64,000 bases of DNA from NCBI GenBank assembly GCA_015069095.1, contig SVJH01000004.1, positions 1-64,000 of the forward strand, given 5' to 3'. The notes under the pieces are model-generated. The model had not been told where the DNA came from and searched no databases. It saw only the letters and a program-made list of their open reading frames with translations. This DNA is from Oscillospiraceae bacterium (GTDB lineage: Bacteria > Bacillota > Clostridia > UMGS1810). Shown here piece after piece: positions 1-64,000 of the stretch. The position numbers and the translations under genes are program-made. The stretch's first letter is position 1. Each line of letters starts with the position of its first letter.

Positions 1-837
1 ATCACACTCTATTACTGTTTCATTATTTTTAAAAATATGAATTTCATTGTTTTGTATGTTAAATTTAAGCATACCTTCTAATCCCCAGAAGTAGAACTCC
101 CAATATGTTGGCATTCTTCCGTTAAATTTTGGTGCTGCATAAGACACATCTGCCATAACTGAAATATCTTCCATTTCTACCATAAACTGCGCGCAGTCGT
201 TAAAATGCGTCTCATTTAAAGCAAAAGCATTCCATGTTTTTGCACAGTTTACTTTTGTAAGATTTTTTCCTGTTATAAAACGCACAAGGTCAATGCCGTG
301 AATTGCAATATCATTTATTGTACCGCCATGTTTTCCGTCTTCATAATACCATTTAGGACGATTTGCATAATCAAGACAATGCTGACCTGTAAACGAAACA
401 TTTATTATTTTACCAATTTCGCCGTTTTTAACGATTTCACACACCTTTTCAATTTGCGGTAAATATCTTAAATCAAGCATACAACAAACCTGAAGATTTT
501 TTTCAAAAGATAGTTTTTCTATTTCGTCAAGTTCTTTCAAACTTGTACATAAAGGTTTATCACATATTATGTGTTTCCCCTTTTTTAGCGCCTCTATTAT
601 CATAGAACCACGAATTCCATAGTAGTCCCCTATCGCTACTATATCAACTTTATCATCATTTATAAGTTCATCATACGTATTGTAATTAAACTCAACATTT
701 TTTCTTTCTTTGGCTTGCTTTTTTGCGTTTTCATCTCTTTCAAAGCAGCCGACAAGATTTACTACATCACTACTTAAAACAGTATTGTACAATCCAAAGA
801 TATGGTCATGTCTGAATCCTGCAAAAGCTATGTTCAT
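1..837 (-). CDS. Gfo/Idh/MocA-family oxidoreductase, C-terminus cut by window edge
   Basis: An open frame of 279 codons runs on the minus strand from an ATG at 837 off the left edge, so the C-terminus is missing. The N-terminus (MNIAFAGFRHDHIFG) is a Rossmann strand with a degenerate glycine loop, followed by the family's Lys in DKP at about residues 93-95 and a C-terminal beta-sheet domain. Members are NAD(P)-dependent sugar, inositol or amino-sugar dehydrogenases; the substrate cannot be read from sequence. It starts 4 bases after the stop of another family member and is probably the last known gene of a three-gene oxidoreductase operon facing away from the AraC regulator at 2912. Confidence 0.85.
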   Translation of the reverse strand, partial: MNIAFAGFRHDHIFGLYNTVLSSDVVNLVGCFERDENAKKQAKERKNVEFNYNTYDELINDDKVDIVAIGDYYGIRGSMIIEALKKGKHIICDKPLCTSLKELDEIEKLSFEKNLQVCCMLDLRYLPQIEKVCEIVKNGEIGKIINVSFTGQHCLDYANRPKWYYEDGKHGGTINDIAIHGIDLVRFITGKNLTKVNCAKTWNAFALNETHFNDCAQFMVEMEDISVMADVSYAAPKFNGRMPTYWEFYFWGLEGMLKFNIQNNEIHIFKNNETVIECD

Positions 838-841
838 ATTT

Positions 842-1702
842 TTAACCTCTCTCTATTTTTTCTTCTTTTCCACTTTGTAATGATGCATCAATAGCATTCA
901 TAATATATACAGGTGCAAAAAACTCATCATAGGTTTGTGTCATACTACCACCAGAAAGAATGTTATAAAATTCTGCAAATTCTTTCTCGGAGCAACCGTC
1001 AAGCGAAACATCTTTTAATACCGCACCTTTTTCGCAACTTATTTGTCCCATATATTTAAAGTTGCCATCTACATACAAAAGATTTACATCGCAGTTTTCA
1101 TATCGCAAAGTGCAGTTAATTTTTTCATTATTTTTAAATGCAATTGCTGAGCAAGGAAAATACCCAAAAACCTCGCAAACCATCTGTATCAGATGCTGCG
1201 AATAAAAATAAAAATTCCCATATTCATTTTCCATATTTATAGGCGCACGAAAATGCCCGCCATATGTTTTTCCGTATGTACTATTTTCTACTGCATATTT
1301 AAGTTCCTTTATTGCCAAAGGATGCTTAAGAGTGGAACCTCCGCTCACTCTTACATTATTTTCTATGAGGTCTTTTTTAAAATTTTCAGCATTTTCTATA
1401 GATACAGTTATAGGTTTATCAACAAACATCGGTATCCCCGATTTTAAATACGGTTTTGCATATTTATAGTGATTGTCGCCATGGCGCGCTGTAATTACAA
1501 TACCATCAACTTTACCAACAAATTCATCGTAACTTTTTGCAACATAAACGCCGTATTCTTCGTTAATTTTTTTTGCTGCCTCTTCATCACAACTATATAC
1601 ACCTACAACTTCTATATCTGTGTATAAATTATCTTTTAATATTATGTTCAAAAATGAATTGGCGTGTGAATTTTCGCAACCAAGAATTGCTATTTTATAC
1701 AC
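842..1702 (-). CDS. Gfo/Idh/MocA-family oxidoreductase (short form)
   Basis: A 286-residue protein opening with MYKIAILGCENSHAN, a Rossmann nucleotide-binding strand with an altered glycine motif, and carrying DKP at residues 95-97, the usual catalytic Lys position of the family. It is about 60 residues shorter than typical members. The start is GTG at 1702, chosen because GGAGG lies 8 bases upstream. It sits 13 bases after the 356-residue paralogue and 4 bases before the partial one, so the three are likely cotranscribed. The altered loop is seen in the edge-truncated neighbour as well, so these two may be a functional pair. Sugar substrate unknown. Confidence 0.85.
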   Translation of the reverse strand: MYKIAILGCENSHANSFLNIILKDNLYTDIEVVGVYSCDEEAAKKINEEYGVYVAKSYDEFVGKVDGIVITARHGDNHYKYAKPYLKSGIPMFVDKPITVSIENAENFKKDLIENNVRVSGGSTLKHPLAIKELKYAVENSTYGKTYGGHFRAPINMENEYGNFYFYSQHLIQMVCEVFGYFPCSAIAFKNNEKINCTLRYENCDVNLLYVDGNFKYMGQISCEKGAVLKDVSLDGCSEKEFAEFYNILSGGSMTQTYDEFFAPVYIMNAIDASLQSGKEEKIERG

Positions 1703-1715
1703 TCAAAAATCCTCC

Positions 1716-2786
1716 TTAAAACTTAACTGGAAGTGGATTTTCAGCATGCGCTTGCTCTATAACACTTATTACCATTGCCGCATGTTCAGGTTTAATTTCC
1801 ATTTCCATATTATTTACAATTGCATTATACATCATCTCATAAAAAAGTTTTGTCCCAACATCAAATGCACTGCCGTTGATTTCACCTTTTTCTTCGTGTG
1901 TGATAAGATTTTCACTACAATAAGCAGGAAGACCGTTTTCATCTTTTAACGGCTCTAAAATAAGGTTTTGCTCAGGATTTTCTCCATCTACAATATATTT
2001 CATTTCCCATTCTTTAAAAGTACTTTTATATGTACCTTTACTTCCAAGAATTTTAAATACAGGTGCAGCGTATGCATCTATTGATGTTACTTCGATATCA
2101 ACAAGTGGTTTGTTTGGTGCTGTAATTAGAATTTTAGCATAATCATCAGCATCTCCGCTTGTTATAACATTATCAAGACTTGAATAAACGACTTTAAAAT
2201 CAGGGTCAAAATTTAAAAATCCAAGACCATATCCAATTGGGTGCGGACCTGTATTGTAAATACTTCCGCCCATTTGAGCCTGTGATGTCTGCCAGTCCCA
2301 TCTTCTTGCAAATCCGTTATATGTAATATCTATCTGTTTAATTTTACCAAGTTTACCGCTTTCATAAGCTTTTTTTGCTTCTGTATAGACAGGCGCAAAA
2401 AGTGACTGATGAAAAACTCCAAGTTTAACATTGTTATCTTTTGCAATCTTTATAAGATTATCACATTCATATCTGTTTCTTGCAAAAGGTTTTTCTGTAA
2501 GTACATTAAACTTATGTTCAAGTAAATCTTTTGTTATAGCATAGTGATCCTTACTCATCGATGCATTAACAACAAGATCAATATCATCTCTTTCAAAAAG
2601 TTGTGTATAATTTTCGTATGCCACACAATTTCTATATTCATCTTTCGCAATTTCTCTTCTTTGTGCATCAATATCAACTATAGCAACAAGATTATACAAC
2701 TTATTTCTGTCAGAATTAAAGAATTTTCCGTGAATATTTCTGCCACTACGTCCTTGACCAATAATTGCAACATTTAGTTTTTTCAT
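1716..2786 (-). CDS. Gfo/Idh/MocA-family oxidoreductase
   Basis: A full-length 356-residue member. The N-terminal Rossmann domain has the canonical loop GQGRSG at residues 10-15, and EKP at 98-100 supplies the catalytic Lys. The C-terminal half (from about 130) is the mixed beta-sheet substrate domain, with a GPHPIGYG segment near the active site. The family oxidises or reduces sugars and inositols with NAD(P). A strong ribosome-binding site (caggaggtaa) precedes the ATG. It is the first gene of the minus-strand operon and is divergent from the AraC regulator at 2912 across 125 bases, which suggests regulation by that protein. Confidence 0.9.
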   Translation of the reverse strand: MKKLNVAIIGQGRSGRNIHGKFFNSDRNKLYNLVAIVDIDAQRREIAKDEYRNCVAYENYTQLFERDDIDLVVNASMSKDHYAITKDLLEHKFNVLTEKPFARNRYECDNLIKIAKDNNVKLGVFHQSLFAPVYTEAKKAYESGKLGKIKQIDITYNGFARRWDWQTSQAQMGGSIYNTGPHPIGYGLGFLNFDPDFKVVYSSLDNVITSGDADDYAKILITAPNKPLVDIEVTSIDAYAAPVFKILGSKGTYKSTFKEWEMKYIVDGENPEQNLILEPLKDENGLPAYCSENLITHEEKGEINGSAFDVGTKLFYEMMYNAIVNNMEMEIKPEHAAMVISVIEQAHAENPLPVKF

Positions 2787-2863
2787 ATAATTACCTCCTG
2801 TCTGTTATTTTAATAATAAAATATATTTTTTAAAAAGTATATAATTAAAAATGCTATATTATA

Positions 2864-2892
2864 TTGCAAAAAATGTAATTTTGTTATATAAT
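2864..2892 (+). promoter_or_regulatory. Sigma-A-type promoter of the AraC gene
   Basis: TTGCAA (2864-2869), 17 bases, TATAAT (2887-2892), 20 bases ahead of the ATG at 2912. The region is shared with the divergent oxidoreductase operon, and the TTGCAA hexamer is its own reverse complement. Confidence 0.6.
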
Positions 2893-2911
2893 TATATACG
2901 GTGATAAAAAT

Positions 2912-3751
2912 ATGGATAAAAATTTAGTTAAAATAATATCACAATATAAAGATAAAAACATCGCACACTCACACTCAATTGTAATTAACCCTGATAACGT
3001 CAGATTCAATGTTCATACACATGATATTTGTGAAATCATTTATTTAAAAAATGGTAACGTATCAGCAATTATAGGAGAAAAAACATATAAAATGCAAAAA
3101 GATTCACTTGTCATTTTTCGCGCAAATATTCCCCATCGTATCAGGATTGACGGAAATGAAAATTACGAACGACATAATATTTTATTTGACCAACACAAAC
3201 TTTCAAATGGTATTTTTTATAAACTGCCAAAGGAACTTGATGTTATAAATCTAAATGGAAATACACGTATAACGGAACTTTTTGATAAAATAGATTATTA
3301 CTATACAAAATTTCAAGATAACGATTTAAAAATTCTTGTTACTAATATAATAGAAGAACTTTTATATAATCTTTATGCAGAACCATTTTCAGAATTTAAT
3401 GTTAACAGAATTTCCACGCATCCAATAATTATAAGTGCTGTAAAATTTATAAATGAAAATTATTCAAATCAAATATCTATCGATGAAATCGCAAAAAATG
3501 TTTGTGTTACCAAAAGCCACCTGCATCATTTATTTATGGATAATTTAAAAATCAGCCCCAAAAAATATATAAATATGAAAAGACTTTCTAAGGCACAAAA
3601 ACTAATTCTTGCTGGAAAAAAACCTACTTTAATATATCACCAATGCGGATTTACTGATTATGGAACTTTTTTTAGAAATTACACAAATCATTTTGGATAT
3701 TCTCCTTCTCAAAAAGATGAAATAATCTCAGAAAGAAAAATCGAACTATAA
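2912..3751 (+). CDS. AraC-family transcriptional regulator with cupin sensor domain
   Basis: A 279-residue protein with the two-domain layout of AraC sugar regulators. Residues 20-110 form a cupin-like ligand domain (NVHTHDICEI near 33-42, IPHRI at 73-77). Residues 170-272 hold two helix-turn-helix units, including ISIDEIAKNVCVTKSHLHHLF and the typical end CGFTDYGTFFRNYTNHFGYSP. It is divergent from three sugar oxidoreductases and probably controls them in response to a sugar; that link is inferred from position only. The ribosome-binding site is modest (ggtga). Confidence 0.9.
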   Translation: MDKNLVKIISQYKDKNIAHSHSIVINPDNVRFNVHTHDICEIIYLKNGNVSAIIGEKTYKMQKDSLVIFRANIPHRIRIDGNENYERHNILFDQHKLSNGIFYKLPKELDVINLNGNTRITELFDKIDYYYTKFQDNDLKILVTNIIEELLYNLYAEPFSEFNVNRISTHPIIISAVKFINENYSNQISIDEIAKNVCVTKSHLHHLFMDNLKISPKKYINMKRLSKAQKLILAGKKPTLIYHQCGFTDYGTFFRNYTNHFGYSPSQKDEIISERKIEL

Positions 3752-3795
3752 TATTTTTATGATAAAAACTTATTTATTTAATTTTCAAAAAAGTA

Positions 3796-3824
3796 TTGCA
3801 TTTTTATTTTTGTTATGTTATAAT
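3796..3824 (+). promoter_or_regulatory. Promoter of tRNA-Arg
   Basis: TTGCAT (3796-3801), 17 bases, TATAAT (3819-3824). The -10 box ends about 30 bases before the first base of the tRNA. Confidence 0.65.
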
Positions 3825-3854
3825 ACCAAAAGTGTTGATTTAATAACATAATAT

Positions 3855-3931
3855 GCGCCCGTAGCTCAGCTGGATAGAGTGTTTGGCTACGAACCAAAAG
3901 GTCGGGGGTTCGAACCCCTCCGGGCGTGCCA
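3855..3931 (+). tRNA. tRNA-Arg(ACG), CCA end encoded
   Basis: A complete cloverleaf of 77 bases. The acceptor stem pairs GCGCCCG with CGGGCGT (one G-U). The anticodon stem TTTGG/CCAAA encloses the loop CTACGAA, giving anticodon ACG, read as inosine-CG after deamination for CGN arginine codons. The T arm is GGGGGTTCGAACCCC-like with the invariant TTCGA. The discriminator G is followed by an encoded CCA. Confidence 0.97.
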
Positions 3932-3932
3932 A

Positions 3933-3958
3933 AAACTGCTTTTTTAAGCAGTTTTTTT
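3933..3958 (+). terminator. Rho-independent terminator of tRNA-Arg
   Basis: Stem AAACTGCTT/AAGCAGTTT with a TTTT loop, followed by a run of T, beginning two bases after the tRNA CCA end. Confidence 0.85.
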
Positions 3959-3963
3959 ATTTT

Positions 3964-3996
3964 AAAAGCGGAGTAGTAGTAATCTACTCCGCTTTT
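3964..3996 (-). terminator. Bidirectional terminator at the end of the RpiB-like gene
   Basis: Nine-base stem GCGGAGTAG/CTACTCCGC flanked by AAAA and TTTTT. It lies just past the stop of the minus-strand gene at 4001 and can work in both directions. Confidence 0.8.
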
Positions 3997-4000
3997 TCCA

Positions 4001-4573
4001 TTACTCAGGTTTTGTTTCAAGCTTTATTTCGTAGTCGCCAAGATGTTTTACTTTGAATCCGTTTTTCTTATACTCTTCATAGTCAAATGCATCAAGTTCA
4101 TCTATTGCAAGTTTGTGAAATTCATAAAAGTTTTTCCACCATTCATATCCTGAGCCAAGTTCATTATTCAAATATGCATCAGCGATATCGCATCCCATTT
4201 GCGGCGCAACATAAAAAGCTCCCATAGCAAGAACATTTACTCCGTTTCCTGTAATTGCTCTAAGTGCTGCAGGAACACTTTCTACAACTCCTGCATGAAC
4301 ACGCGGACATTTAGATGCAGCAACATGAATTCCCATACCTGTTCCACAAAACAAAAGTGCTCTTTCAAATTCACCCTCACTGATCATAGAACCAACTCTA
4401 AGCCCAACTCGATGAAACATCAGTTCAGTATCATTAGGATCTGTATCTTTTGTAACGCCAACATCTGTAACTGTCCATCCCTTCTTTTTAAGATGTTCAA
4501 CAACAGCCTCCTTAAGAGGAAATCCCGCAAAATCTGCCCCAACAAGAATTTGTTTGTCTTTTACTTTTTTCAT
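4001..4573 (-). CDS. RpiB/LacA/LacB-family sugar-phosphate isomerase, variant
   Basis: A 190-residue protein related to ribose-5-phosphate isomerase B and LacAB. The family signature with the catalytic Cys is present as FCGTGMGIHVAASK (Cys about 76), as is NGVNVLAMGAFYVAP. The usual DHAGF near the N-terminus is ADFAGF here, so a phosphate-binding His is replaced by Phe, and about 40 residues are added at the C-terminus. The substrate may therefore differ from ribose 5-phosphate. I chose the second ATG at 4573: GGAGG lies 7 bases upstream, but only 1 base from the ATG at 4579. Confidence 0.85.
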   Translation of the reverse strand: MKKVKDKQILVGADFAGFPLKEAVVEHLKKKGWTVTDVGVTKDTDPNDTELMFHRVGLRVGSMISEGEFERALLFCGTGMGIHVAASKCPRVHAGVVESVPAALRAITGNGVNVLAMGAFYVAPQMGCDIADAYLNNELGSGYEWWKNFYEFHKLAIDELDAFDYEEYKKNGFKVKHLGDYEIKLETKPE

Positions 4574-4602
4574 TTTCATACCTCCTTTTATACTACAAGT
4601 TC

Positions 4603-4631
4603 ATTCTAACATAGAGTTTTTTTAAAATCAA
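4603..4631 (-). promoter_or_regulatory. Promoter of the RpiB-like gene
   Basis: On the minus strand TTGATT, 17 bases, TAGAAT, ending 30 bases before the ATG at 4573. Confidence 0.5.
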
Positions 4632-4742
4632 TAATTTTCAAAAAAATGGCAGTATATATTATCAAACTTTTAACAACAATAATAGAGCAATAACGATTAT
4701 AAAAAAACATTCGGTTGTTTGGTAAAAGGAGTGAAAACGAAA

Positions 4743-4934
4743 ATGGCTAAAAGCAAAACTTTAGTACCTGAAGCTAAAGATGCAATGAACAAATTCAAAA
4801 TGGAAGCTGCATCTGAAGTAGGTGTAAATTTAAAACAGGGTTACAATGGTGATTTAACATCTAAAGAAGCTGGTAGTGTTGGTGGTCAGATGGTTAAAAA
4901 AATGATCGAACAATACGAAAGAAGCATGTCTTAA
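4743..4934 (+). CDS. Alpha/beta-type small acid-soluble spore protein
   Basis: A 63-residue protein that coats and protects DNA in the dormant spore and is degraded at germination. The germination-protease recognition region is EAASEVGVNL (residues 21-30) and the conserved DNA-binding C-terminal half contains AGSVGGQMVKKMIEQ. The start MAKSKTL at 4743 is preceded by AAAGGAG. It is monocistronic with its own terminator. I could not place a convincing sigma-G promoter by eye. It is the clearest evidence that the host forms endospores. Confidence 0.95.
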   Translation: MAKSKTLVPEAKDAMNKFKMEAASEVGVNLKQGYNGDLTSKEAGSVGGQMVKKMIEQYERSMS

Positions 4935-4960
4935 TTTTAACCTATTATCAAATTATTATA

Positions 4961-4994
4961 AAAATGCGGAGCGACTAATGCTCCGTATTTTTTA
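4961..4994 (+). terminator. Terminator of the SASP gene
   Basis: AATGCGGAGC/GCTCCGTATT stem with one G-T pair and a 7-base loop, followed by a T run. It also abuts the stop of pgeF on the other strand. Confidence 0.8.
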
Positions 4995-5795
4995 TATAAG
5001 TTCAATTATATGTGCCATTATTCCCCTTTTACCACCGCTTTTTCTGTGAGAAAAAAGATAATCACTGTTACATGAAGTACAAAGTGAACTAACTTCAATA
5101 TTTTTAACGCCAGTTTTTTCAAGTTCTTTTTTATTTATATATTGCAAATCAAGATAGTATTTGCCATTTTTTATAAAAGCGCACTCAGTATTTTCAATAT
5201 TATCAAACTTAGAAATAAAATCTATATAAAGTTCTTTACTAACTTCATAACAACAACTTTTAATAGCAGGACAAATTGCTACATATACATCGTCTGGATT
5301 TGTATTAAATTTATCTTGCATTTTTTTTATAACTTTTGCAGCAAGTCCTTTAAATGTGCCTCTCCAACCGCAGTGCGCAGCGCCTATTACTTTATTTTTT
5401 GAGTCAACATATAAAATCGGGACACAATCTGCTGAAAAAACAGTAAGTGCAACATTTGTCTCATTTGTTATAAGCGCATCAACATCTTCATAATCAAGCG
5501 ATTTTGTTATTCCCTTTCCCCTATCAATTTTTGTAGCAATTTTAATGTTATCATTATGGAATTGACTTGAAAATACGATATCATTTATATCAATGTTTAG
5601 AGCACCACAAAATATTTCATAGTTTTTAACTACATTTTCTTTCGTATCATCAGTTTTAAAACCTAAATTCATACTTGAAAGATAGTCAGTATTAGAAACG
5701 CCCCCTACCCTTGTTGATGAAGCGTGTTTTATAAAATCAAAATTTTCAAAAATTTCATATTGTATATATTCAACATTGCCATTTTTTAGTATCAT
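4992..5795 (-). CDS. pgeF: Multicopper-type purine nucleoside phosphorylase / laccase-domain protein (PgeF, YfiH, YlmD)
   Basis: A 267-residue single-domain protein. The family's zinc site is intact: His80 (SSQFHND), Cys124 (FSADCVPIL) and His141 (AAHCGWRG). The conserved CPAIKSCCYEV and the terminal YLFSHRKSGG are also present. Proteins of this fold act on purine nucleosides (phosphorolysis or deamination), and the E. coli member prevents mis-incorporation of Ser into peptidoglycan precursors. It is transcribed alone, convergent with the SASP gene. In many Firmicutes it sits near cell division genes; that is not the case here. Confidence 0.93.
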   Translation of the reverse strand: MILKNGNVEYIQYEIFENFDFIKHASSTRVGGVSNTDYLSSMNLGFKTDDTKENVVKNYEIFCGALNIDINDIVFSSQFHNDNIKIATKIDRGKGITKSLDYEDVDALITNETNVALTVFSADCVPILYVDSKNKVIGAAHCGWRGTFKGLAAKVIKKMQDKFNTNPDDVYVAICPAIKSCCYEVSKELYIDFISKFDNIENTECAFIKNGKYYLDLQYINKKELEKTGVKNIEVSSLCTSCNSDYLFSHRKSGGKRGIMAHIIELI

Positions 5796-5821
5796 TTTTG
5801 AACCTTCCTTCTTATTTTAAT

Positions 5822-5850
5822 ATCTTATATTACTTTTATGTAAAAGTCAA
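5822..5850 (-). promoter_or_regulatory. Promoter of pgeF
   Basis: On the minus strand TTGACT, 17 bases, TAAGAT, about 27 bases from the ATG. Confidence 0.5.
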
Positions 5851-5860
5851 CCGGATTTAT

Positions 5861-5889
5861 TTGACATAAGGTTTATTTAATGGTAAAAT
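5861..5889 (+). promoter_or_regulatory. Promoter of the lipoprotein-amidohydrolase-VanZ operon
   Basis: TTGACA (5861-5866), 17 bases, TAAAAT (5884-5889), with an upstream TGG that makes an extended -10. It is back to back with the pgeF promoter. Confidence 0.65.
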
Positions 5890-5920
5890 TATTAAAAATA
5901 AAAACGAAAGGAATGAAATT

Positions 5921-6559
5921 ATGTTTAAAAAAAATTACTATGTTCTGATTATTCTTTCAATTCTACTTTTATTCTGCGGATGTTCAAAAAATGATACAAA
6001 ATCCGATAAACAGTCAACAATCAAGTACACATCTAAAAACCAAAAAGCAGAAAACTCAAAAACTTTTCAGTTTTTTAAACAGAATTTTGATTCCAATGAA
6101 TATACTATGACCCTAACTAATGAAAATGAAGATGGCGATGAAGTTATCACAATTGGAATAAGTACTGATGGCATCGTTTACGAAGATGAAGTTACTCCAT
6201 CTTCTCATGAAACGACAATAACAACAAAAGATACAATTACTACAATTTACTATAACACAGAGTCTTACAGAATTGAAAAAAACGAAACTGAACTCCAACT
6301 TAGTCTTTTTAACTCAAAAGATTTCGAAGGCAAAACTTACAACGCTGGTAATGAAAATATAAAAGGCAAAGAATATTATTTTGAGGAATTCAGCGATGAG
6401 TATGGAGTGCAACGATATTGTTTTGAAGGAAATAATCTTAAATATATTGTAAAGGTTTCTGAAGAAAAAAACATATATATCAAAGTATCAGACATTATAA
6501 ATTCTTTTGATAAAAACCTTATAAATATTCCAAACGGTTACGAATTATATGATTACTAA
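5921..6559 (+). CDS. Small lipoprotein of unknown function
   Basis: A 212-residue protein with a lipoprotein signal peptide: a basic start, a hydrophobic stretch, and LLFCGC placing the lipidated Cys at about residue 21. A low-complexity Lys/Ser/Asn linker (22-55) leads into a beta-rich domain of alternating polar strands. I do not recognise the domain. It is the first gene of a three-gene operon with an amidohydrolase (15-base gap) and a VanZ protein. It is presumably exposed on the outer face of the membrane. Confidence 0.8.
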   Translation: MFKKNYYVLIILSILLLFCGCSKNDTKSDKQSTIKYTSKNQKAENSKTFQFFKQNFDSNEYTMTLTNENEDGDEVITIGISTDGIVYEDEVTPSSHETTITTKDTITTIYYNTESYRIEKNETELQLSLFNSKDFEGKTYNAGNENIKGKEYYFEEFSDEYGVQRYCFEGNNLKYIVKVSEEKNIYIKVSDIINSFDKNLINIPNGYELYDY

Positions 6560-6574
6560 TTAACGGAGAAAAAT

Positions 6575-7363
6575 ATGATAATAGATTTTCACACACATAT
6601 GTTTCCAGACAAAATTGCACATTCAACAATTAGTCTTTTATCAAAAAATGCGGGTATCAAAGTGCATACCGACGGAACACTTGATGACACAGTTAATAAA
6701 TTTAAAGAAGCAAATGTTACTTATGCTGTAGTTTGCAACATTGCAACTAATCCTAAACAAATGCACAATGTTAATTCATTTGCAATTGAACAAAAAAAAT
6801 GTGATATGCTTATTCCTTTTGGAAGTATTCACCCAGAAGGTGATTACTTATCTGAACTTGACAGGCTAAAAGATAATGGTATAAAAGGAATCAAACTCCA
6901 TCCCGAATATCAACAGTTTTATATTGATGATAAAAATATGTCAAAAATATACGAAGAAATTTTAAAAAGAAATTTTGTTCTTATCTTTCACACAGGTATT
7001 GATTACGGTATGCCACCACCACTCCACGCAACACCAAAGATGATTAAAAACGTTCTTGGAATGTTTTCGGGCGAAAAAGTTGTTCTTGCACATATGGGCG
7101 GATTTGGTATGTGGGATGACGTATCAAAATATATTTTAGGTAATGATATTTATATCGATACGTCATGTATACATGCATTTGAAGATAAAAATCTCGTGTT
7201 AAAGCTTATAGGCGAACATAAAAAAGACAAAATACTTTTTGCAACTGATACTCCGTGGAATGACATTAAAAGCGAGATTAAATCAACTTATAATCTTGGT
7301 TTGAATGAAGAATTTACAAATATGATTTTGTATGATAACGCAAAAAAATTATTAGAGATTTAA
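6575..7363 (+). CDS. Amidohydrolase-2 family metal-dependent hydrolase
   Basis: A 262-residue TIM-barrel hydrolase of the amidohydrolase superfamily. The metal ligands are visible: His6 and His8 (DFHTHMF), His139 (FHTG), His173 (LAHMGG) and Asp225 (FATDTPW). The segment GIKLHPEYQ (105-113) is shared with the decarboxylase/TatD-like members. There is no signal peptide, so it is cytoplasmic. The reaction cannot be named from sequence; relatives hydrolyse or decarboxylate small aromatic or cyclic substrates. It lies between a lipoprotein and a VanZ gene. Confidence 0.88.
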   Translation: MIIDFHTHMFPDKIAHSTISLLSKNAGIKVHTDGTLDDTVNKFKEANVTYAVVCNIATNPKQMHNVNSFAIEQKKCDMLIPFGSIHPEGDYLSELDRLKDNGIKGIKLHPEYQQFYIDDKNMSKIYEEILKRNFVLIFHTGIDYGMPPPLHATPKMIKNVLGMFSGEKVVLAHMGGFGMWDDVSKYILGNDIYIDTSCIHAFEDKNLVLKLIGEHKKDKILFATDTPWNDIKSEIKSTYNLGLNEEFTNMILYDNAKKLLEI

Positions 7364-7372
7364 GGTGAATAA

Positions 7373-7861
7373 ATGAAGACTTTAAAAATAGTTTTATGGA
7401 TTTTAGTGTTTTTTATGGCAGGACTTATTTTTTCATTTTCATCGCAACCTGCAAAAGATTCCAACTCTGTAAGTAAAGGATTTACACGAAAAGTTGTTGA
7501 TACTCTTCCTCAAACCAAGCATAAAACTGAACAGGAAAAGCAAAAAATTGTAAATAATGTTAATCACTACGTGAGAAAAGGTGCGCATTTTACGGCATTT
7601 TTCTTTTTTGGTTTATTTTTATTATGTGCAATGATGCTTACCTACTCAAACAAATATTCTTTTATAAAAATACTTGTACTTTCTGCAATAATTGCACTAT
7701 TATATGCAATAAGTGATGAAGTGCATCAGTTTTTTGTACCAAACAGAGGACCGCAAGTAAAAGATGTTTTCATTGATTTTTCAGGTTCTCTCCTATCTTT
7801 CATTATTGTAATGTTAGTTAAAAAAATTAAATCTTTATTTAAAAAATCTCAAGTTGAATGA
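7373..7861 (+). CDS. VanZ-family membrane protein
   Basis: A 162-residue protein with an N-terminal membrane segment (7-22) and three more (about 74-90, 97-114, 133-149). The VanZ signatures are RKGAHF (68-73) and DEVHQFFVPNRGPQVKD (115-131). The family is named after a teicoplanin-resistance protein, but most members are of unknown role in the envelope. It starts 9 bases after the amidohydrolase stop. An intrinsic terminator overlaps its last codons. Confidence 0.9.
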   Translation: MKTLKIVLWILVFFMAGLIFSFSSQPAKDSNSVSKGFTRKVVDTLPQTKHKTEQEKQKIVNNVNHYVRKGAHFTAFFFFGLFLLCAMMLTYSNKYSFIKILVLSAIIALLYAISDEVHQFFVPNRGPQVKDVFIDFSGSLLSFIIVMLVKKIKSLFKKSQVE

Positions 7862-7873
7862 TTTGAGATTTTT
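7842..7873 (+). terminator. Terminator overlapping the 3' end of the VanZ gene
   Basis: An 11-base perfect stem, AAAAATCTCAA/TTGAGATTTTT, with a 10-base loop. Its 5' arm codes for the last residues of VanZ and the stop codon falls in the loop. It ends just before the ribosome-binding site of the next gene. Confidence 0.8.
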
Positions 7874-7888
7874 GTATTGAGGTGTAAA

Positions 7889-9142
7889 ATGGATACAAAA
7901 AAAATCATATATGATAATTTTCTAAAACCTTTTATAAACAAAAAAATTGGAAATATTGGCGTTGAACTTGAATTTCCGCTTATAAACAAAAACAATTGCG
8001 ATGTCGATACAGAATTTGCAAGAGAAGTTTTAGATTTATTCTTAAAAGATGGTTTTAAAACTGAAATTGCAGACGAGAACAGTAACCCACTTTTTATAGT
8101 TAACGAATATGGCGACTGTTTATCGTTTGATAATTCATACAACAATTTTGAATTTTCCTTAAATTACGGCAATAATCTTTTAAAAATAAAAGAAAGATTT
8201 GAAACATATTTCAAAAAAGCAAACGATTATTTTAACAGTAAAAATCACACACTTGTAGGACTTGGAACAAATCCAAATAAAAAGTTTATAACTCAAAATC
8301 ACGTAGGATTTGATACTTATAAAATGATAGACGAGTATTTAAATAAATTCCCAGGAAAGCATAAAATTAGTGATTTTCCTGCATATTTATCATCTGTGCA
8401 AACGCATCTTGATGTAAACATTAACGATTTGCCAAAAGCATATACTTTATTTTCAAAACTTGATTTTGCACGAGCAATACTATTTTCAAACTCTCCTGAT
8501 TTTGATAACAAAGGATATGTATGCTATCGTGATTATTTATGGGAAAATTCAGGATTTGGTCTTGGAGAAAACATAACAGGAAAAATTGATGAAAGTTTTG
8601 ATACTACTGATGACATAATTGAATTTTTCTGCAAAAAAACTATGTTTAACAGGAAAAGAAATGGAAAATATGAAACTTTTAAACCAGTAAATATAGTAGA
8701 ATATTTTGAAAATGAAAAATATAATGCAAAAGAATCTGATATTGATGAGTATTTATCATTTAAGAATGTAGAAATAACAAAAAGAGGTACTTTGGAAGTG
8801 CGCTCTGACTGTGCGCAGCCATTTAGCCGTGCATTCGCTCCTCCCGCATTCAATCTTGGAATATTAGAAAACTTAAATGAAGCAATTGATGCAACAGAAG
8901 GATTTTTTGACGAAAACAACATTATTCTTTCAAATAGTGAACTTAGAAATATCGTTGTTTCAGGTAAAAAACTTTCTAAGATTTGCGACGAAGATTTTTT
9001 ATCTGACTTTTTATACGATTTAATTGAAATATCAAGCGAAGGACTTGAAAAAAGAGGATTTGGAGAAGAAATTCTTCTTTCGCCATTGTATAAAAATGCA
9101 GTTACTCTTTTGCCACCTGCAAAAAGCGATAATATACTTTAG
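7889..9142 (+). CDS. Glutamate-cysteine ligase-like protein (GCS2 family)
   Basis: A 417-residue protein of the glutamine-synthetase-like carboxylate-amine ligase fold. GNIGVELEFPL (about 21-31) is the metal-binding start of the GCS family, SSVQTHLDVN lies in the middle, and KRGTLEVRSDCAQP is the substrate-binding segment of the plant/proteobacterial GCS2 group. These enzymes join Glu and Cys with ATP, giving gamma-glutamylcysteine. No glutathione synthetase is nearby, so the product is uncertain and other amine ligations are possible. ATG at 7889 is the start: gaggtg is 4 bases upstream, and the in-frame TTG at 7877 overlaps it. Confidence 0.8.
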   Translation: MDTKKIIYDNFLKPFINKKIGNIGVELEFPLINKNNCDVDTEFAREVLDLFLKDGFKTEIADENSNPLFIVNEYGDCLSFDNSYNNFEFSLNYGNNLLKIKERFETYFKKANDYFNSKNHTLVGLGTNPNKKFITQNHVGFDTYKMIDEYLNKFPGKHKISDFPAYLSSVQTHLDVNINDLPKAYTLFSKLDFARAILFSNSPDFDNKGYVCYRDYLWENSGFGLGENITGKIDESFDTTDDIIEFFCKKTMFNRKRNGKYETFKPVNIVEYFENEKYNAKESDIDEYLSFKNVEITKRGTLEVRSDCAQPFSRAFAPPAFNLGILENLNEAIDATEGFFDENNIILSNSELRNIVVSGKKLSKICDEDFLSDFLYDLIEISSEGLEKRGFGEEILLSPLYKNAVTLLPPAKSDNIL

Positions 9143-9148
9143 AAAATA

Positions 9149-9177
9149 TTGACTTTGCTGTTAAATTATGATATCAT
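9149..9177 (+). promoter_or_regulatory. Promoter of the GH3 gene
   Basis: TTGACT (9149-9154), 17 bases, TATCAT (9172-9177), leaving a 5' leader of about 55 bases. Confidence 0.55.
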
Positions 9178-9238
9178 AAAACTGTATATGATAGTGTTTA
9201 AAACACTAAAAAACGATAAAGAGAATGGAGAGAAAAAA

Positions 9239-10939
9239 ATGCAAAACAAAGAGAAATTTATTGAAGGCATTATCTCTAATATGACACTTGAGCAAAAAAT
9301 CGGTCAGTGTCTTGTTATTGGTTTTGTCGGAACAACAATAACACCTGAAATTCTAAAAAGAATTAAAAAATACACTCCTGCAGGTGTAAGAACAGGTTTG
9401 ACATTTAGAATCAAATCTGCTATTTATGATCCATATGCTTATAATGAGGAATTTTTAGACAGAGTTATAAGACAACCGAAAGGTACTGTTAAAGACTTTT
9501 GTCTTGACATTCCTGTTCCTCATTGTACAAATGAAGAATACTGCCAGTTCTTAAATACTATGAAATCTTGTGCTGCCGAAAGTGGCGCTAAAATTCCTCT
9601 ACATATCACTCTTGATATGGAAGGCGATGCAAGTGCTGACTACTTCAGAGGTGGTATAAAATACTTCCCTAATCAGATGGGTATTGCATCAACAAATGAT
9701 CCAAAACTTGCGCATGACTGTGCATGGGCTGCTGCAAGACAGCTTACACCACTCGGTTTTTCTTGGATTCATTCACCAGTACTTGATGTTAACACAAATC
9801 CGGACAACCCTGAAATCGGTGTAAGAAGCTTTAGCGAAGATCCTGATAAAGCAACTGAATTTGCTCTTGAAGCTTTAAAGGGCTACCGGGAAGCAGGCCT
9901 TATCACAACTGGTAAACACTTCCCTGGCCGTGGTGCTTCTTCTCAGGATGCTCACAGTGGACTTCCGGTAATCAATGCAAGTTTAGAAGAAATGGAACAG
10001 CATTTAAAACCATTCCAGGCTCTTATCGATGCAGGTCTTCCTGCTATGATGACTGCTCACACGGTTTACCCTGCACTTGACGATTCTGGTCTTCCTGCAA
10101 CACTTTCTAAAAAGATTCTTACAGATCTTCTTAAAGGAAAAATGGGCTTCAAAGGTGCTATTACAACTGATGATATCACAATGGGCGGTATTGTTGAAAA
10201 ATTTGAAGTTTACCAAGCTTGTATCATGGCCATCAACGCAGGTGCTGACCTTATACTTATCCGTGACGAAAGTAACCTTTTGGATGAAGTATTTGAAAAA
10301 CTTGTTGAAGCAGCAAAAACCGGCGTTATTCCTGAAGAAAGACTTAATGACGCAGTTAGACGTACTCTTTCTGTTAAATATGACTACAACCTATTTGAAA
10401 ACAATGCAATAAGACCTGTTAAAGATGCTTCTTCTGGTATCAACGATCCTAAAGTACATGCAATCGTTCAGGATGCTGCTGAAAGAACAGTTAGCGTTCT
10501 TCGTGATAAGAAAAATCTTCTTCCACTTAAGAAAACTGACAAAGTTCTTCTTATTGAACAGGTACATCCACTACACAAATTCACAAACGACCAGAACTGT
10601 CATCCATCACTACTTTGGGAAAAAATGTTTAAATACTCTGACAATGTAAGTCAGGTTGAAACAACTATGGACTTTGACGAAAACAGTAAAAAACGTGTAA
10701 TGGCAAGAATTGACGATGCTGATATTATTGTTATCACAAACTACTATTTCAGACGTTATGCAAACGGAAATGAATTTGTTAAAGAACTTATTAAAACAGG
10801 TAAACCTGTTATAGTTATCACAAACTCTCCGTACGAATTCTCTCTAATTGATGATTATGAAACTGTTGTTATGAATTACGGTGCTTCTGTTGAATCATTT
10901 AATGAAGTTGCAAAACTTCTTTTTGGAGAAAGAAAATAA
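9239..10939 (+). CDS. Glycoside hydrolase family 3, NagZ-like beta-N-acetylhexosaminidase
   Basis: A 566-residue two-domain GH3 enzyme. The N-terminal TIM barrel (about 10-380) has KHFPGRGASSQDAHSGLP (226-243), with the Asp-His dyad used as acid/base in NagZ enzymes (D237, H239), and the nucleophile region TTDDITMGG (D311/D312). The C-terminal alpha/beta domain (about 395-566) is as in the two-domain B. subtilis NagZ. Such enzymes remove N-acetylglucosamine from muropeptides or related glycans. There is no signal peptide, so the protein is probably cytoplasmic. ATG at 9239 follows ggagag; upstream in-frame codons lie within the promoter. It has its own promoter and terminator. Confidence 0.88.
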   Translation: MQNKEKFIEGIISNMTLEQKIGQCLVIGFVGTTITPEILKRIKKYTPAGVRTGLTFRIKSAIYDPYAYNEEFLDRVIRQPKGTVKDFCLDIPVPHCTNEEYCQFLNTMKSCAAESGAKIPLHITLDMEGDASADYFRGGIKYFPNQMGIASTNDPKLAHDCAWAAARQLTPLGFSWIHSPVLDVNTNPDNPEIGVRSFSEDPDKATEFALEALKGYREAGLITTGKHFPGRGASSQDAHSGLPVINASLEEMEQHLKPFQALIDAGLPAMMTAHTVYPALDDSGLPATLSKKILTDLLKGKMGFKGAITTDDITMGGIVEKFEVYQACIMAINAGADLILIRDESNLLDEVFEKLVEAAKTGVIPEERLNDAVRRTLSVKYDYNLFENNAIRPVKDASSGINDPKVHAIVQDAAERTVSVLRDKKNLLPLKKTDKVLLIEQVHPLHKFTNDQNCHPSLLWEKMFKYSDNVSQVETTMDFDENSKKRVMARIDDADIIVITNYYFRRYANGNEFVKELIKTGKPVIVITNSPYEFSLIDDYETVVMNYGASVESFNEVAKLLFGERK

Positions 10940-10948
10940 TTAAATCAC

Positions 10949-10979
10949 AAAAAGGATGGTCATTATGACCATCCTTTTT
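10949..10979 (+). terminator. Convergent terminator between GH3 and NAGPA genes
   Basis: Perfect 14-base stem AAAAAGGATGGTCA with a TTA loop and T runs on both strands. It serves both converging genes. Confidence 0.9.
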
Positions 10980-13240
10980 TAATATATATTTTTGATTTCA
11001 TAAGTTAAATTGCCATCGTCAACATAAAATTGAATGTAAAACAAATCAAGTGCATCAGGTATTTGCTTAATCTCTTCTACCCCACTTATCGAAAAATATT
11101 TTGCATTTTTTTGTGGCATTACATCAAACGTTCCATTGTGAATTATGTAAACTTTTTTATCCTTTGTTAAGTCTTCAAGCATAGTTTCAAAAAGTTTTGT
11201 TTCACTTTGAGTAAGCACGATTTTATTTGTAAAGAACAAAAATACATTATCTGACTTTGTTTTTAAAAGGCTATTTTTCATAAACAGAAAATCACTAAAC
11301 GACATTCTGCCGTCTTTATTTGAAAATGTTATAAATGCATTGTCATCTTCTTCAAAAAAACTTTGTCCGTCCGATGCATTTATAATTTTTAGTTTTTCGG
11401 ATTCTGCTGTGCAATTATCACCAACAAAAAAAGCATAGTCATTATTATTTTCTATTTCTTTTATTAGTTTTCTTGTAACTGCAAATTCTAAAAGAGTCTT
11501 TCTGTTAATTGTATTACCAAATACAGCAAATTTAAATGTGTTTTTATTTTCTTTTTTATTTTCAACAAGTTCGTTATCTTTATTTCTTACATCGCTTGGA
11601 ATTTCTTCTGATGAGTCGGTGTCAACTTTTAACAGCATACTTGTACTAACATCACCATATGAAAATGTAATTACTGATGTTCCTTTTTTTGTTGCAGTTA
11701 TTGTATCTTTTTCTAATGTAAATATATTATTAGTTGCACTTATTCCGCATTTTTCTACATCAACTTGTGCGCTTTGTCCATCATTTAATATGCCTGTCAG
11801 GCTTAGTTTAAATGTTTCGCCTGTTTTAAGTTTTACTTCTTTTTGAGACAACTTTAAAATATCGGGCATAGGTAGTACATTTATTTCAACTTCGCCATAT
11901 TTTTTTCCTATATTTGCCTTTATCTTTACTTTCCCTTCACTTTCGGGATAAAAATATCCGTCTTTAATTATTCCTGTTCCTGATAGAATTTTAAAAGTAA
12001 CATCTTCATACTTAAAATCTTTACTTAATCTTAAACTTGAGTCAAGACCTTTAACATTGAGTTTTACAGGAGAATAAATAACAGTATCATTTGCACTTAC
12101 CAGCAATGATGAAAGAGAATTATCTGTATTTGTATTTACAACACCAATTCCGTTTATTACTGCACGAAGCGAGGAATCGGACGGAGAGTTTATAACAGAA
12201 TTTTTCGTTTCTAAAAACTTTTTAGCAACCATTGTTGTTGAACCGCCACCATCAAGATTTATTGCATTATAAATTCCGTATTCAATTAAAATATCGGCAA
12301 AATACGAAAGTGTTACGCCTTTACTTGATGTTTGTCTTCCATCTACTGTAACAAAATATATATCTTCCCCATTTTTACTTATACCAAGTGCCGTTCTTGG
12401 ATTGTTACCCGTTACATCATGTGTAATTGTCGCTTTCTTTCCATCCTTAACTAAAACGGTGCCTCCCCCGAGAGCAACTTTTGAATCGGAAAAATCAAAA
12501 TGTGTAATAATTTTCACTTTATCTCCTACAATAAAGTTATCAAGCATAAAAGTTGTATGATCCTTCAAAAAAGATATTATGTACCCGTTTTGAGGGATTT
12601 CAACAGGGCCAACATCAAAATTTATGGAAGTTATTACATCATCTTCTACTACAAATTCTACAAGATTTCCCACAGAGCCCTGAGATAACTTACCCCAGTT
12701 AGTGTTATATATTGAAATTTTTGAACCATCATCATATTTATTTATCGAACGTATAAAATCAGTTTCATCATTTGGTGCAACAATCATCATTGTAGCATCA
12801 ATATAATCAATTGCAGATATTTCTTCATAATTATGCGTAAATATAGCCATCTTATCATAACTTTCTGCAGGAGATGCAATCATCTTACCATCAATTACTT
12901 CAACACCAACAGGACTTCCGCTTGAAGATGTTGAACGCGAAAAAAAGTCTCCGTTAATTGCAATTTCTGTACCATATGTATCTGCTAATGTTTTTACATT
13001 TTGCATTTTTTTGATGTCATCTTTATTTTTTAAAAGTTTAAGTTCAAGGTCATCATCGGTTATGTTTATTTTTGCTATATTTATATTAAGCCATCCGTAG
13101 TTATCAAGTCGTTTTATATTTGTAAGTTCAATTCCTTTTGAAATAGTCTGAGTTTGTGTAACATCATAAATTTTTGCTTGAGCAGTTATATTAAATAAAA
13201 AAATAATTGCTAAAAATAATGAGATAATTGATTTTTTCAT
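10979..13240 (-). CDS. Secreted phosphodiester glycosidase (NAGPA domain) with a C-terminal degenerate metallophosphatase-like domain
   Basis: A 753-residue exported protein with a Sec signal at 1-22 (cleavage near AQA). Residues 80-370 form a phosphodiester glycosidase domain, with INGDFF (95-100), FVTVDGRQ (296-303) and the signature NLDGGGSTTM (328-337). These domains remove GlcNAc from phosphodiesters, or act on wall polymers and exopolysaccharides. Residues 380-540 look like two Ig/BIG2-type beta domains. Residues 569-753 resemble a calcineurin-type phosphatase, but its motifs are worn down (FGNTIN for FGDTHN, FSNKDG for GNHD), so it is probably inactive. Confidence 0.88.
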   Translation of the reverse strand: MKKSIISLFLAIIFLFNITAQAKIYDVTQTQTISKGIELTNIKRLDNYGWLNINIAKINITDDDLELKLLKNKDDIKKMQNVKTLADTYGTEIAINGDFFSRSTSSSGSPVGVEVIDGKMIASPAESYDKMAIFTHNYEEISAIDYIDATMMIVAPNDETDFIRSINKYDDGSKISIYNTNWGKLSQGSVGNLVEFVVEDDVITSINFDVGPVEIPQNGYIISFLKDHTTFMLDNFIVGDKVKIITHFDFSDSKVALGGGTVLVKDGKKATITHDVTGNNPRTALGISKNGEDIYFVTVDGRQTSSKGVTLSYFADILIEYGIYNAINLDGGGSTTMVAKKFLETKNSVINSPSDSSLRAVINGIGVVNTNTDNSLSSLLVSANDTVIYSPVKLNVKGLDSSLRLSKDFKYEDVTFKILSGTGIIKDGYFYPESEGKVKIKANIGKKYGEVEINVLPMPDILKLSQKEVKLKTGETFKLSLTGILNDGQSAQVDVEKCGISATNNIFTLEKDTITATKKGTSVITFSYGDVSTSMLLKVDTDSSEEIPSDVRNKDNELVENKKENKNTFKFAVFGNTINRKTLLEFAVTRKLIKEIENNNDYAFFVGDNCTAESEKLKIINASDGQSFFEEDDNAFITFSNKDGRMSFSDFLFMKNSLLKTKSDNVFLFFTNKIVLTQSETKLFETMLEDLTKDKKVYIIHNGTFDVMPQKNAKYFSISGVEEIKQIPDALDLFYIQFYVDDGNLTYEIKNIY

Positions 13241-13260
13241 ATTTCACTCTCCTTTTTTTC

Positions 13261-13289
13261 ATTTTACATTATCTTAAATTCATTGTAAA
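13261..13289 (-). promoter_or_regulatory. Promoter of the NAGPA-domain gene
   Basis: On the minus strand TTTACA, 17 bases, TAAAAT, about 20 bases before the start codon. Confidence 0.45.
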
Positions 13290-13320
13290 CATAAAAATAC
13301 ATAATTTAATCAAATTTTAA

Positions 13321-13349
13321 TTGAAAAATTTTACTAAATGTGGTATATT
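13321..13349 (+). promoter_or_regulatory. Promoter of the glycosyltransferase-CsaB gene
   Basis: TTGAAA (13321-13326), 17 bases, TATATT (13344-13349), 30 bases before the ATG at 13380. Confidence 0.6.
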
Positions 13350-13379
13350 CTAATAGAGTATTTACTTGGTGGTGAAAAA

Positions 13380-15626
13380 ATGAAAAAGAAAACAAGAATT
13401 CTGATTACACTTATGGGTCTTGAAATAGGCGGCGCAGAAACTCACGTAGTTGAACTTTGCAAATATCTTTCAAAAAATGGATATTTAGTTTATGTTGCAT
13501 CAAATGGCGGTATATATGAAAAAGTACTTGAAAAACATGGCATAAAACACATCTATGCACCACTTACAAGTAAAAATCCATATAAAATGTATTCTGCATA
13601 CAAAATAATAAAAAAAGCAGTAATTGACAACAAAATAGACCTTATACATTCTCACGCAAGAATTCCTGCATTTGTAAGTTCATTTGTTCACAAACGTTTA
13701 AAAGTACCGTTTATGACTACTGTTCACGGTGTTTACTCTACAGACTTCTTATTTAAACTTCTTACAAACTGGGGACAAAAAACAATTTGTGTAAGCGAAG
13801 ACATAAAAAGTTATGTTTTAAATAACTACAATATCAAAGAAGAAAACACTTTTGTTACAATTAACGGAATAGATACATCTAAATTTTCGCCGGAAACAGA
13901 TTATTCTGATTTATATAAAGAGTTCGGCTTGACTGACGACGATTTTAAAATTGTGTATGTAAGCCGTCTTGATGATGGAAACTGCAATATGGCGTACAAA
14001 CTTTTAAATATATCACAAAAACTTTATGATATTATACCGAATGCAAAAATCATAATGGTTGGCGATGGAAATAAGTTTAGTGAAATAAATGAAAAAGCAA
14101 ATAACTTGCCACATAAAAATGTTATTATGGCAGGAAGCAGAACGGATGTTGATAAATTTACCTCTCTAAGTGATGTATTTATTGGTATAAGCCGTGCTGC
14201 ACTTGAAGCAATGTCATCGAGAAATATTGTTCTTCTAGGTGGCGACCCAGGATATATGGGAATATTTAGAGAAGATATTCTTGAAGAATGTTTTAATAAT
14301 AATTTTACTTGCAGAAACACCAATCCGCTTGATGAAAATAGTTTGTTAAATGATATAATTTCAGTAAGTAAAATGAATGAAGATGAAAAAGACAAACTTA
14401 AAGATTTTGGGCAAAAACTTATTTTCGATAAATATTCTGTAAAAACTATGGCTGATGATAATATAAAAGTATACGAAAAATTACTTTCAGAAAATAATTA
14501 CTCATACGATTTTGTTATATCGGGCTACTATGGATTTAACAACAGTGGTGATGATGCACTACTTATGGCAATGATAAATGATATAAAAGAAAACGATGAA
14601 AATGCGCGAATTGTTGTATTGTCTAAAAATCCAAAAGAAACCCGAAAACTTTATGGAGTTGACTCAATAAACAGATTTAATCTTCCAAAGATTAAAAAAG
14701 TATTTGAAAAATCAAAAGTTCTTTTAAGTGGAGGTGGCTCCCTACTTCAGGATATTACAAGTACAAAGTCGATTTGGTATTATCTTTCGATTATTAAATA
14801 TGCAATTAAGAAAAAAGTTGATGTTTTTGTCTATGCAAACGGTATAGGTCCTATCAACAAAGAAAAAAACCGAAAAAGGACAAAAGAAATTTTATCAAAT
14901 GTTAATCTTATTACATTGCGCGATGCTGACTCAAAACATCTTTTAAATGAAATTGGAGTAAATAACGTAAAGACAATTATTACCGCTGATCCTGCATTTT
15001 CACTAAAAAAATGTGATGATGAAAAAATTTGCAATATATTGAAAGATGAAAACATAGACTGTAAAAAGAATCTTATTGCCATTTCAATAAGAGATTGGAA
15101 AAATGCGTCAAAAGATTTCGAAAAAGTTATTGCACAAAAAATTGATGATATTTGCAAAAAATATGGTTTTACGCCACTGTTTTTACCTATGCAATATCCT
15201 TTCGATTTAGAATTTTCAAAAAGAGTAATTAGCAAGTTAAATGTTGAAAGTTATATTGTAAAAAAACAATATTCAGGCGAAATATTGTCAGGTATCATAA
15301 ATAAATGCAAACTAACCATTGCTATGAGACTTCACGCACTTATTTATTCAACAAGCGCAAATGTACCTGTGTTTGGTATTGTTTATGATCCGAAAGTTGA
15401 TAGTCTTTTAAAGTATACTAATCAACCTTACTGTGTTGATATTAGCGAAGTCGACTCTCAAAAATTCTTTGACGAATTTGATAATTTAATGAAAAATATT
15501 GATGAAGTTAATTCTAATCTTAGCATAACACTTGAAAAACTTGAACAGAAAGCGTTTTTGAATTCATCATATGCTATAAAACTTTTAAATAAAGAGGAGG
15601 TAAATGATGAGAATTCTTGGAATTGA
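13380..15626 (+). CDS. csaB: Bifunctional GT4 glycosyltransferase fused to CsaB-type polysaccharide pyruvyl transferase
   Basis: A 748-residue fusion. Residues 1-370 are a GT-B fold glycosyltransferase of the GT4 type: GGAETHVVELC at the N-terminus, IHSHARIPA, VYVSRLDDG, and the donor-site segment GISRAALEAMS with its Glu near 276. Residues 376-748 are a pyruvyl transferase: FVISGYYGFNNSGDDALL (379-396), LLSGGGSLLQD (448-458) and AMRLHALIYS near the C-terminus. CsaB adds pyruvate ketals to secondary cell wall polymers that bind SLH-domain S-layer proteins. The fusion suggests one protein both builds and caps the polymer unit. The start MKKKTRIL fits ggtggtg at 6 bases. It overlaps ruvX by 20 bases. 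Confidence 0.92.
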   Translation: MKKKTRILITLMGLEIGGAETHVVELCKYLSKNGYLVYVASNGGIYEKVLEKHGIKHIYAPLTSKNPYKMYSAYKIIKKAVIDNKIDLIHSHARIPAFVSSFVHKRLKVPFMTTVHGVYSTDFLFKLLTNWGQKTICVSEDIKSYVLNNYNIKEENTFVTINGIDTSKFSPETDYSDLYKEFGLTDDDFKIVYVSRLDDGNCNMAYKLLNISQKLYDIIPNAKIIMVGDGNKFSEINEKANNLPHKNVIMAGSRTDVDKFTSLSDVFIGISRAALEAMSSRNIVLLGGDPGYMGIFREDILEECFNNNFTCRNTNPLDENSLLNDIISVSKMNEDEKDKLKDFGQKLIFDKYSVKTMADDNIKVYEKLLSENNYSYDFVISGYYGFNNSGDDALLMAMINDIKENDENARIVVLSKNPKETRKLYGVDSINRFNLPKIKKVFEKSKVLLSGGGSLLQDITSTKSIWYYLSIIKYAIKKKVDVFVYANGIGPINKEKNRKRTKEILSNVNLITLRDADSKHLLNEIGVNNVKTIITADPAFSLKKCDDEKICNILKDENIDCKKNLIAISIRDWKNASKDFEKVIAQKIDDICKKYGFTPLFLPMQYPFDLEFSKRVISKLNVESYIVKKQYSGEILSGIINKCKLTIAMRLHALIYSTSANVPVFGIVYDPKVDSLLKYTNQPYCVDISEVDSQKFFDEFDNLMKNIDEVNSNLSITLEKLEQKAFLNSSYAIKLLNKEEVNDENSWN

Positions 15627-16017
15627 CTACGGTGATGCAAGAGTTGGTGTTGCAGTAAGCGACCCGATGGGATTTACTGCTCAGGGCGTAAAAACACTAA
15701 ACAACAAAGTTTTTGATAAAATGATGCAATCTCTTAAAGAAATAATCGATGAATATAATCCCGAAAAAATAATTGTAGGACTTCCTAAAAATATGGATGG
15801 CTCAATTGGATTTCGAGGAGAGATTACTAAAGATTTTTGTGAAAAACTAAGTGGAATTACAACTGCCCAAATCATTTTGCTTGATGAACGACTTACTACC
15901 GTTACTGCAGACAGATATCTATCTGCAACAAACACACGCGGAAAAGACAGAAAAAAAGTTGTAGATACTGTTGCGGCGTGTATAATTTTGCAAGATTATC
16001 TTGATTCAAATAAATAA
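15607..16017 (+). CDS. ruvX: RuvX/YqgF, putative Holliday junction resolvase and pre-16S rRNA nuclease
   Basis: A 136-residue RNase H-fold nuclease. The catalytic acids are visible in MRILGIDYGDARVG (Asp7), LDERLTTVTA (Glu) and VVDTVAA (Asp). The E. coli YqgF trims the 5' end of 16S rRNA, and a recombination role is also reported for the family. ATG codons at 15604 and 15607 both follow aggagg; the second gives the better 6-base spacing. The start lies inside the 3' end of the csaB fusion gene, so translation is probably coupled. A DUF1292 gene follows 15 bases later, as in many Firmicutes. Confidence 0.93.
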   Translation: MRILGIDYGDARVGVAVSDPMGFTAQGVKTLNNKVFDKMMQSLKEIIDEYNPEKIIVGLPKNMDGSIGFRGEITKDFCEKLSGITTAQIILLDERLTTVTADRYLSATNTRGKDRKKVVDTVAACIILQDYLDSNK

Positions 16018-16032
16018 AAAGGAGAACAAAAA

Positions 16033-16329
16033 ATGAACGAATTTACAAAATACTCAGAAGAAAATGAAAGCAATATCATTCCTTTTATGGATGAAGATGG
16101 AAACAAGATTGATTTAGAACTAATCGACGCATTTGAAATGCAAGGAAATGAATATGTTGCACTTGTCCCTGCAGATGATGATGACGAAGAATGCGAAGTT
16201 ATGATTATGAGAATTGAACATGACGATGAAGAAGATATTTTAGTTTACATTGAAGACGAAGATGAACTTGACAACGCATTCGATATTTTCAAAGACAGAA
16301 TGGGCGACGAATTTGATTTTATAGACTGA
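16033..16329 (+). CDS. DUF1292-family acidic protein (YrzB-like)
   Basis: A 98-residue, strongly acidic protein (DDDDEEC, DDEEDILVYIEDEDELD). The pattern IIPFMDEDGNKIDLELIDAFEMQGNEY is typical of DUF1292, which in Firmicutes follows ruvX. Its function is unknown. The ruvX-DUF1292 order is the main support for the family name. It is translated from a clear ggagaa site 15 bases after ruvX, and the operon ends in the hairpin that follows. Confidence 0.9.
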   Translation: MNEFTKYSEENESNIIPFMDEDGNKIDLELIDAFEMQGNEYVALVPADDDDEECEVMIMRIEHDDEEDILVYIEDEDELDNAFDIFKDRMGDEFDFID

Positions 16330-16349
16330 TTAAAAAATTATAATATTTT

Positions 16350-16391
16350 ACTCCTTATTTTAATATAATAATTAAAAATAAGGAGTTTTTT
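16350..16391 (+). terminator. Terminator after the DUF1292 gene, overlapping the LOG gene's ribosome-binding site
   Basis: Perfect 12-base stem ACTCCTTATTTT/AAAATAAGGAGT with a 13-base loop, followed by TTTTTT. The right arm contains aaggag, the only Shine-Dalgarno sequence for the ATG at 16393. Confidence 0.75.
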
Positions 16392-16392
16392 T

Positions 16393-16941
16393 ATGCGAAA
16401 AAGAAAATATGTATGCGTTTACGGTGGCGCTAACGAAAAAATCGAAAACATACACAAAGATGAGTTATATAAGTTGGGAAAGATTATAAACGAATGTGGA
16501 TTTTCTTTAATTTACGGTGCAGGTGCAACAGGATGTATGGGCGCGATAGCTCGTGGTGTTAAAGAAAACGGCGGTTTTGTTCTTGGCATCTCCCCTACTT
16601 TTATGAAAACTTACGAAGAAATTTTTCCATGTAGTAAAACTGTACTCGTTAAAACTATGAGCAAAAGGAAAGATATCATGGAAAAGTTTGCAGATATTTT
16701 TATAGTTGCTCCCGGCGGCGTAGGTACAATGGACGAATTTTTTCAGATAATTACATTAAAGTATTTAAACAGGATTTCAAATCCAATTATCCTTTTAAAT
16801 TTAAATGGATTTTATGATAGTTTAATAACATTTATTGAAGATCTTATAAAACAAGGCGCAGTAATAAACGAAGTTTTTTCACTTTTTGATATCGCTACAA
16901 GTATAGATGATAAAAAATTACTTAAATATTTAAAGAATTAA
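16393..16941 (+). CDS. LOG-family protein (TIGR00730), putative nucleotide phosphoribohydrolase
   Basis: A 182-residue Rossmann-fold protein of the lysine decarboxylase-like/LOG family. MSKRKDIMEKFADIFIVAPGGVGTMDEFF contains the defining PGGxGTxxE motif. Plant LOG enzymes release cytokinin bases from their nucleotides; bacterial members hydrolyse AMP or other nucleoside monophosphates. There is no link here to lysine decarboxylation. The gene stands alone between two hairpins and lacks an obvious promoter other than readthrough from ruvX-DUF1292. Confidence 0.88.
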   Translation: MRKRKYVCVYGGANEKIENIHKDELYKLGKIINECGFSLIYGAGATGCMGAIARGVKENGGFVLGISPTFMKTYEEIFPCSKTVLVKTMSKRKDIMEKFADIFIVAPGGVGTMDEFFQIITLKYLNRISNPIILLNLNGFYDSLITFIEDLIKQGAVINEVFSLFDIATSIDDKKLLKYLKN

Positions 16942-16945
16942 ACGT

Positions 16946-16980
16946 AAAAAAAGCCCCCGAAAAATCGGAGGCTTTAATTT
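16946..16980. terminator. Bidirectional terminator between LOG gene and gapA
   Basis: Stem AAAGCC-C-CCGA/TCGG-A-GGCTTT with one mismatch and an AAAA loop. On the minus strand it ends in seven T, serving gapA; on the plus strand it ends in TTTAATTTTTT. Confidence 0.85.
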
Positions 16981-16987
16981 TTTAAAC

Positions 16988-17998
16988 TTATGCAAGTTCA
17001 GCAAAGTATTTGATTGTTCTAACCATCTGGCTTGTGTATGAGTTTTCGTTATCATACCAAGAAACAACCTGTACTTCATAAAGGTCATCGCTGATTTTTG
17101 CTACCATTGTCTGTGTAGCATCGAATAGAGAACCGTATGTGATACCAACGATATCAGAAGATACGATTTGATCTTCATTGTAACCGAAAGAATCAGAAGA
17201 TGCAGCTTTCATAGCAGCATTGATACCTTCTTTTGTTACGTCTTTACCTTTAACAACTGCTGTAAGGATTGTTGTAGAACCTGTTGGAACTGGAACACGC
17301 TGTGCAGCACCAATAAGTTTACCATTAAGTTCAGGAATAACAAGACCGATTGCTTTTGCAGCACCTGTTGAGTTAGGAACGATATTAACTGCAGCAGCTC
17401 TTGCTCTTCTTAAATCTCCTTTTCTGTGTGGACCATCAAGAACCATCTGGTCACCTGTGTAAGCATGGATTGTAGCCATGATACCGCTCTGGATTTCAGC
17501 ATAATCGTTAAGTGCTTTAGCCATTGGAGCTAAGCAGTTTGTTGTACAAGATGCAGCAGAAATGATTGTATCATCTTTAGAAAGAGTTTTTTCATTTACG
17601 CTGTATACGATTGTTTTAAGGTCATTACCTGCTGGAGCAGAAATAACAACTTTTTTAGCACCGGCATCAATGTGAGCCTGGCTTTTTTCTTTAGATGTAT
17701 AGAAACCTGTACATTCTAAAACAACATCTACACCAAGTTTACCCCAAGGAAGATCCTTAGCGTCTTTTTCTGCATAGATTGTAATTTCTTTACCATCAAC
17801 GATGATAGCATTGTCTTTTACTTCAACTGTTTTGTTGTATCTACCCTGAGCAGAGTCGTATTTTAGAAGATGAGCAAGCATATCAGGACTTGTTAAGTCA
17901 TTGATTGCTACTACTTCGTAACCATCTGCACCGAACATCTGACGGAATGCCAAACGACCGATACGTCCAAAACCGTTAATTGCAACTTTTACTGCCAT
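16988..17998 (-). CDS. gapA: Glyceraldehyde-3-phosphate dehydrogenase
   Basis: A 336-residue glycolytic enzyme that oxidises glyceraldehyde 3-phosphate with NAD and phosphate. The Rossmann start [14 protein letters not shown] and the active site [12 protein letters not shown] (Cys151) are intact, as is the substrate loop THxxTGDQ-like [13 protein letters not shown]. The ribosome-binding site taggagg is strong and the promoter is good, in line with high expression. It stands alone, 20 kb from pgk-tpiA-gpmI, although gapA often heads that operon in Firmicutes. Confidence 0.97.
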
Positions 17999-18040
17999 AA
18001 TTATTTCCTCCTATTTATACATAAATTGTACATTGTGTAT

Positions 18041-18069
18041 ATTTTACTATATTTAGGAAAAATATGCAA
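18041..18069 (-). promoter_or_regulatory. Promoter of gapA
   Basis: On the minus strand TTGCAT, 17 bases, TAAAAT, with a 5' leader of about 35 bases. Confidence 0.6.
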
Positions 18070-18139
18070 GTCCTTTGTTAAAAAAATCACATTTTTTTCA
18101 AAAATATATAAAATTTTCATTATTTACTTAATTAAGTTG

Positions 18140-18850
18140 TTAATTTTTATATGAAATTTTTACAGATTTCATAACAACTTTCTGAATTGGTGCATCATAT
18201 TCATCAGTCTGTACAGCAGCAATTTCATCTACTACGTCAAGACCATCTGTTACTACACCAAAAGCTGCATATTTTCCATCCAAACTTGCGCTTACACCAT
18301 AAGATGTTTCAAGTACAATAAAGAACTGGCTTGATGCAGAATCTGGATGCATACTGCGCGCCATACTTATAACACCTTTTGTATGTTTTAAGTTATTTGC
18401 AACACCATTTTCTAAAAATTCACCTTTAATAGTCTGGCTGCTTCCACCGTAACCTGTACCTTCAGGATCGCCACCCTGAATTACAAATCCAGGCACTATT
18501 CTGTGAAATGTTAAACCGTCATAAAATCCTTCATTAGCCAATTTTACAAAATTTTCTGTTGTAATTGGTGCGTTTTTAGGATCAAGTTCAATTGTGATTG
18601 TTTTTCCGTTTTCCATTGTAATTGTTGCTACCGGAATTTTACCTGTGTTTTCTGTCATTGTTTCATCATCCTTTTTGTCAGTTTTTTTGTCGGTATTTTC
18701 ATTACCATTAGAATTTTCTTTGCTGCTTGTTGTAGTTTCTTTTGATGTGAAATCATGTTTTTTATCGTCTTTTTTACTATTACTGCACGCAATAAGAGAA
18801 AAAACTATAACAAGGCAAATAGCAAAACAAAATAACTTTTTAATTTTCAA
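18140..18850 (-). CDS. Lipoprotein cyclophilin-type peptidyl-prolyl isomerase
   Basis: A 236-residue exported enzyme. The lipobox SLIAC places the lipidated Cys at residue 22. A charged Lys/Asp/Thr/Ser linker (23-70) precedes the cyclophilin domain (73-236), with LTFHRIVPGFVIQGGDPEGTG (Arg117 of the active site), ISMARSMHPDSASSQFFI and AFGVVTDGLDVV. It catalyses cis-trans isomerisation of proline bonds in proteins folding outside the membrane. It is monocistronic. Confidence 0.94.
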   Translation of the reverse strand: MKIKKLFCFAICLVIVFSLIACSNSKKDDKKHDFTSKETTTSSKENSNGNENTDKKTDKKDDETMTENTGKIPVATITMENGKTITIELDPKNAPITTENFVKLANEGFYDGLTFHRIVPGFVIQGGDPEGTGYGGSSQTIKGEFLENGVANNLKHTKGVISMARSMHPDSASSQFFIVLETSYGVSASLDGKYAAFGVVTDGLDVVDEIAAVQTDEYDAPIQKVVMKSVKISYKN

Positions 18851-18882
18851 AACTCCATCTCCTTTTTTTAGTCTATTTTCTT

Positions 18883-18910
18883 ATTATAACAGTTTTTAAA
18901 ACTTTTGCAA
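18883..18910 (-). promoter_or_regulatory. Promoter of the cyclophilin gene
   Basis: On the minus strand TTGCAA, 16 bases, TATAAT, about 33 bases before the start codon. Confidence 0.55.
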
Positions 18911-18991
18911 TACTTTTGTAACAAATAGTAAAAATAATACCAAAAGTATAAAAAAAGATACTAATTTGATAAATACATTTGTACATACGTG

Positions 18992-19000
18992 TGATATAAT
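18992..19000 (+). promoter_or_regulatory. Extended -10 promoter of the amino-sugar operon
   Basis: TGATATAAT, an extended -10 element (TGN plus a perfect TATAAT), 48 bases before the first gene. No good -35 box is seen at the right distance, which suits an extended -10 or an activator-dependent promoter. Confidence 0.5.
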
Positions 19001-19048
19001 TCATGTGTTTGTAAAGACGAAATAATTTCATTTTACTGGAGGTAAATA

Positions 19049-19891
19049 ATGGAAACTTCTCTACTAATTCTTGCTGCAGGAATGGGCAGCAGATTCGGCG
19101 GTCTTAAACAAATTGCTCCTATTGGACCAAACGGCGAAACTATTCTTGATTTCTCTATATATGATGCAATTGAAGCCGGATTTAACGAAATTGTTTTCAT
19201 CATAAAAAAAGAAATTGAAGAAGATTTCAAAGAAGTTATAGGCAAAAGATGGGAAGGAAAAATTAAAATTACATATACTTTCCAATCTAATGACAAAGTT
19301 CCTTCATTTTTTGATTCATCTAAAAGGCAAAAACCACTTGGCACAGCGCACGCTGTTCTTTGTGCAAAAGATGCTCTTGACAAACCTTTTGCTGTTATAA
19401 ATGCAGACGATTTTTACGGAAAAAATTCTTTTAAATTAGTACACGATTTTCTTGTTAACAACGAAAATGATAATTGTCTTATCGGGTTTAAACTTTTAAA
19501 TACACTTTCTGACAATGGTAGTGTTTCAAGAGGTGTTTGTGAAGTTGAAAATGGCAATTTAAAGAGTGTAACAGAATGCACTGCAATCACCAAAGATAGT
19601 GATTACGATATGAACTCTACTGTTTCTATGAATATGTGGGGGCTCAATCCATCACTTTTGGAAGATATGGAAAAGTATTTCCATGACTTTTTAAGTAACA
19701 TTAAGAATGTCGAAAAAGACGAATGCTATCTTCCACTTTTTATAGATACACAAATTAAAGAAAAAGATTTGAAAGTAAAAGTACTACAAAGCGATGAAAA
19801 ATGGTACGGTATGACATACAAAGAAGATATTGACGGCGTAAAAGAAGCTATTAAATTACTTGTTGATAAGGGGTATTATGATGGGATATAA
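19049..19891 (+). CDS. Sugar-1-phosphate nucleotidyltransferase, probably paired with the downstream kinase
   Basis: A 280-residue GT-A type nucleotidyltransferase. LILAAGMGSRFGGLKQ (6-21) is the nucleotide-binding loop and FAVINADDFYG (114-124) gives the metal-binding Asp. GTAHAVLCA is typical of sugar-phosphate uridylyl- or guanylyltransferases. It makes an NDP-sugar from a sugar 1-phosphate. The next gene overlaps its end and codes for a NahK-like kinase that produces hexosamine 1-phosphates, so an N-acetylhexosamine 1-phosphate substrate is a reasonable inference. The gene is the first of four. Confidence 0.85.
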   Translation: METSLLILAAGMGSRFGGLKQIAPIGPNGETILDFSIYDAIEAGFNEIVFIIKKEIEEDFKEVIGKRWEGKIKITYTFQSNDKVPSFFDSSKRQKPLGTAHAVLCAKDALDKPFAVINADDFYGKNSFKLVHDFLVNNENDNCLIGFKLLNTLSDNGSVSRGVCEVENGNLKSVTECTAITKDSDYDMNSTVSMNMWGLNPSLLEDMEKYFHDFLSNIKNVEKDECYLPLFIDTQIKEKDLKVKVLQSDEKWYGMTYKEDIDGVKEAIKLLVDKGYYDGI

Positions 19892-20963
19892 TCTCAATGA
19901 AATCTTACGAAACTTCAAAGTAGAAGCTGACATAGCTTCTTATGGTAACGGACATATCAATGATACTTACATCGTGGAAATGAATCCAAAATACATTCTT
20001 CAAAGAATAAATACAGATATTTTTTCTGACCCTTTTGATGTAATGGAAAACATTTCAAATGTAACAACACATATCAGAAAAAAAACAATTGAAAACGGCG
20101 GTAATCCTGACCGCGAAGTTTTAACTGTAATACATACAATAAACGATGAAACTTTTTATAAATGCGAAGATGGTTCATGTTTCAGACTTTATAAATTTAT
20201 TGACAAAGCCATTTCGTATGACATTGTTGACGATCCAAAAAAACTAAAAAGTGCTGGTGTTGCATTTGGCAAATTTCAGAAATATCTTTCCGATTTTCCA
20301 ATGGAAAAACTTCACGAAACAATTAAAGATTTCCACAACACACCAGTAAGATTTGAAGCATTTAAAAAGGCACTTAGTGATGACAAAGCTTCAAGAGCAA
20401 AAGATGCTTGCGATGAAATTAAATTTGTACTTGACAGAGCACACTACTGTGATGTGGTTGTAAATGAAATTAAGAGTGGAAATATTCCTCTCAGAGTTAC
20501 ACACAATGACACAAAACTAAACAATGTAATGCTTGATGCAAAAACAAATGAAGGTGTTTGTGTAATCGACCTTGACACTGTAATGCCTGGTTCTCTTTTA
20601 TACGATTATGGCGATGCACTACGTTTTGGCGCAAATACAGGTGCTGAAGATGAAGCTGATCTTTCTAAAGTAAACTTTTCAGATGAAATGTTTGAAGCAT
20701 TTACAGAAGGATTTTTGTCTCAGGTTAAAGACACTCTTACAGAAAAGGAAAAAGAAAATCTTGTATTCAGCATAAAACTTATGACATTCGAGTGTGGAAT
20801 GAGATTTTTAACAGACTATTTAAACGGTGATACTTACTTTAAAGTTCACAAAAAAGATCACAACCTACTTAGATGCAGAACTCAATTTAAACTTATTTCT
20901 GACATCGAAAGTAAAGAAGAAAAACTGAATAAAAAACTAAACGAAATAATCCAAAATTTATGA
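19881..20963 (+). CDS. NahK-like N-acetylhexosamine 1-kinase (aminoglycoside phosphotransferase fold)
   Basis: A 360-residue kinase of the APH fold. The catalytic loop is VTHNDTKLNNVMLD (206-219, Asp210) and the metal site is VCVIDLDTVMPGSLLYDYGDALR (Asp230 region), both as in bifidobacterial NahK, which phosphorylates GlcNAc and GalNAc at C1. ATG codons at 19878 and 19881 follow aagggg; the second is 7 bases away and was chosen. It overlaps the nucleotidyltransferase by 11 bases, which implies coupled translation and supports a two-step salvage from free hexosamine to nucleotide sugar. Other anomeric kinase substrates cannot be excluded. Confidence 0.85.
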   Translation: MGYNLNEILRNFKVEADIASYGNGHINDTYIVEMNPKYILQRINTDIFSDPFDVMENISNVTTHIRKKTIENGGNPDREVLTVIHTINDETFYKCEDGSCFRLYKFIDKAISYDIVDDPKKLKSAGVAFGKFQKYLSDFPMEKLHETIKDFHNTPVRFEAFKKALSDDKASRAKDACDEIKFVLDRAHYCDVVVNEIKSGNIPLRVTHNDTKLNNVMLDAKTNEGVCVIDLDTVMPGSLLYDYGDALRFGANTGAEDEADLSKVNFSDEMFEAFTEGFLSQVKDTLTEKEKENLVFSIKLMTFECGMRFLTDYLNGDTYFKVHKKDHNLLRCRTQFKLISDIESKEEKLNKKLNEIIQNL

Positions 20964-20975
20964 GGAAGTGTTTTT

Positions 20976-22769
20976 ATGAACAAAGAATTTGAAAAAATCA
21001 TTTTTGATTTGGTAGATTTTAAATTTGAAAAAGAGATTAAATACACTAATTTTGATGGCGTTTTAGTTGAATATAATGGTACAAGTGCGACCATTGGTTA
21101 TGAAGATAAACCCTCTTTAACAAGAGGGTTATTCTTACTTTCACAGGAAATTTCAAAAGGAAATAAAAATTTTAAAATAGAGCAAAAGAAGCATTTTAAA
21201 GAATGCGGTGTTATGCTTGACTGTTCAAGAAATGCTGTAATGACTGTAAAAAGTGTAAAGAAATACATTGAATATATGGCAGCACTTGGGCTTAATCTTT
21301 TAATGCTTTACACTGAAGATACATATGAAATAAAAGAATACCCTTACTTTGGTTATTTAAGAGGAAGATATACAGAAGAAGAAATCAAAGAAATCGACTC
21401 ATATGCTCAAAAATTCGGCATAGAAGTTGTTCCTTGTGTTCAAACACTTGCGCATCTTTTTCAGTTTTTAAAATGGAATAATCCAAGTGCAATAAAAGAT
21501 ACAAATGATATTCTGCTAATTGATGAAGATGAAACTTATAATTTTATTGAATGTGCAATAAAAACACTAAGAAATATGTTTTCATCAAAGAGAATTCACA
21601 TTGGTATGGATGAAGCGCACGATGTCGGACTTGGAAAATTTCTTGATAAAAACGGATATCAGAACAGATTTGACATACTTAACAGACATCTTGCAAAAGT
21701 TGTTGATATATGCAAAAAATACAACTTTAAACCTATGATGTGGTCAGATATGTTCTTCCGTCTTGCATCCCCTACCCACGATTATTATGACGATGCACCA
21801 ATACCTGATGAAGTAATCAGCAAAATACCAGAAGTTGATATGGTGTACTGGGATTATTACAAAACAAGTAAGGACATATATATAAAACAAATAAAAAGAC
21901 ATAAACCGTTAAATAAACCTATTATATTTGCCGGTGGCATTTCAATGTGGTACGGCCCGGTACCTGATTTTGACTATACAGTTTCAACAAGCACATGTGC
22001 ACTTACGGCATGTCTTGAAGAAGGTATTGAAAGTGTTTTTGCTACTATGTGGGGCGATAACGGAAATGAATGTAATCATTTTCTTACAATGCCACTTTTA
22101 CCTTTATATTCAGAATATTTCTACCGCGGATTAAATTGTACAGAAGATGACATAAAAGATGTTTCTGAATTTTTAACTAAACAACCATATGAAGTGTCAC
22201 GTGCAATAGGAAATTTTAATCTGCATGATGAAGAATTCCTTCATCAGTCAAAAGCACTAATATACAACGATATTCTTTATCAACTTGGTCTTTATTACTC
22301 AAAATATGAAATTATGCATAATCGATATAAAGAAAATTGCAAAATTTTAAAACTAATGATTGACAAAAACGACAAAAATGTATTATATTATGAATATGCT
22401 TATATGCTCAACAGAATATGCGAAATCAAATCCGACTTAATTATGAACATTCAAAAAGAATACAAAAACGGTAATAAAACCTACCTTAAAAACCTTACAG
22501 AAGTTGTTTTGCCAGATTTAAAAGAAAAATATGCTGCTTTAAAATCAATACATAAAAAACTTTGGTATTCAACATATAAACCATTTGGATTTGAAGTATT
22601 AAGCATAAGATACGGCGGTGTTATTTCAAGAATTGACGATACAATCGAAACAATTTCAGATTATGTCGAAGGGAAAATTTTATCAATTGCCGAACTTGAC
22701 GAAGAAAAACTTAATTTTAAAATGAATAATCAAGCAGTAAGGGCGATGACGCCCACTCATTTATTATAA
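20976..22769 (+). CDS. Glycoside hydrolase family 20 enzyme (hexosaminidase-like)
   Basis: A 597-residue protein. Residues 70-400 form the GH20 TIM barrel, with KECGVMLDCSRNAVMTV at its start and the catalytic Asp-Glu pair in HIGMDEAHD (Asp212, Glu213). GH20 enzymes remove terminal GlcNAc or GalNAc by substrate-assisted catalysis. There is no signal peptide, so it works on imported oligosaccharides in the cytosol. The C-terminal 190 residues are helical and unassigned. The context (NahK-like kinase before, nagB after) shows an amino-sugar role. A gaggaagtg ribosome-binding site lies before the start. Confidence 0.87.
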   Translation: MNKEFEKIIFDLVDFKFEKEIKYTNFDGVLVEYNGTSATIGYEDKPSLTRGLFLLSQEISKGNKNFKIEQKKHFKECGVMLDCSRNAVMTVKSVKKYIEYMAALGLNLLMLYTEDTYEIKEYPYFGYLRGRYTEEEIKEIDSYAQKFGIEVVPCVQTLAHLFQFLKWNNPSAIKDTNDILLIDEDETYNFIECAIKTLRNMFSSKRIHIGMDEAHDVGLGKFLDKNGYQNRFDILNRHLAKVVDICKKYNFKPMMWSDMFFRLASPTHDYYDDAPIPDEVISKIPEVDMVYWDYYKTSKDIYIKQIKRHKPLNKPIIFAGGISMWYGPVPDFDYTVSTSTCALTACLEEGIESVFATMWGDNGNECNHFLTMPLLPLYSEYFYRGLNCTEDDIKDVSEFLTKQPYEVSRAIGNFNLHDEEFLHQSKALIYNDILYQLGLYYSKYEIMHNRYKENCKILKLMIDKNDKNVLYYEYAYMLNRICEIKSDLIMNIQKEYKNGNKTYLKNLTEVVLPDLKEKYAALKSIHKKLWYSTYKPFGFEVLSIRYGGVISRIDDTIETISDYVEGKILSIAELDEEKLNFKMNNQAVRAMTPTHLL

Positions 22770-22794
22770 TAGATTTGTAAAGGAGAGTTAAAAA

Positions 22795-23520
22795 ATGAGA
22801 GTAATTATTTGCGAAAACTATGATGAAATGTCGAAAGAAGGTGCTAAAATCGTTGCAAGTCAGATAACATTAAAACCTGATTCTATTTTAGGTCTTGCAA
22901 CAGGTTCTACTCCAATAGGATTATATAAAAATCTTATTGAACTAAATAAGAATAAGGAAATTGATTTTTCATGTGTTAAATCTTTTAACCTTGATGAATA
23001 CTATCCTATCAGCCGTGAAAACGACCAGAGTTATTTTTATTTTATGAATGACAATCTTTTTAATCATGTTAATATTGATAAAAATAACACACACGTTCCA
23101 AACGGCGAAACAAAAAATGCAGAAGAAGAATGCAAAAACTATGACAAAATGATTGATAAAGCAGGTGGAATTGACCTTCAGATTTTAGGTATCGGTCAAA
23201 ATGGTCATATTGCATTTAATGAACCTGACAAAAACCTTATTACAGGAACACACGTTACTTCACTTACACAAAATACAATAGAAGCAAATTCACGCTTTTT
23301 TAATGATATTTCAGAAGTTCCAACTAAAGCACTTACAATGGGTATTGGCTCAATTATGAAAGCTAAAAAAATTATTATTCTTATTAACGGTGAAAACAAA
23401 CACGCTGCTTTAAAAGAACTTTTAAACGAAAATATCACAACTGATATTCCTGCTACATTACTTAAAGTACATCCTGATGTTGTACTTATCTGTGATAAAG
23501 CAGCATACTATGGTAAATAA
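22795..23520 (+). CDS. nagB: Glucosamine-6-phosphate deaminase
   Basis: A 241-residue enzyme converting glucosamine 6-phosphate to fructose 6-phosphate and ammonia. Signature segments are [11 protein letters not shown] (34-44), FNLDEYYP (64-71, with the catalytic Asp67) and [14 protein letters not shown] (131-144, His138). It is the last gene of the operon, 25 bases after the GH20 gene. No nagA (deacetylase) lies in the window, so its N-acetyl substrates must be deacetylated by a gene elsewhere. Confidence 0.96.
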
Positions 23521-23528
23521 TTGACTTT

Positions 23529-23561
23529 AAAAGGAACAAAACATTAAGTTTTGTTCCTTTT
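23529..23561 (+). terminator. Terminator of the amino-sugar operon
   Basis: Perfect 14-base stem AAAAGGAACAAAAC/GTTTTGTTCCTTTT with an ATTAA loop. Confidence 0.9.
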
Positions 23562-23564
23562 ATA

Positions 23565-23593
23565 TTGACAAAATTCGCTTTTAAGTATATAAT
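23565..23593 (+). promoter_or_regulatory. Consensus promoter of type III glutamine synthetase
   Basis: Perfect TTGACA (23565-23570), 17 bases, perfect TATAAT (23588-23593). It starts 4 bases after the upstream terminator. Confidence 0.85.
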
Positions 23594-23636
23594 AAGTTCA
23601 TTATTTTACATAAAAAGTCAGGGAGGATTTTTTAAT

Positions 23637-25730
23637 ATGAGCAAACTATCCGAAATGTTTGGTTGCCTTGTTTTTAACGACGATGTAATGAGAGAAAAAC
23701 TGCCTAAAGACACTTATAAAGCAGTTAAAAAATCTATGTATGAAGGTAAAAGTTTAGATAGTTCTGTTGCAAATATCGTAGCAAATGCTATGAAGGATTG
23801 GGCAATTGAAAAAGGTGCTACACACTTTACACACTGGTTTCAACCAATGACAGGAATTACCGCAGAAAAACACGATAGTTTTATAACTCCTGTGGGCGAC
23901 GGAAAAGTTATAATGGATTTTTCAGGAAAAGAACTTATAAAAGGCGAACCTGATGCATCATCATTTCCTTCAGGCGGACTTCGCGCTACTTTTGAAGCAA
24001 GAGGTTACACCGCGTGGGATCCTACATCATATGCCTTTATTAAAGATAATTCTTTATGCATTCCTACCGCCTTTTGCTCATATGGTGGACATGCACTTGA
24101 CAAAAAAACTCCCCTACTTCGTTCAATGGAAGAAATAAGTTATCAGGCACTTAGAATAGTAAAACTTTTTGGTAATGATGACGTAAAAAGAGTTGTAACT
24201 ACTGTTGGACCTGAACAGGAATACTTCCTTATTGATAAAAATTTATACAAACAACGCCGAGATTTAATGTTTACAGGAAGAACTCTTTTTGGTGCAATGC
24301 CTCCAAAAGGACAAGACCTTGAAGATCATTATTTTGGTACGATTAAAACAAGAGTTTCTGCATTCATGAAAGAACTCGATGAAGAACTTTGGAAACTTGG
24401 AATTCTTGCGAAGACAAAGCATAACGAAGCTGCTCCATCGCAGCACGAACTTGCTCCTATTTTTACGACTACAAACATTGCAACTGACCACAATCAGATT
24501 ACAATGGAACTTATGAAAAAAATTGCTGAAAAACACGATTTAGTATGTCTTCTTCATGAAAAGCCATTTAAAGGAGTTAATGGAAGTGGTAAGCATAATA
24601 ACTGGTCGCTTTCAACAGATAATGGAACAAATCTTTTAGAGCCGGGAAATTCTCCATATGAAAATGCTCAGTTTTTAACATTTTTGGCTGCCATTATAAA
24701 AGCAGTTGACGAAAACCAAGACCTTCTTAGAATTTCTATTGCATCTGCAAGTAATGACCATCGTCTTGGTGCAAATGAAGCGCCACCTGCTATTGTATCA
24801 ATTTTTCTTGGCGAGGAACTTACTGAAGTTTTAGATGCAATTGAAAGCGGTAGTGATTACGAAGAGAAAAAGGCCGGCAGAATGGAAGTTGGTGTTCACG
24901 TTCTTCCTAAATTCAGAAAAGATACGACTGACAGAAACAGAACATCACCTCTTGCATTTACAGGAAATAAATTTGAATTTAGAATGCTCGGTTCATCATT
25001 CTCTGTTGCCGGACCAAACATTATGATGAATACAATTGTTGCCGATGCGTTAAAACAGTTTGCAGACAAACTTGAAAATAGCGAAAACTTCACAAAGGAT
25101 TTGCACAAACTTATAAAAGAGACTATTAAAAAACATAAAAGAATCATATTTAACGGAAATAACTATTCTGATGAATGGGTTAAAGAAGCCGAAAAACGCG
25201 GTTTATTAAACTACAAAACTGCTGCTGAGGCAATTCCTCATTATGTTGATCAAAAGAATATTGAACTATTTAAGTTGCACAAAATATTTACCGATGTTGA
25301 ACTTTACTCAAGATGCGAGATACTTCTTGAAAACTACTGCAAGGTACTTACAATTGAAGGACGCACTATGGTGGATATGGCTAAAAAAGATATCTTCCCT
25401 GCTGTTTCAAAATATATTAACGTTCTTTGCGATGCAGTAAATGCACGAAAAAATGCTTGCCCTGACATTTCAAACAAACCTGAACAAGAACTTATCAAAA
25501 AACTTTCAGATTTAAATGCTTCTTTCTATGAAAAGACTTTTATTCTTGAAAATGAACTTGAAAAAGCAAACGAAATTGAAGCGTATAAAGAACGTTCTGT
25601 TTACTTTAAAGATAATGTAATTCCTGCTATGGAATCTTTAAGAAATGATGCAGACGAAATGGAACTTATTTGTGCTAAAAAATACTGGCCGATGCCAACT
25701 TATGACGATTTATTATTCTTTGGAGTATAA
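23637..25730 (+). CDS. glnN: Glutamine synthetase type III
   Basis: A 697-residue enzyme, the large dodecameric type III form that makes glutamine from glutamate, ammonia and ATP. Visible signatures are [35 protein letters not shown], the metal-binding [28 protein letters not shown] and [19 protein letters not shown]. The length matches the type III family (about 700) and not type I (about 450). ATG at 23637 follows gggagg; earlier in-frame codons fall in the promoter. It is monocistronic, from a consensus promoter to a strong terminator. Confidence 0.96.
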
Positions 25731-25733
25731 AAC

Positions 25734-25762
25734 AAAAACCGAGCTTATTGCTCGGTTTTTTT
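25734..25762. terminator. Bidirectional terminator between glnN and the isomerase cluster
   Basis: Perfect 11-base stem AAAAACCGAGC/GCTCGGTTTTT with a TTATT loop. The stop codon of the minus-strand isomerase lies in the loop. Confidence 0.9.
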
Positions 25763-26617
25763 GTATTCTTCTATTTTCTCAACAAGTTTTTTAGCAATTT
25801 TATATGTAAATTTTAATCCTTCTATTTTAAAATCTTCATCCATATATCGTATGCATTCCGTTTCAAGATTAAAATTACCTTCGTAACCTGCTTTTGCAAT
25901 TGCCTTAGTTATCTTATTCCAGTCAAAAAGTCCGAAATACGGAAGATAATGGTTATCCGCTTTATAGTTGTTGTCGTGAATATGAAAAACTTTTAAATAC
26001 TCTTTTTTAACTCCTAAGATGTAATCTTCAGGTTCAACCCCTGTAAGTGCAGCATGTCCAATATCGACACATGCAACGTAATATGGTGAGTTAAGCGCAT
26101 CTAAAAAGGAGTTTAATTCCTCGGGTTTTCCAAGTCTTCCTACATAGCAATCTCTTTTTTCATCTTTTTTGTATAAGTTTTCAACAGCAATTTTTACATT
26201 AAACTTTTTACAGTATTTTTCAAAACTTTTAAAATATTTCAAATTATATTCAAAAAAATCTACACCATCGGGAACTTTAACATTATGAATTACAATATAC
26301 TCCGCGCCAAAAATTGATGTTACTTCTATTGCACGAACAAGGCGAAGATACATTTCGTCGGATTCATCCATTACATTTTCATATTGAAAATGCATAAAAG
26401 GCGCGTGTGTCTGGTTGCAGATTAAATTTGCATCTAAGAGTTTATTCTTTTCTTCAATCGCAACTTCTTTATAGTTTTCGCCAAGAAGTGTATCGTGATA
26501 CTTAGACCAGTAAAGTGGAAAATCCACACCATCAAATCCTGCTTCTTTTACTTGTTTTAGCGCACTTTTCTGCCCTACATCAATAAACATTTGCAAAACA
26601 CTTGTTGTAATTTTCAT
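25745..26617 (-). CDS. Sugar phosphate isomerase/epimerase (xylose isomerase-like TIM barrel)
   Basis: A 290-residue TIM barrel of the AP-endonuclease-2/xylose-isomerase-like family. Metal-site segments are IAVENLY (Glu), ACVDIGHA (Asp, His), VFHIHDN and NLETE (Glu). Members interconvert sugars or keto-acids, but the substrate is not readable. It is clearly paralogous to the gene at 27817: both have AGFD-V/A-DF, CNQ(T/S)HAPF, DIGHA and HIHDN at matching places. It is the last gene of a cluster with an iron-dependent alcohol dehydrogenase, 12 bases after it. Confidence 0.88.
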   Translation of the reverse strand: MKITTSVLQMFIDVGQKSALKQVKEAGFDGVDFPLYWSKYHDTLLGENYKEVAIEEKNKLLDANLICNQTHAPFMHFQYENVMDESDEMYLRLVRAIEVTSIFGAEYIVIHNVKVPDGVDFFEYNLKYFKSFEKYCKKFNVKIAVENLYKKDEKRDCYVGRLGKPEELNSFLDALNSPYYVACVDIGHAALTGVEPEDYILGVKKEYLKVFHIHDNNYKADNHYLPYFGLFDWNKITKAIAKAGYEGNFNLETECIRYMDEDFKIEGLKFTYKIAKKLVEKIEEYKKTEQ

Positions 26618-26629
26618 TTAAAAATCCCC

Positions 26630-27799
26630 CTACATACAACTTTTGAAAATTTCTTTAATTACATCATAGTCAAGTTCAACATAACTTTTTACAGTTCTTG
26701 TTTTATTAAATGTACATAATGATGCAAGACGGTCAATGCAAGAATCATCTATACTAAACTCGCTAAGACGAGATGGCATACCAATTTCTTTAAAAAAGTC
26801 TGCCATTTTTTCTATTCCGCACAGTGCGGCTTTTTCATCTTCTTCATTTGTGCAATCCCATACGCGTCTTGCAAACTGAGCAAAGCGTTTTATATTGTGT
26901 TTATAAACATATTTTGCCCACGCAGGAAAAAGTACTGCAAGTCCTGCTCCGTGTGCTATGTGGTCAAATTCTCCGCTTAGAGCATGTTCTAACTGATGAA
27001 CCGCAAGTGCATTTATTCTTCCGCAAGAAGTAAGTCCGTTATGTGATACACTTGATGCCCACATCATATTTGCCCTTGCATCATAATCATTTGGGTTTTC
27101 CATTAACACTTTACCAGCATTTATTGTTGCTTTTAATATACTTTCAGAAATTCTGTCCGTTATATCTGTATCTTCACAAACTGTAAAATATCTTTCCATT
27201 GTATGAGCCATAATATCCACAACACCGCAGGCAGTTTGATATTTACTTACAGAATAAGTTAGTTCAGGATTGCAGATTGCAAATTTACATCTGTTAAATT
27301 CAGAACCGCAGCCTTTTTTCATATTAAGTTCCATATTAGTAATAACTGCAGATGAACTCATTTCACTACCCGCAGCAGCAATTGTTAAAATGCAACCTAC
27401 AGGAAGTGCGTCTTTTATTTCTTCTTTTTGCATCGCAAAATCCCACACGTCGCAATCGCTTTTTGCACCCATTGCAGTATATTTTGATGAATCAAGAACA
27501 CTACCGCCGCCAACGGCAAGTATAAGTTCTACTTTTTCTTTTTTTGCTATTTTTACGGCTTCTCGCACAAAATCAAGTTTTGGGTTTGGCTCTACCCCAC
27601 CCATTTTGATAACTTCAATTCCATGCTCATTAAGTGATGACATTACATCATCATACAGAGAAGATTTTTTAATACTTCCCATACCGTATTGCATCATTAT
27701 TTTTTTATAGCCGTATTCGCTAATAATTTTTCCGACATCCTTGTGTTTTCCTTTTCCAAAATGCACTTTAGTCGGTGTGTAATATGTAAAATCAAGCAT
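26630..27799 (-). CDS. Iron-containing alcohol dehydrogenase (BDH/YqhD-like)
   Basis: A 389-residue group III alcohol dehydrogenase. GGGSVLDSSK (97-106) binds NAD(P) and AAAGSEMS (141-148) is also conserved. The metal ligands are Asp195 and His199 (VVDIMAHTMERY) plus His residues in the 268-283 stretch (HQLEHALSGEFDHIAHG). The likely reaction is reduction of an aldehyde to an alcohol, or the reverse. It lies between two paralogous isomerases, so it may act on the sugar or polyol intermediate they handle rather than being a general butanol-type enzyme. Confidence 0.92.
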   Translation of the reverse strand: MLDFTYYTPTKVHFGKGKHKDVGKIISEYGYKKIMMQYGMGSIKKSSLYDDVMSSLNEHGIEVIKMGGVEPNPKLDFVREAVKIAKKEKVELILAVGGGSVLDSSKYTAMGAKSDCDVWDFAMQKEEIKDALPVGCILTIAAAGSEMSSSAVITNMELNMKKGCGSEFNRCKFAICNPELTYSVSKYQTACGVVDIMAHTMERYFTVCEDTDITDRISESILKATINAGKVLMENPNDYDARANMMWASSVSHNGLTSCGRINALAVHQLEHALSGEFDHIAHGAGLAVLFPAWAKYVYKHNIKRFAQFARRVWDCTNEEDEKAALCGIEKMADFFKEIGMPSRLSEFSIDDSCIDRLASLCTFNKTRTVKSYVELDYDVIKEIFKSCM

Positions 27800-27816
27800 G
27801 TTTATCCTCCAGTTAA

Positions 27817-28680
27817 TTATAAATTATCAAACATATCAGCAAGTTTTCGTGCTGCACTTTCAAGATTTTTTACACCTTCAAAAACATTACTTTCATCAAA
27901 TGATGTAAAATAGCCATTTGATTCCATCGTAAAATACCCCTGATAGTTTATTTCTTTTAACGCTTTTACTATTTTTTCAAAATCAATATTCATCGAAAAC
28001 GGAATCTGGTGTCTGTCGTGAATTTTATCGTTATCGTGAATATGTAGTGCTTCAAGACGGCTTCCAAGAGCATAAATCATTTCCACAGCACTTGTATTAA
28101 GTCCTGCCATTTCGGCATGACCAATATCAAGACAAGCAGTTAAAAACTTATCATTTACAGCATCAAGGTGAGCATTGAAATCTTTTGGACTTGAGCATGC
28201 TGCAGGCAAAGCGTGGTCTTCTTCTTTATTCCAGTTAAACATATTTTCTGTCGCAATCTTTACACCACATTCTTTTGCAAATGGTAAAAGTTCAAAATAT
28301 ATATTTGAATTTTCCTGTGCAGTTTTATCGTTATCGGGATGAATAATGCAAATTTTTCCGCCTGCTTCTGCAGTGCACTCAATTGCACGTTTAAAATACG
28401 AGCGTATTTCTTTATTATAAGATGGAAAAGGCGCATGAGACTGATTACACACAATTCCATTATCAAGACCAATTTGCTTTAATTTCCTTGCAAATTCAAG
28501 GTAATCTCTGCCGGCTAACGGATGATCACTCTCAAGCAAACATTTATCCTTCCAAGAATACCTGCACATTGAAAACAAAGAAAAATCCCATGCATCAAAC
28601 CCTGCTTTTGCTACATACTCCACCGCTTTTTCTTCACCTACAATTTGTGCAATAGAAAAAATTTCTGTTGAAGTTTTCAT
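27817..28680 (-). CDS. Sugar phosphate isomerase/epimerase (paralogue of the gene at 25745)
   Basis: A 287-residue TIM barrel of the same family as the last gene of the cluster, with IATENMFNW, ACLDIGHAEM, ALHIHDND and TMESNG at the metal-binding positions. ATG at 28680 is preceded by aaagggagag; a possible earlier start would add 8 residues (MIKGRENN) that overlap the ribosome-binding site. The alcohol dehydrogenase starts 17 bases after it. Two diverged copies in one operon suggest successive isomerisations in one pathway. Confidence 0.88.
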   Translation of the reverse strand: MKTSTEIFSIAQIVGEEKAVEYVAKAGFDAWDFSLFSMCRYSWKDKCLLESDHPLAGRDYLEFARKLKQIGLDNGIVCNQSHAPFPSYNKEIRSYFKRAIECTAEAGGKICIIHPDNDKTAQENSNIYFELLPFAKECGVKIATENMFNWNKEEDHALPAACSSPKDFNAHLDAVNDKFLTACLDIGHAEMAGLNTSAVEMIYALGSRLEALHIHDNDKIHDRHQIPFSMNIDFEKIVKALKEINYQGYFTMESNGYFTSFDESNVFEGVKNLESAARKLADMFDNL

Positions 28681-28764
28681 ATTATTTTCTCTCCCTTTTA
28701 TCAAACTTATATTTTTCTTGCAAGACCAAGTTTATTTATTTGTTACTCCTTTTAAAAATCAAAT

Positions 28765-29580
28765 TTAAATTATAATAACTTTTGTTCCGTCTTTTGCAAT
28801 AATATGCTCTGTTACGCCTAATTTTTCCATCCATTTACGAGTTGTAACCGTAGCCCACGGACCTGTATCAAATCCGCCGCCTTTATCATTATCCCAAAGC
28901 CAATCAGGAGTTGCCCACAAACAAATTTTGGGTTTTACATATTTGTAAAACACTTCACTTACCCCACCTTGTCCGTGATGTGCAAGTTGAATGTAATCTG
29001 AATACAGCGCATCTGCATTATAATTTTTCATTACTTCTTCTCCACCTTCAGCGCCTAAATCTCCAAGGATTAAAACCCTTGTATCAGGAGAATCTATACG
29101 ATAAACAGCCGAACTGTTATTTACAAAATTAGAAGTTATTTTTTCACTAAAAACTCTTAACACATTAACTTTTATTTCGTCAAACTCAAAAACATCTCCT
29201 GCTTTAATGGATGTTACACTCTCAGAAAAATGCGTTGTAATAATTTTTTCAAACTCTTCCCACTGTGCTATTTCTTTGCCGCTACGAATTCCGTATTCTT
29301 TAAGCATATCAAGAGATGGAAAATTGAATAAAACTTTGTCAATTTTGATTTTAAAATTACTTTTACATATTTCTAAAAACGCACCAATATGGTCGTGATG
29401 CGGATGTGTAAAAAACCACGCAACCACATGGCAGTTTGCATGTTTTTCGAGTAAATCAATAAGTTGCACGCTATCTGCATAAGTTCCGCCGTCAATTACA
29501 ATAGTTTTTGTTTGAGTTTTTATTACACATCCAAACATTTGAGTATGAGTTGAATTACCTAAAAAATATAACTGTGCCAT
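28765..29580 (-). CDS. Metallo-beta-lactamase-fold hydrolase (ComEC-like)
   Basis: A 271-residue protein. FFTHPHHDHIG (56-66) is the metal-binding HxHxDH motif, with further ligands in VLILGDLG and IQLAHHGQGG. The order resembles the soluble MBL domain of ComEC/Rec2 and related stand-alone hydrolases. There is no signal peptide. The substrate is unknown; phosphodiester or lactone hydrolysis are both possible. It lies upstream of the isomerase-dehydrogenase cluster, 84 bases from the next gene, and may share its transcript. Confidence 0.87.
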   Translation of the reverse strand: MAQLYFLGNSTHTQMFGCVIKTQTKTIVIDGGTYADSVQLIDLLEKHANCHVVAWFFTHPHHDHIGAFLEICKSNFKIKIDKVLFNFPSLDMLKEYGIRSGKEIAQWEEFEKIITTHFSESVTSIKAGDVFEFDEIKVNVLRVFSEKITSNFVNNSSAVYRIDSPDTRVLILGDLGAEGGEEVMKNYNADALYSDYIQLAHHGQGGVSEVFYKYVKPKICLWATPDWLWDNDKGGGFDTGPWATVTTRKWMEKLGVTEHIIAKDGTKVIII

Positions 29581-29618
29581 TTGTCTCTCCTTTTAATATT
29601 TCAAGTAGAATATAATAT

Positions 29619-30224
29619 TTATTCATTATTCAACTCTTTAAAAATTAAATCGTCAAAAATTGCAACTGTATTATCAAGTTCTGCCTGTAATTCTTTATTA
29701 TCGTTATATATTTCAAATTTGTTAATCTCAAGTTCTCCATCTAACACAATTATGTACCCATTTTCAAAGTTTACTTTTTCATAAACACCTTTTGAATTTT
29801 TCGGTTCAACATAAACCTCTTTTATATCAACTTTTACTTTACTGTCAGTTTCAGGAACCCATTTTGTATCATTAAAAGTACCAAATAGAATAGTTTTACC
29901 ATTATGATACAACTTATTATAACTAAAGCAAGGGCTTAAAGGTTTTGAGCCACTTGTTACATGCGTTATTTTATAATTATCATCTATTAAAAATAAATAA
30001 TCAAAGTTATGTCCGTCTCCGCTGTATTTTTCTGCCATAACAAGATATCCGTCTTCAAATTTCTTAATCTGTTCAATTATCAATTCACCTTTATTATCCG
30101 GCTGACTGTTGCTATAATAGTTTTCTAAACTTTTTTTGATATGCTCTTTGTGCAAAATTTTGTCATTAGCACATCCCGATATTATTAAAACAACACAAAA
30201 TAATACAATCAATACTTTCTTCAT
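29619..30224 (-). CDS. Lipoprotein of unknown function
   Basis: A 201-residue protein with a lipoprotein signal peptide ending in ISGC (lipidated Cys18). The mature part is a mixed alpha/beta domain rich in Tyr, Asp and Lys with no motif I recognise. It contains two Cys (residue 18 and one in SPCFSYNK). It sits between the metallo-beta-lactamase-fold gene and the composite pseudogene. No partner is evident. Confidence 0.8.
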   Translation of the reverse strand: MKKVLIVLFCVVLIISGCANDKILHKEHIKKSLENYYSNSQPDNKGELIIEQIKKFEDGYLVMAEKYSGDGHNFDYLFLIDDNYKITHVTSGSKPLSPCFSYNKLYHNGKTILFGTFNDTKWVPETDSKVKVDIKEVYVEPKNSKGVYEKVNFENGYIIVLDGELEINKFEIYNDNKELQAELDNTVAIFDDLIFKELNNE

Positions 30225-30254
30225 ACTTATCTCCTTTTAGAAATCGTCCGCAAA

Positions 30255-30878
30255 TTACACATCACAAACAAGTGTGCCGTTTTTTTCTATTACAGGCACA
30301 AAAATAGTTTTTTCTTTGCATTCTTACGTTGGATGATTTGGTGAGTGAACAGACATATACATTTTTCCGTCGTTATCTTTGAATACCATTCCGTGTCCGC
30401 CATCATATTTATTAGTTGTTTTCTTAGAAAACATCGGAATTTCTTCCTGCGACCACACGCCATCTACAAGTCCGTTATTGCTGTGTGCAATACCTACACA
30501 ATAATTTCCTTCATTATCTATGTTTGACCATATCATCATAAGCTTACCATCTTTTGTTTCGTACATAAAGCAACCATCTGTAACATGTTTATTTGTCCAT
30601 AAAGGCCATCAGACAAATCAATCATATCCTGGCTTAATTTACATAATGGGCCCGCACCAAAATTACCCCCACGAGTTGCTAAATCAACAGGAAGCGGCTC
30701 TGCCCCTTCTTCTTCAATCGCCCTTAATGCTCCGCCTATGTATGTCGCTGTTCCCTTAAACTGACTCATGACATCTTCCGCTTTAACGTAAGCCTTTAGG
30801 AACCAATGTTTCAAATGTGGTTTTTCCGACGGCAAAGCTATTTGTTTCATTTCCAAATTGCGTTAAAAGTATTTTCAT
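30255..30878 (-). pseudogene. Composite pseudogene: M81/MlrC metallopeptidase N-terminus joined to a GH43 C-terminus
   Basis: From ATG at 30878 the minus strand reads MKILLTQFGNETNSFAVG, the start of M81 (MlrC, DUF1485) proteins, until a stop at 30783-30785. One base over, the same protein continues as YVKAEDVMSQFKGTATYIGG and on to RGGNFGAG. From about 30655 the text changes to a glycosidase family 43 C-terminal part: LSQDMIDL, then, in another frame, WPLWTNKHVTDG, KDGKLMMIWSN, GVWSQEEIP, DGGHGMVFKDNDGKMYMS and HSPN. An in-frame TAA at 30324-30326 is followed by FVPVIEKNGTLVCDV, the expected GH43 end, stopping at 30255. This implies a deletion fusing two genes, at least two frame changes and one nonsense change. 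Confidence 0.82.
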
Positions 30879-30926
30879 CATATTCTCATCCAATACTATA
30901 AAAAACAGGGTACTTCTTACAAACGC

Positions 30927-33173
30927 TCAGGCCTCAACCAATTCAAAATAATATGTGCCATTTTTACTGCTGCTGTTTACAACTTTCATTTTTGGAAATT
31001 CATATTCACATTCAATTTCCATAGGAATCGAAACCTCATAAATATAACATTTATCTGTTTTTTTCCACTCAACAGTTATTCTTCCGTACTTTGTGTCATA
31101 ATAACCATTTGCCGATGTTATCTTTCCGCTCACATCAAAATATGGTGCAAACCTTACCTTTTTACAGCCGGGTTTATCAAAAGACGGACATATTCCCAGA
31201 CAATATGCATACATCCATTCTGTGCAAGAGCCAAGCGAATAATGATTAAATGAGTTCATTCCTTTTTTTATGCCATCTTTTTCCGTGTAACTATCCCAAC
31301 GTTCCCAAATCGTGGTTGCACCATTCACAACACTATACCCCCAACCGGGAAATTCTTTGCTGGTAATCAGTTGATATGCAATATCTCTCAGACCAACTTC
31401 ACATAACGCAGGCAACAAAAAACGAATACCCAGAAATCCCGTGGTCAACTTACCGTTGTCTTCTTCGAATTTTCTTGCAAGATGTTTTCTGGCCGTTTCT
31501 TTGTCTATTATTCCAAAACTATACGCTATAACATAGGCGCTTTGTGTGTCAGAAAATATCTTTCCCTCTGCATCTACAAATTTTTCGCGAAAAGCCGCCG
31601 TTACAGACGTATATAGGTTTGCATAATACTCTTCTTCATAATCTTTTACAACGGCACATAATTCTGCTGCCAAATATGCAGCTCTCGCATAATACAAAGT
31701 AGAAAGAACACTCAAATCCGTCGTTTTCCCTAACGAAAGCCAATCCCCATACCTGCCGACATAGCCACGTATATAGTCAGGACTTTCCTTTTTGTAATAA
31801 TCAAGAAGCTTTTTAAGAGCAGGCAAATTGTCACGGACGATTTTTTTATCTCCATACATTTTGTAATGAATATATGGGATTTCACCAATTGCTTCACACC
31901 AGCCTGCAGAAGCGTCATACCCCGTATAAGAATATGAGCCAACCGGAGGAACAGGCGCTACAACCGGAATCACACCGTTTCCAAGCTGTTCATCACGAAC
32001 ATCGGATAAATATTTTTCATAAAACTTGCGGCAATCCATATTGAACATGGCGCTTTGGCAAAAAATCTGTGCATCGCCCGTCCACCCAAGACGCTCATCG
32101 CGTTGGGGGCAATCTGTAGGCACATTTAAAAAATTATCCCTTTGCCCCCACAAAGCATTTTGATATATTTTATTGACAATTTTATCATTACACGAAAAAC
32201 TACCGTTGCTTTTTAAGTCAGTATACATTGCTTCTGCAGTTATATCAATGATTTCAACATTTCCTTCCGTTTTGATTTCTGCAAACTGAAACCCATGAAA
32301 AGTAAACAGTGGTCTGAAAACTTCCTCTCCGTCACCGGATAAAACATATGTATCCGTTGCCTCAGCGCCCCTCAGGTTCTCGGTGTAAAGTTCTCCTTCT
32401 GATAAAACTTCTCCGTGCCTTAGAACAACTTTTGCACCTTTTTCCCCTTTAAAAACGCAACGAAGAACGCCTGAAATATTCTGTGTAACGTCATAAAGAT
32501 AAGTATTCTCGCTCTTTTTTATCAAAACCGGTTTAAAGGTGTGCTTCACGACAATAGGCGGAATATCAATTACTTCAGCATATAGATTTCGCGAAAATTT
32601 AAATACACTCTCAGAAGCTGCATTCCAGTTGGAATCATCATAATCAAATATCGAAAAGTCACCCAGGTTCAATCTGTTGTCGATATACTCGCCCATGTAA
32701 ATATCACTTCGTAAAATAGCACCGGCACTTGCTCTCCATGTTTCGTCGGTTGTTATTTCTTCTTTGCTTCCGTCTTCATATTCAATGCGAAGAATTGCCG
32801 TAAATTCTATGCGGTCTGAGTATCCGTTTCTTTTAAATGCATAATTCGAACCAAGATGGCCAACAGCCCAACCGTCTCCCAGAACCGCCCCAATAGCGTT
32901 TTTATCGCACAGCATATTTGTAACATCGTATTGCATAAACGGCAATTTTTTTCTATAGTTTACCCAACCGGGAGAGAGGTAATCACACGAAACCTCGCTT
33001 CCGTTTATGTATATTTTAAAAACACCAAGTGCAGACGCAAAAAGTGTCGCTTTTGCAACTTTTCCTTTCAATTTAAAAGTTTGTCTGAAGTATGGCGAAG
33101 GGTTTCCGTATTTATCATCCGCCGATTTATATTGGCCTGTGGTATAATAAATCCATTTCGATTCAAAAAGCAT
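30927..33173 (-). CDS. Alpha-L-rhamnosidase, glycoside hydrolase family 78
   Basis: A 748-residue enzyme that removes terminal alpha-L-rhamnose from plant or bacterial glycans. N-terminal beta domains (about 25-310, with GVFKIYINGSEV and YLSPGWVNYRKKLPFMQYDV) precede the (alpha/alpha)6 barrel. The GH78 signature is VPTDCPQRDERLGWTGDAQ (351-369), holding the catalytic acid, and TTIWERWDS near 610 holds the general base. There is no signal peptide, so it probably acts in the cytosol. By eye it is richer in G/C than its neighbours, and it is flanked by decayed glycan genes, which hints at acquired DNA. It stays intact. Confidence 0.94.
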   Translation of the reverse strand: MLFESKWIYYTTGQYKSADDKYGNPSPYFRQTFKLKGKVAKATLFASALGVFKIYINGSEVSCDYLSPGWVNYRKKLPFMQYDVTNMLCDKNAIGAVLGDGWAVGHLGSNYAFKRNGYSDRIEFTAILRIEYEDGSKEEITTDETWRASAGAILRSDIYMGEYIDNRLNLGDFSIFDYDDSNWNAASESVFKFSRNLYAEVIDIPPIVVKHTFKPVLIKKSENTYLYDVTQNISGVLRCVFKGEKGAKVVLRHGEVLSEGELYTENLRGAEATDTYVLSGDGEEVFRPLFTFHGFQFAEIKTEGNVEIIDITAEAMYTDLKSNGSFSCNDKIVNKIYQNALWGQRDNFLNVPTDCPQRDERLGWTGDAQIFCQSAMFNMDCRKFYEKYLSDVRDEQLGNGVIPVVAPVPPVGSYSYTGYDASAGWCEAIGEIPYIHYKMYGDKKIVRDNLPALKKLLDYYKKESPDYIRGYVGRYGDWLSLGKTTDLSVLSTLYYARAAYLAAELCAVVKDYEEEYYANLYTSVTAAFREKFVDAEGKIFSDTQSAYVIAYSFGIIDKETARKHLARKFEEDNGKLTTGFLGIRFLLPALCEVGLRDIAYQLITSKEFPGWGYSVVNGATTIWERWDSYTEKDGIKKGMNSFNHYSLGSCTEWMYAYCLGICPSFDKPGCKKVRFAPYFDVSGKITSANGYYDTKYGRITVEWKKTDKCYIYEVSIPMEIECEYEFPKMKVVNSSSKNGTYYFELVEA

Positions 33174-33201
33174 AAAAATTCTCCTTTAATCTGTTAATAT
33201 T

Positions 33202-33232
33202 TTACTATAAAGACTGTATAATCTAGATGCCA
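33202..33232. repeat. 31-base direct repeat, copy 1 (promoter-like on minus strand)
   Basis: Starts TTACTATAAAGACTGTATAA and ends GATGCCA. It matches copy 2 at 33784 in 30 of 31 positions. It lies 28 bases upstream of the rhamnosidase start; on the minus strand it contains TTGGCA, 18 bases, TATAGT. Confidence 0.85.
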
Positions 33233-33273
33233 AATCATTTTGGTACTGTTTCACGTTAAGTTAGTACAAAAAA

Positions 33274-33750
33274 TTATTTTGAATTATATTCAAACAAGTT
33301 TTTGCTATCCAAATATACTTTCCTGAAATTAGTTATTATTTCTTTATCCTTACTTAAAATCATCATAAATGTACTATCAAATGGAACTATTTCAATACAA
33401 GACAATGGATGTTGTAATGCTAGAGGATTCTTAAAATATTCATCAAAATTCTCTTCGCTAATGTTATATTTCAGTACTTCTGATAAATCAATACTTTTAT
33501 CAAACCCCGACAATATCCCCCATATCCATTGAAAATCATCTTCTAAAATTATCTTGGTCAATTCTTCTCCTGAAATCCAACAATATTCGCTATTGTGAAA
33601 CAAATCATCTATTTCGCGATTATGTGGATAACACTCACAATTAGTAATAAGCCAATTATAATCATTCTGTCTATTGTCAATGGCATCAAAAACTTTTTTC
33701 AAGTATGTATAATATTTTTCATCATTCCTACTTATTGCTCCATACACCAT
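33274..33750 (-). CDS. Hypothetical protein, no domain recognised
   Basis: A 158-residue soluble acidic protein. Visible segments are DYNWLITNCECYPHN, CWISGEELTKIILEDDFQWIWGILSGF and IEIVPFDSTFMMILSKD. The pattern of Trp/Cys-rich strands and a helix with ISGEEL resembles small uncharacterised Bacillus proteins (possibly DUF2691), but I cannot confirm this. The ribosome-binding site is aaggaagtg. It is bracketed by two copies of a 31-base repeat and lies next to a RES-domain gene. An immunity or regulatory role would be a guess. Confidence 0.7.
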   Translation of the reverse strand: MVYGAISRNDEKYYTYLKKVFDAIDNRQNDYNWLITNCECYPHNREIDDLFHNSEYCWISGEELTKIILEDDFQWIWGILSGFDKSIDLSEVLKYNISEENFDEYFKNPLALQHPLSCIEIVPFDSTFMMILSKDKEIITNFRKVYLDSKNLFEYNSK

Positions 33751-33783
33751 ATAATCACTTCCTTTCTACAAAATTCGACAATC

Positions 33784-33814
33784 TTACTATAAAGACTGTA
33801 TAATCTGGATGCCA
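33784..33814. repeat. 31-base direct repeat, copy 2
   Basis: Same sequence as 33202-33232 with one change. It lies 33 bases upstream of the start of the gene at 33750, the same relative place as copy 1 has to the rhamnosidase. Confidence 0.85.
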
Positions 33815-33861
33815 CATTTTTTAGTATTAGCTCACATAGAATTTAACTTAAAAAACTATTT

Positions 33862-34683
33862 TTAATTGGATTTTTTATTTGGTATAATTTCTCCATTTAT
33901 TATCTTTTGTGCATATAAATTTAGATCATCTAACTCTTCTTCAATGAAACTTCTAACATCTATTTTATCTCCAACATCAATTTGCTTTGCCTCAATATTT
34001 ATTCCGTCAATTTCTATAACATTGGATTTAATTACATCACATTTCTCATAATTAAAAATTACTATATTAAACCTATCAGGATGCTTTTTATTTATATCAG
34101 GTGTCAAAGAACTTGAAAAAGCAATCCCATCATAACCCATATTTTTAACATGCTCAGCTATAAACTGAGTTGGTATATAATCCAGAACATCATCATCATT
34201 TGCAATTGGTGTTGAATATAATATAGACAAGTCAGAAAACAGATTTTGTTTTGCTTTCGTCATTTTTGAGGGCTTACTGCTAATAGTAAAATCCAATAAT
34301 CTTATTGGTTCTTTGTTAATAATGGTTGCTACACTTACTATAGAGCCAAGTCTAGGCCTTACCTCTACTAATGATATGTATGGATGATTAGAACAATATA
34401 AATACGGAATATATTTGTAATTCGCTCTTAAATCTCTTGTTAGGCTTGCTGGTGGTACAAAACTTTCCTTTGCATTATATCCATAAAAATCCTTTTCATT
34501 GTCTATCTTGTTTTTATCTGTCACAATTCTACATCGATACAAATCGGTTTGCTTGTCAAGGATAATTTCCGGATTTGTAGATATATCATCCAACAATTCC
34601 AACGCCTTTATATCATGCGGATTACGATTTTTATATTGTATTTCTTTAATAAAATCTCTCAAAATTTTTGATTTGATTTTCAT
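33862..34683 (-). CDS. RES-domain protein, solitary
   Basis: A 273-residue protein whose middle (about 45-215) carries the RES pattern: LYRCR (48-52), a conserved Arg in SLTRDLRANYKYIPYLYCS, ISLVEVRPRL (Glu107), YIPTQFIAEHVKNMGYDGIAFSSS (Ser190 region) and NIVIF. RES toxins degrade NAD+ and are normally paired with an Xre-type antitoxin that has a C-terminal binding domain. No such gene is adjacent here. N- and C-terminal extensions (1-45, 220-273) are helical. It could be a stand-alone defence or signalling effector, or a toxin orphaned by gene loss. Confidence 0.82.
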   Translation of the reverse strand: MKIKSKILRDFIKEIQYKNRNPHDIKALELLDDISTNPEIILDKQTDLYRCRIVTDKNKIDNEKDFYGYNAKESFVPPASLTRDLRANYKYIPYLYCSNHPYISLVEVRPRLGSIVSVATIINKEPIRLLDFTISSKPSKMTKAKQNLFSDLSILYSTPIANDDDVLDYIPTQFIAEHVKNMGYDGIAFSSSLTPDINKKHPDRFNIVIFNYEKCDVIKSNVIEIDGINIEAKQIDVGDKIDVRSFIEEELDDLNLYAQKIINGEIIPNKKSN

Positions 34684-34896
34684 TTTTATCTCCTATAGTT
34701 AATCAAGTGAGTATTTTCGCCAAAATTCGACATCCTTTATATGATTTTGTCAAGGCAGGACTAAAATAATTACCAATTTATAAAACTATTATATTACATT
34801 TTATAAATTCAGTCAATGAATTACCAAAAATTAAAATAACTATTTACTTAAACGTAATTATAATGTATAATATTTATAAGTTTGGAGGCGAAGCAA

Positions 34897-35646
34897 ATGA
34901 GTGAAAAAGTAAATGTACTTGGTATGAAAATAGACAAGTTTACAATAGAAGAAGTATCATGTAAAATTATGGAATTTATTTCAGCAAACACTAAAGGTCA
35001 TTATATTTTTACACCTAATTCCGAAATGATTATGGCAGGATACCGTGATGAAGAGTTAAAAGAAATATTAAACAGTGCAGACATTTTAACTGCAGATGGA
35101 ATTGGTGTTGTTTATGCATCTAAAATTCTAAAAAATCCTATAAAAGAACGATGCGCAGGATATGACATTGCCTGCAATCTACTTAGCAAACTAAACAGCG
35201 AAAAAAAATCTTTATATCTTTTTGGTTCAAGCGAAGATGTTGTAGTTGGTGCTAAAGAAAATATAGAAAAAATGCATCCTAACATAAATATTGTAGGATA
35301 TGCAAACGGATATTTTGACGAACTTAGAGAAAAAGAAATTATTTGTGATATTAACGAAAAAATGCCTGATGTTGTTTTTGTTTGTCTTGGTGTTCCAAAA
35401 CAGGAAAAATGGATTTTTAACAATGCTAAAAATTTGAATGCAAAAGTTTTAATGGGACTTGGTGGCTCACTTGATGTTTTTGCAGGAAAAGTTAAAAGAG
35501 CACCGGTATTTTTCCAGAAACTCGGAATTGAATGGCTTTACAGACTTATAAAACAACCAAAACGATTTATAAGAATGCTTGATCTTCCAAGATTTGCATT
35601 TACTGTTTTGATACATGGGAAAAAGTTTAAACAGGAGGGTAACTAA
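34897..35646 (+). CDS. WecG/TagA/CpsF-family glycosyltransferase
   Basis: A 249-residue GT26 enzyme. TPNSEM (39-44) and TADGIGVVYAS (65-75, with the catalytic Asp) are the active-site segments. FVCLGVPKQEKWI and MGLGGSLDVFAGKVKRAPVFFQKLGIEWLYRL are the typical C-terminal half. TagA adds N-acetylmannosamine to the lipid-linked GlcNAc in wall teichoic acid linkage units. Start: ATG at 34897 after ggaggcg. It is followed directly by tmk with no gap, and fits with the CsaB-type gene at 13380 as part of wall-polymer synthesis. Confidence 0.93.
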   Translation: MSEKVNVLGMKIDKFTIEEVSCKIMEFISANTKGHYIFTPNSEMIMAGYRDEELKEILNSADILTADGIGVVYASKILKNPIKERCAGYDIACNLLSKLNSEKKSLYLFGSSEDVVVGAKENIEKMHPNINIVGYANGYFDELREKEIICDINEKMPDVVFVCLGVPKQEKWIFNNAKNLNAKVLMGLGGSLDVFAGKVKRAPVFFQKLGIEWLYRLIKQPKRFIRMLDLPRFAFTVLIHGKKFKQEGN

Positions 35647-36327
35647 ATGAAAGGAAAACTGATTGTTATAGAAGGTGTAGATTCAAGCGGCAAGGCTACA
35701 CAAACAAAACTTTTATACGAGAATATAAAAAAAATAATCGATAATGTTACATCAATAGAGTTTCCAAACTACAAAAGTAAATCAAGTGAACTTGTTAAAA
35801 TGTACTTAAATGGAGATTTTGGAAAAAATGCAAACGATGTAAGTCCATATATGGCATCCGTTTTCTTTGCAGCAGACAGAGTTGCATCTTACAAGACAGA
35901 GTGGGAAAAACTCCTTGAAAACGGCGAAATAATTGTTGCAGACAGATATACAACATCGAATATGATTCATCAGGCATCGAAAATAAGCGACATTAAAGAA
36001 AAAGAAATGTTTTTAAAATGGGTTTACGATTTTGAATATAATAAACTTAATCTTCCTGAGCCTGACCTTACAATTTTTCTTGATATGCCTGTAAAACATG
36101 CAAAAATTCTTATGGAAAATCGCCTTAACAAAATCGATAACTCTACAACTAAAGATATTCACGAAAGCGACACAAATTATTTAAACCAGTCGTATAACAA
36201 TGCAGTTTATGTAGCCGAAATGTTTAAATGGGAAAGAATTTCGTGCGTAAACGAAAATGATGAAATAAAATCAATTGAAGAGATTTCTAAAGAAATACTT
36301 GAAAAAGTAAAGAAAGTTATTTTATAA
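35647..36327 (+). CDS. tmk: Thymidylate kinase
   Basis: A 226-residue P-loop kinase phosphorylating dTMP. The Walker A loop is GVDSSGKATQ (10-19), where the usual GxDGxGKST has Ser for Gly and Ala for Ser; DRYTTSNMIHQ is the DR(Y/F) substrate motif and the lid region carries MENRLNK. The altered loop and ADRVASYKTEWEKLL fit the group of longer clostridial/archaeal-like thymidylate kinases. ATG directly follows the wecG stop. It ends at a strong terminator. Confidence 0.9.
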   Translation: MKGKLIVIEGVDSSGKATQTKLLYENIKKIIDNVTSIEFPNYKSKSSELVKMYLNGDFGKNANDVSPYMASVFFAADRVASYKTEWEKLLENGEIIVADRYTTSNMIHQASKISDIKEKEMFLKWVYDFEYNKLNLPEPDLTIFLDMPVKHAKILMENRLNKIDNSTTKDIHESDTNYLNQSYNNAVYVAEMFKWERISCVNENDEIKSIEEISKEILEKVKKVIL

Positions 36328-36341
36328 GTATTTAAAATATT

Positions 36342-36372
36342 AAAAAGGCACTCAAACGAGTGCCTTTTAATT
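36342..36372 (+). terminator. Terminator of wecG-tmk
   Basis: Perfect 11-base stem AAAAGGCACTC/GAGTGCCTTTT with an AAAC loop, then TTTT-rich sequence. Confidence 0.88.
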
Positions 36373-36380
36373 TTCCCTTT

Positions 36381-36471
36381 GCAAAACGTATGTTTTGCTT
36401 ATTGTAAGTTTTTGTCCACTTTTTTCAAAAAGTGGGGCTTTTTTGAGTACTTTTTTCTCGAAAAAAGTACT
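36381..36471. repeat. Array of three inverted repeats between tmk and gpmI
   Basis: GCAAAAC-GTAT-GTTTTGC (36381-36398), CCACTTTTT-TC-AAAAAGTGG (36416-36435) and AGTACTTTTTT-CTCG-AAAAAAGTACT (36446-36471). The last one lies 3 bases past the gpmI stop and may end that operon. The set looks like a compound repeat element. Confidence 0.75.
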
Positions 36472-36474
36472 ATT

Positions 36475-37983
36475 TTATCTTTCAAGTAAACTTTCGCCTG
36501 TCATTTCAGAAGGTTTTTCAAGTCCCATAATGTCAAGCATTGTTGGTGTAAGGTCTGCAAGTCTTCCCTTTTTTAGTTTTGCATCAAGGCCTGCTATTAC
36601 AAGCGGAACAACATTTGTTGTGTGAGCAGTAAATACAGATTTATCACTTGGGTCAATCATCTGCTCTGCATTACCGTGGTCTGCAGTAATAAGGATTACT
36701 CCACCCATTTCTAAAACTGCATCTGCAACTTTGCCTATACATTCATCCACCGCTTCAACTGCTTTAACTGCGGCTTCCATAACACCTGTATGTCCTACCA
36801 TATCACAGTTTGCAAAATTTAGAATAATCGCATCGTATTTATCAGATTTAATAGCTTCAACAACTTTATCACAAACTTCATACGCACTCATTTCAGGCTG
36901 AAGGTCATATGTTGGAACTTTTGGAGAAGGAACAAGTATTCTATCTTCCCCTTCGTAAGTTTTTTCTACGCCTCCGTTAAAGAAAAATGTAACGTGAGCA
37001 TATTTTTCTGTTTCTGCAATTCTAAGTTGTTTAAGGCCTTTTTTGCTGATATATTCGCCAAATGTGTTATCAAGCGATTCCGGCTTAAATGCAACCAAAA
37101 CATTTGGCATTAAAGCATCATACTGTGTCATACAAACATAACAAGTTTTAAAATAATCTCTGTTAAATCCATCAAATGCTTCATCAACAATAGTTCTTGA
37201 AATTTCTCTTGCTCTGTCAGGACGGAAGTTAAAGAAAATAACAGAATCGTTTTCTTTAATCATACCATTTTTATCAATAACAGTAGGAACAATAAATTCA
37301 TCTGTAACATCGTTATTATATGATGTTTCCATAAGTTCAACAGCACTTTCGAATTCTTGTCCAACGCCATTTACCATAGCATTATACGCCTTTTCTACTC
37401 TTTCCCATCTGTTGTCTCTGTCCATTGCATAGTATCTTCCGATAACTGTTGCAATTTTGCCGACACCGATATCTCTCATTTTTTCAAGAAGTGCTTTTAT
37501 AAAATCAACGCCACTTGTAGGAGAAACGTCGCGTCCATCCATAAAACAATGAACGTATACATCTTTTAATCCCTGCTCTTTTGCAAGGTTTAAAAGCCCA
37601 TACAAATGACCAATGTGAGAATGAACTCCACCATCAGATAAAAGTCCCATTAAATGAAGTGCACTGTTATTTTTTTTGCAATTTTCGCAGGCTTTTAAAA
37701 ATTCTGCATTGTCAAAGAATGTTCTTTCTTCAATTGCTTTTGTTATTCTTGTAAGTTCTTGGTATACAATTCTGCCTGCACCAATATTTGTATGCCCTAC
37801 TTCACTGTTACCCATCTGTCCGTCAGGAAGACCAACATCAAGACCGCTTGCATGAATAATTGTTGTAGGATTGTTTTTTGTAAGTGCATCCATATTTGGA
37901 GTTTTAGCAGCAAGTACTGCATTTCCTTCTGTAAGAGTGCTAATTCCGTAACCATCTAAAATTGCTAATACAACTGGTTTCAT
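36475..37983 (-). CDS. gpmI: 2,3-bisphosphoglycerate-independent phosphoglycerate mutase
   Basis: A 502-residue manganese enzyme converting 3- to 2-phosphoglycerate. The alkaline-phosphatase-like metal site begins with AILDGYG, the phosphoserine is Ser60 in [16 protein letters not shown], and the second metal site is in NCDMVGHTG and ADHGNAEQM. Length (about 510) is standard. It is the last gene of pgk-tpiA-gpmI. A spore-former's iPGM is pH sensitive during sporulation, which fits this host. Confidence 0.97.
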
Positions 37984-38005
37984 CTAAAATTTCCTTTCTC
38001 TTAAA

Positions 38006-38036
38006 TTTACCGAACGCAAATTAAGCGTTCGGTAAA
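38006..38036 (-). other. Intercistronic hairpin between tpiA and gpmI
   Basis: Perfect 12-base stem TTTACCGAACGC/GCGTTCGGTAAA with a 7-base loop and no T run after it on the minus strand. It fits an mRNA processing or stability element better than a terminator. Confidence 0.65.
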
Positions 38037-38041
38037 ATAAA

Positions 38042-38788
38042 TTAACTATTTACTATAATACTAAAATCTTCCGCTTTAAGAGAAGCACCGCCAACAAGAC
38101 CGCCATCGATATCTTCTTTTGCAAAAAGCTCTGCGCTGTTTTTAGCGTTAACGCTACCGCCGTATTGGATTGTAACTTTTTCTGCAGTATCTTTTCCAAA
38201 TACAGAAGCGATTGTTTCTCTGATTTTTGCACAAACTTCCTGAGCCTGATCACTTGTAGCAGTTTTACCTGTACCAATTGCCCAGATTGGTTCGTATGCA
38301 ATAATTACTTTTTCAACCTGTTCTTTTTCAAGTCCGAGTAGAGCAATTTTTGTTTGCATAGCAACAAGTTCAAATGTAATTCCCTGTTCTCTTTGTTCTA
38401 AAGATTCGCCAACACAAATAATTGGAATTAGGTTATGTTCAAAAGCTTTTAATACTTTTTTATTAACTGTTTCATCTGTTTCAGCAAAATACTGTCTTCT
38501 TTCAGAGTGACCGATTACAACATATTCCGCACCGATTTCTGTAAGCATATTAGGTGCAATTTCGCCTGTGTAAGCACCGCTTTCTTCAAAGTACATATTC
38601 TGTGCACCAACTTTTATGTTGCTGCCTTTTGCTGCTTCAACTGCACTGTAAAGTGATGTGAATGGAACACATACAACAACGCCATTTTTTGCATCTTTAA
38701 CAAGCGGTTTTAATTCATTTATAAGTTTAACTGTTTCAGCCGGAGTTTTATTCATTTTCCAGTTTCCGGCAACTACTAATTTTCTCAT
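38042..38788 (-). CDS. tpiA: Triosephosphate isomerase
   Basis: A 248-residue TIM barrel interconverting dihydroxyacetone phosphate and glyceraldehyde 3-phosphate. Catalytic residues are Lys11 (AGNWKMN), His94 (VIGHSERR) and Glu166 ([11 protein letters not shown]). The C-terminal phosphate loop is [11 protein letters not shown] with GGLVGGASL. It lies between pgk and gpmI, with a hairpin in each gap. Confidence 0.98.
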
Positions 38789-38828
38789 TTAAAATACCTT
38801 CTTTCAAATTATGCTATATACACATATT

Positions 38829-38850
38829 CCCCGCTTTAAAATAAGCGGGG
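38829..38850 (-). other. Intercistronic hairpin between pgk and tpiA
   Basis: Perfect 8-base stem CCCCGCTT/AAGCGGGG with a 6-base loop, without a T run in the direction of transcription. Confidence 0.6.
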
Positions 38851-38865
38851 TAATATATAAGTTTA

Positions 38866-40050
38866 TTATTTGTCGTTAAGAGCAGCAATACCAGGAAGTT
38901 CAATTCCTTCTAAAAACTCAAGTGATGCTCCGCCACCTGTAGAGATGTGAGTCATTTTTGAACCGAATCCAAGTTGTTCAACAGCCGCTGCACTGTCTCC
39001 GCCACCGATTATTGTAATTGCATCAGATTCTGCAAGTGCTTTTGCAACTGCTTTTGTACCTTCAGCAAAACGCGGGAATTCAAATACGCCCATAGGTCCG
39101 TTCCAGATAACTGTTTTTGCTTTTTTGATTACGCTTGAGAAAAGTTCAACGCTCTTAGGACCGATATCCATACCCATGTAATCTGCAGGAATAGCATCTG
39201 AAGGAACAACTTTCATTTCGGCATCTGCATTAAATTCTTTTGCTACAACATTTTCAAGAGGTAATAAAAGTTCAACGCCTTTTGCTTTTGCTGTTTCCAT
39301 AAGTTTTGTAGCAAGTTCTAATTTTTCGTTTTCACAAATTGATGTACCAATTTCATAACCTTTTGCTTTTAGGAATGTGTAAGCCATACCACCGCCGATG
39401 ATTAGGTAATCAACTTTTTCAAGTAGGTTTTCTATAACACCGATTTTATCAGAAACTTTTGCACCACCAAGAATTGCAACGAATGGACGAGCAGGATCTG
39501 ATAGAGCTTTACCCATAATTTCAATTTCTTTCTGAATTAGGTAACCGCAAACTGCTGGAAGATAATCTGCTACACCTGCTGTTGAAGCGTGTGCTCTGTG
39601 TGCAGTACCGAATGCATCGTTAACATAAATTTCAGCCATAGATGCAAGTTCTTTTGAAAATTCAGGGTCATTCTTTTCTTCTTCTTTATGATATCTAACG
39701 TTTTCGATCATAACTACTTCGCCTTCTTTAACAGAAGCAGCAAGTGCTTTTGCACTTTCACCAATAACGTCATCAGCAATTTTAACTTCTTTACCTAAAA
39801 GTTCAGATAGTCTTTTAGCAACAGGTTTTAAACTGTATTTTTCATTAAATTCACCTTTTGGTCTGCCAAGGTGTGAGCAAAGAATTACTTTAGCATTGTT
39901 TTCCATCAAGTATTTGATTGTTGGAAGTGCGCCCATAATTCTGTTTTCGTCTGTGATGTTTTTGTTTTCATCTAACGGAACGTTAAAATCGCATCTTACT
40001 AATACTCTTTTACCGTTTACGTTAATATCTTCGATAGTTTTTTTGTTCAT
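38866..40050 (-). CDS. pgk: Phosphoglycerate kinase
   Basis: A 394-residue two-lobe kinase making ATP from 1,3-bisphosphoglycerate. [16 protein letters not shown] (17-32) binds the phosphoglycerate, [12 protein letters not shown] is the basic patch, and [16 protein letters not shown] near the C-terminus is the hinge/nucleotide site. ATG at 40050 follows gaggtgataaaa; an earlier start would add 11 residues that overlap this site. It is the first gene of the operon. Confidence 0.97.
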
Positions 40051-40133
40051 TTTTATCACCTCATATAAGATATATAACGGCATTGCCGCAATTTACATTA
40101 AAAGAAAGTTAAATTTTTAACATTCTATAAGAT

Positions 40134-40162
40134 ATATTACACTAATTTACCATATTTTGCAA
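40134..40162 (-). promoter_or_regulatory. Promoter of pgk-tpiA-gpmI
   Basis: On the minus strand TTGCAA, 17 bases, TAATAT, giving a leader of about 75 bases before the pgk ATG. Confidence 0.6.
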
Positions 40163-40184
40163 GTGTTTTTTTAATATAAATCGA

Positions 40185-41039
40185 TTATTTTTTTAGACAC
40201 ATAATTCCTATAACACCAGGGCCTGTATTTGCGCCAACGGTACCGCCTATAATTACTTCTTCAAAGCCTTTAACATTAACTTTTTCGCTTATTTTTTCTT
40301 TTGCTTTTTGTGCCAATTCTTTTTCATCACTGTGCAATACAAGTATTGTCTGATTTTCAATGTCATATCCATCTTCAAGCATCATATCAACAAGTTTTGG
40401 AAGAACTTTTTTGCTTCCTCTTACCTTTGCTACGTTTAAAATCAATCCGTCAACAATAGCAAGTACCGGTTTTATATCAAGTACATTTCCAATAAATTTT
40501 GCTGCAGGACTTAATCTACCACCATTTTGAAGGTAATCAAGTTTATCAACAACAAAATAAATACTTGTCTTTTTTATACCTTCTTCCATAAAACTAATAA
40601 GTTTTTGAACGTCTGTTTCACCCTCCATAGCTTTGCGTGCTGCTTCTCTTACCCAGTATCCGTATCCGTAACTGAATGACTGACTGTCAAAAATTGTAAT
40701 ATCAGCATCAGGATGTTCTTCTAAAACCATATTCTTTGCAAGAGTTGCTGACTGTATTGTTCCACTTGCTTTGGAAGAAAGAGCAACAAAAATAATTTTT
40801 CTGTCAGAATATTCTGTGAAAGCATCAACCATTCTTGTTATGTTAATCTGCGCTGTCTTTGGAAAACCATCATATGCTTTTAACTTTTTCCAGAAATCCT
40901 TAGAAGATAATTCTTCAGTTTCAATATAAGATTCATCACCAAAACGAACTGTCTGTCCAAGAACAGTAATATCGTATTTTTCTGCTATTTCAAGCGTTAT
41001 ATCTGATGTGCTGTCTACAATAAATTTTATTTTGTCCAT
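40185..41039 (-). CDS. DegV-family fatty acid-binding protein
   Basis: A 284-residue member of the DegV family. The N-terminal KFIVDSTSDITLEIA and the segments FPKTAQINITRM and VALSSKASGTIQSATLAK line the lipid pocket, and VIGGTVGANTGPGVIGIM is the characteristic end. The FakB homologues present fatty acids to the FakA kinase for phospholipid synthesis; no fakA lies nearby. It starts 12 bases after trmL and probably shares its transcript. Confidence 0.92.
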   Translation of the reverse strand: MDKIKFIVDSTSDITLEIAEKYDITVLGQTVRFGDESYIETEELSSKDFWKKLKAYDGFPKTAQINITRMVDAFTEYSDRKIIFVALSSKASGTIQSATLAKNMVLEEHPDADITIFDSQSFSYGYGYWVREAARKAMEGETDVQKLISFMEEGIKKTSIYFVVDKLDYLQNGGRLSPAAKFIGNVLDIKPVLAIVDGLILNVAKVRGSKKVLPKLVDMMLEDGYDIENQTILVLHSDEKELAQKAKEKISEKVNVKGFEEVIIGGTVGANTGPGVIGIMCLKK

Positions 41040-41051
41040 TTATTTTCTCCT

Positions 41052-41549
41052 TTATTCCCAAGAGTACTTAGTTAAATTGCCTTTATCTTCAAGATTTAAA
41101 AAATTATTTTGTCTTAGTGCTTCATAAAGTATGATTGCTGCAGAATTAGAAAGGTTAAGGCTTCTTGCATCGTCTTTCATTGGAATTCTTATGCAGTATT
41201 CTTTATTATTGTATAAAAGTGTTTCATCAAGTCCTTTTGTTTCCTTACCAAAAAGGATAAAATCTCCATCTTTATATTCAACTTCCGCATAATGTTTTGG
41301 TGCTTTAGTTGTTGCATAATAAAACTTACTTCCAGCATTTATTTTAAAAAATTCATCTATATTTTCATAAATTTTAACATCAAGCATATGCCAGTAGTCA
41401 AGCCCTGCCCTTTTAAGTTTTGCATCAGTAATCTCAAACGCCATAGGTTTTACTATATGAAGACGCGCACCTGTTACAGCACAGGTTCTTGCAATATTAC
41501 CGGTATTCTGAGGTATTTCAGGTTCTACAAGTACAATGTTAAAACTCAT
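41052..41549 (-). CDS. trmL: tRNA (cytidine/uridine-34 2'-O)-methyltransferase
   Basis: A 165-residue SPOUT methyltransferase that methylates the wobble ribose of tRNA-Leu. VLVEPEIPQNTGNIARTCA (6-24) is the RNA-binding N-terminus; LFGKETKGL and RIPMKDDARSLNLSNSAAIILYEALRQ form the SAM-binding knot. It starts 4 bases after the aminotransferase stop, in a minus-strand operon lrp-aminotransferase-trmL-degV. Confidence 0.94.
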   Translation of the reverse strand: MSFNIVLVEPEIPQNTGNIARTCAVTGARLHIVKPMAFEITDAKLKRAGLDYWHMLDVKIYENIDEFFKINAGSKFYYATTKAPKHYAEVEYKDGDFILFGKETKGLDETLLYNNKEYCIRIPMKDDARSLNLSNSAAIILYEALRQNNFLNLEDKGNLTKYSWE

Positions 41550-41553
41550 TTTA

Positions 41554-42726
41554 TCACCTTATTGTTTTTACAAATTTTTCAACTCTTTCAAGCGCAGTAT
41601 TTATTTGCTCGATTGAATACGCATATGAAACCCTTAAAAATCCTTCTCCACAATCGCCAAATGCAGTTCCGGGAACAAGTGCAACTTTTTGGCTTTCCAA
41701 AAGTTTTTCACAAAATGTTACTGAATCCATCCCTGTGCTTTGTACAGATGGGAAAATATAAAACGCACCTTTTGGGTCAAAACATTTAAGTCCCATAGAA
41801 TTAAATCCATCTACAATTACTTTTCTTCTGTAATTGTACTCATCACGCATCATTTCTATTGAATTATCCCCATTTTTAAGTGCCTCAACAGCAGCATACT
41901 GACAAACAGTCGGAGCACACATTATTACGTACTGGTGTACTTTAGTCATTGCTTTTATTACGTCTTCATTACCTACTGCAAAACCAAGGCGCCAACCTGT
42001 CATTGCAAACGCTTTTGAAAATCCGTTTACAATGATTGTTCTGTCTTTCATGCCTTCAATCGACGCAATTGAAGTATGTTTTCCTCCATAGGTAAGTTCA
42101 GCATATATTTCATCTGAAATTACCATAATATTTTTTTCAATAACTACATCTGCAATTTCTTTAAGTTCTTCTTTTGTCATAATTGCACCTGTAGGATTGT
42201 TTGGATATGAGAGTACCAAAAGTTTTGTTTTGTCAGTTATATGGCTTAATACATCTTCTTTTGTAAGTTTAAATGAATTTTCAGCTTTTGTTTCAATAGT
42301 TACAGGGACTCCTCCTGCAAGAATTGTACACGGTTTATAACACACAAAACAAGGCTCAGGTATTAAAACTTCATCACCTGGATTTATAAGTGTTCTTATT
42401 GCAATGTCAACCGCTTCACTTCCACCTACCGTAACAAGTGTGTTTTCCATTTTATAATCAAGATTAAAACGGCGTTTCATATAAGACGCAATTTCTTCCC
42501 TCAATTCAACAAGACCGGCGTTTGATGTGTAATGTGTTCTTCCTTTTTCCATTGCATAAATGGCTTCTTCTCTGATATGCCACGGAGTAACAAAATCAGG
42601 TTCACCAACACCAAGTGATATTGCATCCTTCATTCTTGTTGCCACATCAAAGAATTTTCTTATTCCTGAAGGTGGCATATCTCTTACTTCTTTATTTATA
42701 AAACTTTTAGGATCAAAATTTATCAA
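41554..42726 (-). CDS. PLP-dependent aminotransferase, class I/II (AspC/PatA-like)
   Basis: A 390-residue fold-type I aminotransferase. SYPNNPTGAIMTKEEL (173-188), VISDEIYAEL (202-211) and NGFSKAFAMTGWRLGF (234-249, with PLP lysine Lys238) are the active-site segments. It probably acts on aspartate, aromatic or branched amino acids; the exact substrate is not visible. It overlaps the Lrp-type regulator's stop by 4 bases, which suggests control of an amino-acid degradation or synthesis step by that regulator. Confidence 0.92.
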   Translation of the reverse strand: MINFDPKSFINKEVRDMPPSGIRKFFDVATRMKDAISLGVGEPDFVTPWHIREEAIYAMEKGRTHYTSNAGLVELREEIASYMKRRFNLDYKMENTLVTVGGSEAVDIAIRTLINPGDEVLIPEPCFVCYKPCTILAGGVPVTIETKAENSFKLTKEDVLSHITDKTKLLVLSYPNNPTGAIMTKEELKEIADVVIEKNIMVISDEIYAELTYGGKHTSIASIEGMKDRTIIVNGFSKAFAMTGWRLGFAVGNEDVIKAMTKVHQYVIMCAPTVCQYAAVEALKNGDNSIEMMRDEYNYRRKVIVDGFNSMGLKCFDPKGAFYIFPSVQSTGMDSVTFCEKLLESQKVALVPGTAFGDCGEGFLRVSYAYSIEQINTALERVEKFVKTIR

Positions 42727-43211
42727 AGCGTAATCACCTGCCTGTCATCTTTTGTATCATCTTCAAAAATAACATTGTTATCTTTATATTTTTTTAGAAC
42801 AAAATGTGTTGCAGTACTAAGAACACATTCCATTGGTGCAATTTTATCTGATACAAAAAGTGCTACTTCTTTCATTGTTTTACCTTCTATAACAACTGTA
42901 AGGTCAAACGCACCTGCCATCAGATACAACGACTTTACTTCCGGATAACGATAAATTCTTTCTGCAATTTTATCAAAACCCTCTCCTCTTTGTGGAGTAA
43001 CTTTAAGTTCTATCATTGCTGTAACAAATTCTTTATCAGTTTTTTCCCAGTTAATAAGCGCACCGTGTTTTAAAATAACACCGTCTTCTTCATATTTTTT
43101 TATTGCAGTTTCAACTTCTTCTAATGTTAAATCAAGCATTATAGCTATTTGCTCATGACTTGCATCACTGTTTCTTTCAAGTATTTCAAGTATTTTTTCA
43201 TTCTTGCTCAT
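42723..43211 (-). CDS. Lrp/AsnC-family regulator
   Basis: A 162-residue regulator with an N-terminal winged helix (1-60, SHEQIAIMLDLTLEEVETAIKKYEEDGVI) and a C-terminal RAM ligand domain (70-150, VTPQRGEGFDKIAERIYRYPEVKSLYLMAGAFDLTVVIEGK). These sense amino acids. ATG at 43211 follows aggtgg; an earlier in-frame start would place the ribosome-binding site inside the protein. It has a 4-base stop/start overlap with the aminotransferase. Confidence 0.92.
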   Translation of the reverse strand: MSKNEKILEILERNSDASHEQIAIMLDLTLEEVETAIKKYEEDGVILKHGALINWEKTDKEFVTAMIELKVTPQRGEGFDKIAERIYRYPEVKSLYLMAGAFDLTVVIEGKTMKEVALFVSDKIAPMECVLSTATHFVLKKYKDNNVIFEDDTKDDRQVITL

Positions 43212-43256
43212 TTTTAAAAACCACCTATTCATTATATAGTGTTTATACTTAGCAGA

Positions 43257-43285
43257 ATTATACCACAAATTGTAAGTTAATTCAA
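43257..43285 (-). promoter_or_regulatory. Promoter of the lrp-aminotransferase-trmL-degV operon
   Basis: On the minus strand TTGAAT, 17 bases, TATAAT with TGG before it (extended -10), 46 bases upstream of the ATG. Confidence 0.65.
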
Positions 43286-43302
43286 GTATTATTTGATAAC
43301 AA

Positions 43303-43349
43303 TATTGTAATAAAAAAAGACGCCTTTAAAGCGTCTTTTTTTATTACAA
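43303..43349 (-). terminator. Very long terminator downstream of leuS
   Basis: A perfect 20-base stem, ATTGTAATAAAAAAAGACGC with its complement, around a 7-base loop. It lies about 190 bases beyond the leuS stop and ends the long housekeeping transcript. Confidence 0.85.
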
Positions 43350-43384
43350 TTGCGAACATTATTTTTGTAGCCATGGTGTTTTAT

Positions 43385-43467
43385 TATATATGTTCGATGA
43401 TATTCAATAACGATATAAAATAAGCATTCGATAAAATATTTATAATCTATAATAACGAACATATATA
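43385..43467. other. Structured non-coding stretch between leuS and its terminator
   Basis: An inverted repeat TATATATGTTCG (43385-43396) / CGAACATATATA (43456-43467) with smaller inverted motifs inside (AATAACG, CGTTATT-like). Together with 43350-43535 it forms the untranslated 3' region of the leuS transcript. I see no credible protein gene in it. Confidence 0.5.
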
Positions 43468-43535
43468 AATCTCGGATTTGATTTTTCATCTCCTCCGTAA
43501 TAGTATTTTAACCATTAACTAAAAATCAATACATA

Positions 43536-45944
43536 TTATTTTACAACAATATTTACCAATTTACCTTTAACTACAATTACTTTTACTATTGATTTTCCAC
43601 TGGTATATTCATCAAGTTTTTCTGCTTTTAATGCGATATCTTTAATTTCTTCATCGCTAAGTCCGTTTGGAATCATAAGTTTTTCTTTTATTTTTCCGTT
43701 AACCTGAAGAACAATTTCAATCTCATCATCAACAGTTTTTGATTCGTCATATACAGGCCATTTTGTAGCTGCAATTGTGTTTTCGTTTCCGATAAGTTCC
43801 CACAATTCTTCTGTCATATGAGGTGCTGTTGGATTTAAAAGTTGTAGCAAAATTGAGTATTCGCCTTTTGTAATATTTCCTTTTGAATACATTTCGTTAA
43901 TGAAACTCATCATCGATGCAATTGCAGTATTGAATTTCATTCTGTCAATATCTTCAGTAACTTTTTTAATCATTTTATGAACAAGCGATTCGTTTTCTTT
44001 TCTAACATCGCCATCAATCATAATATCTTTTAAGTTCCATACTCTTTCAAGGAATTTTCTACAACCTTTAACACCCTGCTGAGACCAAGGTGTAGCCTGA
44101 TCAAATGCGCCGATAAACATTTCGTATGTTCTGAATGTATCTGCACCAAATTCATTTACGATATCATCTGGATTTACGACGTTTCCTCTTGATTTAGACA
44201 TTTTTTCGTTGTTTTCGCCTAAAATCATACCATGTGAAGTTCTCTTCTGATATGGTTCTTTTGTAGGTACTACACCGATATCATAAAGGAATTTATGCCA
44301 GAATCTTGAGTATAGAAGATGAAGAGTAGTATGTTCCATACCACCATTATACCAGTCAACAGGAAGCCAGTATTTTAAAAGTTCTTCAGCCGCTAAAACA
44401 TCATTATTTTCAGGGTCAATATATCTTAAGAAATACCATGAAGAACCTGCCCACTGTGGCATTGTATCAGTTTCTCTTTCAGCATGACCACCGCATTTTG
44501 GACAAGTTGTATTTTTCCATTCTGTTGCTTTGTTAAGCGGAGATTCGCCGTTTTCACCCGGTTCAAAATCCTTCATATCAGGAAGTTTTAAAGGAAGTTC
44601 TTCTTCACTAATTGGCACCCAACCACATTTTTCGCAATAAACAAGCGGAATAGGTTCGCCCCAGTATCTTTGACGAGAAAATACCCAATCACGAAGTTTA
44701 TAGTTAACTTTTCTTGTACCAATACCTTTTTCTTCTAAGAAAGCAATCATTGCTTCAATAGCTTCTTTGCAAGTTTTACCAGTTAAGAAACCAGAATTTA
44801 CCATTACGCCTTCTGAAACATCTGTATATGCTTCTTCCTGTACGTTTTCACCGCCGGCTACAACTTCAATTATAGGAAGACCAAATTTTTTAGCAAATTC
44901 CCAGTCTCTTTCATCATGAGCAGGAACAGCCATAATAGCACCTGTTCCGTAAGTAACCAGTACATAATCTGAAATCCATACAGGTATTTTTTTGCCATTT
45001 ACAGGGTTAATTGCTTCAAATCCTTTAAGGCAAACACCTGTTTTTTCTTTAGCAAGTTCCGTTCTTTCAAATTCAGATTTTTTAGATGCTTGAGTCTGAT
45101 ATTTTCTAACTTCGTCAATATTTTCAATTTTGTCCTGATACTTTTCAATATAAGGATGTTCTGGAGATAGCACCATATATGTAGCGCCAAAAAGTGTATC
45201 GCATCTTGTTGTGTAAACACGGATTTTATCTTCAGTTCCGTCGATTTCAAAATCAACCTCAGCGCCTTCGCTTCTTCCAATCCAGTTTTTCTGCTGAATT
45301 TTAACTTTTTCAATGTAATCAAGGTCATCAAGGTCATCGATTAGGCGTTGTGCATACTCTGTAATTTTAAGCATCCACTGGCTTTTTTCTTTCTGTACAA
45401 CTTCGCTTCCGCATCTTTCACAAACACCATTAACAACTTCTTCATTTGCAAGACCTACTTTACATCCTGTACAGAAGTTAATAGGCATTTTTGTTTTGTA
45501 AGCAAGACCTTTTTTGAATAGTTGCATAAATATCCATTGTGTCCATTTATAGTAGTTAGGATCTGTTGTGTTAATTTCTTTAGACCAATCAAAAGAAAAA
45601 CCTAACATTTTAAGTTGACGTTTAAAGTTTGCAACGTTATTTTCTGTAACAATTGCTGGATGGATTTTATTTGCAATAGCAAAGTTTTCTGTTGGAAGAC
45701 CAAATGCATCCCATCCCATTGGAAATAGTACATTGTAACCTTCCATACGTTTTTTTCTGGAAATAATATCTATTGCAGTATAACCTCTTGGATGTCCGAC
45801 ATGAAGACCGTGTCCTGATGGATACGGAAACTCAACAAGACCGTAAAATTTCGGCTTAGACATATCAGTACCCGCTTTAAAGGTATTATTGTCATCCCAG
45901 TATTTTTGCCATTTCTTTTCTATCTGGCAAGCATCATAATTCAT
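43536..45944 (-). CDS. leuS: Leucyl-tRNA synthetase
   Basis: An 802-residue class I synthetase. [18 protein letters not shown] (39-56) holds the HIGH motif as HVGH, and [10 protein letters not shown] (about 570-580) is KMSKS. The CP1 editing domain is present ([35 protein letters not shown]). Zinc-type Cys pairs occur at CTGCK and CERCG. The length is normal. There is no T-box leader: rsfS ends only 25 bases upstream, so leuS is controlled as part of the long operon. Confidence 0.98.
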
Positions 45945-45969
45945 TTTATGTCATCCCCTCTAAAAACAA

Positions 45970-46323
45970 TTAGTTTTCTTTAATTAAATCTGATATATCG
46001 ACATCTTTAGCATCTGACCAAAGATTTTCTATTGAATAGAATTCTCTTGTTTCTTCGCTAAATATATGAACAATCACATTATCATAATCCATAAGTATCC
46101 AATTTGCCGTCTGAAAACCTTCTTTTGAAAGAAAAGATATACCTTTTTCAGAAAGTTTTTCATCAAGTTCATCAGAAAGTGCTTTTATGTGAGGCGACGA
46201 TGTACCTGTACAAATAACAAAGTAATCCGCCATTGTTGTAAGTTCTCTTATATCAAGAACTTTTATATCGATACCTTTTTTATCATCAAGTATTTTTACT
46301 ATATTTTCCATTAACTGTTCCAT
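45970..46323 (-). CDS. rsfS: Ribosomal silencing factor RsfS
   Basis: A 117-residue protein that binds L14 and blocks joining of ribosomal subunits under nutrient limitation. DIRELTTMADYFVICTGTSSPHIKALSDELDEK and the end DYDNVIVHIFSEETREFYSIENLW are characteristic. It lies between an LCP gene and leuS in the same order as in many clostridia. Confidence 0.96.
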   Translation of the reverse strand: MEQLMENIVKILDDKKGIDIKVLDIRELTTMADYFVICTGTSSPHIKALSDELDEKLSEKGISFLSKEGFQTANWILMDYDNVIVHIFSEETREFYSIENLWSDAKDVDISDLIKEN

Positions 46324-46335
46324 TAAGTTTACCTC

Positions 46336-47634
46336 TTATTCAGCATAATCTTTGCCAATTACAATTACAACATCATAATCGCCACATTTTTCCTTAGAAA
46401 CTACCATCTTTTCAAAATTAAATGTCTGAGCAATATAGTGTGAACGATTACTTGTATCTTTTACAATGATACGCGATGTATCATATGGAAGACCGGATTT
46501 ATACACCATTGGTTTATTACCAAATCCCTGTGAAGTAATTTTAGAAGTAATTTCATCTATTTTCTTTTCTCCGCTACTGCCATCAATTATTCTTACTTTT
46601 AACATAAGTTTATCAAGGCCAGAAACCGATTTAATAGAATAATTTACTTCTTCAATATCAACACCATCATCACTTGTTAAGCTTTCTTTTAATTTCATTT
46701 CTGCTTCTGAAACTTTTTCGATAGCAGTTTCATCAACAAAATATTTTTCAAAGTTCTTTTTGTTAAGTTCATCGTTAGGAATGAAATAAGATACTCTATT
46801 TCTGTACTCAGCAACACCTTCAAGACCAAAAATATGAATATTATCTTTTGCAATTTCCTGATTTGTAAGTACATCTACATATGACAGAATATCAGAATCA
46901 GATAAATCAGTTTTGAAACTTGAAACAGCAGCATCTTTTATTGATCCTATATTTAAAAGTCCTTCGGGACTTAAAACTTTATCTATAACCGCAAAAATAA
47001 AATCTCTTTGAACCTTATTTCTTTGAAGGTCGGCATTCGGATATCCACGAAATCTTACAAGTTGTTCTGCTTTATCACCATTTAAATGTTGCATACCAGG
47101 ATAAAGATCAATATACAAATCCTGTTCAGGATCTTCATATTGCATACGTTGCGGTACTTTAAAATCGACACCACCCATTGAATCGATTACATTTCTAAAG
47201 CCTTTTGTATCAATAAGTACATAGTTGTCGATTTTATGACCTGTAATTTTTTCAACAGCTCTATATACGCCTTTTATATCAGTAACTACCTTGCCATCTT
47301 TAAAAGTCTGATAAGATGAATTTATTTTTTTATCAATCTTGTTATCTTCATCATAAGTATCACGAGGAATCTGAAGAACACTTATTCTTTTGTTTACACG
47401 ATCATACTGTGCAAACATAATAACATCTGTTCTTGTACCATCCTTATCTACTCCAACAATAAGTACATTTGAATATCCTTTAATGTATAAAGGGTCATCT
47501 TTTGCAGTTTTAATTCTTGTATCATAAACTTTAGATGACCAAACGGCACCGATAACACCGACACACACAAGACATAAAATAAGTGTAATAGATATAGTAT
47601 TTTTTATATATGATAATATCTGTTTTTTAGACAT
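46336..47634 (-). CDS. LytR-CpsA-Psr (LCP) family wall-polymer ligase
   Basis: A 432-residue membrane-anchored protein with one N-terminal membrane segment (about 10-32). The LCP domain has NVLIVGVDKDGTRTDVIMFAQYD, ISVLQIPRDTY (Arg binding the pyrophosphate), DSMGGVDFKVP and GDKAEQLVRFRGYPNADLQRNKVQRDF. LCP proteins move teichoic acids or other glycopolymers from lipid carriers to peptidoglycan. The C-terminal 130 residues resemble a LytR_C domain. ATG at 47634 follows aggtgat. Gene order yqeK-LCP-rsfS is common in clostridia. Confidence 0.93.
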   Translation of the reverse strand: MSKKQILSYIKNTISITLILCLVCVGVIGAVWSSKVYDTRIKTAKDDPLYIKGYSNVLIVGVDKDGTRTDVIMFAQYDRVNKRISVLQIPRDTYDEDNKIDKKINSSYQTFKDGKVVTDIKGVYRAVEKITGHKIDNYVLIDTKGFRNVIDSMGGVDFKVPQRMQYEDPEQDLYIDLYPGMQHLNGDKAEQLVRFRGYPNADLQRNKVQRDFIFAVIDKVLSPEGLLNIGSIKDAAVSSFKTDLSDSDILSYVDVLTNQEIAKDNIHIFGLEGVAEYRNRVSYFIPNDELNKKNFEKYFVDETAIEKVSEAEMKLKESLTSDDGVDIEEVNYSIKSVSGLDKLMLKVRIIDGSSGEKKIDEITSKITSQGFGNKPMVYKSGLPYDTSRIIVKDTSNRSHYIAQTFNFEKMVVSKEKCGDYDVVIVIGKDYAE

Positions 47635-47638
47635 TTTA

Positions 47639-48199
47639 TCACCTGCTAATATAATAATTTCTTGTAGCAACAGTTCCAGGATGAAGCAGAGTTCCTTTTT
47701 TAAGAACGGATTTTATAGTGATATCCATTTGATATATTATTGCTTTATCAAGATCCTGATATGCAACTTCCCTTAAATGTTCTACTCCATCGTAATTTCT
47801 TAAAGGTTCTATTCCGTCTGCTATGTAAATAATTTTTGTAAGAGTTGACATATTTGGCTTTCCGACAGTATGGAAATAAATTGCATCATAGATTTCATCG
47901 TCATCTATACCAAATTCTCTTTTTGCAATTTCCGCCCCTAAAAAAGCATGTATAAGACCATGTTGTTTTTTAGTTACATCGTCAAGTTCAATAGAGTACT
48001 CATCACAAAGTGCAATCATTTCTTCCGGAGAATAATTCTTCGCACAATCGTGTAAAAGTCCTGCTATACGTGCTTTTTCTACATCAGCACCGTAAAATAA
48101 TGCCATTTCCACAGCAGTTTCCATAACAGCTACAGAGTGTTTGTATCTTTTTTCCAAAAGCATTCCTTTAAGTTTTTGCTCAATTTGAGTAATATTCAC
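47639..48199 (-). CDS. yqeK: HD-domain protein YqeK, symmetrical Ap4A hydrolase type
   Basis: A 186-residue HD phosphohydrolase. YKHSVAVMETAVEMA supplies the first His, LLHDCAKN the HD pair, and QHGLIHAFLGAEIA and FHTVGKPNMSTLTKIIYIADGIEP the remaining metal ligands. YqeK enzymes split diadenosine tetraphosphate into two ADP. The gene follows nadD by 3 bases, the usual arrangement. Confidence 0.95.
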   Translation of the reverse strand: MNITQIEQKLKGMLLEKRYKHSVAVMETAVEMALFYGADVEKARIAGLLHDCAKNYSPEEMIALCDEYSIELDDVTKKQHGLIHAFLGAEIAKREFGIDDDEIYDAIYFHTVGKPNMSTLTKIIYIADGIEPLRNYDGVEHLREVAYQDLDKAIIYQMDITIKSVLKKGTLLHPGTVATRNYYISR

Positions 48200-48202
48200 G
48201 TT

Positions 48203-48805
48203 TTAATCTTCCTTTTTTGTATAAAGATTATTTTCTTTTATATATTTTTCAACACTTTCCGGCACCAAATCCGAAATGTTCTTTCCTTCAATAATGTTTT
48301 GTCTGATTACAGTTGATGAAATATCGATATTTTCCATATCAACAAGAACAAAATCTGCTTTATATTTTTTATTGAATAAATCTATTTCATCTTTCAAAAC
48401 TTTGTCATTGTACTCTCTTGAAAAAACCGCAAATCTACACAATTTAATAAGTTTTTCGCCGTCTTTCCAAGTTAATATCTCGTAAAACGAATCTGCTCCG
48501 ATTATAAATACATATTCATTATCATCTTTTAAAAAATGATTTAGTGTATCTATACTGTAACTTTTTCCGCCTTTATTAAGTTCATAATCTGATATAAAAA
48601 ACTTTTTATTATTTTTTGTTGCAAGTCTTAACATATCAAGACGCTGATTATTTGTTGCAAAACCTTTTAGTTCTTTATGCGGCGGTATTGAATTTGGCAG
48701 AAACATAATTTTATCAAGATTTAGTTTACAAAGCACAGTTTCTGCCATTTTTATATGACCATTGTGGACAGGATTAAACGTACCACCTAAAATCCCAATC
48801 TTCAT
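48203..48805 (-). CDS. nadD: Nicotinate-nucleotide adenylyltransferase
   Basis: A 200-residue nucleotidyltransferase of the HIGH superfamily. GILGGTFNPVHNGHIKMAE holds the NxxH..GH motif (HNGH) and ISSTVIRQNI is the second nucleotide motif. It makes deamido-NAD from nicotinate mononucleotide and ATP. It overlaps the yhbY stop by 4 bases. Confidence 0.97.
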   Translation of the reverse strand: MKIGILGGTFNPVHNGHIKMAETVLCKLNLDKIMFLPNSIPPHKELKGFATNNQRLDMLRLATKNNKKFFISDYELNKGGKSYSIDTLNHFLKDDNEYVFIIGADSFYEILTWKDGEKLIKLCRFAVFSREYNDKVLKDEIDLFNKKYKADFVLVDMENIDISSTVIRQNIIEGKNISDLVPESVEKYIKENNLYTKKED

Positions 48806-49116
48806 TTTTTCACCGCTTTATTTGCCTTTGGAAGCACTATAGTTTTATTCTCTTTTGATTCTTTATAAATTACAAATTTTGAACCTATAACTTGTACAGG
48901 CTCCGCTCCTGTAAGAGAACAAACTTCACCACATACTTCCCTTGTATCCATAAGCGAATTTTCAAGAACATGAATTTTTATAATTTCTCTTTTTTCAAGA
49001 GCATCATTAACATTTTTTACAAAGTTTTCATTTATTCCGCCTTTGCCTACTTGCATAATTGCATTTTCAGTATTTGCAAGGCCTCTTAAATAGGCTCTTT
49101 GTTTACTTGTAAGCAT
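48802..49116 (-). CDS. yhbY: CRM-domain RNA-binding protein YhbY
   Basis: A 104-residue protein with the CRM fold: LTSKQRAYLRGLANTENAIMQVGKGGINENFV, and the GxxG-like loop in that segment. It associates with pre-50S ribosomal particles. The gene lies before nadD, as in Bacillus. It has its own promoter just inside the obgE-yhbY gap. Confidence 0.94.
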   Translation of the reverse strand: MLTSKQRAYLRGLANTENAIMQVGKGGINENFVKNVNDALEKREIIKIHVLENSLMDTREVCGEVCSLTGAEPVQVIGSKFVIYKESKENKTIVLPKANKAVKK

Positions 49117-49153
49117 ATTGTTTTTATCCTTTCGACAAAAATCTTCACAGTAT

Positions 49154-49183
49154 ATTATACTAAATTTTTGTATATATTGTCAA
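49154..49183 (-). promoter_or_regulatory. Promoter of yhbY-nadD-yqeK-LCP-rsfS-leuS
   Basis: On the minus strand TTGACA, 18 bases, TATAAT. The -35 box begins at the base after the obgE stop codon. Confidence 0.75.
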
Positions 49184-50464
49184 CTATTTCATATACTCAA
49201 ATTCAATCTCATATATCTTAACTAAATCGCCCTCTTTAACACCCTTGTTTTCAAGTTCTTTAATAACTCCTTTTTTGCGGAGTGAACGTTGGAAAAACTG
49301 TAGCGATTCGTTATCTTCTATGTTTGTAGAACCGAGAATTTTCTTAATCCAAGGGCCTTCTACTATAAATGTATCATTATCTCTTGTAACTGTAAACGGT
49401 ACTTCATCTTCAAATTTTATAATTTCTATTTCATCGTCTTCTGCTTCTTCGTAAAGAACAGGCATAGGAATTTCATCAAGCATGCCTGAAACATAAAGCA
49501 TAAGTTCCTTTACACCCATATTTGCCGCAGCAGAAATTTCAAAAACTTTATAACCTCTGTTTCGCATTTCGTCGCAAAAACCATCATAAATTGAAGAATC
49601 ATACACAAGGTCTTTTTTATTAGCAACAACGATCTGAGTTTTTTGAGCAAGAAGCGGATTGAATTTTTCTATTTCTTCATTTATTTTATCAAAATCTTCA
49701 ATAGGATTTCTACCTTCAATCGATGATGCATCAACAACATGAAGGAGAAGTCTTGTTCTTTCAACGTGTTTTAAAAATTCATGACCAAGACCTATACCTT
49801 CACTTGCACCTTCAATAATCCCCGGAATATCGGCAATAACAAAACTGTTGCCGTGTCCTAAATCGACTACTCCGAGATTTGGTTCAAGTGTTGTAAAATG
49901 GTAATTTGCAATTTTTGGTCTTGCATCAGATACTACTGACAAAAGTGTTGATTTTCCAACATTTGGAAAACCTACAAGTCCAACATCTGCAAGCAGTTTA
50001 AGTTCAAGTTTTATTTCTCTTTTTTCGCCCTCAATTCCACTTTTGGCAAATTTCGGAGCCTGTCTTGACGGAGTTGCAAAATGACTGTTTCCCCAACCGC
50101 CACTTCCGCCTTTGGCAATTATTATTTTTTGACCAAGTTTATTTAAATCGGCAATTACTTTACCTGTGTTTGCATCTCTGACCAATGTTCCAATTGGCAC
50201 AGTTACATACAAATCTTCGCCGTTTTTTCCGCTGCATTTGGCACTTCTTCCGTCGCCGCCATTTTGTGCTTTATAATTTTTTCTGTATCTGAAGTCAGCA
50301 AGAGTACTTACTTTATCATCAACCATCAAAATTACATTTCCGCCGTTTCCGCCATCGCCACCATCAGGACCACCTGCTGCAACATATTTTTCTCTATGGA
50401 AAGAAACAAGCCCGTTTCCGCCATTTCCGGCTTCTATACTAATTACCGCTGTATCTGCAAGCAT
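49184..50464 (-). CDS. obgE: GTPase ObgE/CgtA
   Basis: A 426-residue GTPase of ribosome assembly and stress response. It has the glycine-rich Obg domain (1-158, GGPDGGDGGNGGNVI, KGGSGGWGN), the G domain (G1 GFPNVGKST at 165-173, DIPGIIEG, NKKD, SAA), and a C-terminal OCT domain (about 350-426, with EGPWIKKILGSTN and FFQRSLRKKGVI). In B. subtilis it also links to sporulation. It is separated from rpmA by 97 bases with a weak hairpin. Confidence 0.97.
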   Translation of the reverse strand: MLADTAVISIEAGNGGNGLVSFHREKYVAAGGPDGGDGGNGGNVILMVDDKVSTLADFRYRKNYKAQNGGDGRSAKCSGKNGEDLYVTVPIGTLVRDANTGKVIADLNKLGQKIIIAKGGSGGWGNSHFATPSRQAPKFAKSGIEGEKREIKLELKLLADVGLVGFPNVGKSTLLSVVSDARPKIANYHFTTLEPNLGVVDLGHGNSFVIADIPGIIEGASEGIGLGHEFLKHVERTRLLLHVVDASSIEGRNPIEDFDKINEEIEKFNPLLAQKTQIVVANKKDLVYDSSIYDGFCDEMRNRGYKVFEISAAANMGVKELMLYVSGMLDEIPMPVLYEEAEDDEIEIIKFEDEVPFTVTRDNDTFIVEGPWIKKILGSTNIEDNESLQFFQRSLRKKGVIKELENKGVKEGDLVKIYEIEFEYMK

Positions 50465-50514
50465 TTTAATTCACCTCTTATCAGTAATGTGCGTTTTTCA
50501 CTATAAATAAACAT

Positions 50515-50542
50515 AGGGCTGACCTAATTTTAAGCCAACCCT
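50515..50542 (-). terminator. Weak hairpin after rpmA
   Basis: On the minus strand AGGGTTGGC/GTCAGCCCT, nine pairs with two G-U, a 10-base loop, then an A/T-rich tract without a clean T run. It may reduce readthrough into obgE. Confidence 0.45.
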
Positions 50543-50561
50543 ACACATCTTTTACTATTTA

Positions 50562-50846
50562 TTATTGTGCAATTTCATATACACTAACCTGTTTTTTGTC
50601 TTTGCCAACTCTTTCGAATTTAACTTTACCGTCAACAACAGCAAATAGTGTATCGTCGCTGCCTTTTTTAACATTTATACCAGGGTGGATTTTTGTACCA
50701 CGCTGTCTAACAAGAATATTTCCTGCAAGAACAAACTGACCGTCGCCACGTTTTACACCAAGTCTTTTAGATTCGCTGTCACGACCGTTTTTTGTACTAC
50801 CAACACCTTTTTTATGAGCAAATAACTGTAGATTTAATTTAAACAT
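50562..50846 (-). CDS. rpmA: Ribosomal protein L27 with cleavable N-terminal extension
   Basis: A 94-residue 50S protein at the peptidyl transferase centre. [26 protein letters not shown] is the classic L27 body. The N-terminus [10 protein letters not shown] precedes the mature AHKKGVG; in Firmicutes this leader is removed by Prp, which is encoded 3 bases upstream. The gene is in the rplU-prp-rpmA operon. Confidence 0.98.
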
Positions 50847-50849
50847 TAA

Positions 50850-51179
50850 CTACACCTCCAATTCACAAATTGTGATATTCTCCGAATATTGTTCTTCTAA
50901 ATTTACTAAAAACAAATACATTGAATTAAGTAATATATTTACGCTTTTTCTTTCTTCATCTGTGATATCACAAGGAAGAACAAAGAAAAGATATCCGTCA
51001 TCAACTTCATATCCGATATTTATGTTTAACACATTTTCAATACCATTTAGGGTAAGATGAACCGCCGAACTTATTGCAGCACATACAATATCATTTTCTT
51101 CCGAAGAATTTGCATGTCCATCAGCAACAAATTTTACAATGTTTTTGTTTTTATCACGATAAATATTAACGCTTGTCAT
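50850..51179 (-). CDS. prp: Ribosomal-processing cysteine protease Prp
   Basis: A 109-residue Cys protease that cleaves the L27 N-terminal extension. The catalytic His22 is in FVADGHANSS and the nucleophile Cys33 in NDIVCAAISSAV. It is encoded between rplU and rpmA (gaps of 3 bases each), the invariant Firmicutes context, and matches the extended L27 next to it. Confidence 0.95.
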   Translation of the reverse strand: MTSVNIYRDKNKNIVKFVADGHANSSEENDIVCAAISSAVHLTLNGIENVLNINIGYEVDDGYLFFVLPCDITDEERKSVNILLNSMYLFLVNLEEQYSENITICELEV

Positions 51180-51182
51180 ATC

Positions 51183-51491
51183 TTATGCGTTAATTTTTTC
51201 AATTTTAACTTTTGTGTAAGGCTGTCTATGACCCTGTTTTGTCTTAGAACCTTTTTTAGGTTTGTACTTAAATACAATAACCTTTTTAGCTTTACCATTT
51301 TTAACAACAGTAGCGTCAACACTTGCACCTTCTACGATAGGTGTTCCGATAACTGTTTCATCACCAGATACTGCAAGAACCTGATCAAATTTAACAGCTT
51401 CGCCTTCTGCTGCTTCAAGTTTTTCAACAAACAAAACGTCTCCTTCAGAAACTTTATACTGTTTGCCACCTGTTACTATAATTGCGTACAT
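51183..51491 (-). CDS. rplU: Ribosomal protein L21
   Basis: A 102-residue 50S protein. [25 protein letters not shown] and the end [27 protein letters not shown] are diagnostic. It is the first gene of rplU-prp-rpmA and is translated from a strong aagggaggtg site. Confidence 0.98.
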
Positions 51492-51567
51492 TAAAATGCA
51501 CCTCCCTTGTTATTCTCGCTACAAACAGGTATGCCAAGCATTTTAAGACCTGTTATATGCGGTTACC
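51492..51567 (-). ncRNA. Probable L21 leader (ribosomal protein autoregulatory 5' UTR)
   Basis: Between the promoter at 51573 and rplU the transcript can form a nested hairpin: ACAGGT (51548-51553 arm) with ACCTGT (51525-51530), enclosing ATGC-TTG-GCAT. A small CGGTAACCG hairpin lies at the 5' end. Position and design match the Firmicutes L21 leader class. I could not compare with its covariance model. Confidence 0.65.
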
Positions 51568-51572
51568 GTAGC

Positions 51573-51602
51573 ATTATAACATATAATTGCACGATTTGTC
51601 AA
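51573..51602 (-). promoter_or_regulatory. Promoter of rplU-prp-rpmA
   Basis: On the minus strand perfect TTGACA, 18 bases, perfect TATAAT. Confidence 0.8.
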
Positions 51603-51644
51603 ATGTTTTTTTGCATTTTTTTACATTTTTTAAAAATAATTATT

Positions 51645-52268
51645 TTATAATGAATTTTTGCTTTGTTTAAGGTCGATTTTTTTATATTTTTTTATTCTTT
51701 CAAGAGCATCAAATGATGATGCATCAATAACTGTTTTTGTCAGACAATCCGTGCAGAGCATTTCTATTCTGTCATAAAACACTTGCATTTTTATATCGTT
51801 GCAATCACAGTTGCACCCAATTTTGTTTTTTGATGACAAAGACATAAGATAATCTGCAATTTCAGCCACAAAAGGATTTTCCTCTTTGAGATTATCATAT
51901 CCAAGTTCATTCATAATAAGATCTGTTTCATCGTTGTATTCTGTACATTCTTCGTTAATTTTCACAATATCGCCGGCATAGAATAAATCTGTTTCAAGAA
52001 CCGGACACGCAAAACATATTATATCGCCATTCCAGAATGTTTTTGCACTAAGTTCAAATTTATGAAACTCATTGCACGCAATACACGGAGAAGACAACGT
52101 ATATTTATTATTCTTTCCAACTGTGATAAGTATGTACGATTTTTTACAATGACAAGAAAGTATAACTGCTTTATTACCTGAAAATGAAAAAATATTGAGT
52201 TTATACTTTTGCATTTCTCCGCAAATCGGACATTTATAAAGTATTGTTGTATTTAAATCTGAAATCAT
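51645..52268 (-). CDS. Cys-rich zinc-ribbon protein, function unknown
   Basis: A 207-residue protein with repeated Cys pairs: CPIC (13-16), SCHC (about 39-41), CIAC, CFAC, CNCDC and CTDC. This suggests two or three metal-binding knuckles. The first half resembles a duplicated zinc-ribbon, with KCPICGEMQKYKLNIFSFSGNKAVILSCHC. No enzyme motif is seen. It lies 10 bases after an Ogg-type DNA glycosylase and appears to be the last gene of that operon. Confidence 0.78.
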   Translation of the reverse strand: MISDLNTTILYKCPICGEMQKYKLNIFSFSGNKAVILSCHCKKSYILITVGKNNKYTLSSPCIACNEFHKFELSAKTFWNGDIICFACPVLETDLFYAGDIVKINEECTEYNDETDLIMNELGYDNLKEENPFVAEIADYLMSLSSKNKIGCNCDCNDIKMQVFYDRIEMLCTDCLTKTVIDASSFDALERIKKYKKIDLKQSKNSL

Positions 52269-52278
52269 TTAGTATCCT

Positions 52279-53148
52279 CTAATCTAAAAGTTTATTTTCT
52301 CTTGCGTAGTAAAATAAATACTGCTGTGCAAATCCACCAAGATTTTTAAATTTTTCTTTCGAGCATGCCTCAATTTGTTTCATCGTTGCGTTTTCATCAA
52401 GATAAAACTTTTTCATAACTCGTCCTATCCAAACATCAATAGGAAATGCATCATATTTTTTTAGAGAGAACAAAAGTACACAGTCTGCAACTTTCGGTCC
52501 TACTCCTTTTATTTTTAAAAGTTCTTTTTTTGCATCCGAAGTTGTCATATCAAACAGAGAATATAAATCAACTTCGCCAGATGCAACTTTTTTTGCCGCA
52601 TCAAGTATATATGCTGCTCTGTATCCTGCTTTTAAAGGTTCTAAATCTTCCAAAGAAAGCGATGCAAGTTTTTGTGCAGTTGGAAAAGTATAATAATCAT
52701 TTCCGTTATATTCAACTTTTTCACCAAAAAGCATAGAGAGTTTTGCAACTATTTTTTTAATTCTCGGAATAGCGTTTTGCGTAGAAATTATAAACGAAAT
52801 AAGGCACTCAAAAACGTCCTGATTAAGTATTCTTATTCCCCATCCAAAATTTATTGCGTTTTTTAATGTATCGTCAGTTGATAGTGCATTTTTTATTAAA
52901 GCATAATCGTTGTCTATGTTAAAATAATCTCTCCATATATTTTCATATTCTGAAATTGTTGTATTTGCAAGTACAATATTTTTACTGTCAAAATTTACTT
53001 TTATTACTTTTCCAAAAGCAACGCCAACATATGTTTCTTCATCTATCATTTCCCATCTGAAACACTGGCCGCAGTCAAAAGTATGGCTTGGAAGGAAATC
53101 AGTCATATCCTCTAAAATAACACAGTTGTCTTTTTCATAAACTCTCAA
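52279..53148 (-). CDS. 8-oxoguanine DNA glycosylase/AP lyase (Ogg1-like HhH-GPD)
   Basis: A 289-residue base-excision repair enzyme. The helix-hairpin-helix LLKIKGVGPKVADCVLLFSL holds the catalytic Lys219, and DAFPIDVWIGRVM holds Asp238, the two residues of OGG1-type bifunctional glycosylases. N-terminal FDCGQCFRWE is the typical OGG_N start. I chose the TTG at 53148, 6 bases after gaggtg; the in-frame GTG at 53157 lies within that site. It overlaps nothing and follows rnmV closely. Confidence 0.9.
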   Translation of the reverse strand: MRVYEKDNCVILEDMTDFLPSHTFDCGQCFRWEMIDEETYVGVAFGKVIKVNFDSKNIVLANTTISEYENIWRDYFNIDNDYALIKNALSTDDTLKNAINFGWGIRILNQDVFECLISFIISTQNAIPRIKKIVAKLSMLFGEKVEYNGNDYYTFPTAQKLASLSLEDLEPLKAGYRAAYILDAAKKVASGEVDLYSLFDMTTSDAKKELLKIKGVGPKVADCVLLFSLKKYDAFPIDVWIGRVMKKFYLDENATMKQIEACSKEKFKNLGGFAQQYLFYYARENKLLD

Positions 53149-53153
53149 GAATA

Positions 53154-53732
53154 TCACCTCATCTTGCTAATTATTTCTTTGTATTCATCATATGTATACA
53201 AACTGTTTAGTACATCTAAAAGCATATTTGCACTCATTCTTTTTGGAAGTTCTAAATTCTTTGTAAGATACATTCTCATTTTTTTGCTTTCTTCATTACC
53301 GCTAAGTCCATCTTTAAAAAGATCTGCTTTGGTAATCTTTTTCGCATCATCGCATCTTTGGACACTGCATTTTTCAACAGCCTCCAAAATTATAGCATCA
53401 TTTATTCCTTCAACGCCTAAAAAACCTTCTTTTGATGGTTTTGTCTTTCTTTTTTCCTTGCCTTCTATATCAGGGATATATGCATGCTTTACTATGCCTT
53501 TTTTTACGAAATTCTTAATATAATTTCTTATCTGAAAACCTGCACTATCGCTATCAGTAAGAATAATTATGCCATCTTTTTCGGCAAGTTTTTTAATTAA
53601 ATTTACTTTAGCTATGTTTTTATATATACCAAAACCGTCTGTTGTAACGATTGCGGTATCAAAAAGTTGAGAAAGTTTTATTTTGTCGTATGTACCTTCT
53701 ACAATTATTGCTTCCTTAATTTTTTGCAACAA
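53154..53732 (-). CDS. rnmV: Ribonuclease M5
   Basis: A 192-residue Toprim nuclease that matures 5S rRNA. The Toprim acids are in AIIVEGTYDK (Glu12) and ILTDSDSAGFQIR (Asp60, Asp62). KRKTKPSKEGFLGVEGIND is the typical RNase M5 continuation. The start is TTG at 53732, 6 bases after aaagga; no ATG lies nearby. It is the Firmicutes-type enzyme, usually next to ksgA, which is absent here. Confidence 0.93.
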   Translation of the reverse strand: MLQKIKEAIIVEGTYDKIKLSQLFDTAIVTTDGFGIYKNIAKVNLIKKLAEKDGIIILTDSDSAGFQIRNYIKNFVKKGIVKHAYIPDIEGKEKRKTKPSKEGFLGVEGINDAIILEAVEKCSVQRCDDAKKITKADLFKDGLSGNEESKKMRMYLTKNLELPKRMSANMLLDVLNSLYTYDEYKEIISKMR

Positions 53733-53742
53733 AGTCAGTCCT

Positions 53743-55326
53743 TTAATATTTTATATATATATCACTAATTCCGTTGTATATACTGTTGTATGATGGATAT
53801 GTGAAGTTTTTAAGATAATCCTGATAATACACTGCATATGACACAAAGCAAAGCGGAATGTGTACAGTTTCGTTTGTAAAAGTATTTGCAAAATTTAAAA
53901 ATGCATCTTTTTGCATTTCTTTATCAGATGCAGTTTTCAATTTATTTAACGACTCATCTAAATTATAACTTGAAATGTTATAAAAATTACTTTCGCCGTC
54001 TGTTTTTAACATTTCAGATAAATCGCCATTTTTAGGAATTTTGTATTCAACAAGTGCCATGTCAAATTCTTTATTTATTAAATCTTCGTTATATTCTTCA
54101 GTTGGTTTTAATACTATTTCGACATCAATCATACACTTTTTAAGGTTATCTTTAACCAAAGATGCCATAAGTGCTGATTCAACATCATCTTCCCTGACTA
54201 AAAGTGTGAATTTTAAATTTACAAGCGTACCATCGATTGTTTTTTCCATTACATTGTCGGCGTTTAAATCTCTCCATCCGTTTTGTGAAAGTAAATCAAC
54301 TGCAGTTTTTTCGTTATATAAACTTTCATACTCAGACGGATTATAATACGCAGACGGATTTATTGGAATATTTACAGCAAATGCATGTGAATGCATAACA
54401 TCATTTACTATTTTTTCTTTATCAACAGCATATGATATTGCCTTTCTTACTTCGCTGTTTTTTAATGCATCGTTTTCAAAATTAAAAGCGAGATAATTGT
54501 AGTATTCCCCTACTATTTCATAAGTGCTCATTTTATTTGAAAAAGAAAAATCGCCAAAATTTACTATATCTGATGATATAATGTCTGTCTGACAAGCATT
54601 AAACGAATACAATGCTGTTGAATTATCTTTCATAAAAGTAACTTGCAACTTATCTACATACGGCTCTTTTCCATGCCACATTTGGTTTTTCTCAAGTGTC
54701 ATTCCATTTCTGCTGATTTTGTTTTTTAGAATAAACGGACCAGTACCTACAGGCATACCTATAAGTTCTTCTTTGAAAAATTCTGAAGCATCGATATAAT
54801 CTTTAGGCAAAATAGGAAAATCAAGATACACAACAAAATCCAAAACTGGCTTATTAACTTCTATTGAAATCTGATAATCATTTATTGCAACATAAGAATT
54901 TATAAATTCAAATATACCACTGTAATTATTCTCGTATTGTTTAATTAAATCAAGCGTATATATAACGTCATTTGCATTAAAGTTTTTTCCATTGTGAAAA
55001 ACTACATCTTTTTTTAAATCAACAATATATCTTCCGTTTTCAAATTTATATCCAGTAGCTAAAACTGATGACACAGTTTTGTCGGGATTAACTTTAAAAA
55101 GTCCTTCATATACATTTGTAAGCACCTGTGAATTCGCCCATTTTTTTGTTATAAGCGGATTAAATGTATCGGGATACACAGAATATAAATTGATAGTCCC
55201 GCCTTTTGTAGCACTTATATTTCGAGGTAATTTACCTCCATTATTTACAGAACATGATTTAAAAAATGAAAACATAATGCAAATAGCACACAGTATACAC
55301 ACTATAAAAGTCAAAAATCGTTTCAT
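53743..55326 (-). CDS. ABC transporter peptide/nickel-type substrate-binding protein (SBP_bac_5)
   Basis: A 527-residue exported binding protein. A hydrophobic N-terminus (5-23) ends in KSC, so it is either a lipoprotein with a poor lipobox or a secreted protein. GTINLYSVYPDTFNPLITKKW, TNVYEGLFKVNPDKT, FHNGKNFNANDVIYTLD and VRKAISYAVDKEKIV are family hallmarks. It captures oligopeptides or similar ligands. No permease or ATPase gene is adjacent, so it works with a transporter elsewhere or acts as a sensor. Confidence 0.92.
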   Translation of the reverse strand: MKRFLTFIVCILCAICIMFSFFKSCSVNNGGKLPRNISATKGGTINLYSVYPDTFNPLITKKWANSQVLTNVYEGLFKVNPDKTVSSVLATGYKFENGRYIVDLKKDVVFHNGKNFNANDVIYTLDLIKQYENNYSGIFEFINSYVAINDYQISIEVNKPVLDFVVYLDFPILPKDYIDASEFFKEELIGMPVGTGPFILKNKISRNGMTLEKNQMWHGKEPYVDKLQVTFMKDNSTALYSFNACQTDIISSDIVNFGDFSFSNKMSTYEIVGEYYNYLAFNFENDALKNSEVRKAISYAVDKEKIVNDVMHSHAFAVNIPINPSAYYNPSEYESLYNEKTAVDLLSQNGWRDLNADNVMEKTIDGTLVNLKFTLLVREDDVESALMASLVKDNLKKCMIDVEIVLKPTEEYNEDLINKEFDMALVEYKIPKNGDLSEMLKTDGESNFYNISSYNLDESLNKLKTASDKEMQKDAFLNFANTFTNETVHIPLCFVSYAVYYQDYLKNFTYPSYNSIYNGISDIYIKY

Positions 55327-55336
55327 TTTTTATTCC

Positions 55337-56107
55337 TTAAACTTTTAATCTTTCTACATTTTTACATTTATAAGTTTTGTCATCAAATTCAAAAATTGCG
55401 CCACAAAGTTGCTGTTTTCCTTCTGCAACTTCAAACTTTTTAGGAAGTTGCGTTATAAATCTTTGTATAATTATTTCTTTTTTTACACCAAGAACCGAAT
55501 CTAATGTACCGGTCATACCAATATCACCTATATAACCCGTACCACCCGGAAGTACCCTTTCATCAGCAGTCTGAATGTGAGTGTGTGTTCCAAAAACCGC
55601 ATTAACTTTTGAATCAAGATAAAATCCCATTGCTTGTTTTTCACTTGAAGCATCAGCGTGAAAATCAACAATTATAATGTCACATTTACCTTTTACCTCA
55701 TCTAATATAGAATCGGCTTTTTTAAACGGACAGTCTACTGTTAAAAGATTCATTCTTCCCATAAGGTTAATTACACAGATCCTAATGTCGTTAAAAGTTA
55801 TTATTGTATAACCATTTCCTACAGTTCCACTTGGGAAATTTGCAGGACGAATTACATTTTTCTTATTTAAAAGAAGATTAACAACTTCGCTTTTTTTAAA
55901 TGCGTGATTTCCAAGTGTAATTACATCTATTCCGCTTTTTATAAGTTCGTTTGCGGTATTTGTATTAAGTCCATTACCTACGCACGCATTTTCAGCATTT
56001 GCAATAACAAAATCTATATTATAATCTTTTTTTATATCTTTTAGTTTTCTTGTAGTGTAGTTAACACCATTCTGACCTACTATATCTCCTATTGCAAGAA
56101 TTTTCAT
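55337..56107 (-). CDS. ymdB: YmdB-type metallophosphoesterase (TIGR00282)
   Basis: A 256-residue calcineurin-like phosphodiesterase. Metal ligands are in ILAIGDIVGQNG (Asp8), IANAENACVGNGL (36-48), VITLGNHAFKKSEV (66-71) and FGTHTHIQTADERVLPGGTGYIGDIGMTG. B. subtilis YmdB hydrolyses 2',3'-cyclic nucleotides and affects biofilm and sporulation decisions. ATG at 56107 follows gaaaggg; an upstream TTG would add 5 residues across the ribosome-binding site. It follows two zinc-ribbon membrane protein genes. Confidence 0.94.
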   Translation of the reverse strand: MKILAIGDIVGQNGVNYTTRKLKDIKKDYNIDFVIANAENACVGNGLNTNTANELIKSGIDVITLGNHAFKKSEVVNLLLNKKNVIRPANFPSGTVGNGYTIITFNDIRICVINLMGRMNLLTVDCPFKKADSILDEVKGKCDIIIVDFHADASSEKQAMGFYLDSKVNAVFGTHTHIQTADERVLPGGTGYIGDIGMTGTLDSVLGVKKEIIIQRFITQLPKKFEVAEGKQQLCGAIFEFDDKTYKCKNVERLKV

Positions 56108-56122
56108 ATAAAACCCTTTCAA

Positions 56123-56914
56123 TCATTTTTTAATTTCACAACTGCATTTTTCCGTTCCAAAAAGAACCCTTCCGCATTTTTCACATTTGCGTGTTTTTAC
56201 AGGATTTGATGTTCTTGTATAGGTGGACCTATTGCAATTGCACACTTCCCCGTCAAATAAGATTTTTCCGCACTTTTTACAATAATCCGCACCAAAACTA
56301 CCTGTTTTTTTAACTGCAGTATTTGGTCTCTTAGCCACAGGTTTATTTGCAACGTTGCTTCTTTGATTTGATGCAGTTCTTACCTGTGTTGTTTTTGCAG
56401 TTGTTGTTTTTGCAGTTGTTGTTTTTGCAGTTGTTGTTTTTGCGGTTACTGTTTTTGCGGTTACTGTTTTTGCAGTTGTTGCAGATGCAGGTTTTGCAAT
56501 TGTTTTTTTCTTTGTTTTTAACGGTTTAAAAACTAATGTTGAAAAAATATTTATTATAAGTATTATTGATGACATAACAAGACATACTGTTACACCAACT
56601 CCACTTGCAATTCCTACTATTAAAGTCAATATGTAAAAAATTGAGAATACAAAATTTATTCCAATATTTATGTAGAGTGTTGGCAATTTTTTTGCAAAAA
56701 ACAGTGTTGCAAAAAGTCCTGTTAAAATACTTATAAGGAAAAATACTGATATTTGCCAAAACGGAGCAAAAGATGTTCCGTTTAAAAGAGCAAATAAAAC
56801 TTCTGAGCCTAAGATTTCACACGATGGCGAAAACACATATTTCGTAGGTAAAAATGAACATACAACGTATATACAATAAAGATATACAACTGTATATTTT
56901 ACATATTTGTTCAT
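56123..56914 (-). CDS. Membrane protein with Thr-Ala-Lys repeat linker and two zinc ribbons
   Basis: A 263-residue protein with four predicted membrane segments (about 8-25, 52-74, 80-98, 105-130). A low-complexity linker follows with five or six copies of TTTAK or TVTAK (about 145-175), then two C-terminal zinc ribbons, CKKCGKILFDGEVCNC and CEKCGRVLFGTEKCSC. The linker is basic and the tail presumably cytoplasmic. Its start overlaps the stop of the upstream zinc-ribbon membrane gene by 4 bases, so the two are probably partners. No function is known to me. Confidence 0.8.
   Translation of the reverse strand: MNKYVKYTVVYLYCIYVVCSFLPTKYVFSPSCEILGSEVLFALLNGTSFAPFWQISVFFLISILTGLFATLFFAKKLPTLYINIGINFVFSIFYILTLIVGIASGVGVTVCLVMSSIILIINIFSTLVFKPLKTKKKTIAKPASATTAKTVTAKTVTAKTTTAKTTTAKTTTAKTTQVRTASNQRSNVANKPVAKRPNTAVKKTGSFGADYCKKCGKILFDGEVCNCNRSTYTRTSNPVKTRKCEKCGRVLFGTEKCSCEIKK
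56386..56476. repeat. 15-base tandem repeat within the zinc-ribbon membrane gene
   Basis: About six units related to gttgttgtttttgca, four nearly identical and two with gcggttact variants. Each unit adds one TTTAK/TVTAK pentapeptide, and being a multiple of three it can change in number without breaking the frame. Confidence 0.8.
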
Positions 56915-58692
56915 TTTTGCACCTCGTTTCCTTTTTTATAGTTAAGAAGGCGTTGCCATACAAAAATTATTATCGGTATAACAACACATATAATCATAAC
57001 TATTGATAACAGTTTACCAGACATTCGTACAATATTATTTCCGCCGAATCCATATCCTGCAAAAACCATAAGTTGGTCATATATAAACATAAAAAATACG
57101 TTAAGAAGTATTGCGCCAAGTACAAACAAATCCGAACCTATGTTTTTATGTCTTAACATTAAGATACAAGATGTGATTGTAAGAAGAATCAATGCATACA
57201 TAATGATAAAGTTTATTTTAACAAACCCGGACACAAATTCCGGAGTAACAATCCAGAAAAATGTCATAAGCATAAAAACAAATATATTAAACATCATTAT
57301 AAGATATATGATAAAGTCGAACCACACAGTTATCTTTTTATGAAAACTGCTTTTATCCGTAATAATTCCCGTAATACTTGTTGCAATCATTAAAGTAAAC
57401 AAAACAACATAAAGAATATCTTTTATTGTCATTGGAATTATAGGTAGCGTTAAATAGACATAAATCAATAAATATATTGAAGAAAGTGTTGTACCAATAA
57501 CATACTTTCTAATAAAACTCTTTTCAAAAATCGCTATCATTAGTCCACAAACAAGAGGCAATGCAACATAAATATTAGTAATTGACATTCTGCTTCCTGC
57601 CGCTATATCAAACATCTCTGAAAAAGGTAATATTGTAAAAATAATCGTTAATGAATATAATCCAATCATTATATAACGCAATACATTTTTTAATATTTCG
57701 GCCTTTGCGTTTGGAACATCATAATTTTGAAGATTGAATGTGTCCTGTTCATTTGACTGTTCAGGTGCATTTTCAACGGGTTCTTCATCTATTTCGTCTT
57801 CATCGACAAATTCTTCATCAACAATTTCTTCATCAACAATTTCTTCATCAATGAATTCTTCGTCGACAAATTCTTCGTTTTCAGTCAACTCATATTCGTC
57901 GTCATCTTGATTATTCATATCAAAAAATGAAACTTGAGTTAAATCTTCATCTATTTCTTTTTCTTCATCAAATTCTTCTTCATCTGATTCTTCTTCATCT
58001 GATTCTTCTACAGCATAATACAACTCATCTTTTTTAAAAATTTTAGTTGCTTCCATATCTGGATCAATTTCTTCGATAGTTTCTGCAGATTCAGCATCAT
58101 TAGTATCATTTTCATCATCTTCTGCAAAACCTGATTGTTCTTGCAGCATCTGTGCCGCCATTTTTTCTTGTTCTGCTTTTTTTATTGCAAGATATCTTTC
58201 TTCAAGTTCTATACGTTCTTTTTCCAAACGTTCTTCTTCAAGTCTTTTTTCTTCTTGTAAACGTTCTTCCTCAAGTCGTCTTTCTTCCTCAAGTCTTGCT
58301 TCTTCAAGTGCTTTAAGACGTGCTTTTTCCTCTTCTTCACGTCTTTTGTTTTCTTCTTCAATCGCTCTTAATCTTTTTTCTTCAGCTTCTTTTTCCATCT
58401 GTTTTCTAAGTTCTTCTTGCTGTCTTTTCTTTTCAAGAGCACGAGCTTCTTTTTGTCTTAACAAATCTTCGATAATTTCACGGCGCTTAGCCTCAAAATT
58501 ATTTTGAGGAATTGAAGAAACTATTTCATTTGCTTTGTCATAATTCTCTTTTTCAATACGTTTTTCGTCTGTTTTTTGCGTTTCTGATTTACTTTTATAT
58601 TCATCTTCAAAAAGGAATACAGTTCCGCATATTTTACAGCAAATACCGTTTGATATAAAATGACCGCAATTAGGACATTTATGTTCTGCCAT
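56911..58692 (-). CDS. Zinc-ribbon, coiled-coil, acidic-repeat membrane protein
   Basis: A 593-residue multi-part protein. Residues 5-21 form a zinc ribbon (CPNCGHFISNGICCKIC). Residues 75-180 form a long charged coiled coil rich in EEE-KR-LEEERL repeats. Residues 185-315 are very acidic, with repeats of the type EEFVDEE, FIDEE, IVDEE. Residues 330-590 hold about seven membrane segments. The soluble part is probably cytoplasmic. The domain order is unlike any family I can name. It shares a 4-base stop/start overlap with the next zinc-ribbon membrane gene. Confidence 0.8.
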   Translation of the reverse strand: MAEHKCPNCGHFISNGICCKICGTVFLFEDEYKSKSETQKTDEKRIEKENYDKANEIVSSIPQNNFEAKRREIIEDLLRQKEARALEKKRQQEELRKQMEKEAEEKRLRAIEEENKRREEEEKARLKALEEARLEEERRLEEERLQEEKRLEEERLEKERIELEERYLAIKKAEQEKMAAQMLQEQSGFAEDDENDTNDAESAETIEEIDPDMEATKIFKKDELYYAVEESDEEESDEEEFDEEKEIDEDLTQVSFFDMNNQDDDEYELTENEEFVDEEFIDEEIVDEEIVDEEFVDEDEIDEEPVENAPEQSNEQDTFNLQNYDVPNAKAEILKNVLRYIMIGLYSLTIIFTILPFSEMFDIAAGSRMSITNIYVALPLVCGLMIAIFEKSFIRKYVIGTTLSSIYLLIYVYLTLPIIPMTIKDILYVVLFTLMIATSITGIITDKSSFHKKITVWFDFIIYLIMMFNIFVFMLMTFFWIVTPEFVSGFVKINFIIMYALILLTITSCILMLRHKNIGSDLFVLGAILLNVFFMFIYDQLMVFAGYGFGGNNIVRMSGKLLSIVMIICVVIPIIIFVWQRLLNYKKGNEVQK

Positions 58693-58789
58693 TAGTATAT
58701 CACCTTATTCTAAGTTTATATTATATATAGTTATAAAAATACAGAATAATTGTATCATTTTTTACGCACTATGTCAAGAATATACCAAT

Positions 58790-58824
58790 AAAAAAGGTAT
58801 TTCGTAATTATTACGAAATACCTT
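58790..58824 (-). terminator. Terminator of the esterase-CapA operon
   Basis: Perfect 14-base stem AAGGTATTTCGTAA/TTACGAAATACCTT with a TTA loop, followed on the minus strand by TTTTTTATT. Confidence 0.9.
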
Positions 58825-58834
58825 AGCAAGTTTA

Positions 58835-59941
58835 TTATATTAAGTCATTAAGTACAGTCTGCAAAAGTTCAACGTGTGGCTCACAAGTTATATAATTTAT
58901 AAGTGCCATCACGTCGCCTTCTTTAAGGTCGATTTTGTAATCATCAAATTTTCCGTGAACGGTTTCTCCACCTGTTATTCTGTAAATATACCATCTTCCT
59001 TTTGTATTGGCATACTCAGTAAACGCTTTCTCAATAAAGCCGGGTTCTTTTATTTCTTCACTACGAACTTTGAAGCCGTTTGTTATTTCGTTTGCTTCGT
59101 CGCCATCCATAGCATAAATGCCTGTTTCGCTTCTTCCAATCGGTAAATATTCACATTTTACACCATCATCCAAAATAACTTTTACAATTAGTCCGCTATT
59201 CCAAAATTCATTGTTATGTTTGTTGAAAATAAGATTTCCCTGTCCGTAAATAATTTTTGAACCTTTATAATCTTCTTCACATCCAACACAATGCGTATGC
59301 TGACAAATTACAACATCTGCTCCTTTATCTGCCATTCTTTGGCATCTTTTCTGAAGATTTTTTGTAGGATAACGGTATTCTTCTTTACCTCCGTGATATA
59401 AAACAATTACATAATCACATTTTTCTTTTAAATCAGCAATATGGTCAAGTGAATCAAGCGGTTCAAACGGATTTACACCACAACTTTTTTCTGTCGCAAT
59501 TGAAAACTCATGTTCTGCGCAGAAATATAATCCGATTTTTTTGCCGTCTTTTTCAAGTATGTAAGGTTTTTGTGCATCGGCTAAATTATCGCCGGCGCCT
59601 GCATATGGAATTTTAGCTTTATCTAAAGCATCTGTTGTTGAATAAAATCCTTCACTTCCATGGTCTAAGATATGATTATTACATATCCCCAAAACTGTTG
59701 GATTAAATGCATCTTTTATTCCCTTCACAGTGCCAAGAGGTGCACAAAGCGCAGGTCCACATTTTTTAATGGGTGTACATCCTTCGTAAAGCGGAGTTTC
59801 TAAATTGTAAATTCTAAAATCTGCTTCGTTAAGATAAGAATAAATTTTATCATCTACAAGTTTTTTAACATCGCCGTTTATAAAATGCTCTCTGTTACAT
59901 TCTGTTGGATATATATCCGCTCCGATTGCTAAAGTAATCAT
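58835..59941 (-). CDS. CapA-family metallophosphatase-like protein
   Basis: A 368-residue protein of the PGA_cap family. IGADIYPTECNRE, FRIYNLETPL, ICNNHILDHGSEGFYSTTDAL, VLYHGGKEEYRYPT and VICQHTHCVGCEEDYKGSKIIYGQGNLIF match CapA, which is linked to poly-gamma-glutamate capsules but has phosphatase-like metal motifs. No signal peptide or membrane anchor is seen, unlike capsule CapA, so this is likely a cytoplasmic relative. It follows a secreted sialate O-acetylesterase by 22 bases. Confidence 0.88.
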   Translation of the reverse strand: MITLAIGADIYPTECNREHFINGDVKKLVDDKIYSYLNEADFRIYNLETPLYEGCTPIKKCGPALCAPLGTVKGIKDAFNPTVLGICNNHILDHGSEGFYSTTDALDKAKIPYAGAGDNLADAQKPYILEKDGKKIGLYFCAEHEFSIATEKSCGVNPFEPLDSLDHIADLKEKCDYVIVLYHGGKEEYRYPTKNLQKRCQRMADKGADVVICQHTHCVGCEEDYKGSKIIYGQGNLIFNKHNNEFWNSGLIVKVILDDGVKCEYLPIGRSETGIYAMDGDEANEITNGFKVRSEEIKEPGFIEKAFTEYANTKGRWYIYRITGGETVHGKFDDYKIDLKEGDVMALINYITCEPHVELLQTVLNDLI

Positions 59942-59963
59942 TTTTGTCTCCTTATAAATTATC

Positions 59964-62810
59964 TTATTTTAATTTTGTAACTGGTACTATACCATTTTTA
60001 AAAGCAAATACTTGTATTGTGTCTGTACTTTCCATATTTTCAAATACATATTCTGCATTAAAGTTTCCAATTGTAGAAACATCTACAGGAACAACTTTTG
60101 CTGTTTTCATAACACCGTTATAATCGTAAAGTGCAAAAATTACATTGATTTTATCTGAAGAAAAACCTTTGTTTGTAAGAGTATATTCTGCTTTTTTACC
60201 ATCAACTTCTTTTGCGCCTTCATAAGATGAAACAGTTGCTCTAAACGGTATAGCAGGTATCATTGTTTCATTTGTAAGATTTCCGCCAAGTGATTTTTTA
60301 GTGTCATCTGAATTAACATAACAGTATCTCACTTCTTTAGGAGTAGAAACTGAATCAGCATAAACTTCAATTGTGTCGCCAACTATTGTAGCAGTGGCAT
60401 CAACAAAGGCACTGCCGTCTTGACTTATTTTAAATCCTTTAAGTGCGCTGCCATCGATTGTTCTAAGACCTTCTCCAACCTGTTTGAAGGAAAGAACTGC
60501 TTTATTTCCACTTACTTTCATAGAATCGTATAATGGTCCGTTCCATGAACCCTGATAGTTTAATTCTTTATATATATTTGCTTTTGCTGCAAGATAAATT
60601 CTGTTACCTACAGGAATTTTATTTGACGGATGAATTGAATTGCTTATTCCAAAGTCGTAATCGTCAGGGCCTTCATTCGATGTAGAAATAGGATACACAT
60701 TTGTCATTCTTTTTGAAACGTCAAATGTATACTGACGAATTAGTGGAAAATCACTATTTGCACTTACATAAGGAGCGAGCATAATTGGAATTACATGAAA
60801 CTCGTTATTATTCTGGTCTTTTCTGTACATATTGATTAAATCTTCAAGCATTAAATCATAGTATGGACTTGATGCATTAGATGAGTTTGATTCGCCCTGA
60901 TACCAGATCATACCTCTTGCCTTTATATTTTTAAATGGAGAATAAAAACTATTGTAAAGTGCATTTGGTATCAGTTTATAATCTGCTGCAGGAATCTTTG
61001 AATTTATGTAATCGTCACTTGCTATTTTTTCATCAAGTTCTTCAACTTTTGATGCATATTCACTTCTTGATTCAAGAACTTCTCTTGAAAGCCATGTTTC
61101 AATTTTAGAACCACCAAGCGCAACGTCAACAAGACCAACTGTTACATCTAAATCGTCTGACAACTGGTAAGCCATAAGATAACCTAAGCAAGACATGTTT
61201 CTTACACCATCTCTTGTTGAAAGATACCATCTTGCACCGTTTACATCAATGTGAGGTTTTTCAAGATCACTTTTAGCCGGCTGAGTCTGGTCAATAAAAC
61301 GAACGTCGTATTTTTCGCAATTATCAAGGAATGGTTTTAAATCTTCTTCTTTTAGGTCATACATTCTGAACTGCATATTTGACTGACCTGATGTAAACCA
61401 AAGTTCGCCAATAGCAATATTGTTTATATGTTTTTCGTAGGTTCCATTTTTAATTATAAGTTTTACATCTTTTTTTGCACTCATAGGTTCAAAAGTAACA
61501 ATCCAACTGCCATCTTTTACAGTTGTTTCTTTTTTTACACCATCAAGTGTAACTTCAACTTTTTCGCCATCTTTTGTTCCTACACCGTAAATGTTTATAG
61601 GCATATCTCTTTGTAGAACTGCGTTATCTGAAAAATATGAATTTGATGCAATTGATGTTGTCGCAATTTCTACTTTCAAATCATCTGCCCAAACAAGTTG
61701 AGGAGTTGCTTCGCCTCTTGTTTCAATAGCTACTCTTGCAGGGTAACCATTTAAGGTGCTTAAAAATGTATCTGTAACAATAAACTCAAGTTCAACATAA
61801 TTTGCTTCGTATTCATTCATAGTCTGCTGTTTTGCTAAAATTGCAGTAGTTGATGCATCTGTCATTACAGTAAGATATAAATCAGATGTTTTTCCATCAG
61901 CAGAATTAAGGGGATTGTCATAACCAAAATAACCGCTAATTCTTATTACTTTTCCAACGTATGATGAATCAAAAGCAGGTAACAAATTAGAAAGTTTTAC
62001 ACGATGAACATCTGATGTTCTTTCAGAAAGAACGATAGAATTTTTGCCCGAATAATTGTACATAGGGCTGATTGCAACTTTTTTTGCAGCACCGCCAAGT
62101 TTATAACCATATCCTGTGTGATAGTTATCAGAATATGCTTTAAAACCTGTTACAAAATCGCCACTTTCTGCATCTGTTGAAAAATATGTTTCAAATCCCG
62201 ATGCAGTAACCGTTTTATTTTCTGTCATTTCTTCTAAAAGAATATCATCAACATAAAACTCTTTTGCACAAGTGTCTTCCGTTGCTGAATGCTGCTGACA
62301 AATTCTTACACTGTTTGTAAAGTTTGTAATATCACTCTCAGAAAGTGTCATTATCATAGAAACTTTAGTCCATACGTTTGGTTTTACGCCATATTTTACA
62401 CCGTAATTTCTAAATGTATATCCACCTTCTTCAACTGTTGAAATGGTAAATCCGTAAGATGTGCCAGTTGTTGTGTCCGGTGTATAAACCCATGCAGAAA
62501 CTCTGTATTTTTTGCCAACATTTTCTGTTTTTAAAACGTTGTCAAAAACATCATAAACTTTTACACCCTGGTTTTGAGTAGTTCCTGTTCTCCTTAGAGA
62601 ATACTTTCCGCTATGAGCGTATGTAGTTGATGTTTCTGTAACACCGCCAGATCCGGCATTTGCATAATGTGTTTTAAACACATTATTTGTTTCAAAATCA
62701 TTTGATGCAACTTCTTTGTACGAAAAAGTTACACTATCTGCATTTGCAACAATACATAAAAGTGATAAACTAAGTACAAAAACTGCAACAAAACACAATA
62801 GTTTTTTCAT
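59964..62810 (-). CDS. Secreted sialate O-acetylesterase with carbohydrate-binding N-terminal domains
   Basis: A 948-residue exported protein (signal 1-24, cut after VANA). Two beta-sandwich, CBM-like domains occupy about 27-200 and 205-380 (each with FYVDDILLEE- or VWADDLKVEI-like ends). The SGNH esterase follows (about 390-770): FTSGQSNMQFRM contains the nucleophile Ser, GLVDVALGGSKIETWL the oxyanion Gly, IWYQGESNSSN the Asn, and HPSNKIPVGNR the His. It removes O-acetyl groups from sialic acids or other glycans, opening them to further attack. A C-terminal beta domain ends the protein. Confidence 0.9.
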   Translation of the reverse strand: MKKLLCFVAVFVLSLSLLCIVANADSVTFSYKEVASNDFETNNVFKTHYANAGSGGVTETSTTYAHSGKYSLRRTGTTQNQGVKVYDVFDNVLKTENVGKKYRVSAWVYTPDTTTGTSYGFTISTVEEGGYTFRNYGVKYGVKPNVWTKVSMIMTLSESDITNFTNSVRICQQHSATEDTCAKEFYVDDILLEEMTENKTVTASGFETYFSTDAESGDFVTGFKAYSDNYHTGYGYKLGGAAKKVAISPMYNYSGKNSIVLSERTSDVHRVKLSNLLPAFDSSYVGKVIRISGYFGYDNPLNSADGKTSDLYLTVMTDASTTAILAKQQTMNEYEANYVELEFIVTDTFLSTLNGYPARVAIETRGEATPQLVWADDLKVEIATTSIASNSYFSDNAVLQRDMPINIYGVGTKDGEKVEVTLDGVKKETTVKDGSWIVTFEPMSAKKDVKLIIKNGTYEKHINNIAIGELWFTSGQSNMQFRMYDLKEEDLKPFLDNCEKYDVRFIDQTQPAKSDLEKPHIDVNGARWYLSTRDGVRNMSCLGYLMAYQLSDDLDVTVGLVDVALGGSKIETWLSREVLESRSEYASKVEELDEKIASDDYINSKIPAADYKLIPNALYNSFYSPFKNIKARGMIWYQGESNSSNASSPYYDLMLEDLINMYRKDQNNNEFHVIPIMLAPYVSANSDFPLIRQYTFDVSKRMTNVYPISTSNEGPDDYDFGISNSIHPSNKIPVGNRIYLAAKANIYKELNYQGSWNGPLYDSMKVSGNKAVLSFKQVGEGLRTIDGSALKGFKISQDGSAFVDATATIVGDTIEVYADSVSTPKEVRYCYVNSDDTKKSLGGNLTNETMIPAIPFRATVSSYEGAKEVDGKKAEYTLTNKGFSSDKINVIFALYDYNGVMKTAKVVPVDVSTIGNFNAEYVFENMESTDTIQVFAFKNGIVPVTKLK

Positions 62811-62849
62811 TGTTTTTTCTCCTTCAATGTAAAATTTGTATACACAATT

Positions 62850-62878
62850 ATAATACCATAAAAAAACATTAAATTCAA
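62850..62878 (-). promoter_or_regulatory. Promoter of the esterase-CapA operon
   Basis: On the minus strand TTGAAT, 17 bases, TATTAT with TGG before it. Confidence 0.55.
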
Positions 62879-62888
62879 TATATAAATA

Positions 62889-62919
62889 AAAAAAGCTGAA
62901 CTTTTAGCTCAGCTTTTTT
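62889..62919 (-). terminator. Terminator of upp
   Basis: Stem AAAAAAGCTGA/TCAGCTTTTTT with a 9-base loop and a T run, 7 bases past the upp stop. Confidence 0.88.
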
Positions 62920-62925
62920 AAAAGT

Positions 62926-63555
62926 TTATTTTGTACCAAATATTCTGTCGCCTGCATCTCCAAGGCCAGGAACGATATAACATTTGTCGTTAAGACCTTC
63001 ATCTACATTTGCACAGTAAATTTCAATATCCGGATGAGCTTCAGATAGAGCTTTAATACCTTCAGGTGCTGCGATAAGACAAAGAAACTTAATATGTTTT
63101 CCGCCATAAGATTTTATTTGTCCTACTGCATCTATTGCACTTCCGCCTGTTGCAAGCATTGGGTCTACAACAACTATAAGACGTTTATCAATATCCGCCG
63201 GCAATTTACAGTAATATTCCTGCGGCTGCATTGTCTCTTCATCACGGTACATTCCAATATGTCCTACTTTTGCAGAAGGCACAAGTCTTAATAGCCCATT
63301 TACCATACCAAGACCTGCCCTAAGAATCGGTACAACTGCAAGTTTTTTACCTTTTATCATTTTTTGTGTAGTTTTTTTAATAGGTGTTTCAATTTCTACA
63401 TCTTCAAGCGGTAAATCTCTTAAAGATTCATAACACATAAGCATTGTTATTTCTTCAACAAGTTCACGGAACTCTTTGTTTGTTGTAGATTTTTGACGTA
63501 ATATAGTTGTTTTGTGTTGAATTAACGGATGATCAAAAATTTTAATATTACTCAT
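62926..63555 (-). CDS. upp: Uracil phosphoribosyltransferase
   Basis: A 209-residue salvage enzyme making UMP from uracil and [41 protein letters not shown] and the PRPP loop [16 protein letters not shown] are diagnostic. [31 protein letters not shown] is the uracil-binding end. The length (209) is exactly typical. It starts 15 bases after the uracil permease gene, so uptake and phosphoribosylation are coupled. Confidence 0.98.
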
Positions 63556-63570
63556 AATATACTCCTATTC

Positions 63571-64000
63571 TTATTCTTCGTTAGGTGCTTTTGATAGAAT
63601 AACATTTGTAATAATACCAAGAATTAAAGCACAAGCAATTGATGTAATTGTAATTTTTCCAAATGTTAGTGTAAGTCCGCCAATACCTGCAATAAGAATT
63701 ACAGATACAACAAAAAGATTCTTGTTAAGATTTAAGTTAACCTGCTGAACCATTTTAAGACCAGATACAGCAATAAATCCGTAAAGAGCCATACATACGC
63801 CACCCATTACACACGATGGAATTGAATTTACAAACGCAATAAATGGAGAAATAAATGCAATAAGAATTGCTAAAACAGCCGCAGTAATAATTGTTACAAC
63901 TGATGCATTTCTTGTAATAGCAACACAACCTACTGATTCACCATATGTTGTATTAGGACATCCTCCAAAAACAGCACCGACAATAGAGCCGACACCATCG
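63571..64000 (-). CDS. uraA: Uracil permease (NCS2/UraA family), N-terminus cut by window edge
   Basis: The last 142 residues of a nucleobase-cation symporter. The frame is open to the right edge. FGGCPNTTYGESVGCVAITRNAS is the NCS2 signature (FGG-PNTTYGE), and IPSCVMGGVCMALYGFIAVSGLK matches the conserved gate region. Four or five membrane segments follow. It imports uracil for Upp, which lies immediately downstream. Any PyrR site or promoter lies beyond the window. Confidence 0.93.
   Translation of the reverse strand, partial: DGVGSIVGAVFGGCPNTTYGESVGCVAITRNASVVTIITAAVLAILIAFISPFIAFVNSIPSCVMGGVCMALYGFIAVSGLKMVQQVNLNLNKNLFVVSVILIAGIGGLTLTFGKITITSIACALILGIITNVILSKAPNEE

Follow-up and report, generated by a model that had tools for sequence, protein, structure and literature searches.

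An operon of an Oscillospiraceae bacterium that joins a gene for a nucleotidyltransferase (hereafter NTP) to one for an N-acetylhexosamine kinase raises the question of whether it recycles amino sugars beside the GlmU pathway or stands in for part of that pathway. The operon lies in the first 64,000 nucleotides of contig SVJH01000004.1 (GenBank assembly GCA_015069095.1), the stretch of DNA analyzed here and referred to below as the window. The initial annotation, made from the window alone, saw in it a direct recycling route that bypasses the 6-phosphate and uses a nucleotidyltransferase other than GlmU. The gene content of the whole genome and of its relatives leads us to a different answer, in which the NTP likely replaces the uridylyltransferase domain of GlmU.

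Organization of the operon

The four genes are encoded on the forward strand and, in the list of open reading frames, follow the order NTP, NahK-type kinase, GcnA/GH20C hexosaminidase, NagB (Table 1). Positions 19049-23520 look like a single transcription unit, and the four-gene operon of the initial annotation is confirmed by the reading frames, by the short intergenic gaps (12 bp between kinase and GH20, 25 bp between GH20 and nagB), by a promoter-like box upstream of the NTP and by a terminal hairpin. The gene after nagB encodes glutamine synthetase and has a separate consensus promoter. The kinase start is placed at the ATG at 19878, the longest frame being opened by a TTG at 19860. Elsewhere in the window, at 13338-15626, a glycosyltransferase is apparently fused to a polysaccharide-pyruvyltransferase-like domain, as read from the sequence.

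Table 1 Features of the operon and its flanks, in window coordinates.
Feature	Position	Strand	Basis
Extended -10 promoter-like element TGATATAAT	18992..19000	+	sequence; consensus match only
NTP, 3PNN-family sugar-1-phosphate nucleotidyltransferase; proposed GlcNAc-1-P uridylyltransferase	19049..19891	+	homology, AlphaFold model
NTP/kinase gene overlap, 14 bp; length identical in several relatives	19878..19891	+	
NahK-type N-acetylhexosamine 1-kinase	19878..20963	+	homology
GcnA/GH20C-type beta-N-acetylhexosaminidase, presumably cytosolic	20976..22769	+	Pfam, homology
NagB glucosamine-6-phosphate deaminase	22795..23520	+	Pfam, TIGR00502
Perfect inverted repeat ending TTTT, likely operon terminator	23529..23561	+	sequence; not listed by scan

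Three of the four enzymes, namely the kinase, the GH20 and NagB, can be identified firmly by homology. The kinase, with a Pfam APH domain (3e-15), aligns over nearly its full length with the solved N-acetylhexosamine 1-kinases 4OCU and 4WH1 (E 3e-103), and its APH catalytic motifs, THND and IDLD, align with those of 4OCU. The NahK-like kinase of the initial annotation is thereby upheld, and phosphorylation of GlcNAc or GalNAc at C1 is predicted. The hexosaminidase combines the Pfam domains Glyco_hydro_20 and Glyco_H_20C_C (PF18088), matches GcnA (2EPK, E 1.5e-107) and the GH20C of pneumococcus (5A69, E 1.4e-95) and has an intact Asp-Glu pair (GMDEAH), all of which place it in the GcnA/GH20C group; no signal peptide was seen on reading its sequence, and the enzyme is presumably cytosolic. 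Two more GH20C copies are found elsewhere in the genome. NagB matches Pfam Glucosamine_iso and scores 306.4 bits on TIGR00502, above the cut-off of 236.9.

Family and fold of the nucleotidyltransferase

The fourth protein, a Pfam NTP_transferase member (5e-13), aligns with 3PNN from end to end (E 5.5e-68), and its AlphaFold model (pLDDT 91) matches that structure at a Z of 36.6 and 42% identity, so that both sequence and fold place it among the 3PNN-type nucleotidyltransferases. The namesake of this family is a structural-genomics protein from Porphyromonas gingivalis W83, a solved structure labelled glycosyltransferase or conserved domain protein and without an assigned function. Every named nucleotidyltransferase model that the NTP touches gives a score far under its cut-off: the GlmU model TIGR01173 yields 15.2 bits against 366.85, in agreement with the non-GlmU enzyme described in the initial annotation, and MurU (NF045761, 17.4 bits against 250) and GalU (TIGR01099, 27.4 bits against 326.8) are rejected on the same grounds. 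Comparison of folds does not choose among GlmU, GalU and RmlA, which are tied at about equal similarity to the model (Z 22-24.5).

A profile alignment of the NTP with GlmU puts GT.HA on invariant NTP residues, together with the Glu and Asn through which GlmU contacts its sugar. That these two residues have the matching role in the NTP is inferred from the alignment. The NTP is not a GlmU, but it may have a function like that of the GlmU N-domain. The family may have further roles, as one homologue is carried by the Ruminococcus albus 7 conjugative plasmid pRUMAL02 (L338:4001-4909) and another, from Parabacteroides, adjoins an arabinofuranosidase (L336:4001-4903).

GlmU and other nucleotidyltransferases in the genome

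A search of the genome with the GlmU model recovers the C-terminal acetyltransferase half only. This 222-aa protein keeps the acetyltransferase sequence, and its gene, which lies inside a contig, has its own promoter-like site and RBS and is followed by prs and pth. No N-half was found elsewhere in the ~2.07 Mb of genome read in stretches. G003, a genome of the same family, encodes a full GlmU whose C-half shares 75% identity with the surviving half, so the loss of the N-half looks recent. The presence of GlmS, GlmM, two MurA, WecA and WecB indicates that UDP-GlcNAc is needed, and without a GlmU uridylyltransferase domain it would have to come from the operon NTP, from a second NTP encoded at a locus that we call C35, or from a type of enzyme outside our search. 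Given this missing domain, and given that the NTP tracks loss or decay of the same domain across the class (see below), the organism probably relies mainly on the NTP to form UDP-GlcNAc; for the same two reasons, the idea of a recycling bypass running beside GlmU is probably wrong.

The remaining nucleotidyltransferases found in the genome are RmlA, IspD, a GlgC-like one and the C35 NTP. The last of these, a 247-aa protein closest to AglF, is encoded together with a galactokinase-like GHMP kinase by overlapping genes (L120:1258-3179, reverse strand), and the C35 pair is a parallel module and the main rival within the genome. Were this pair to make UDP-GlcNAc, the operon NTP would make another UDP-sugar, for example UDP-glucose in place of GalU, which was not found in ~2.07 Mb of genome and whose absence leaves such a role vacant; the C35 NTP is a genuine alternative, and among solved structures GalU enzymes come directly after 3PNN in sequence similarity to the operon NTP. 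We nevertheless consider this division of labor unlikely, as the galactokinase-like partner of the C35 NTP and its best model, UTP-glucose-1-P uridylyltransferase (AglF), are a better fit to UDP-Glc or UDP-Gal, whereas the operon NTP adjoins or is fused with NahK, occurs near nagB and nagA, and follows the loss of the GlmU N-domain.

Gene order in relatives

Among 109 kinase loci, an approximate count in which a few are the same place fetched twice, the NTP gene lies directly upstream of the kinase gene in 47. The small overlap between them keeps its length at several loci. In two cases, uncultured Clostridiales RUG223 (L099:7083-9089) and Clostridium sp. MCC353 (L102:7089-9086), NTP and kinase are fused in one reading frame. 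The tight coupling that the initial annotation had read from the overlap is borne out by its conserved 14-bp length and by these two natural fusions. A GH20C gene occurs at no other kinase locus, which rejects it as a conserved partner and makes its position in this operon lineage-specific; of the gene order whose survey in relatives had been suggested, the NTP-kinase part recurs and the GH20C part does not. In a GlmU-less genome (G032), the NTP gene is followed by nagB and the kinase gene does not adjoin.

The lack of a lacto-N-biose phosphorylase, noted initially for the operon, extends to the genome: a GH112 protein of a relative, used as query, has no match in ~2.07 Mb, and the absence rests on this real GH112 query, as a PF09508 search was silent in control genomes too. 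The reading of the locus as a lacto-N-biose operon is therefore rejected. A looser kinship with bifidobacterial lnpBCD would make NTP, kinase and, in relatives, GalE a catabolic GalNAc-to-GlcNAc shuttle, in which UDP-sugars are catalytic intermediates, NagB is the exit to glycolysis and the replacement of GlmU arises in some lineages as a side effect. Such a shuttle would account for the galE-like gene beside the NTP-kinase pair at 13 loci (in the order NTP-kinase-galE or galE-NTP-kinase, with the identity of galE checked on representatives), for GH112 at 5 loci and nagA at 4, with nagB also a neighbor, and for nagB inside the operon and four NagA-like proteins in the genome studied here. We judge it to be quite improbable, since galE and GH112 are absent from the operon, no close GalE was found in the genome (GalK and GalT are present), and three genomes in which the GlmU N-domain is lost or decayed (G016, G039 and G055) have the NTP without the kinase.

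Association with loss of the GlmU N-domain

We compared the state of GlmU with the presence of the NTP in 392 genomes of the class, mostly MAGs and all at least 95% complete. The NTP is present in 33 of the 220 genomes whose GlmU is full-length, in 50 of the 97 where it is partial and in 27 of the 75 that have none (p 1e-10); the partial state covers lone C-halves and decayed N-domains as well as split genes and contig ends. Taken together, 77 of the 172 genomes without full-length GlmU carry the NTP. The association persists when stratified by family (p = 1.6e-7) and at one row per genus (p = 0.007), and family f7 is the cleanest case, with the NTP in 10/10 genomes with non-full GlmU and 0/10 with full GlmU. 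Its occurrence in the 33 genomes with full GlmU indicates that the NTP is not only a replacement.

Aligned GlmU sequences reveal how the N-domain decays. In six genomes (G005, G021, G022, G026, G039 and G056), most catalytic and sugar-binding residues of this domain are lost while the frame stays open, which is not what an assembly gap would produce, and in G019 some are lost; all seven carry the NTP. The residues are kept in 14 of the 15 aligned genomes without the NTP (G045 with two changes), and the one departure is G046, a MAG of 62% completeness that has another N-half on a different contig. The poorly resolved tree of the GlmU C-domain requires seven changes to explain where the N-domain is decayed or lost. 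An alternative is that phylogeny or assembly creates the link with GlmU loss artefactually and that the operon is just an optional salvage module of unspecified sugar specificity. This might be argued from the MAG-based data, from several families that vary as blocks and from an independent-pairs test on this tree, which has just 2 supported pairs and hence no power, but it is very unlikely, as the association survives family stratification and genus collapse, N-domains decayed within an open frame cannot be assembly gaps, and the truncated GlmU gene here lies within its contig with its own start signals.

Among 19 relatives that are at least 90% complete and have lost or decayed N-domains, 13 have the NTP, 4 have a UDPGP enzyme (PF01704) and 2, both very small and of family f6, have neither; the NTP and the PF01704 enzyme never occur together among 60 relatives. 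UDPGP-type enzymes are apparently a second kind of GlmU replacement elsewhere in the class. They are seen in G029, G040, G048 and G052, where GlmU is lost or partial, with two in tandem in G052. G020, G058 and other members of family f6 have small genomes with lone or partial GlmU, and G020 and G058 carry neither NTP nor UDPGP enzyme.

Proposed role of the operon

We think it likely that the operon feeds and runs the UDP-HexNAc node, with the NTP as a non-orthologous replacement of the GlmU N-domain in both de novo synthesis and salvage, and with the kinase as the salvage entry. Gene content, operon layout, the domain loss in this genome and the cross-genome association are observed, and from them we infer every reaction and substrate. 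The conversion of HexNAc through HexNAc-1-P to UDP-HexNAc is plausible from homology and context. The GH20C enzyme would cut beta-linked GlcNAc or GalNAc oligosaccharides that reach the cytosol, and the NahK-type kinase would use ATP to phosphorylate the released HexNAc at C1. The NTP would then join HexNAc-1-P to UMP from UTP, forming UDP-GlcNAc and probably UDP-GalNAc too. De novo synthesis through GlmS, GlmM and the acetyltransferase half that remains of GlmU would supply it with GlcNAc-1-P as well, the kinase being a salvage entrance to the same UDP-sugar pool, and NagB would connect glucosamine-6-P with fructose-6-P.

Some relatives may go further. Of the 60 relatives, 13 carry NTP and kinase while neither GlmU half is detectable, and five of these 13 are at least 90% complete. 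In them the NahK-NTP pair could be the sole route to UDP-GlcNAc, so that cell-wall precursors would be made from free GlcNAc without acetylation of GlcN-1-P, a possibility that we raise tentatively and regard as doubtful. The kinase is commoner where GlmU is wholly absent (34/75 genomes without any GlmU, 23/220 with full GlmU), which keeps reliance on the pair alone possible in some relatives. The persistence of GlmM speaks against it, unless GlmM has another task: it is present in nearly all genomes, including most of those without GlmU, and its near-universality in the set led us to reject the idea that a disused GlcN-1-P route would show up as missing GlmM. If the pair is the sole route, such bacteria would depend on a supply of amino sugars or on internal release of GlcNAc.

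Relation to known systems

Model bacteria cannot live without GlmU, which is a drug target. In ~10% of genomes the pathways to UDP-GlcNAc look incomplete (PMC7725333), and what becomes of the GlcNAc-1-P made by NahK has been described as open (PMC9599254). If our reading is true, the 3PNN family fills both gaps in many clostridial genomes, the repeated decay of the first GlmU domain is explained, and free HexNAc reaches UDP-HexNAc by a two-enzyme, sometimes single-chain, route. We propose as new the role of the 3PNN family and its link with repeated loss of the GlmU N-domain; searches of the open-access literature on 3PNN, on GlmU that is missing or truncated and on NahK paired with a nucleotidyltransferase turned up no earlier assignment.

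The logic of NahK plus a uridylyltransferase is known from bifidobacterial lnp operons (PMC9599254). Like lnpABCD (GH112, NahK/LnpB, LnpC and GalE/LnpD), the operon couples a NahK-type kinase with an enzyme that turns hexose-1-P into UDP-sugar, and galE joins the pair in many relatives. Unlike lnpABCD, it has no GH112 or galE, it includes GH20C and nagB, and its transferase is of the 3PNN family rather than LnpC, which we take to be a UDPGP-type enzyme. The GH20 shares its subtype, with the C-terminal PF18088 domain, with streptococcal GcnA and pneumococcal GH20C, although its gene here shares an operon with kinase, NTP and nagB.

Recycling by a kinase plus a nucleotidyltransferase is known from AmgK-MurU, the MurNAc system in which an anomeric APH-fold kinase and a nucleotidyltransferase likewise turn a free sugar directly into a UDP-sugar. 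In contrast to that system, the kinase here is of the NahK type, and the NTP reaches just 17.4 of the 250 bits set for MurU. With GlmU, the NTP would have in common the conversion of GlcNAc-1-P and UTP into UDP-GlcNAc, and it shares the nucleotidyltransferase fold, the GT.HA motif and counterparts of the Glu and Asn residues. It differs from GlmU in that the profiles are 24% identical and the NTP stands alone, without an acetyltransferase domain, in an operon or fusion with the kinase.
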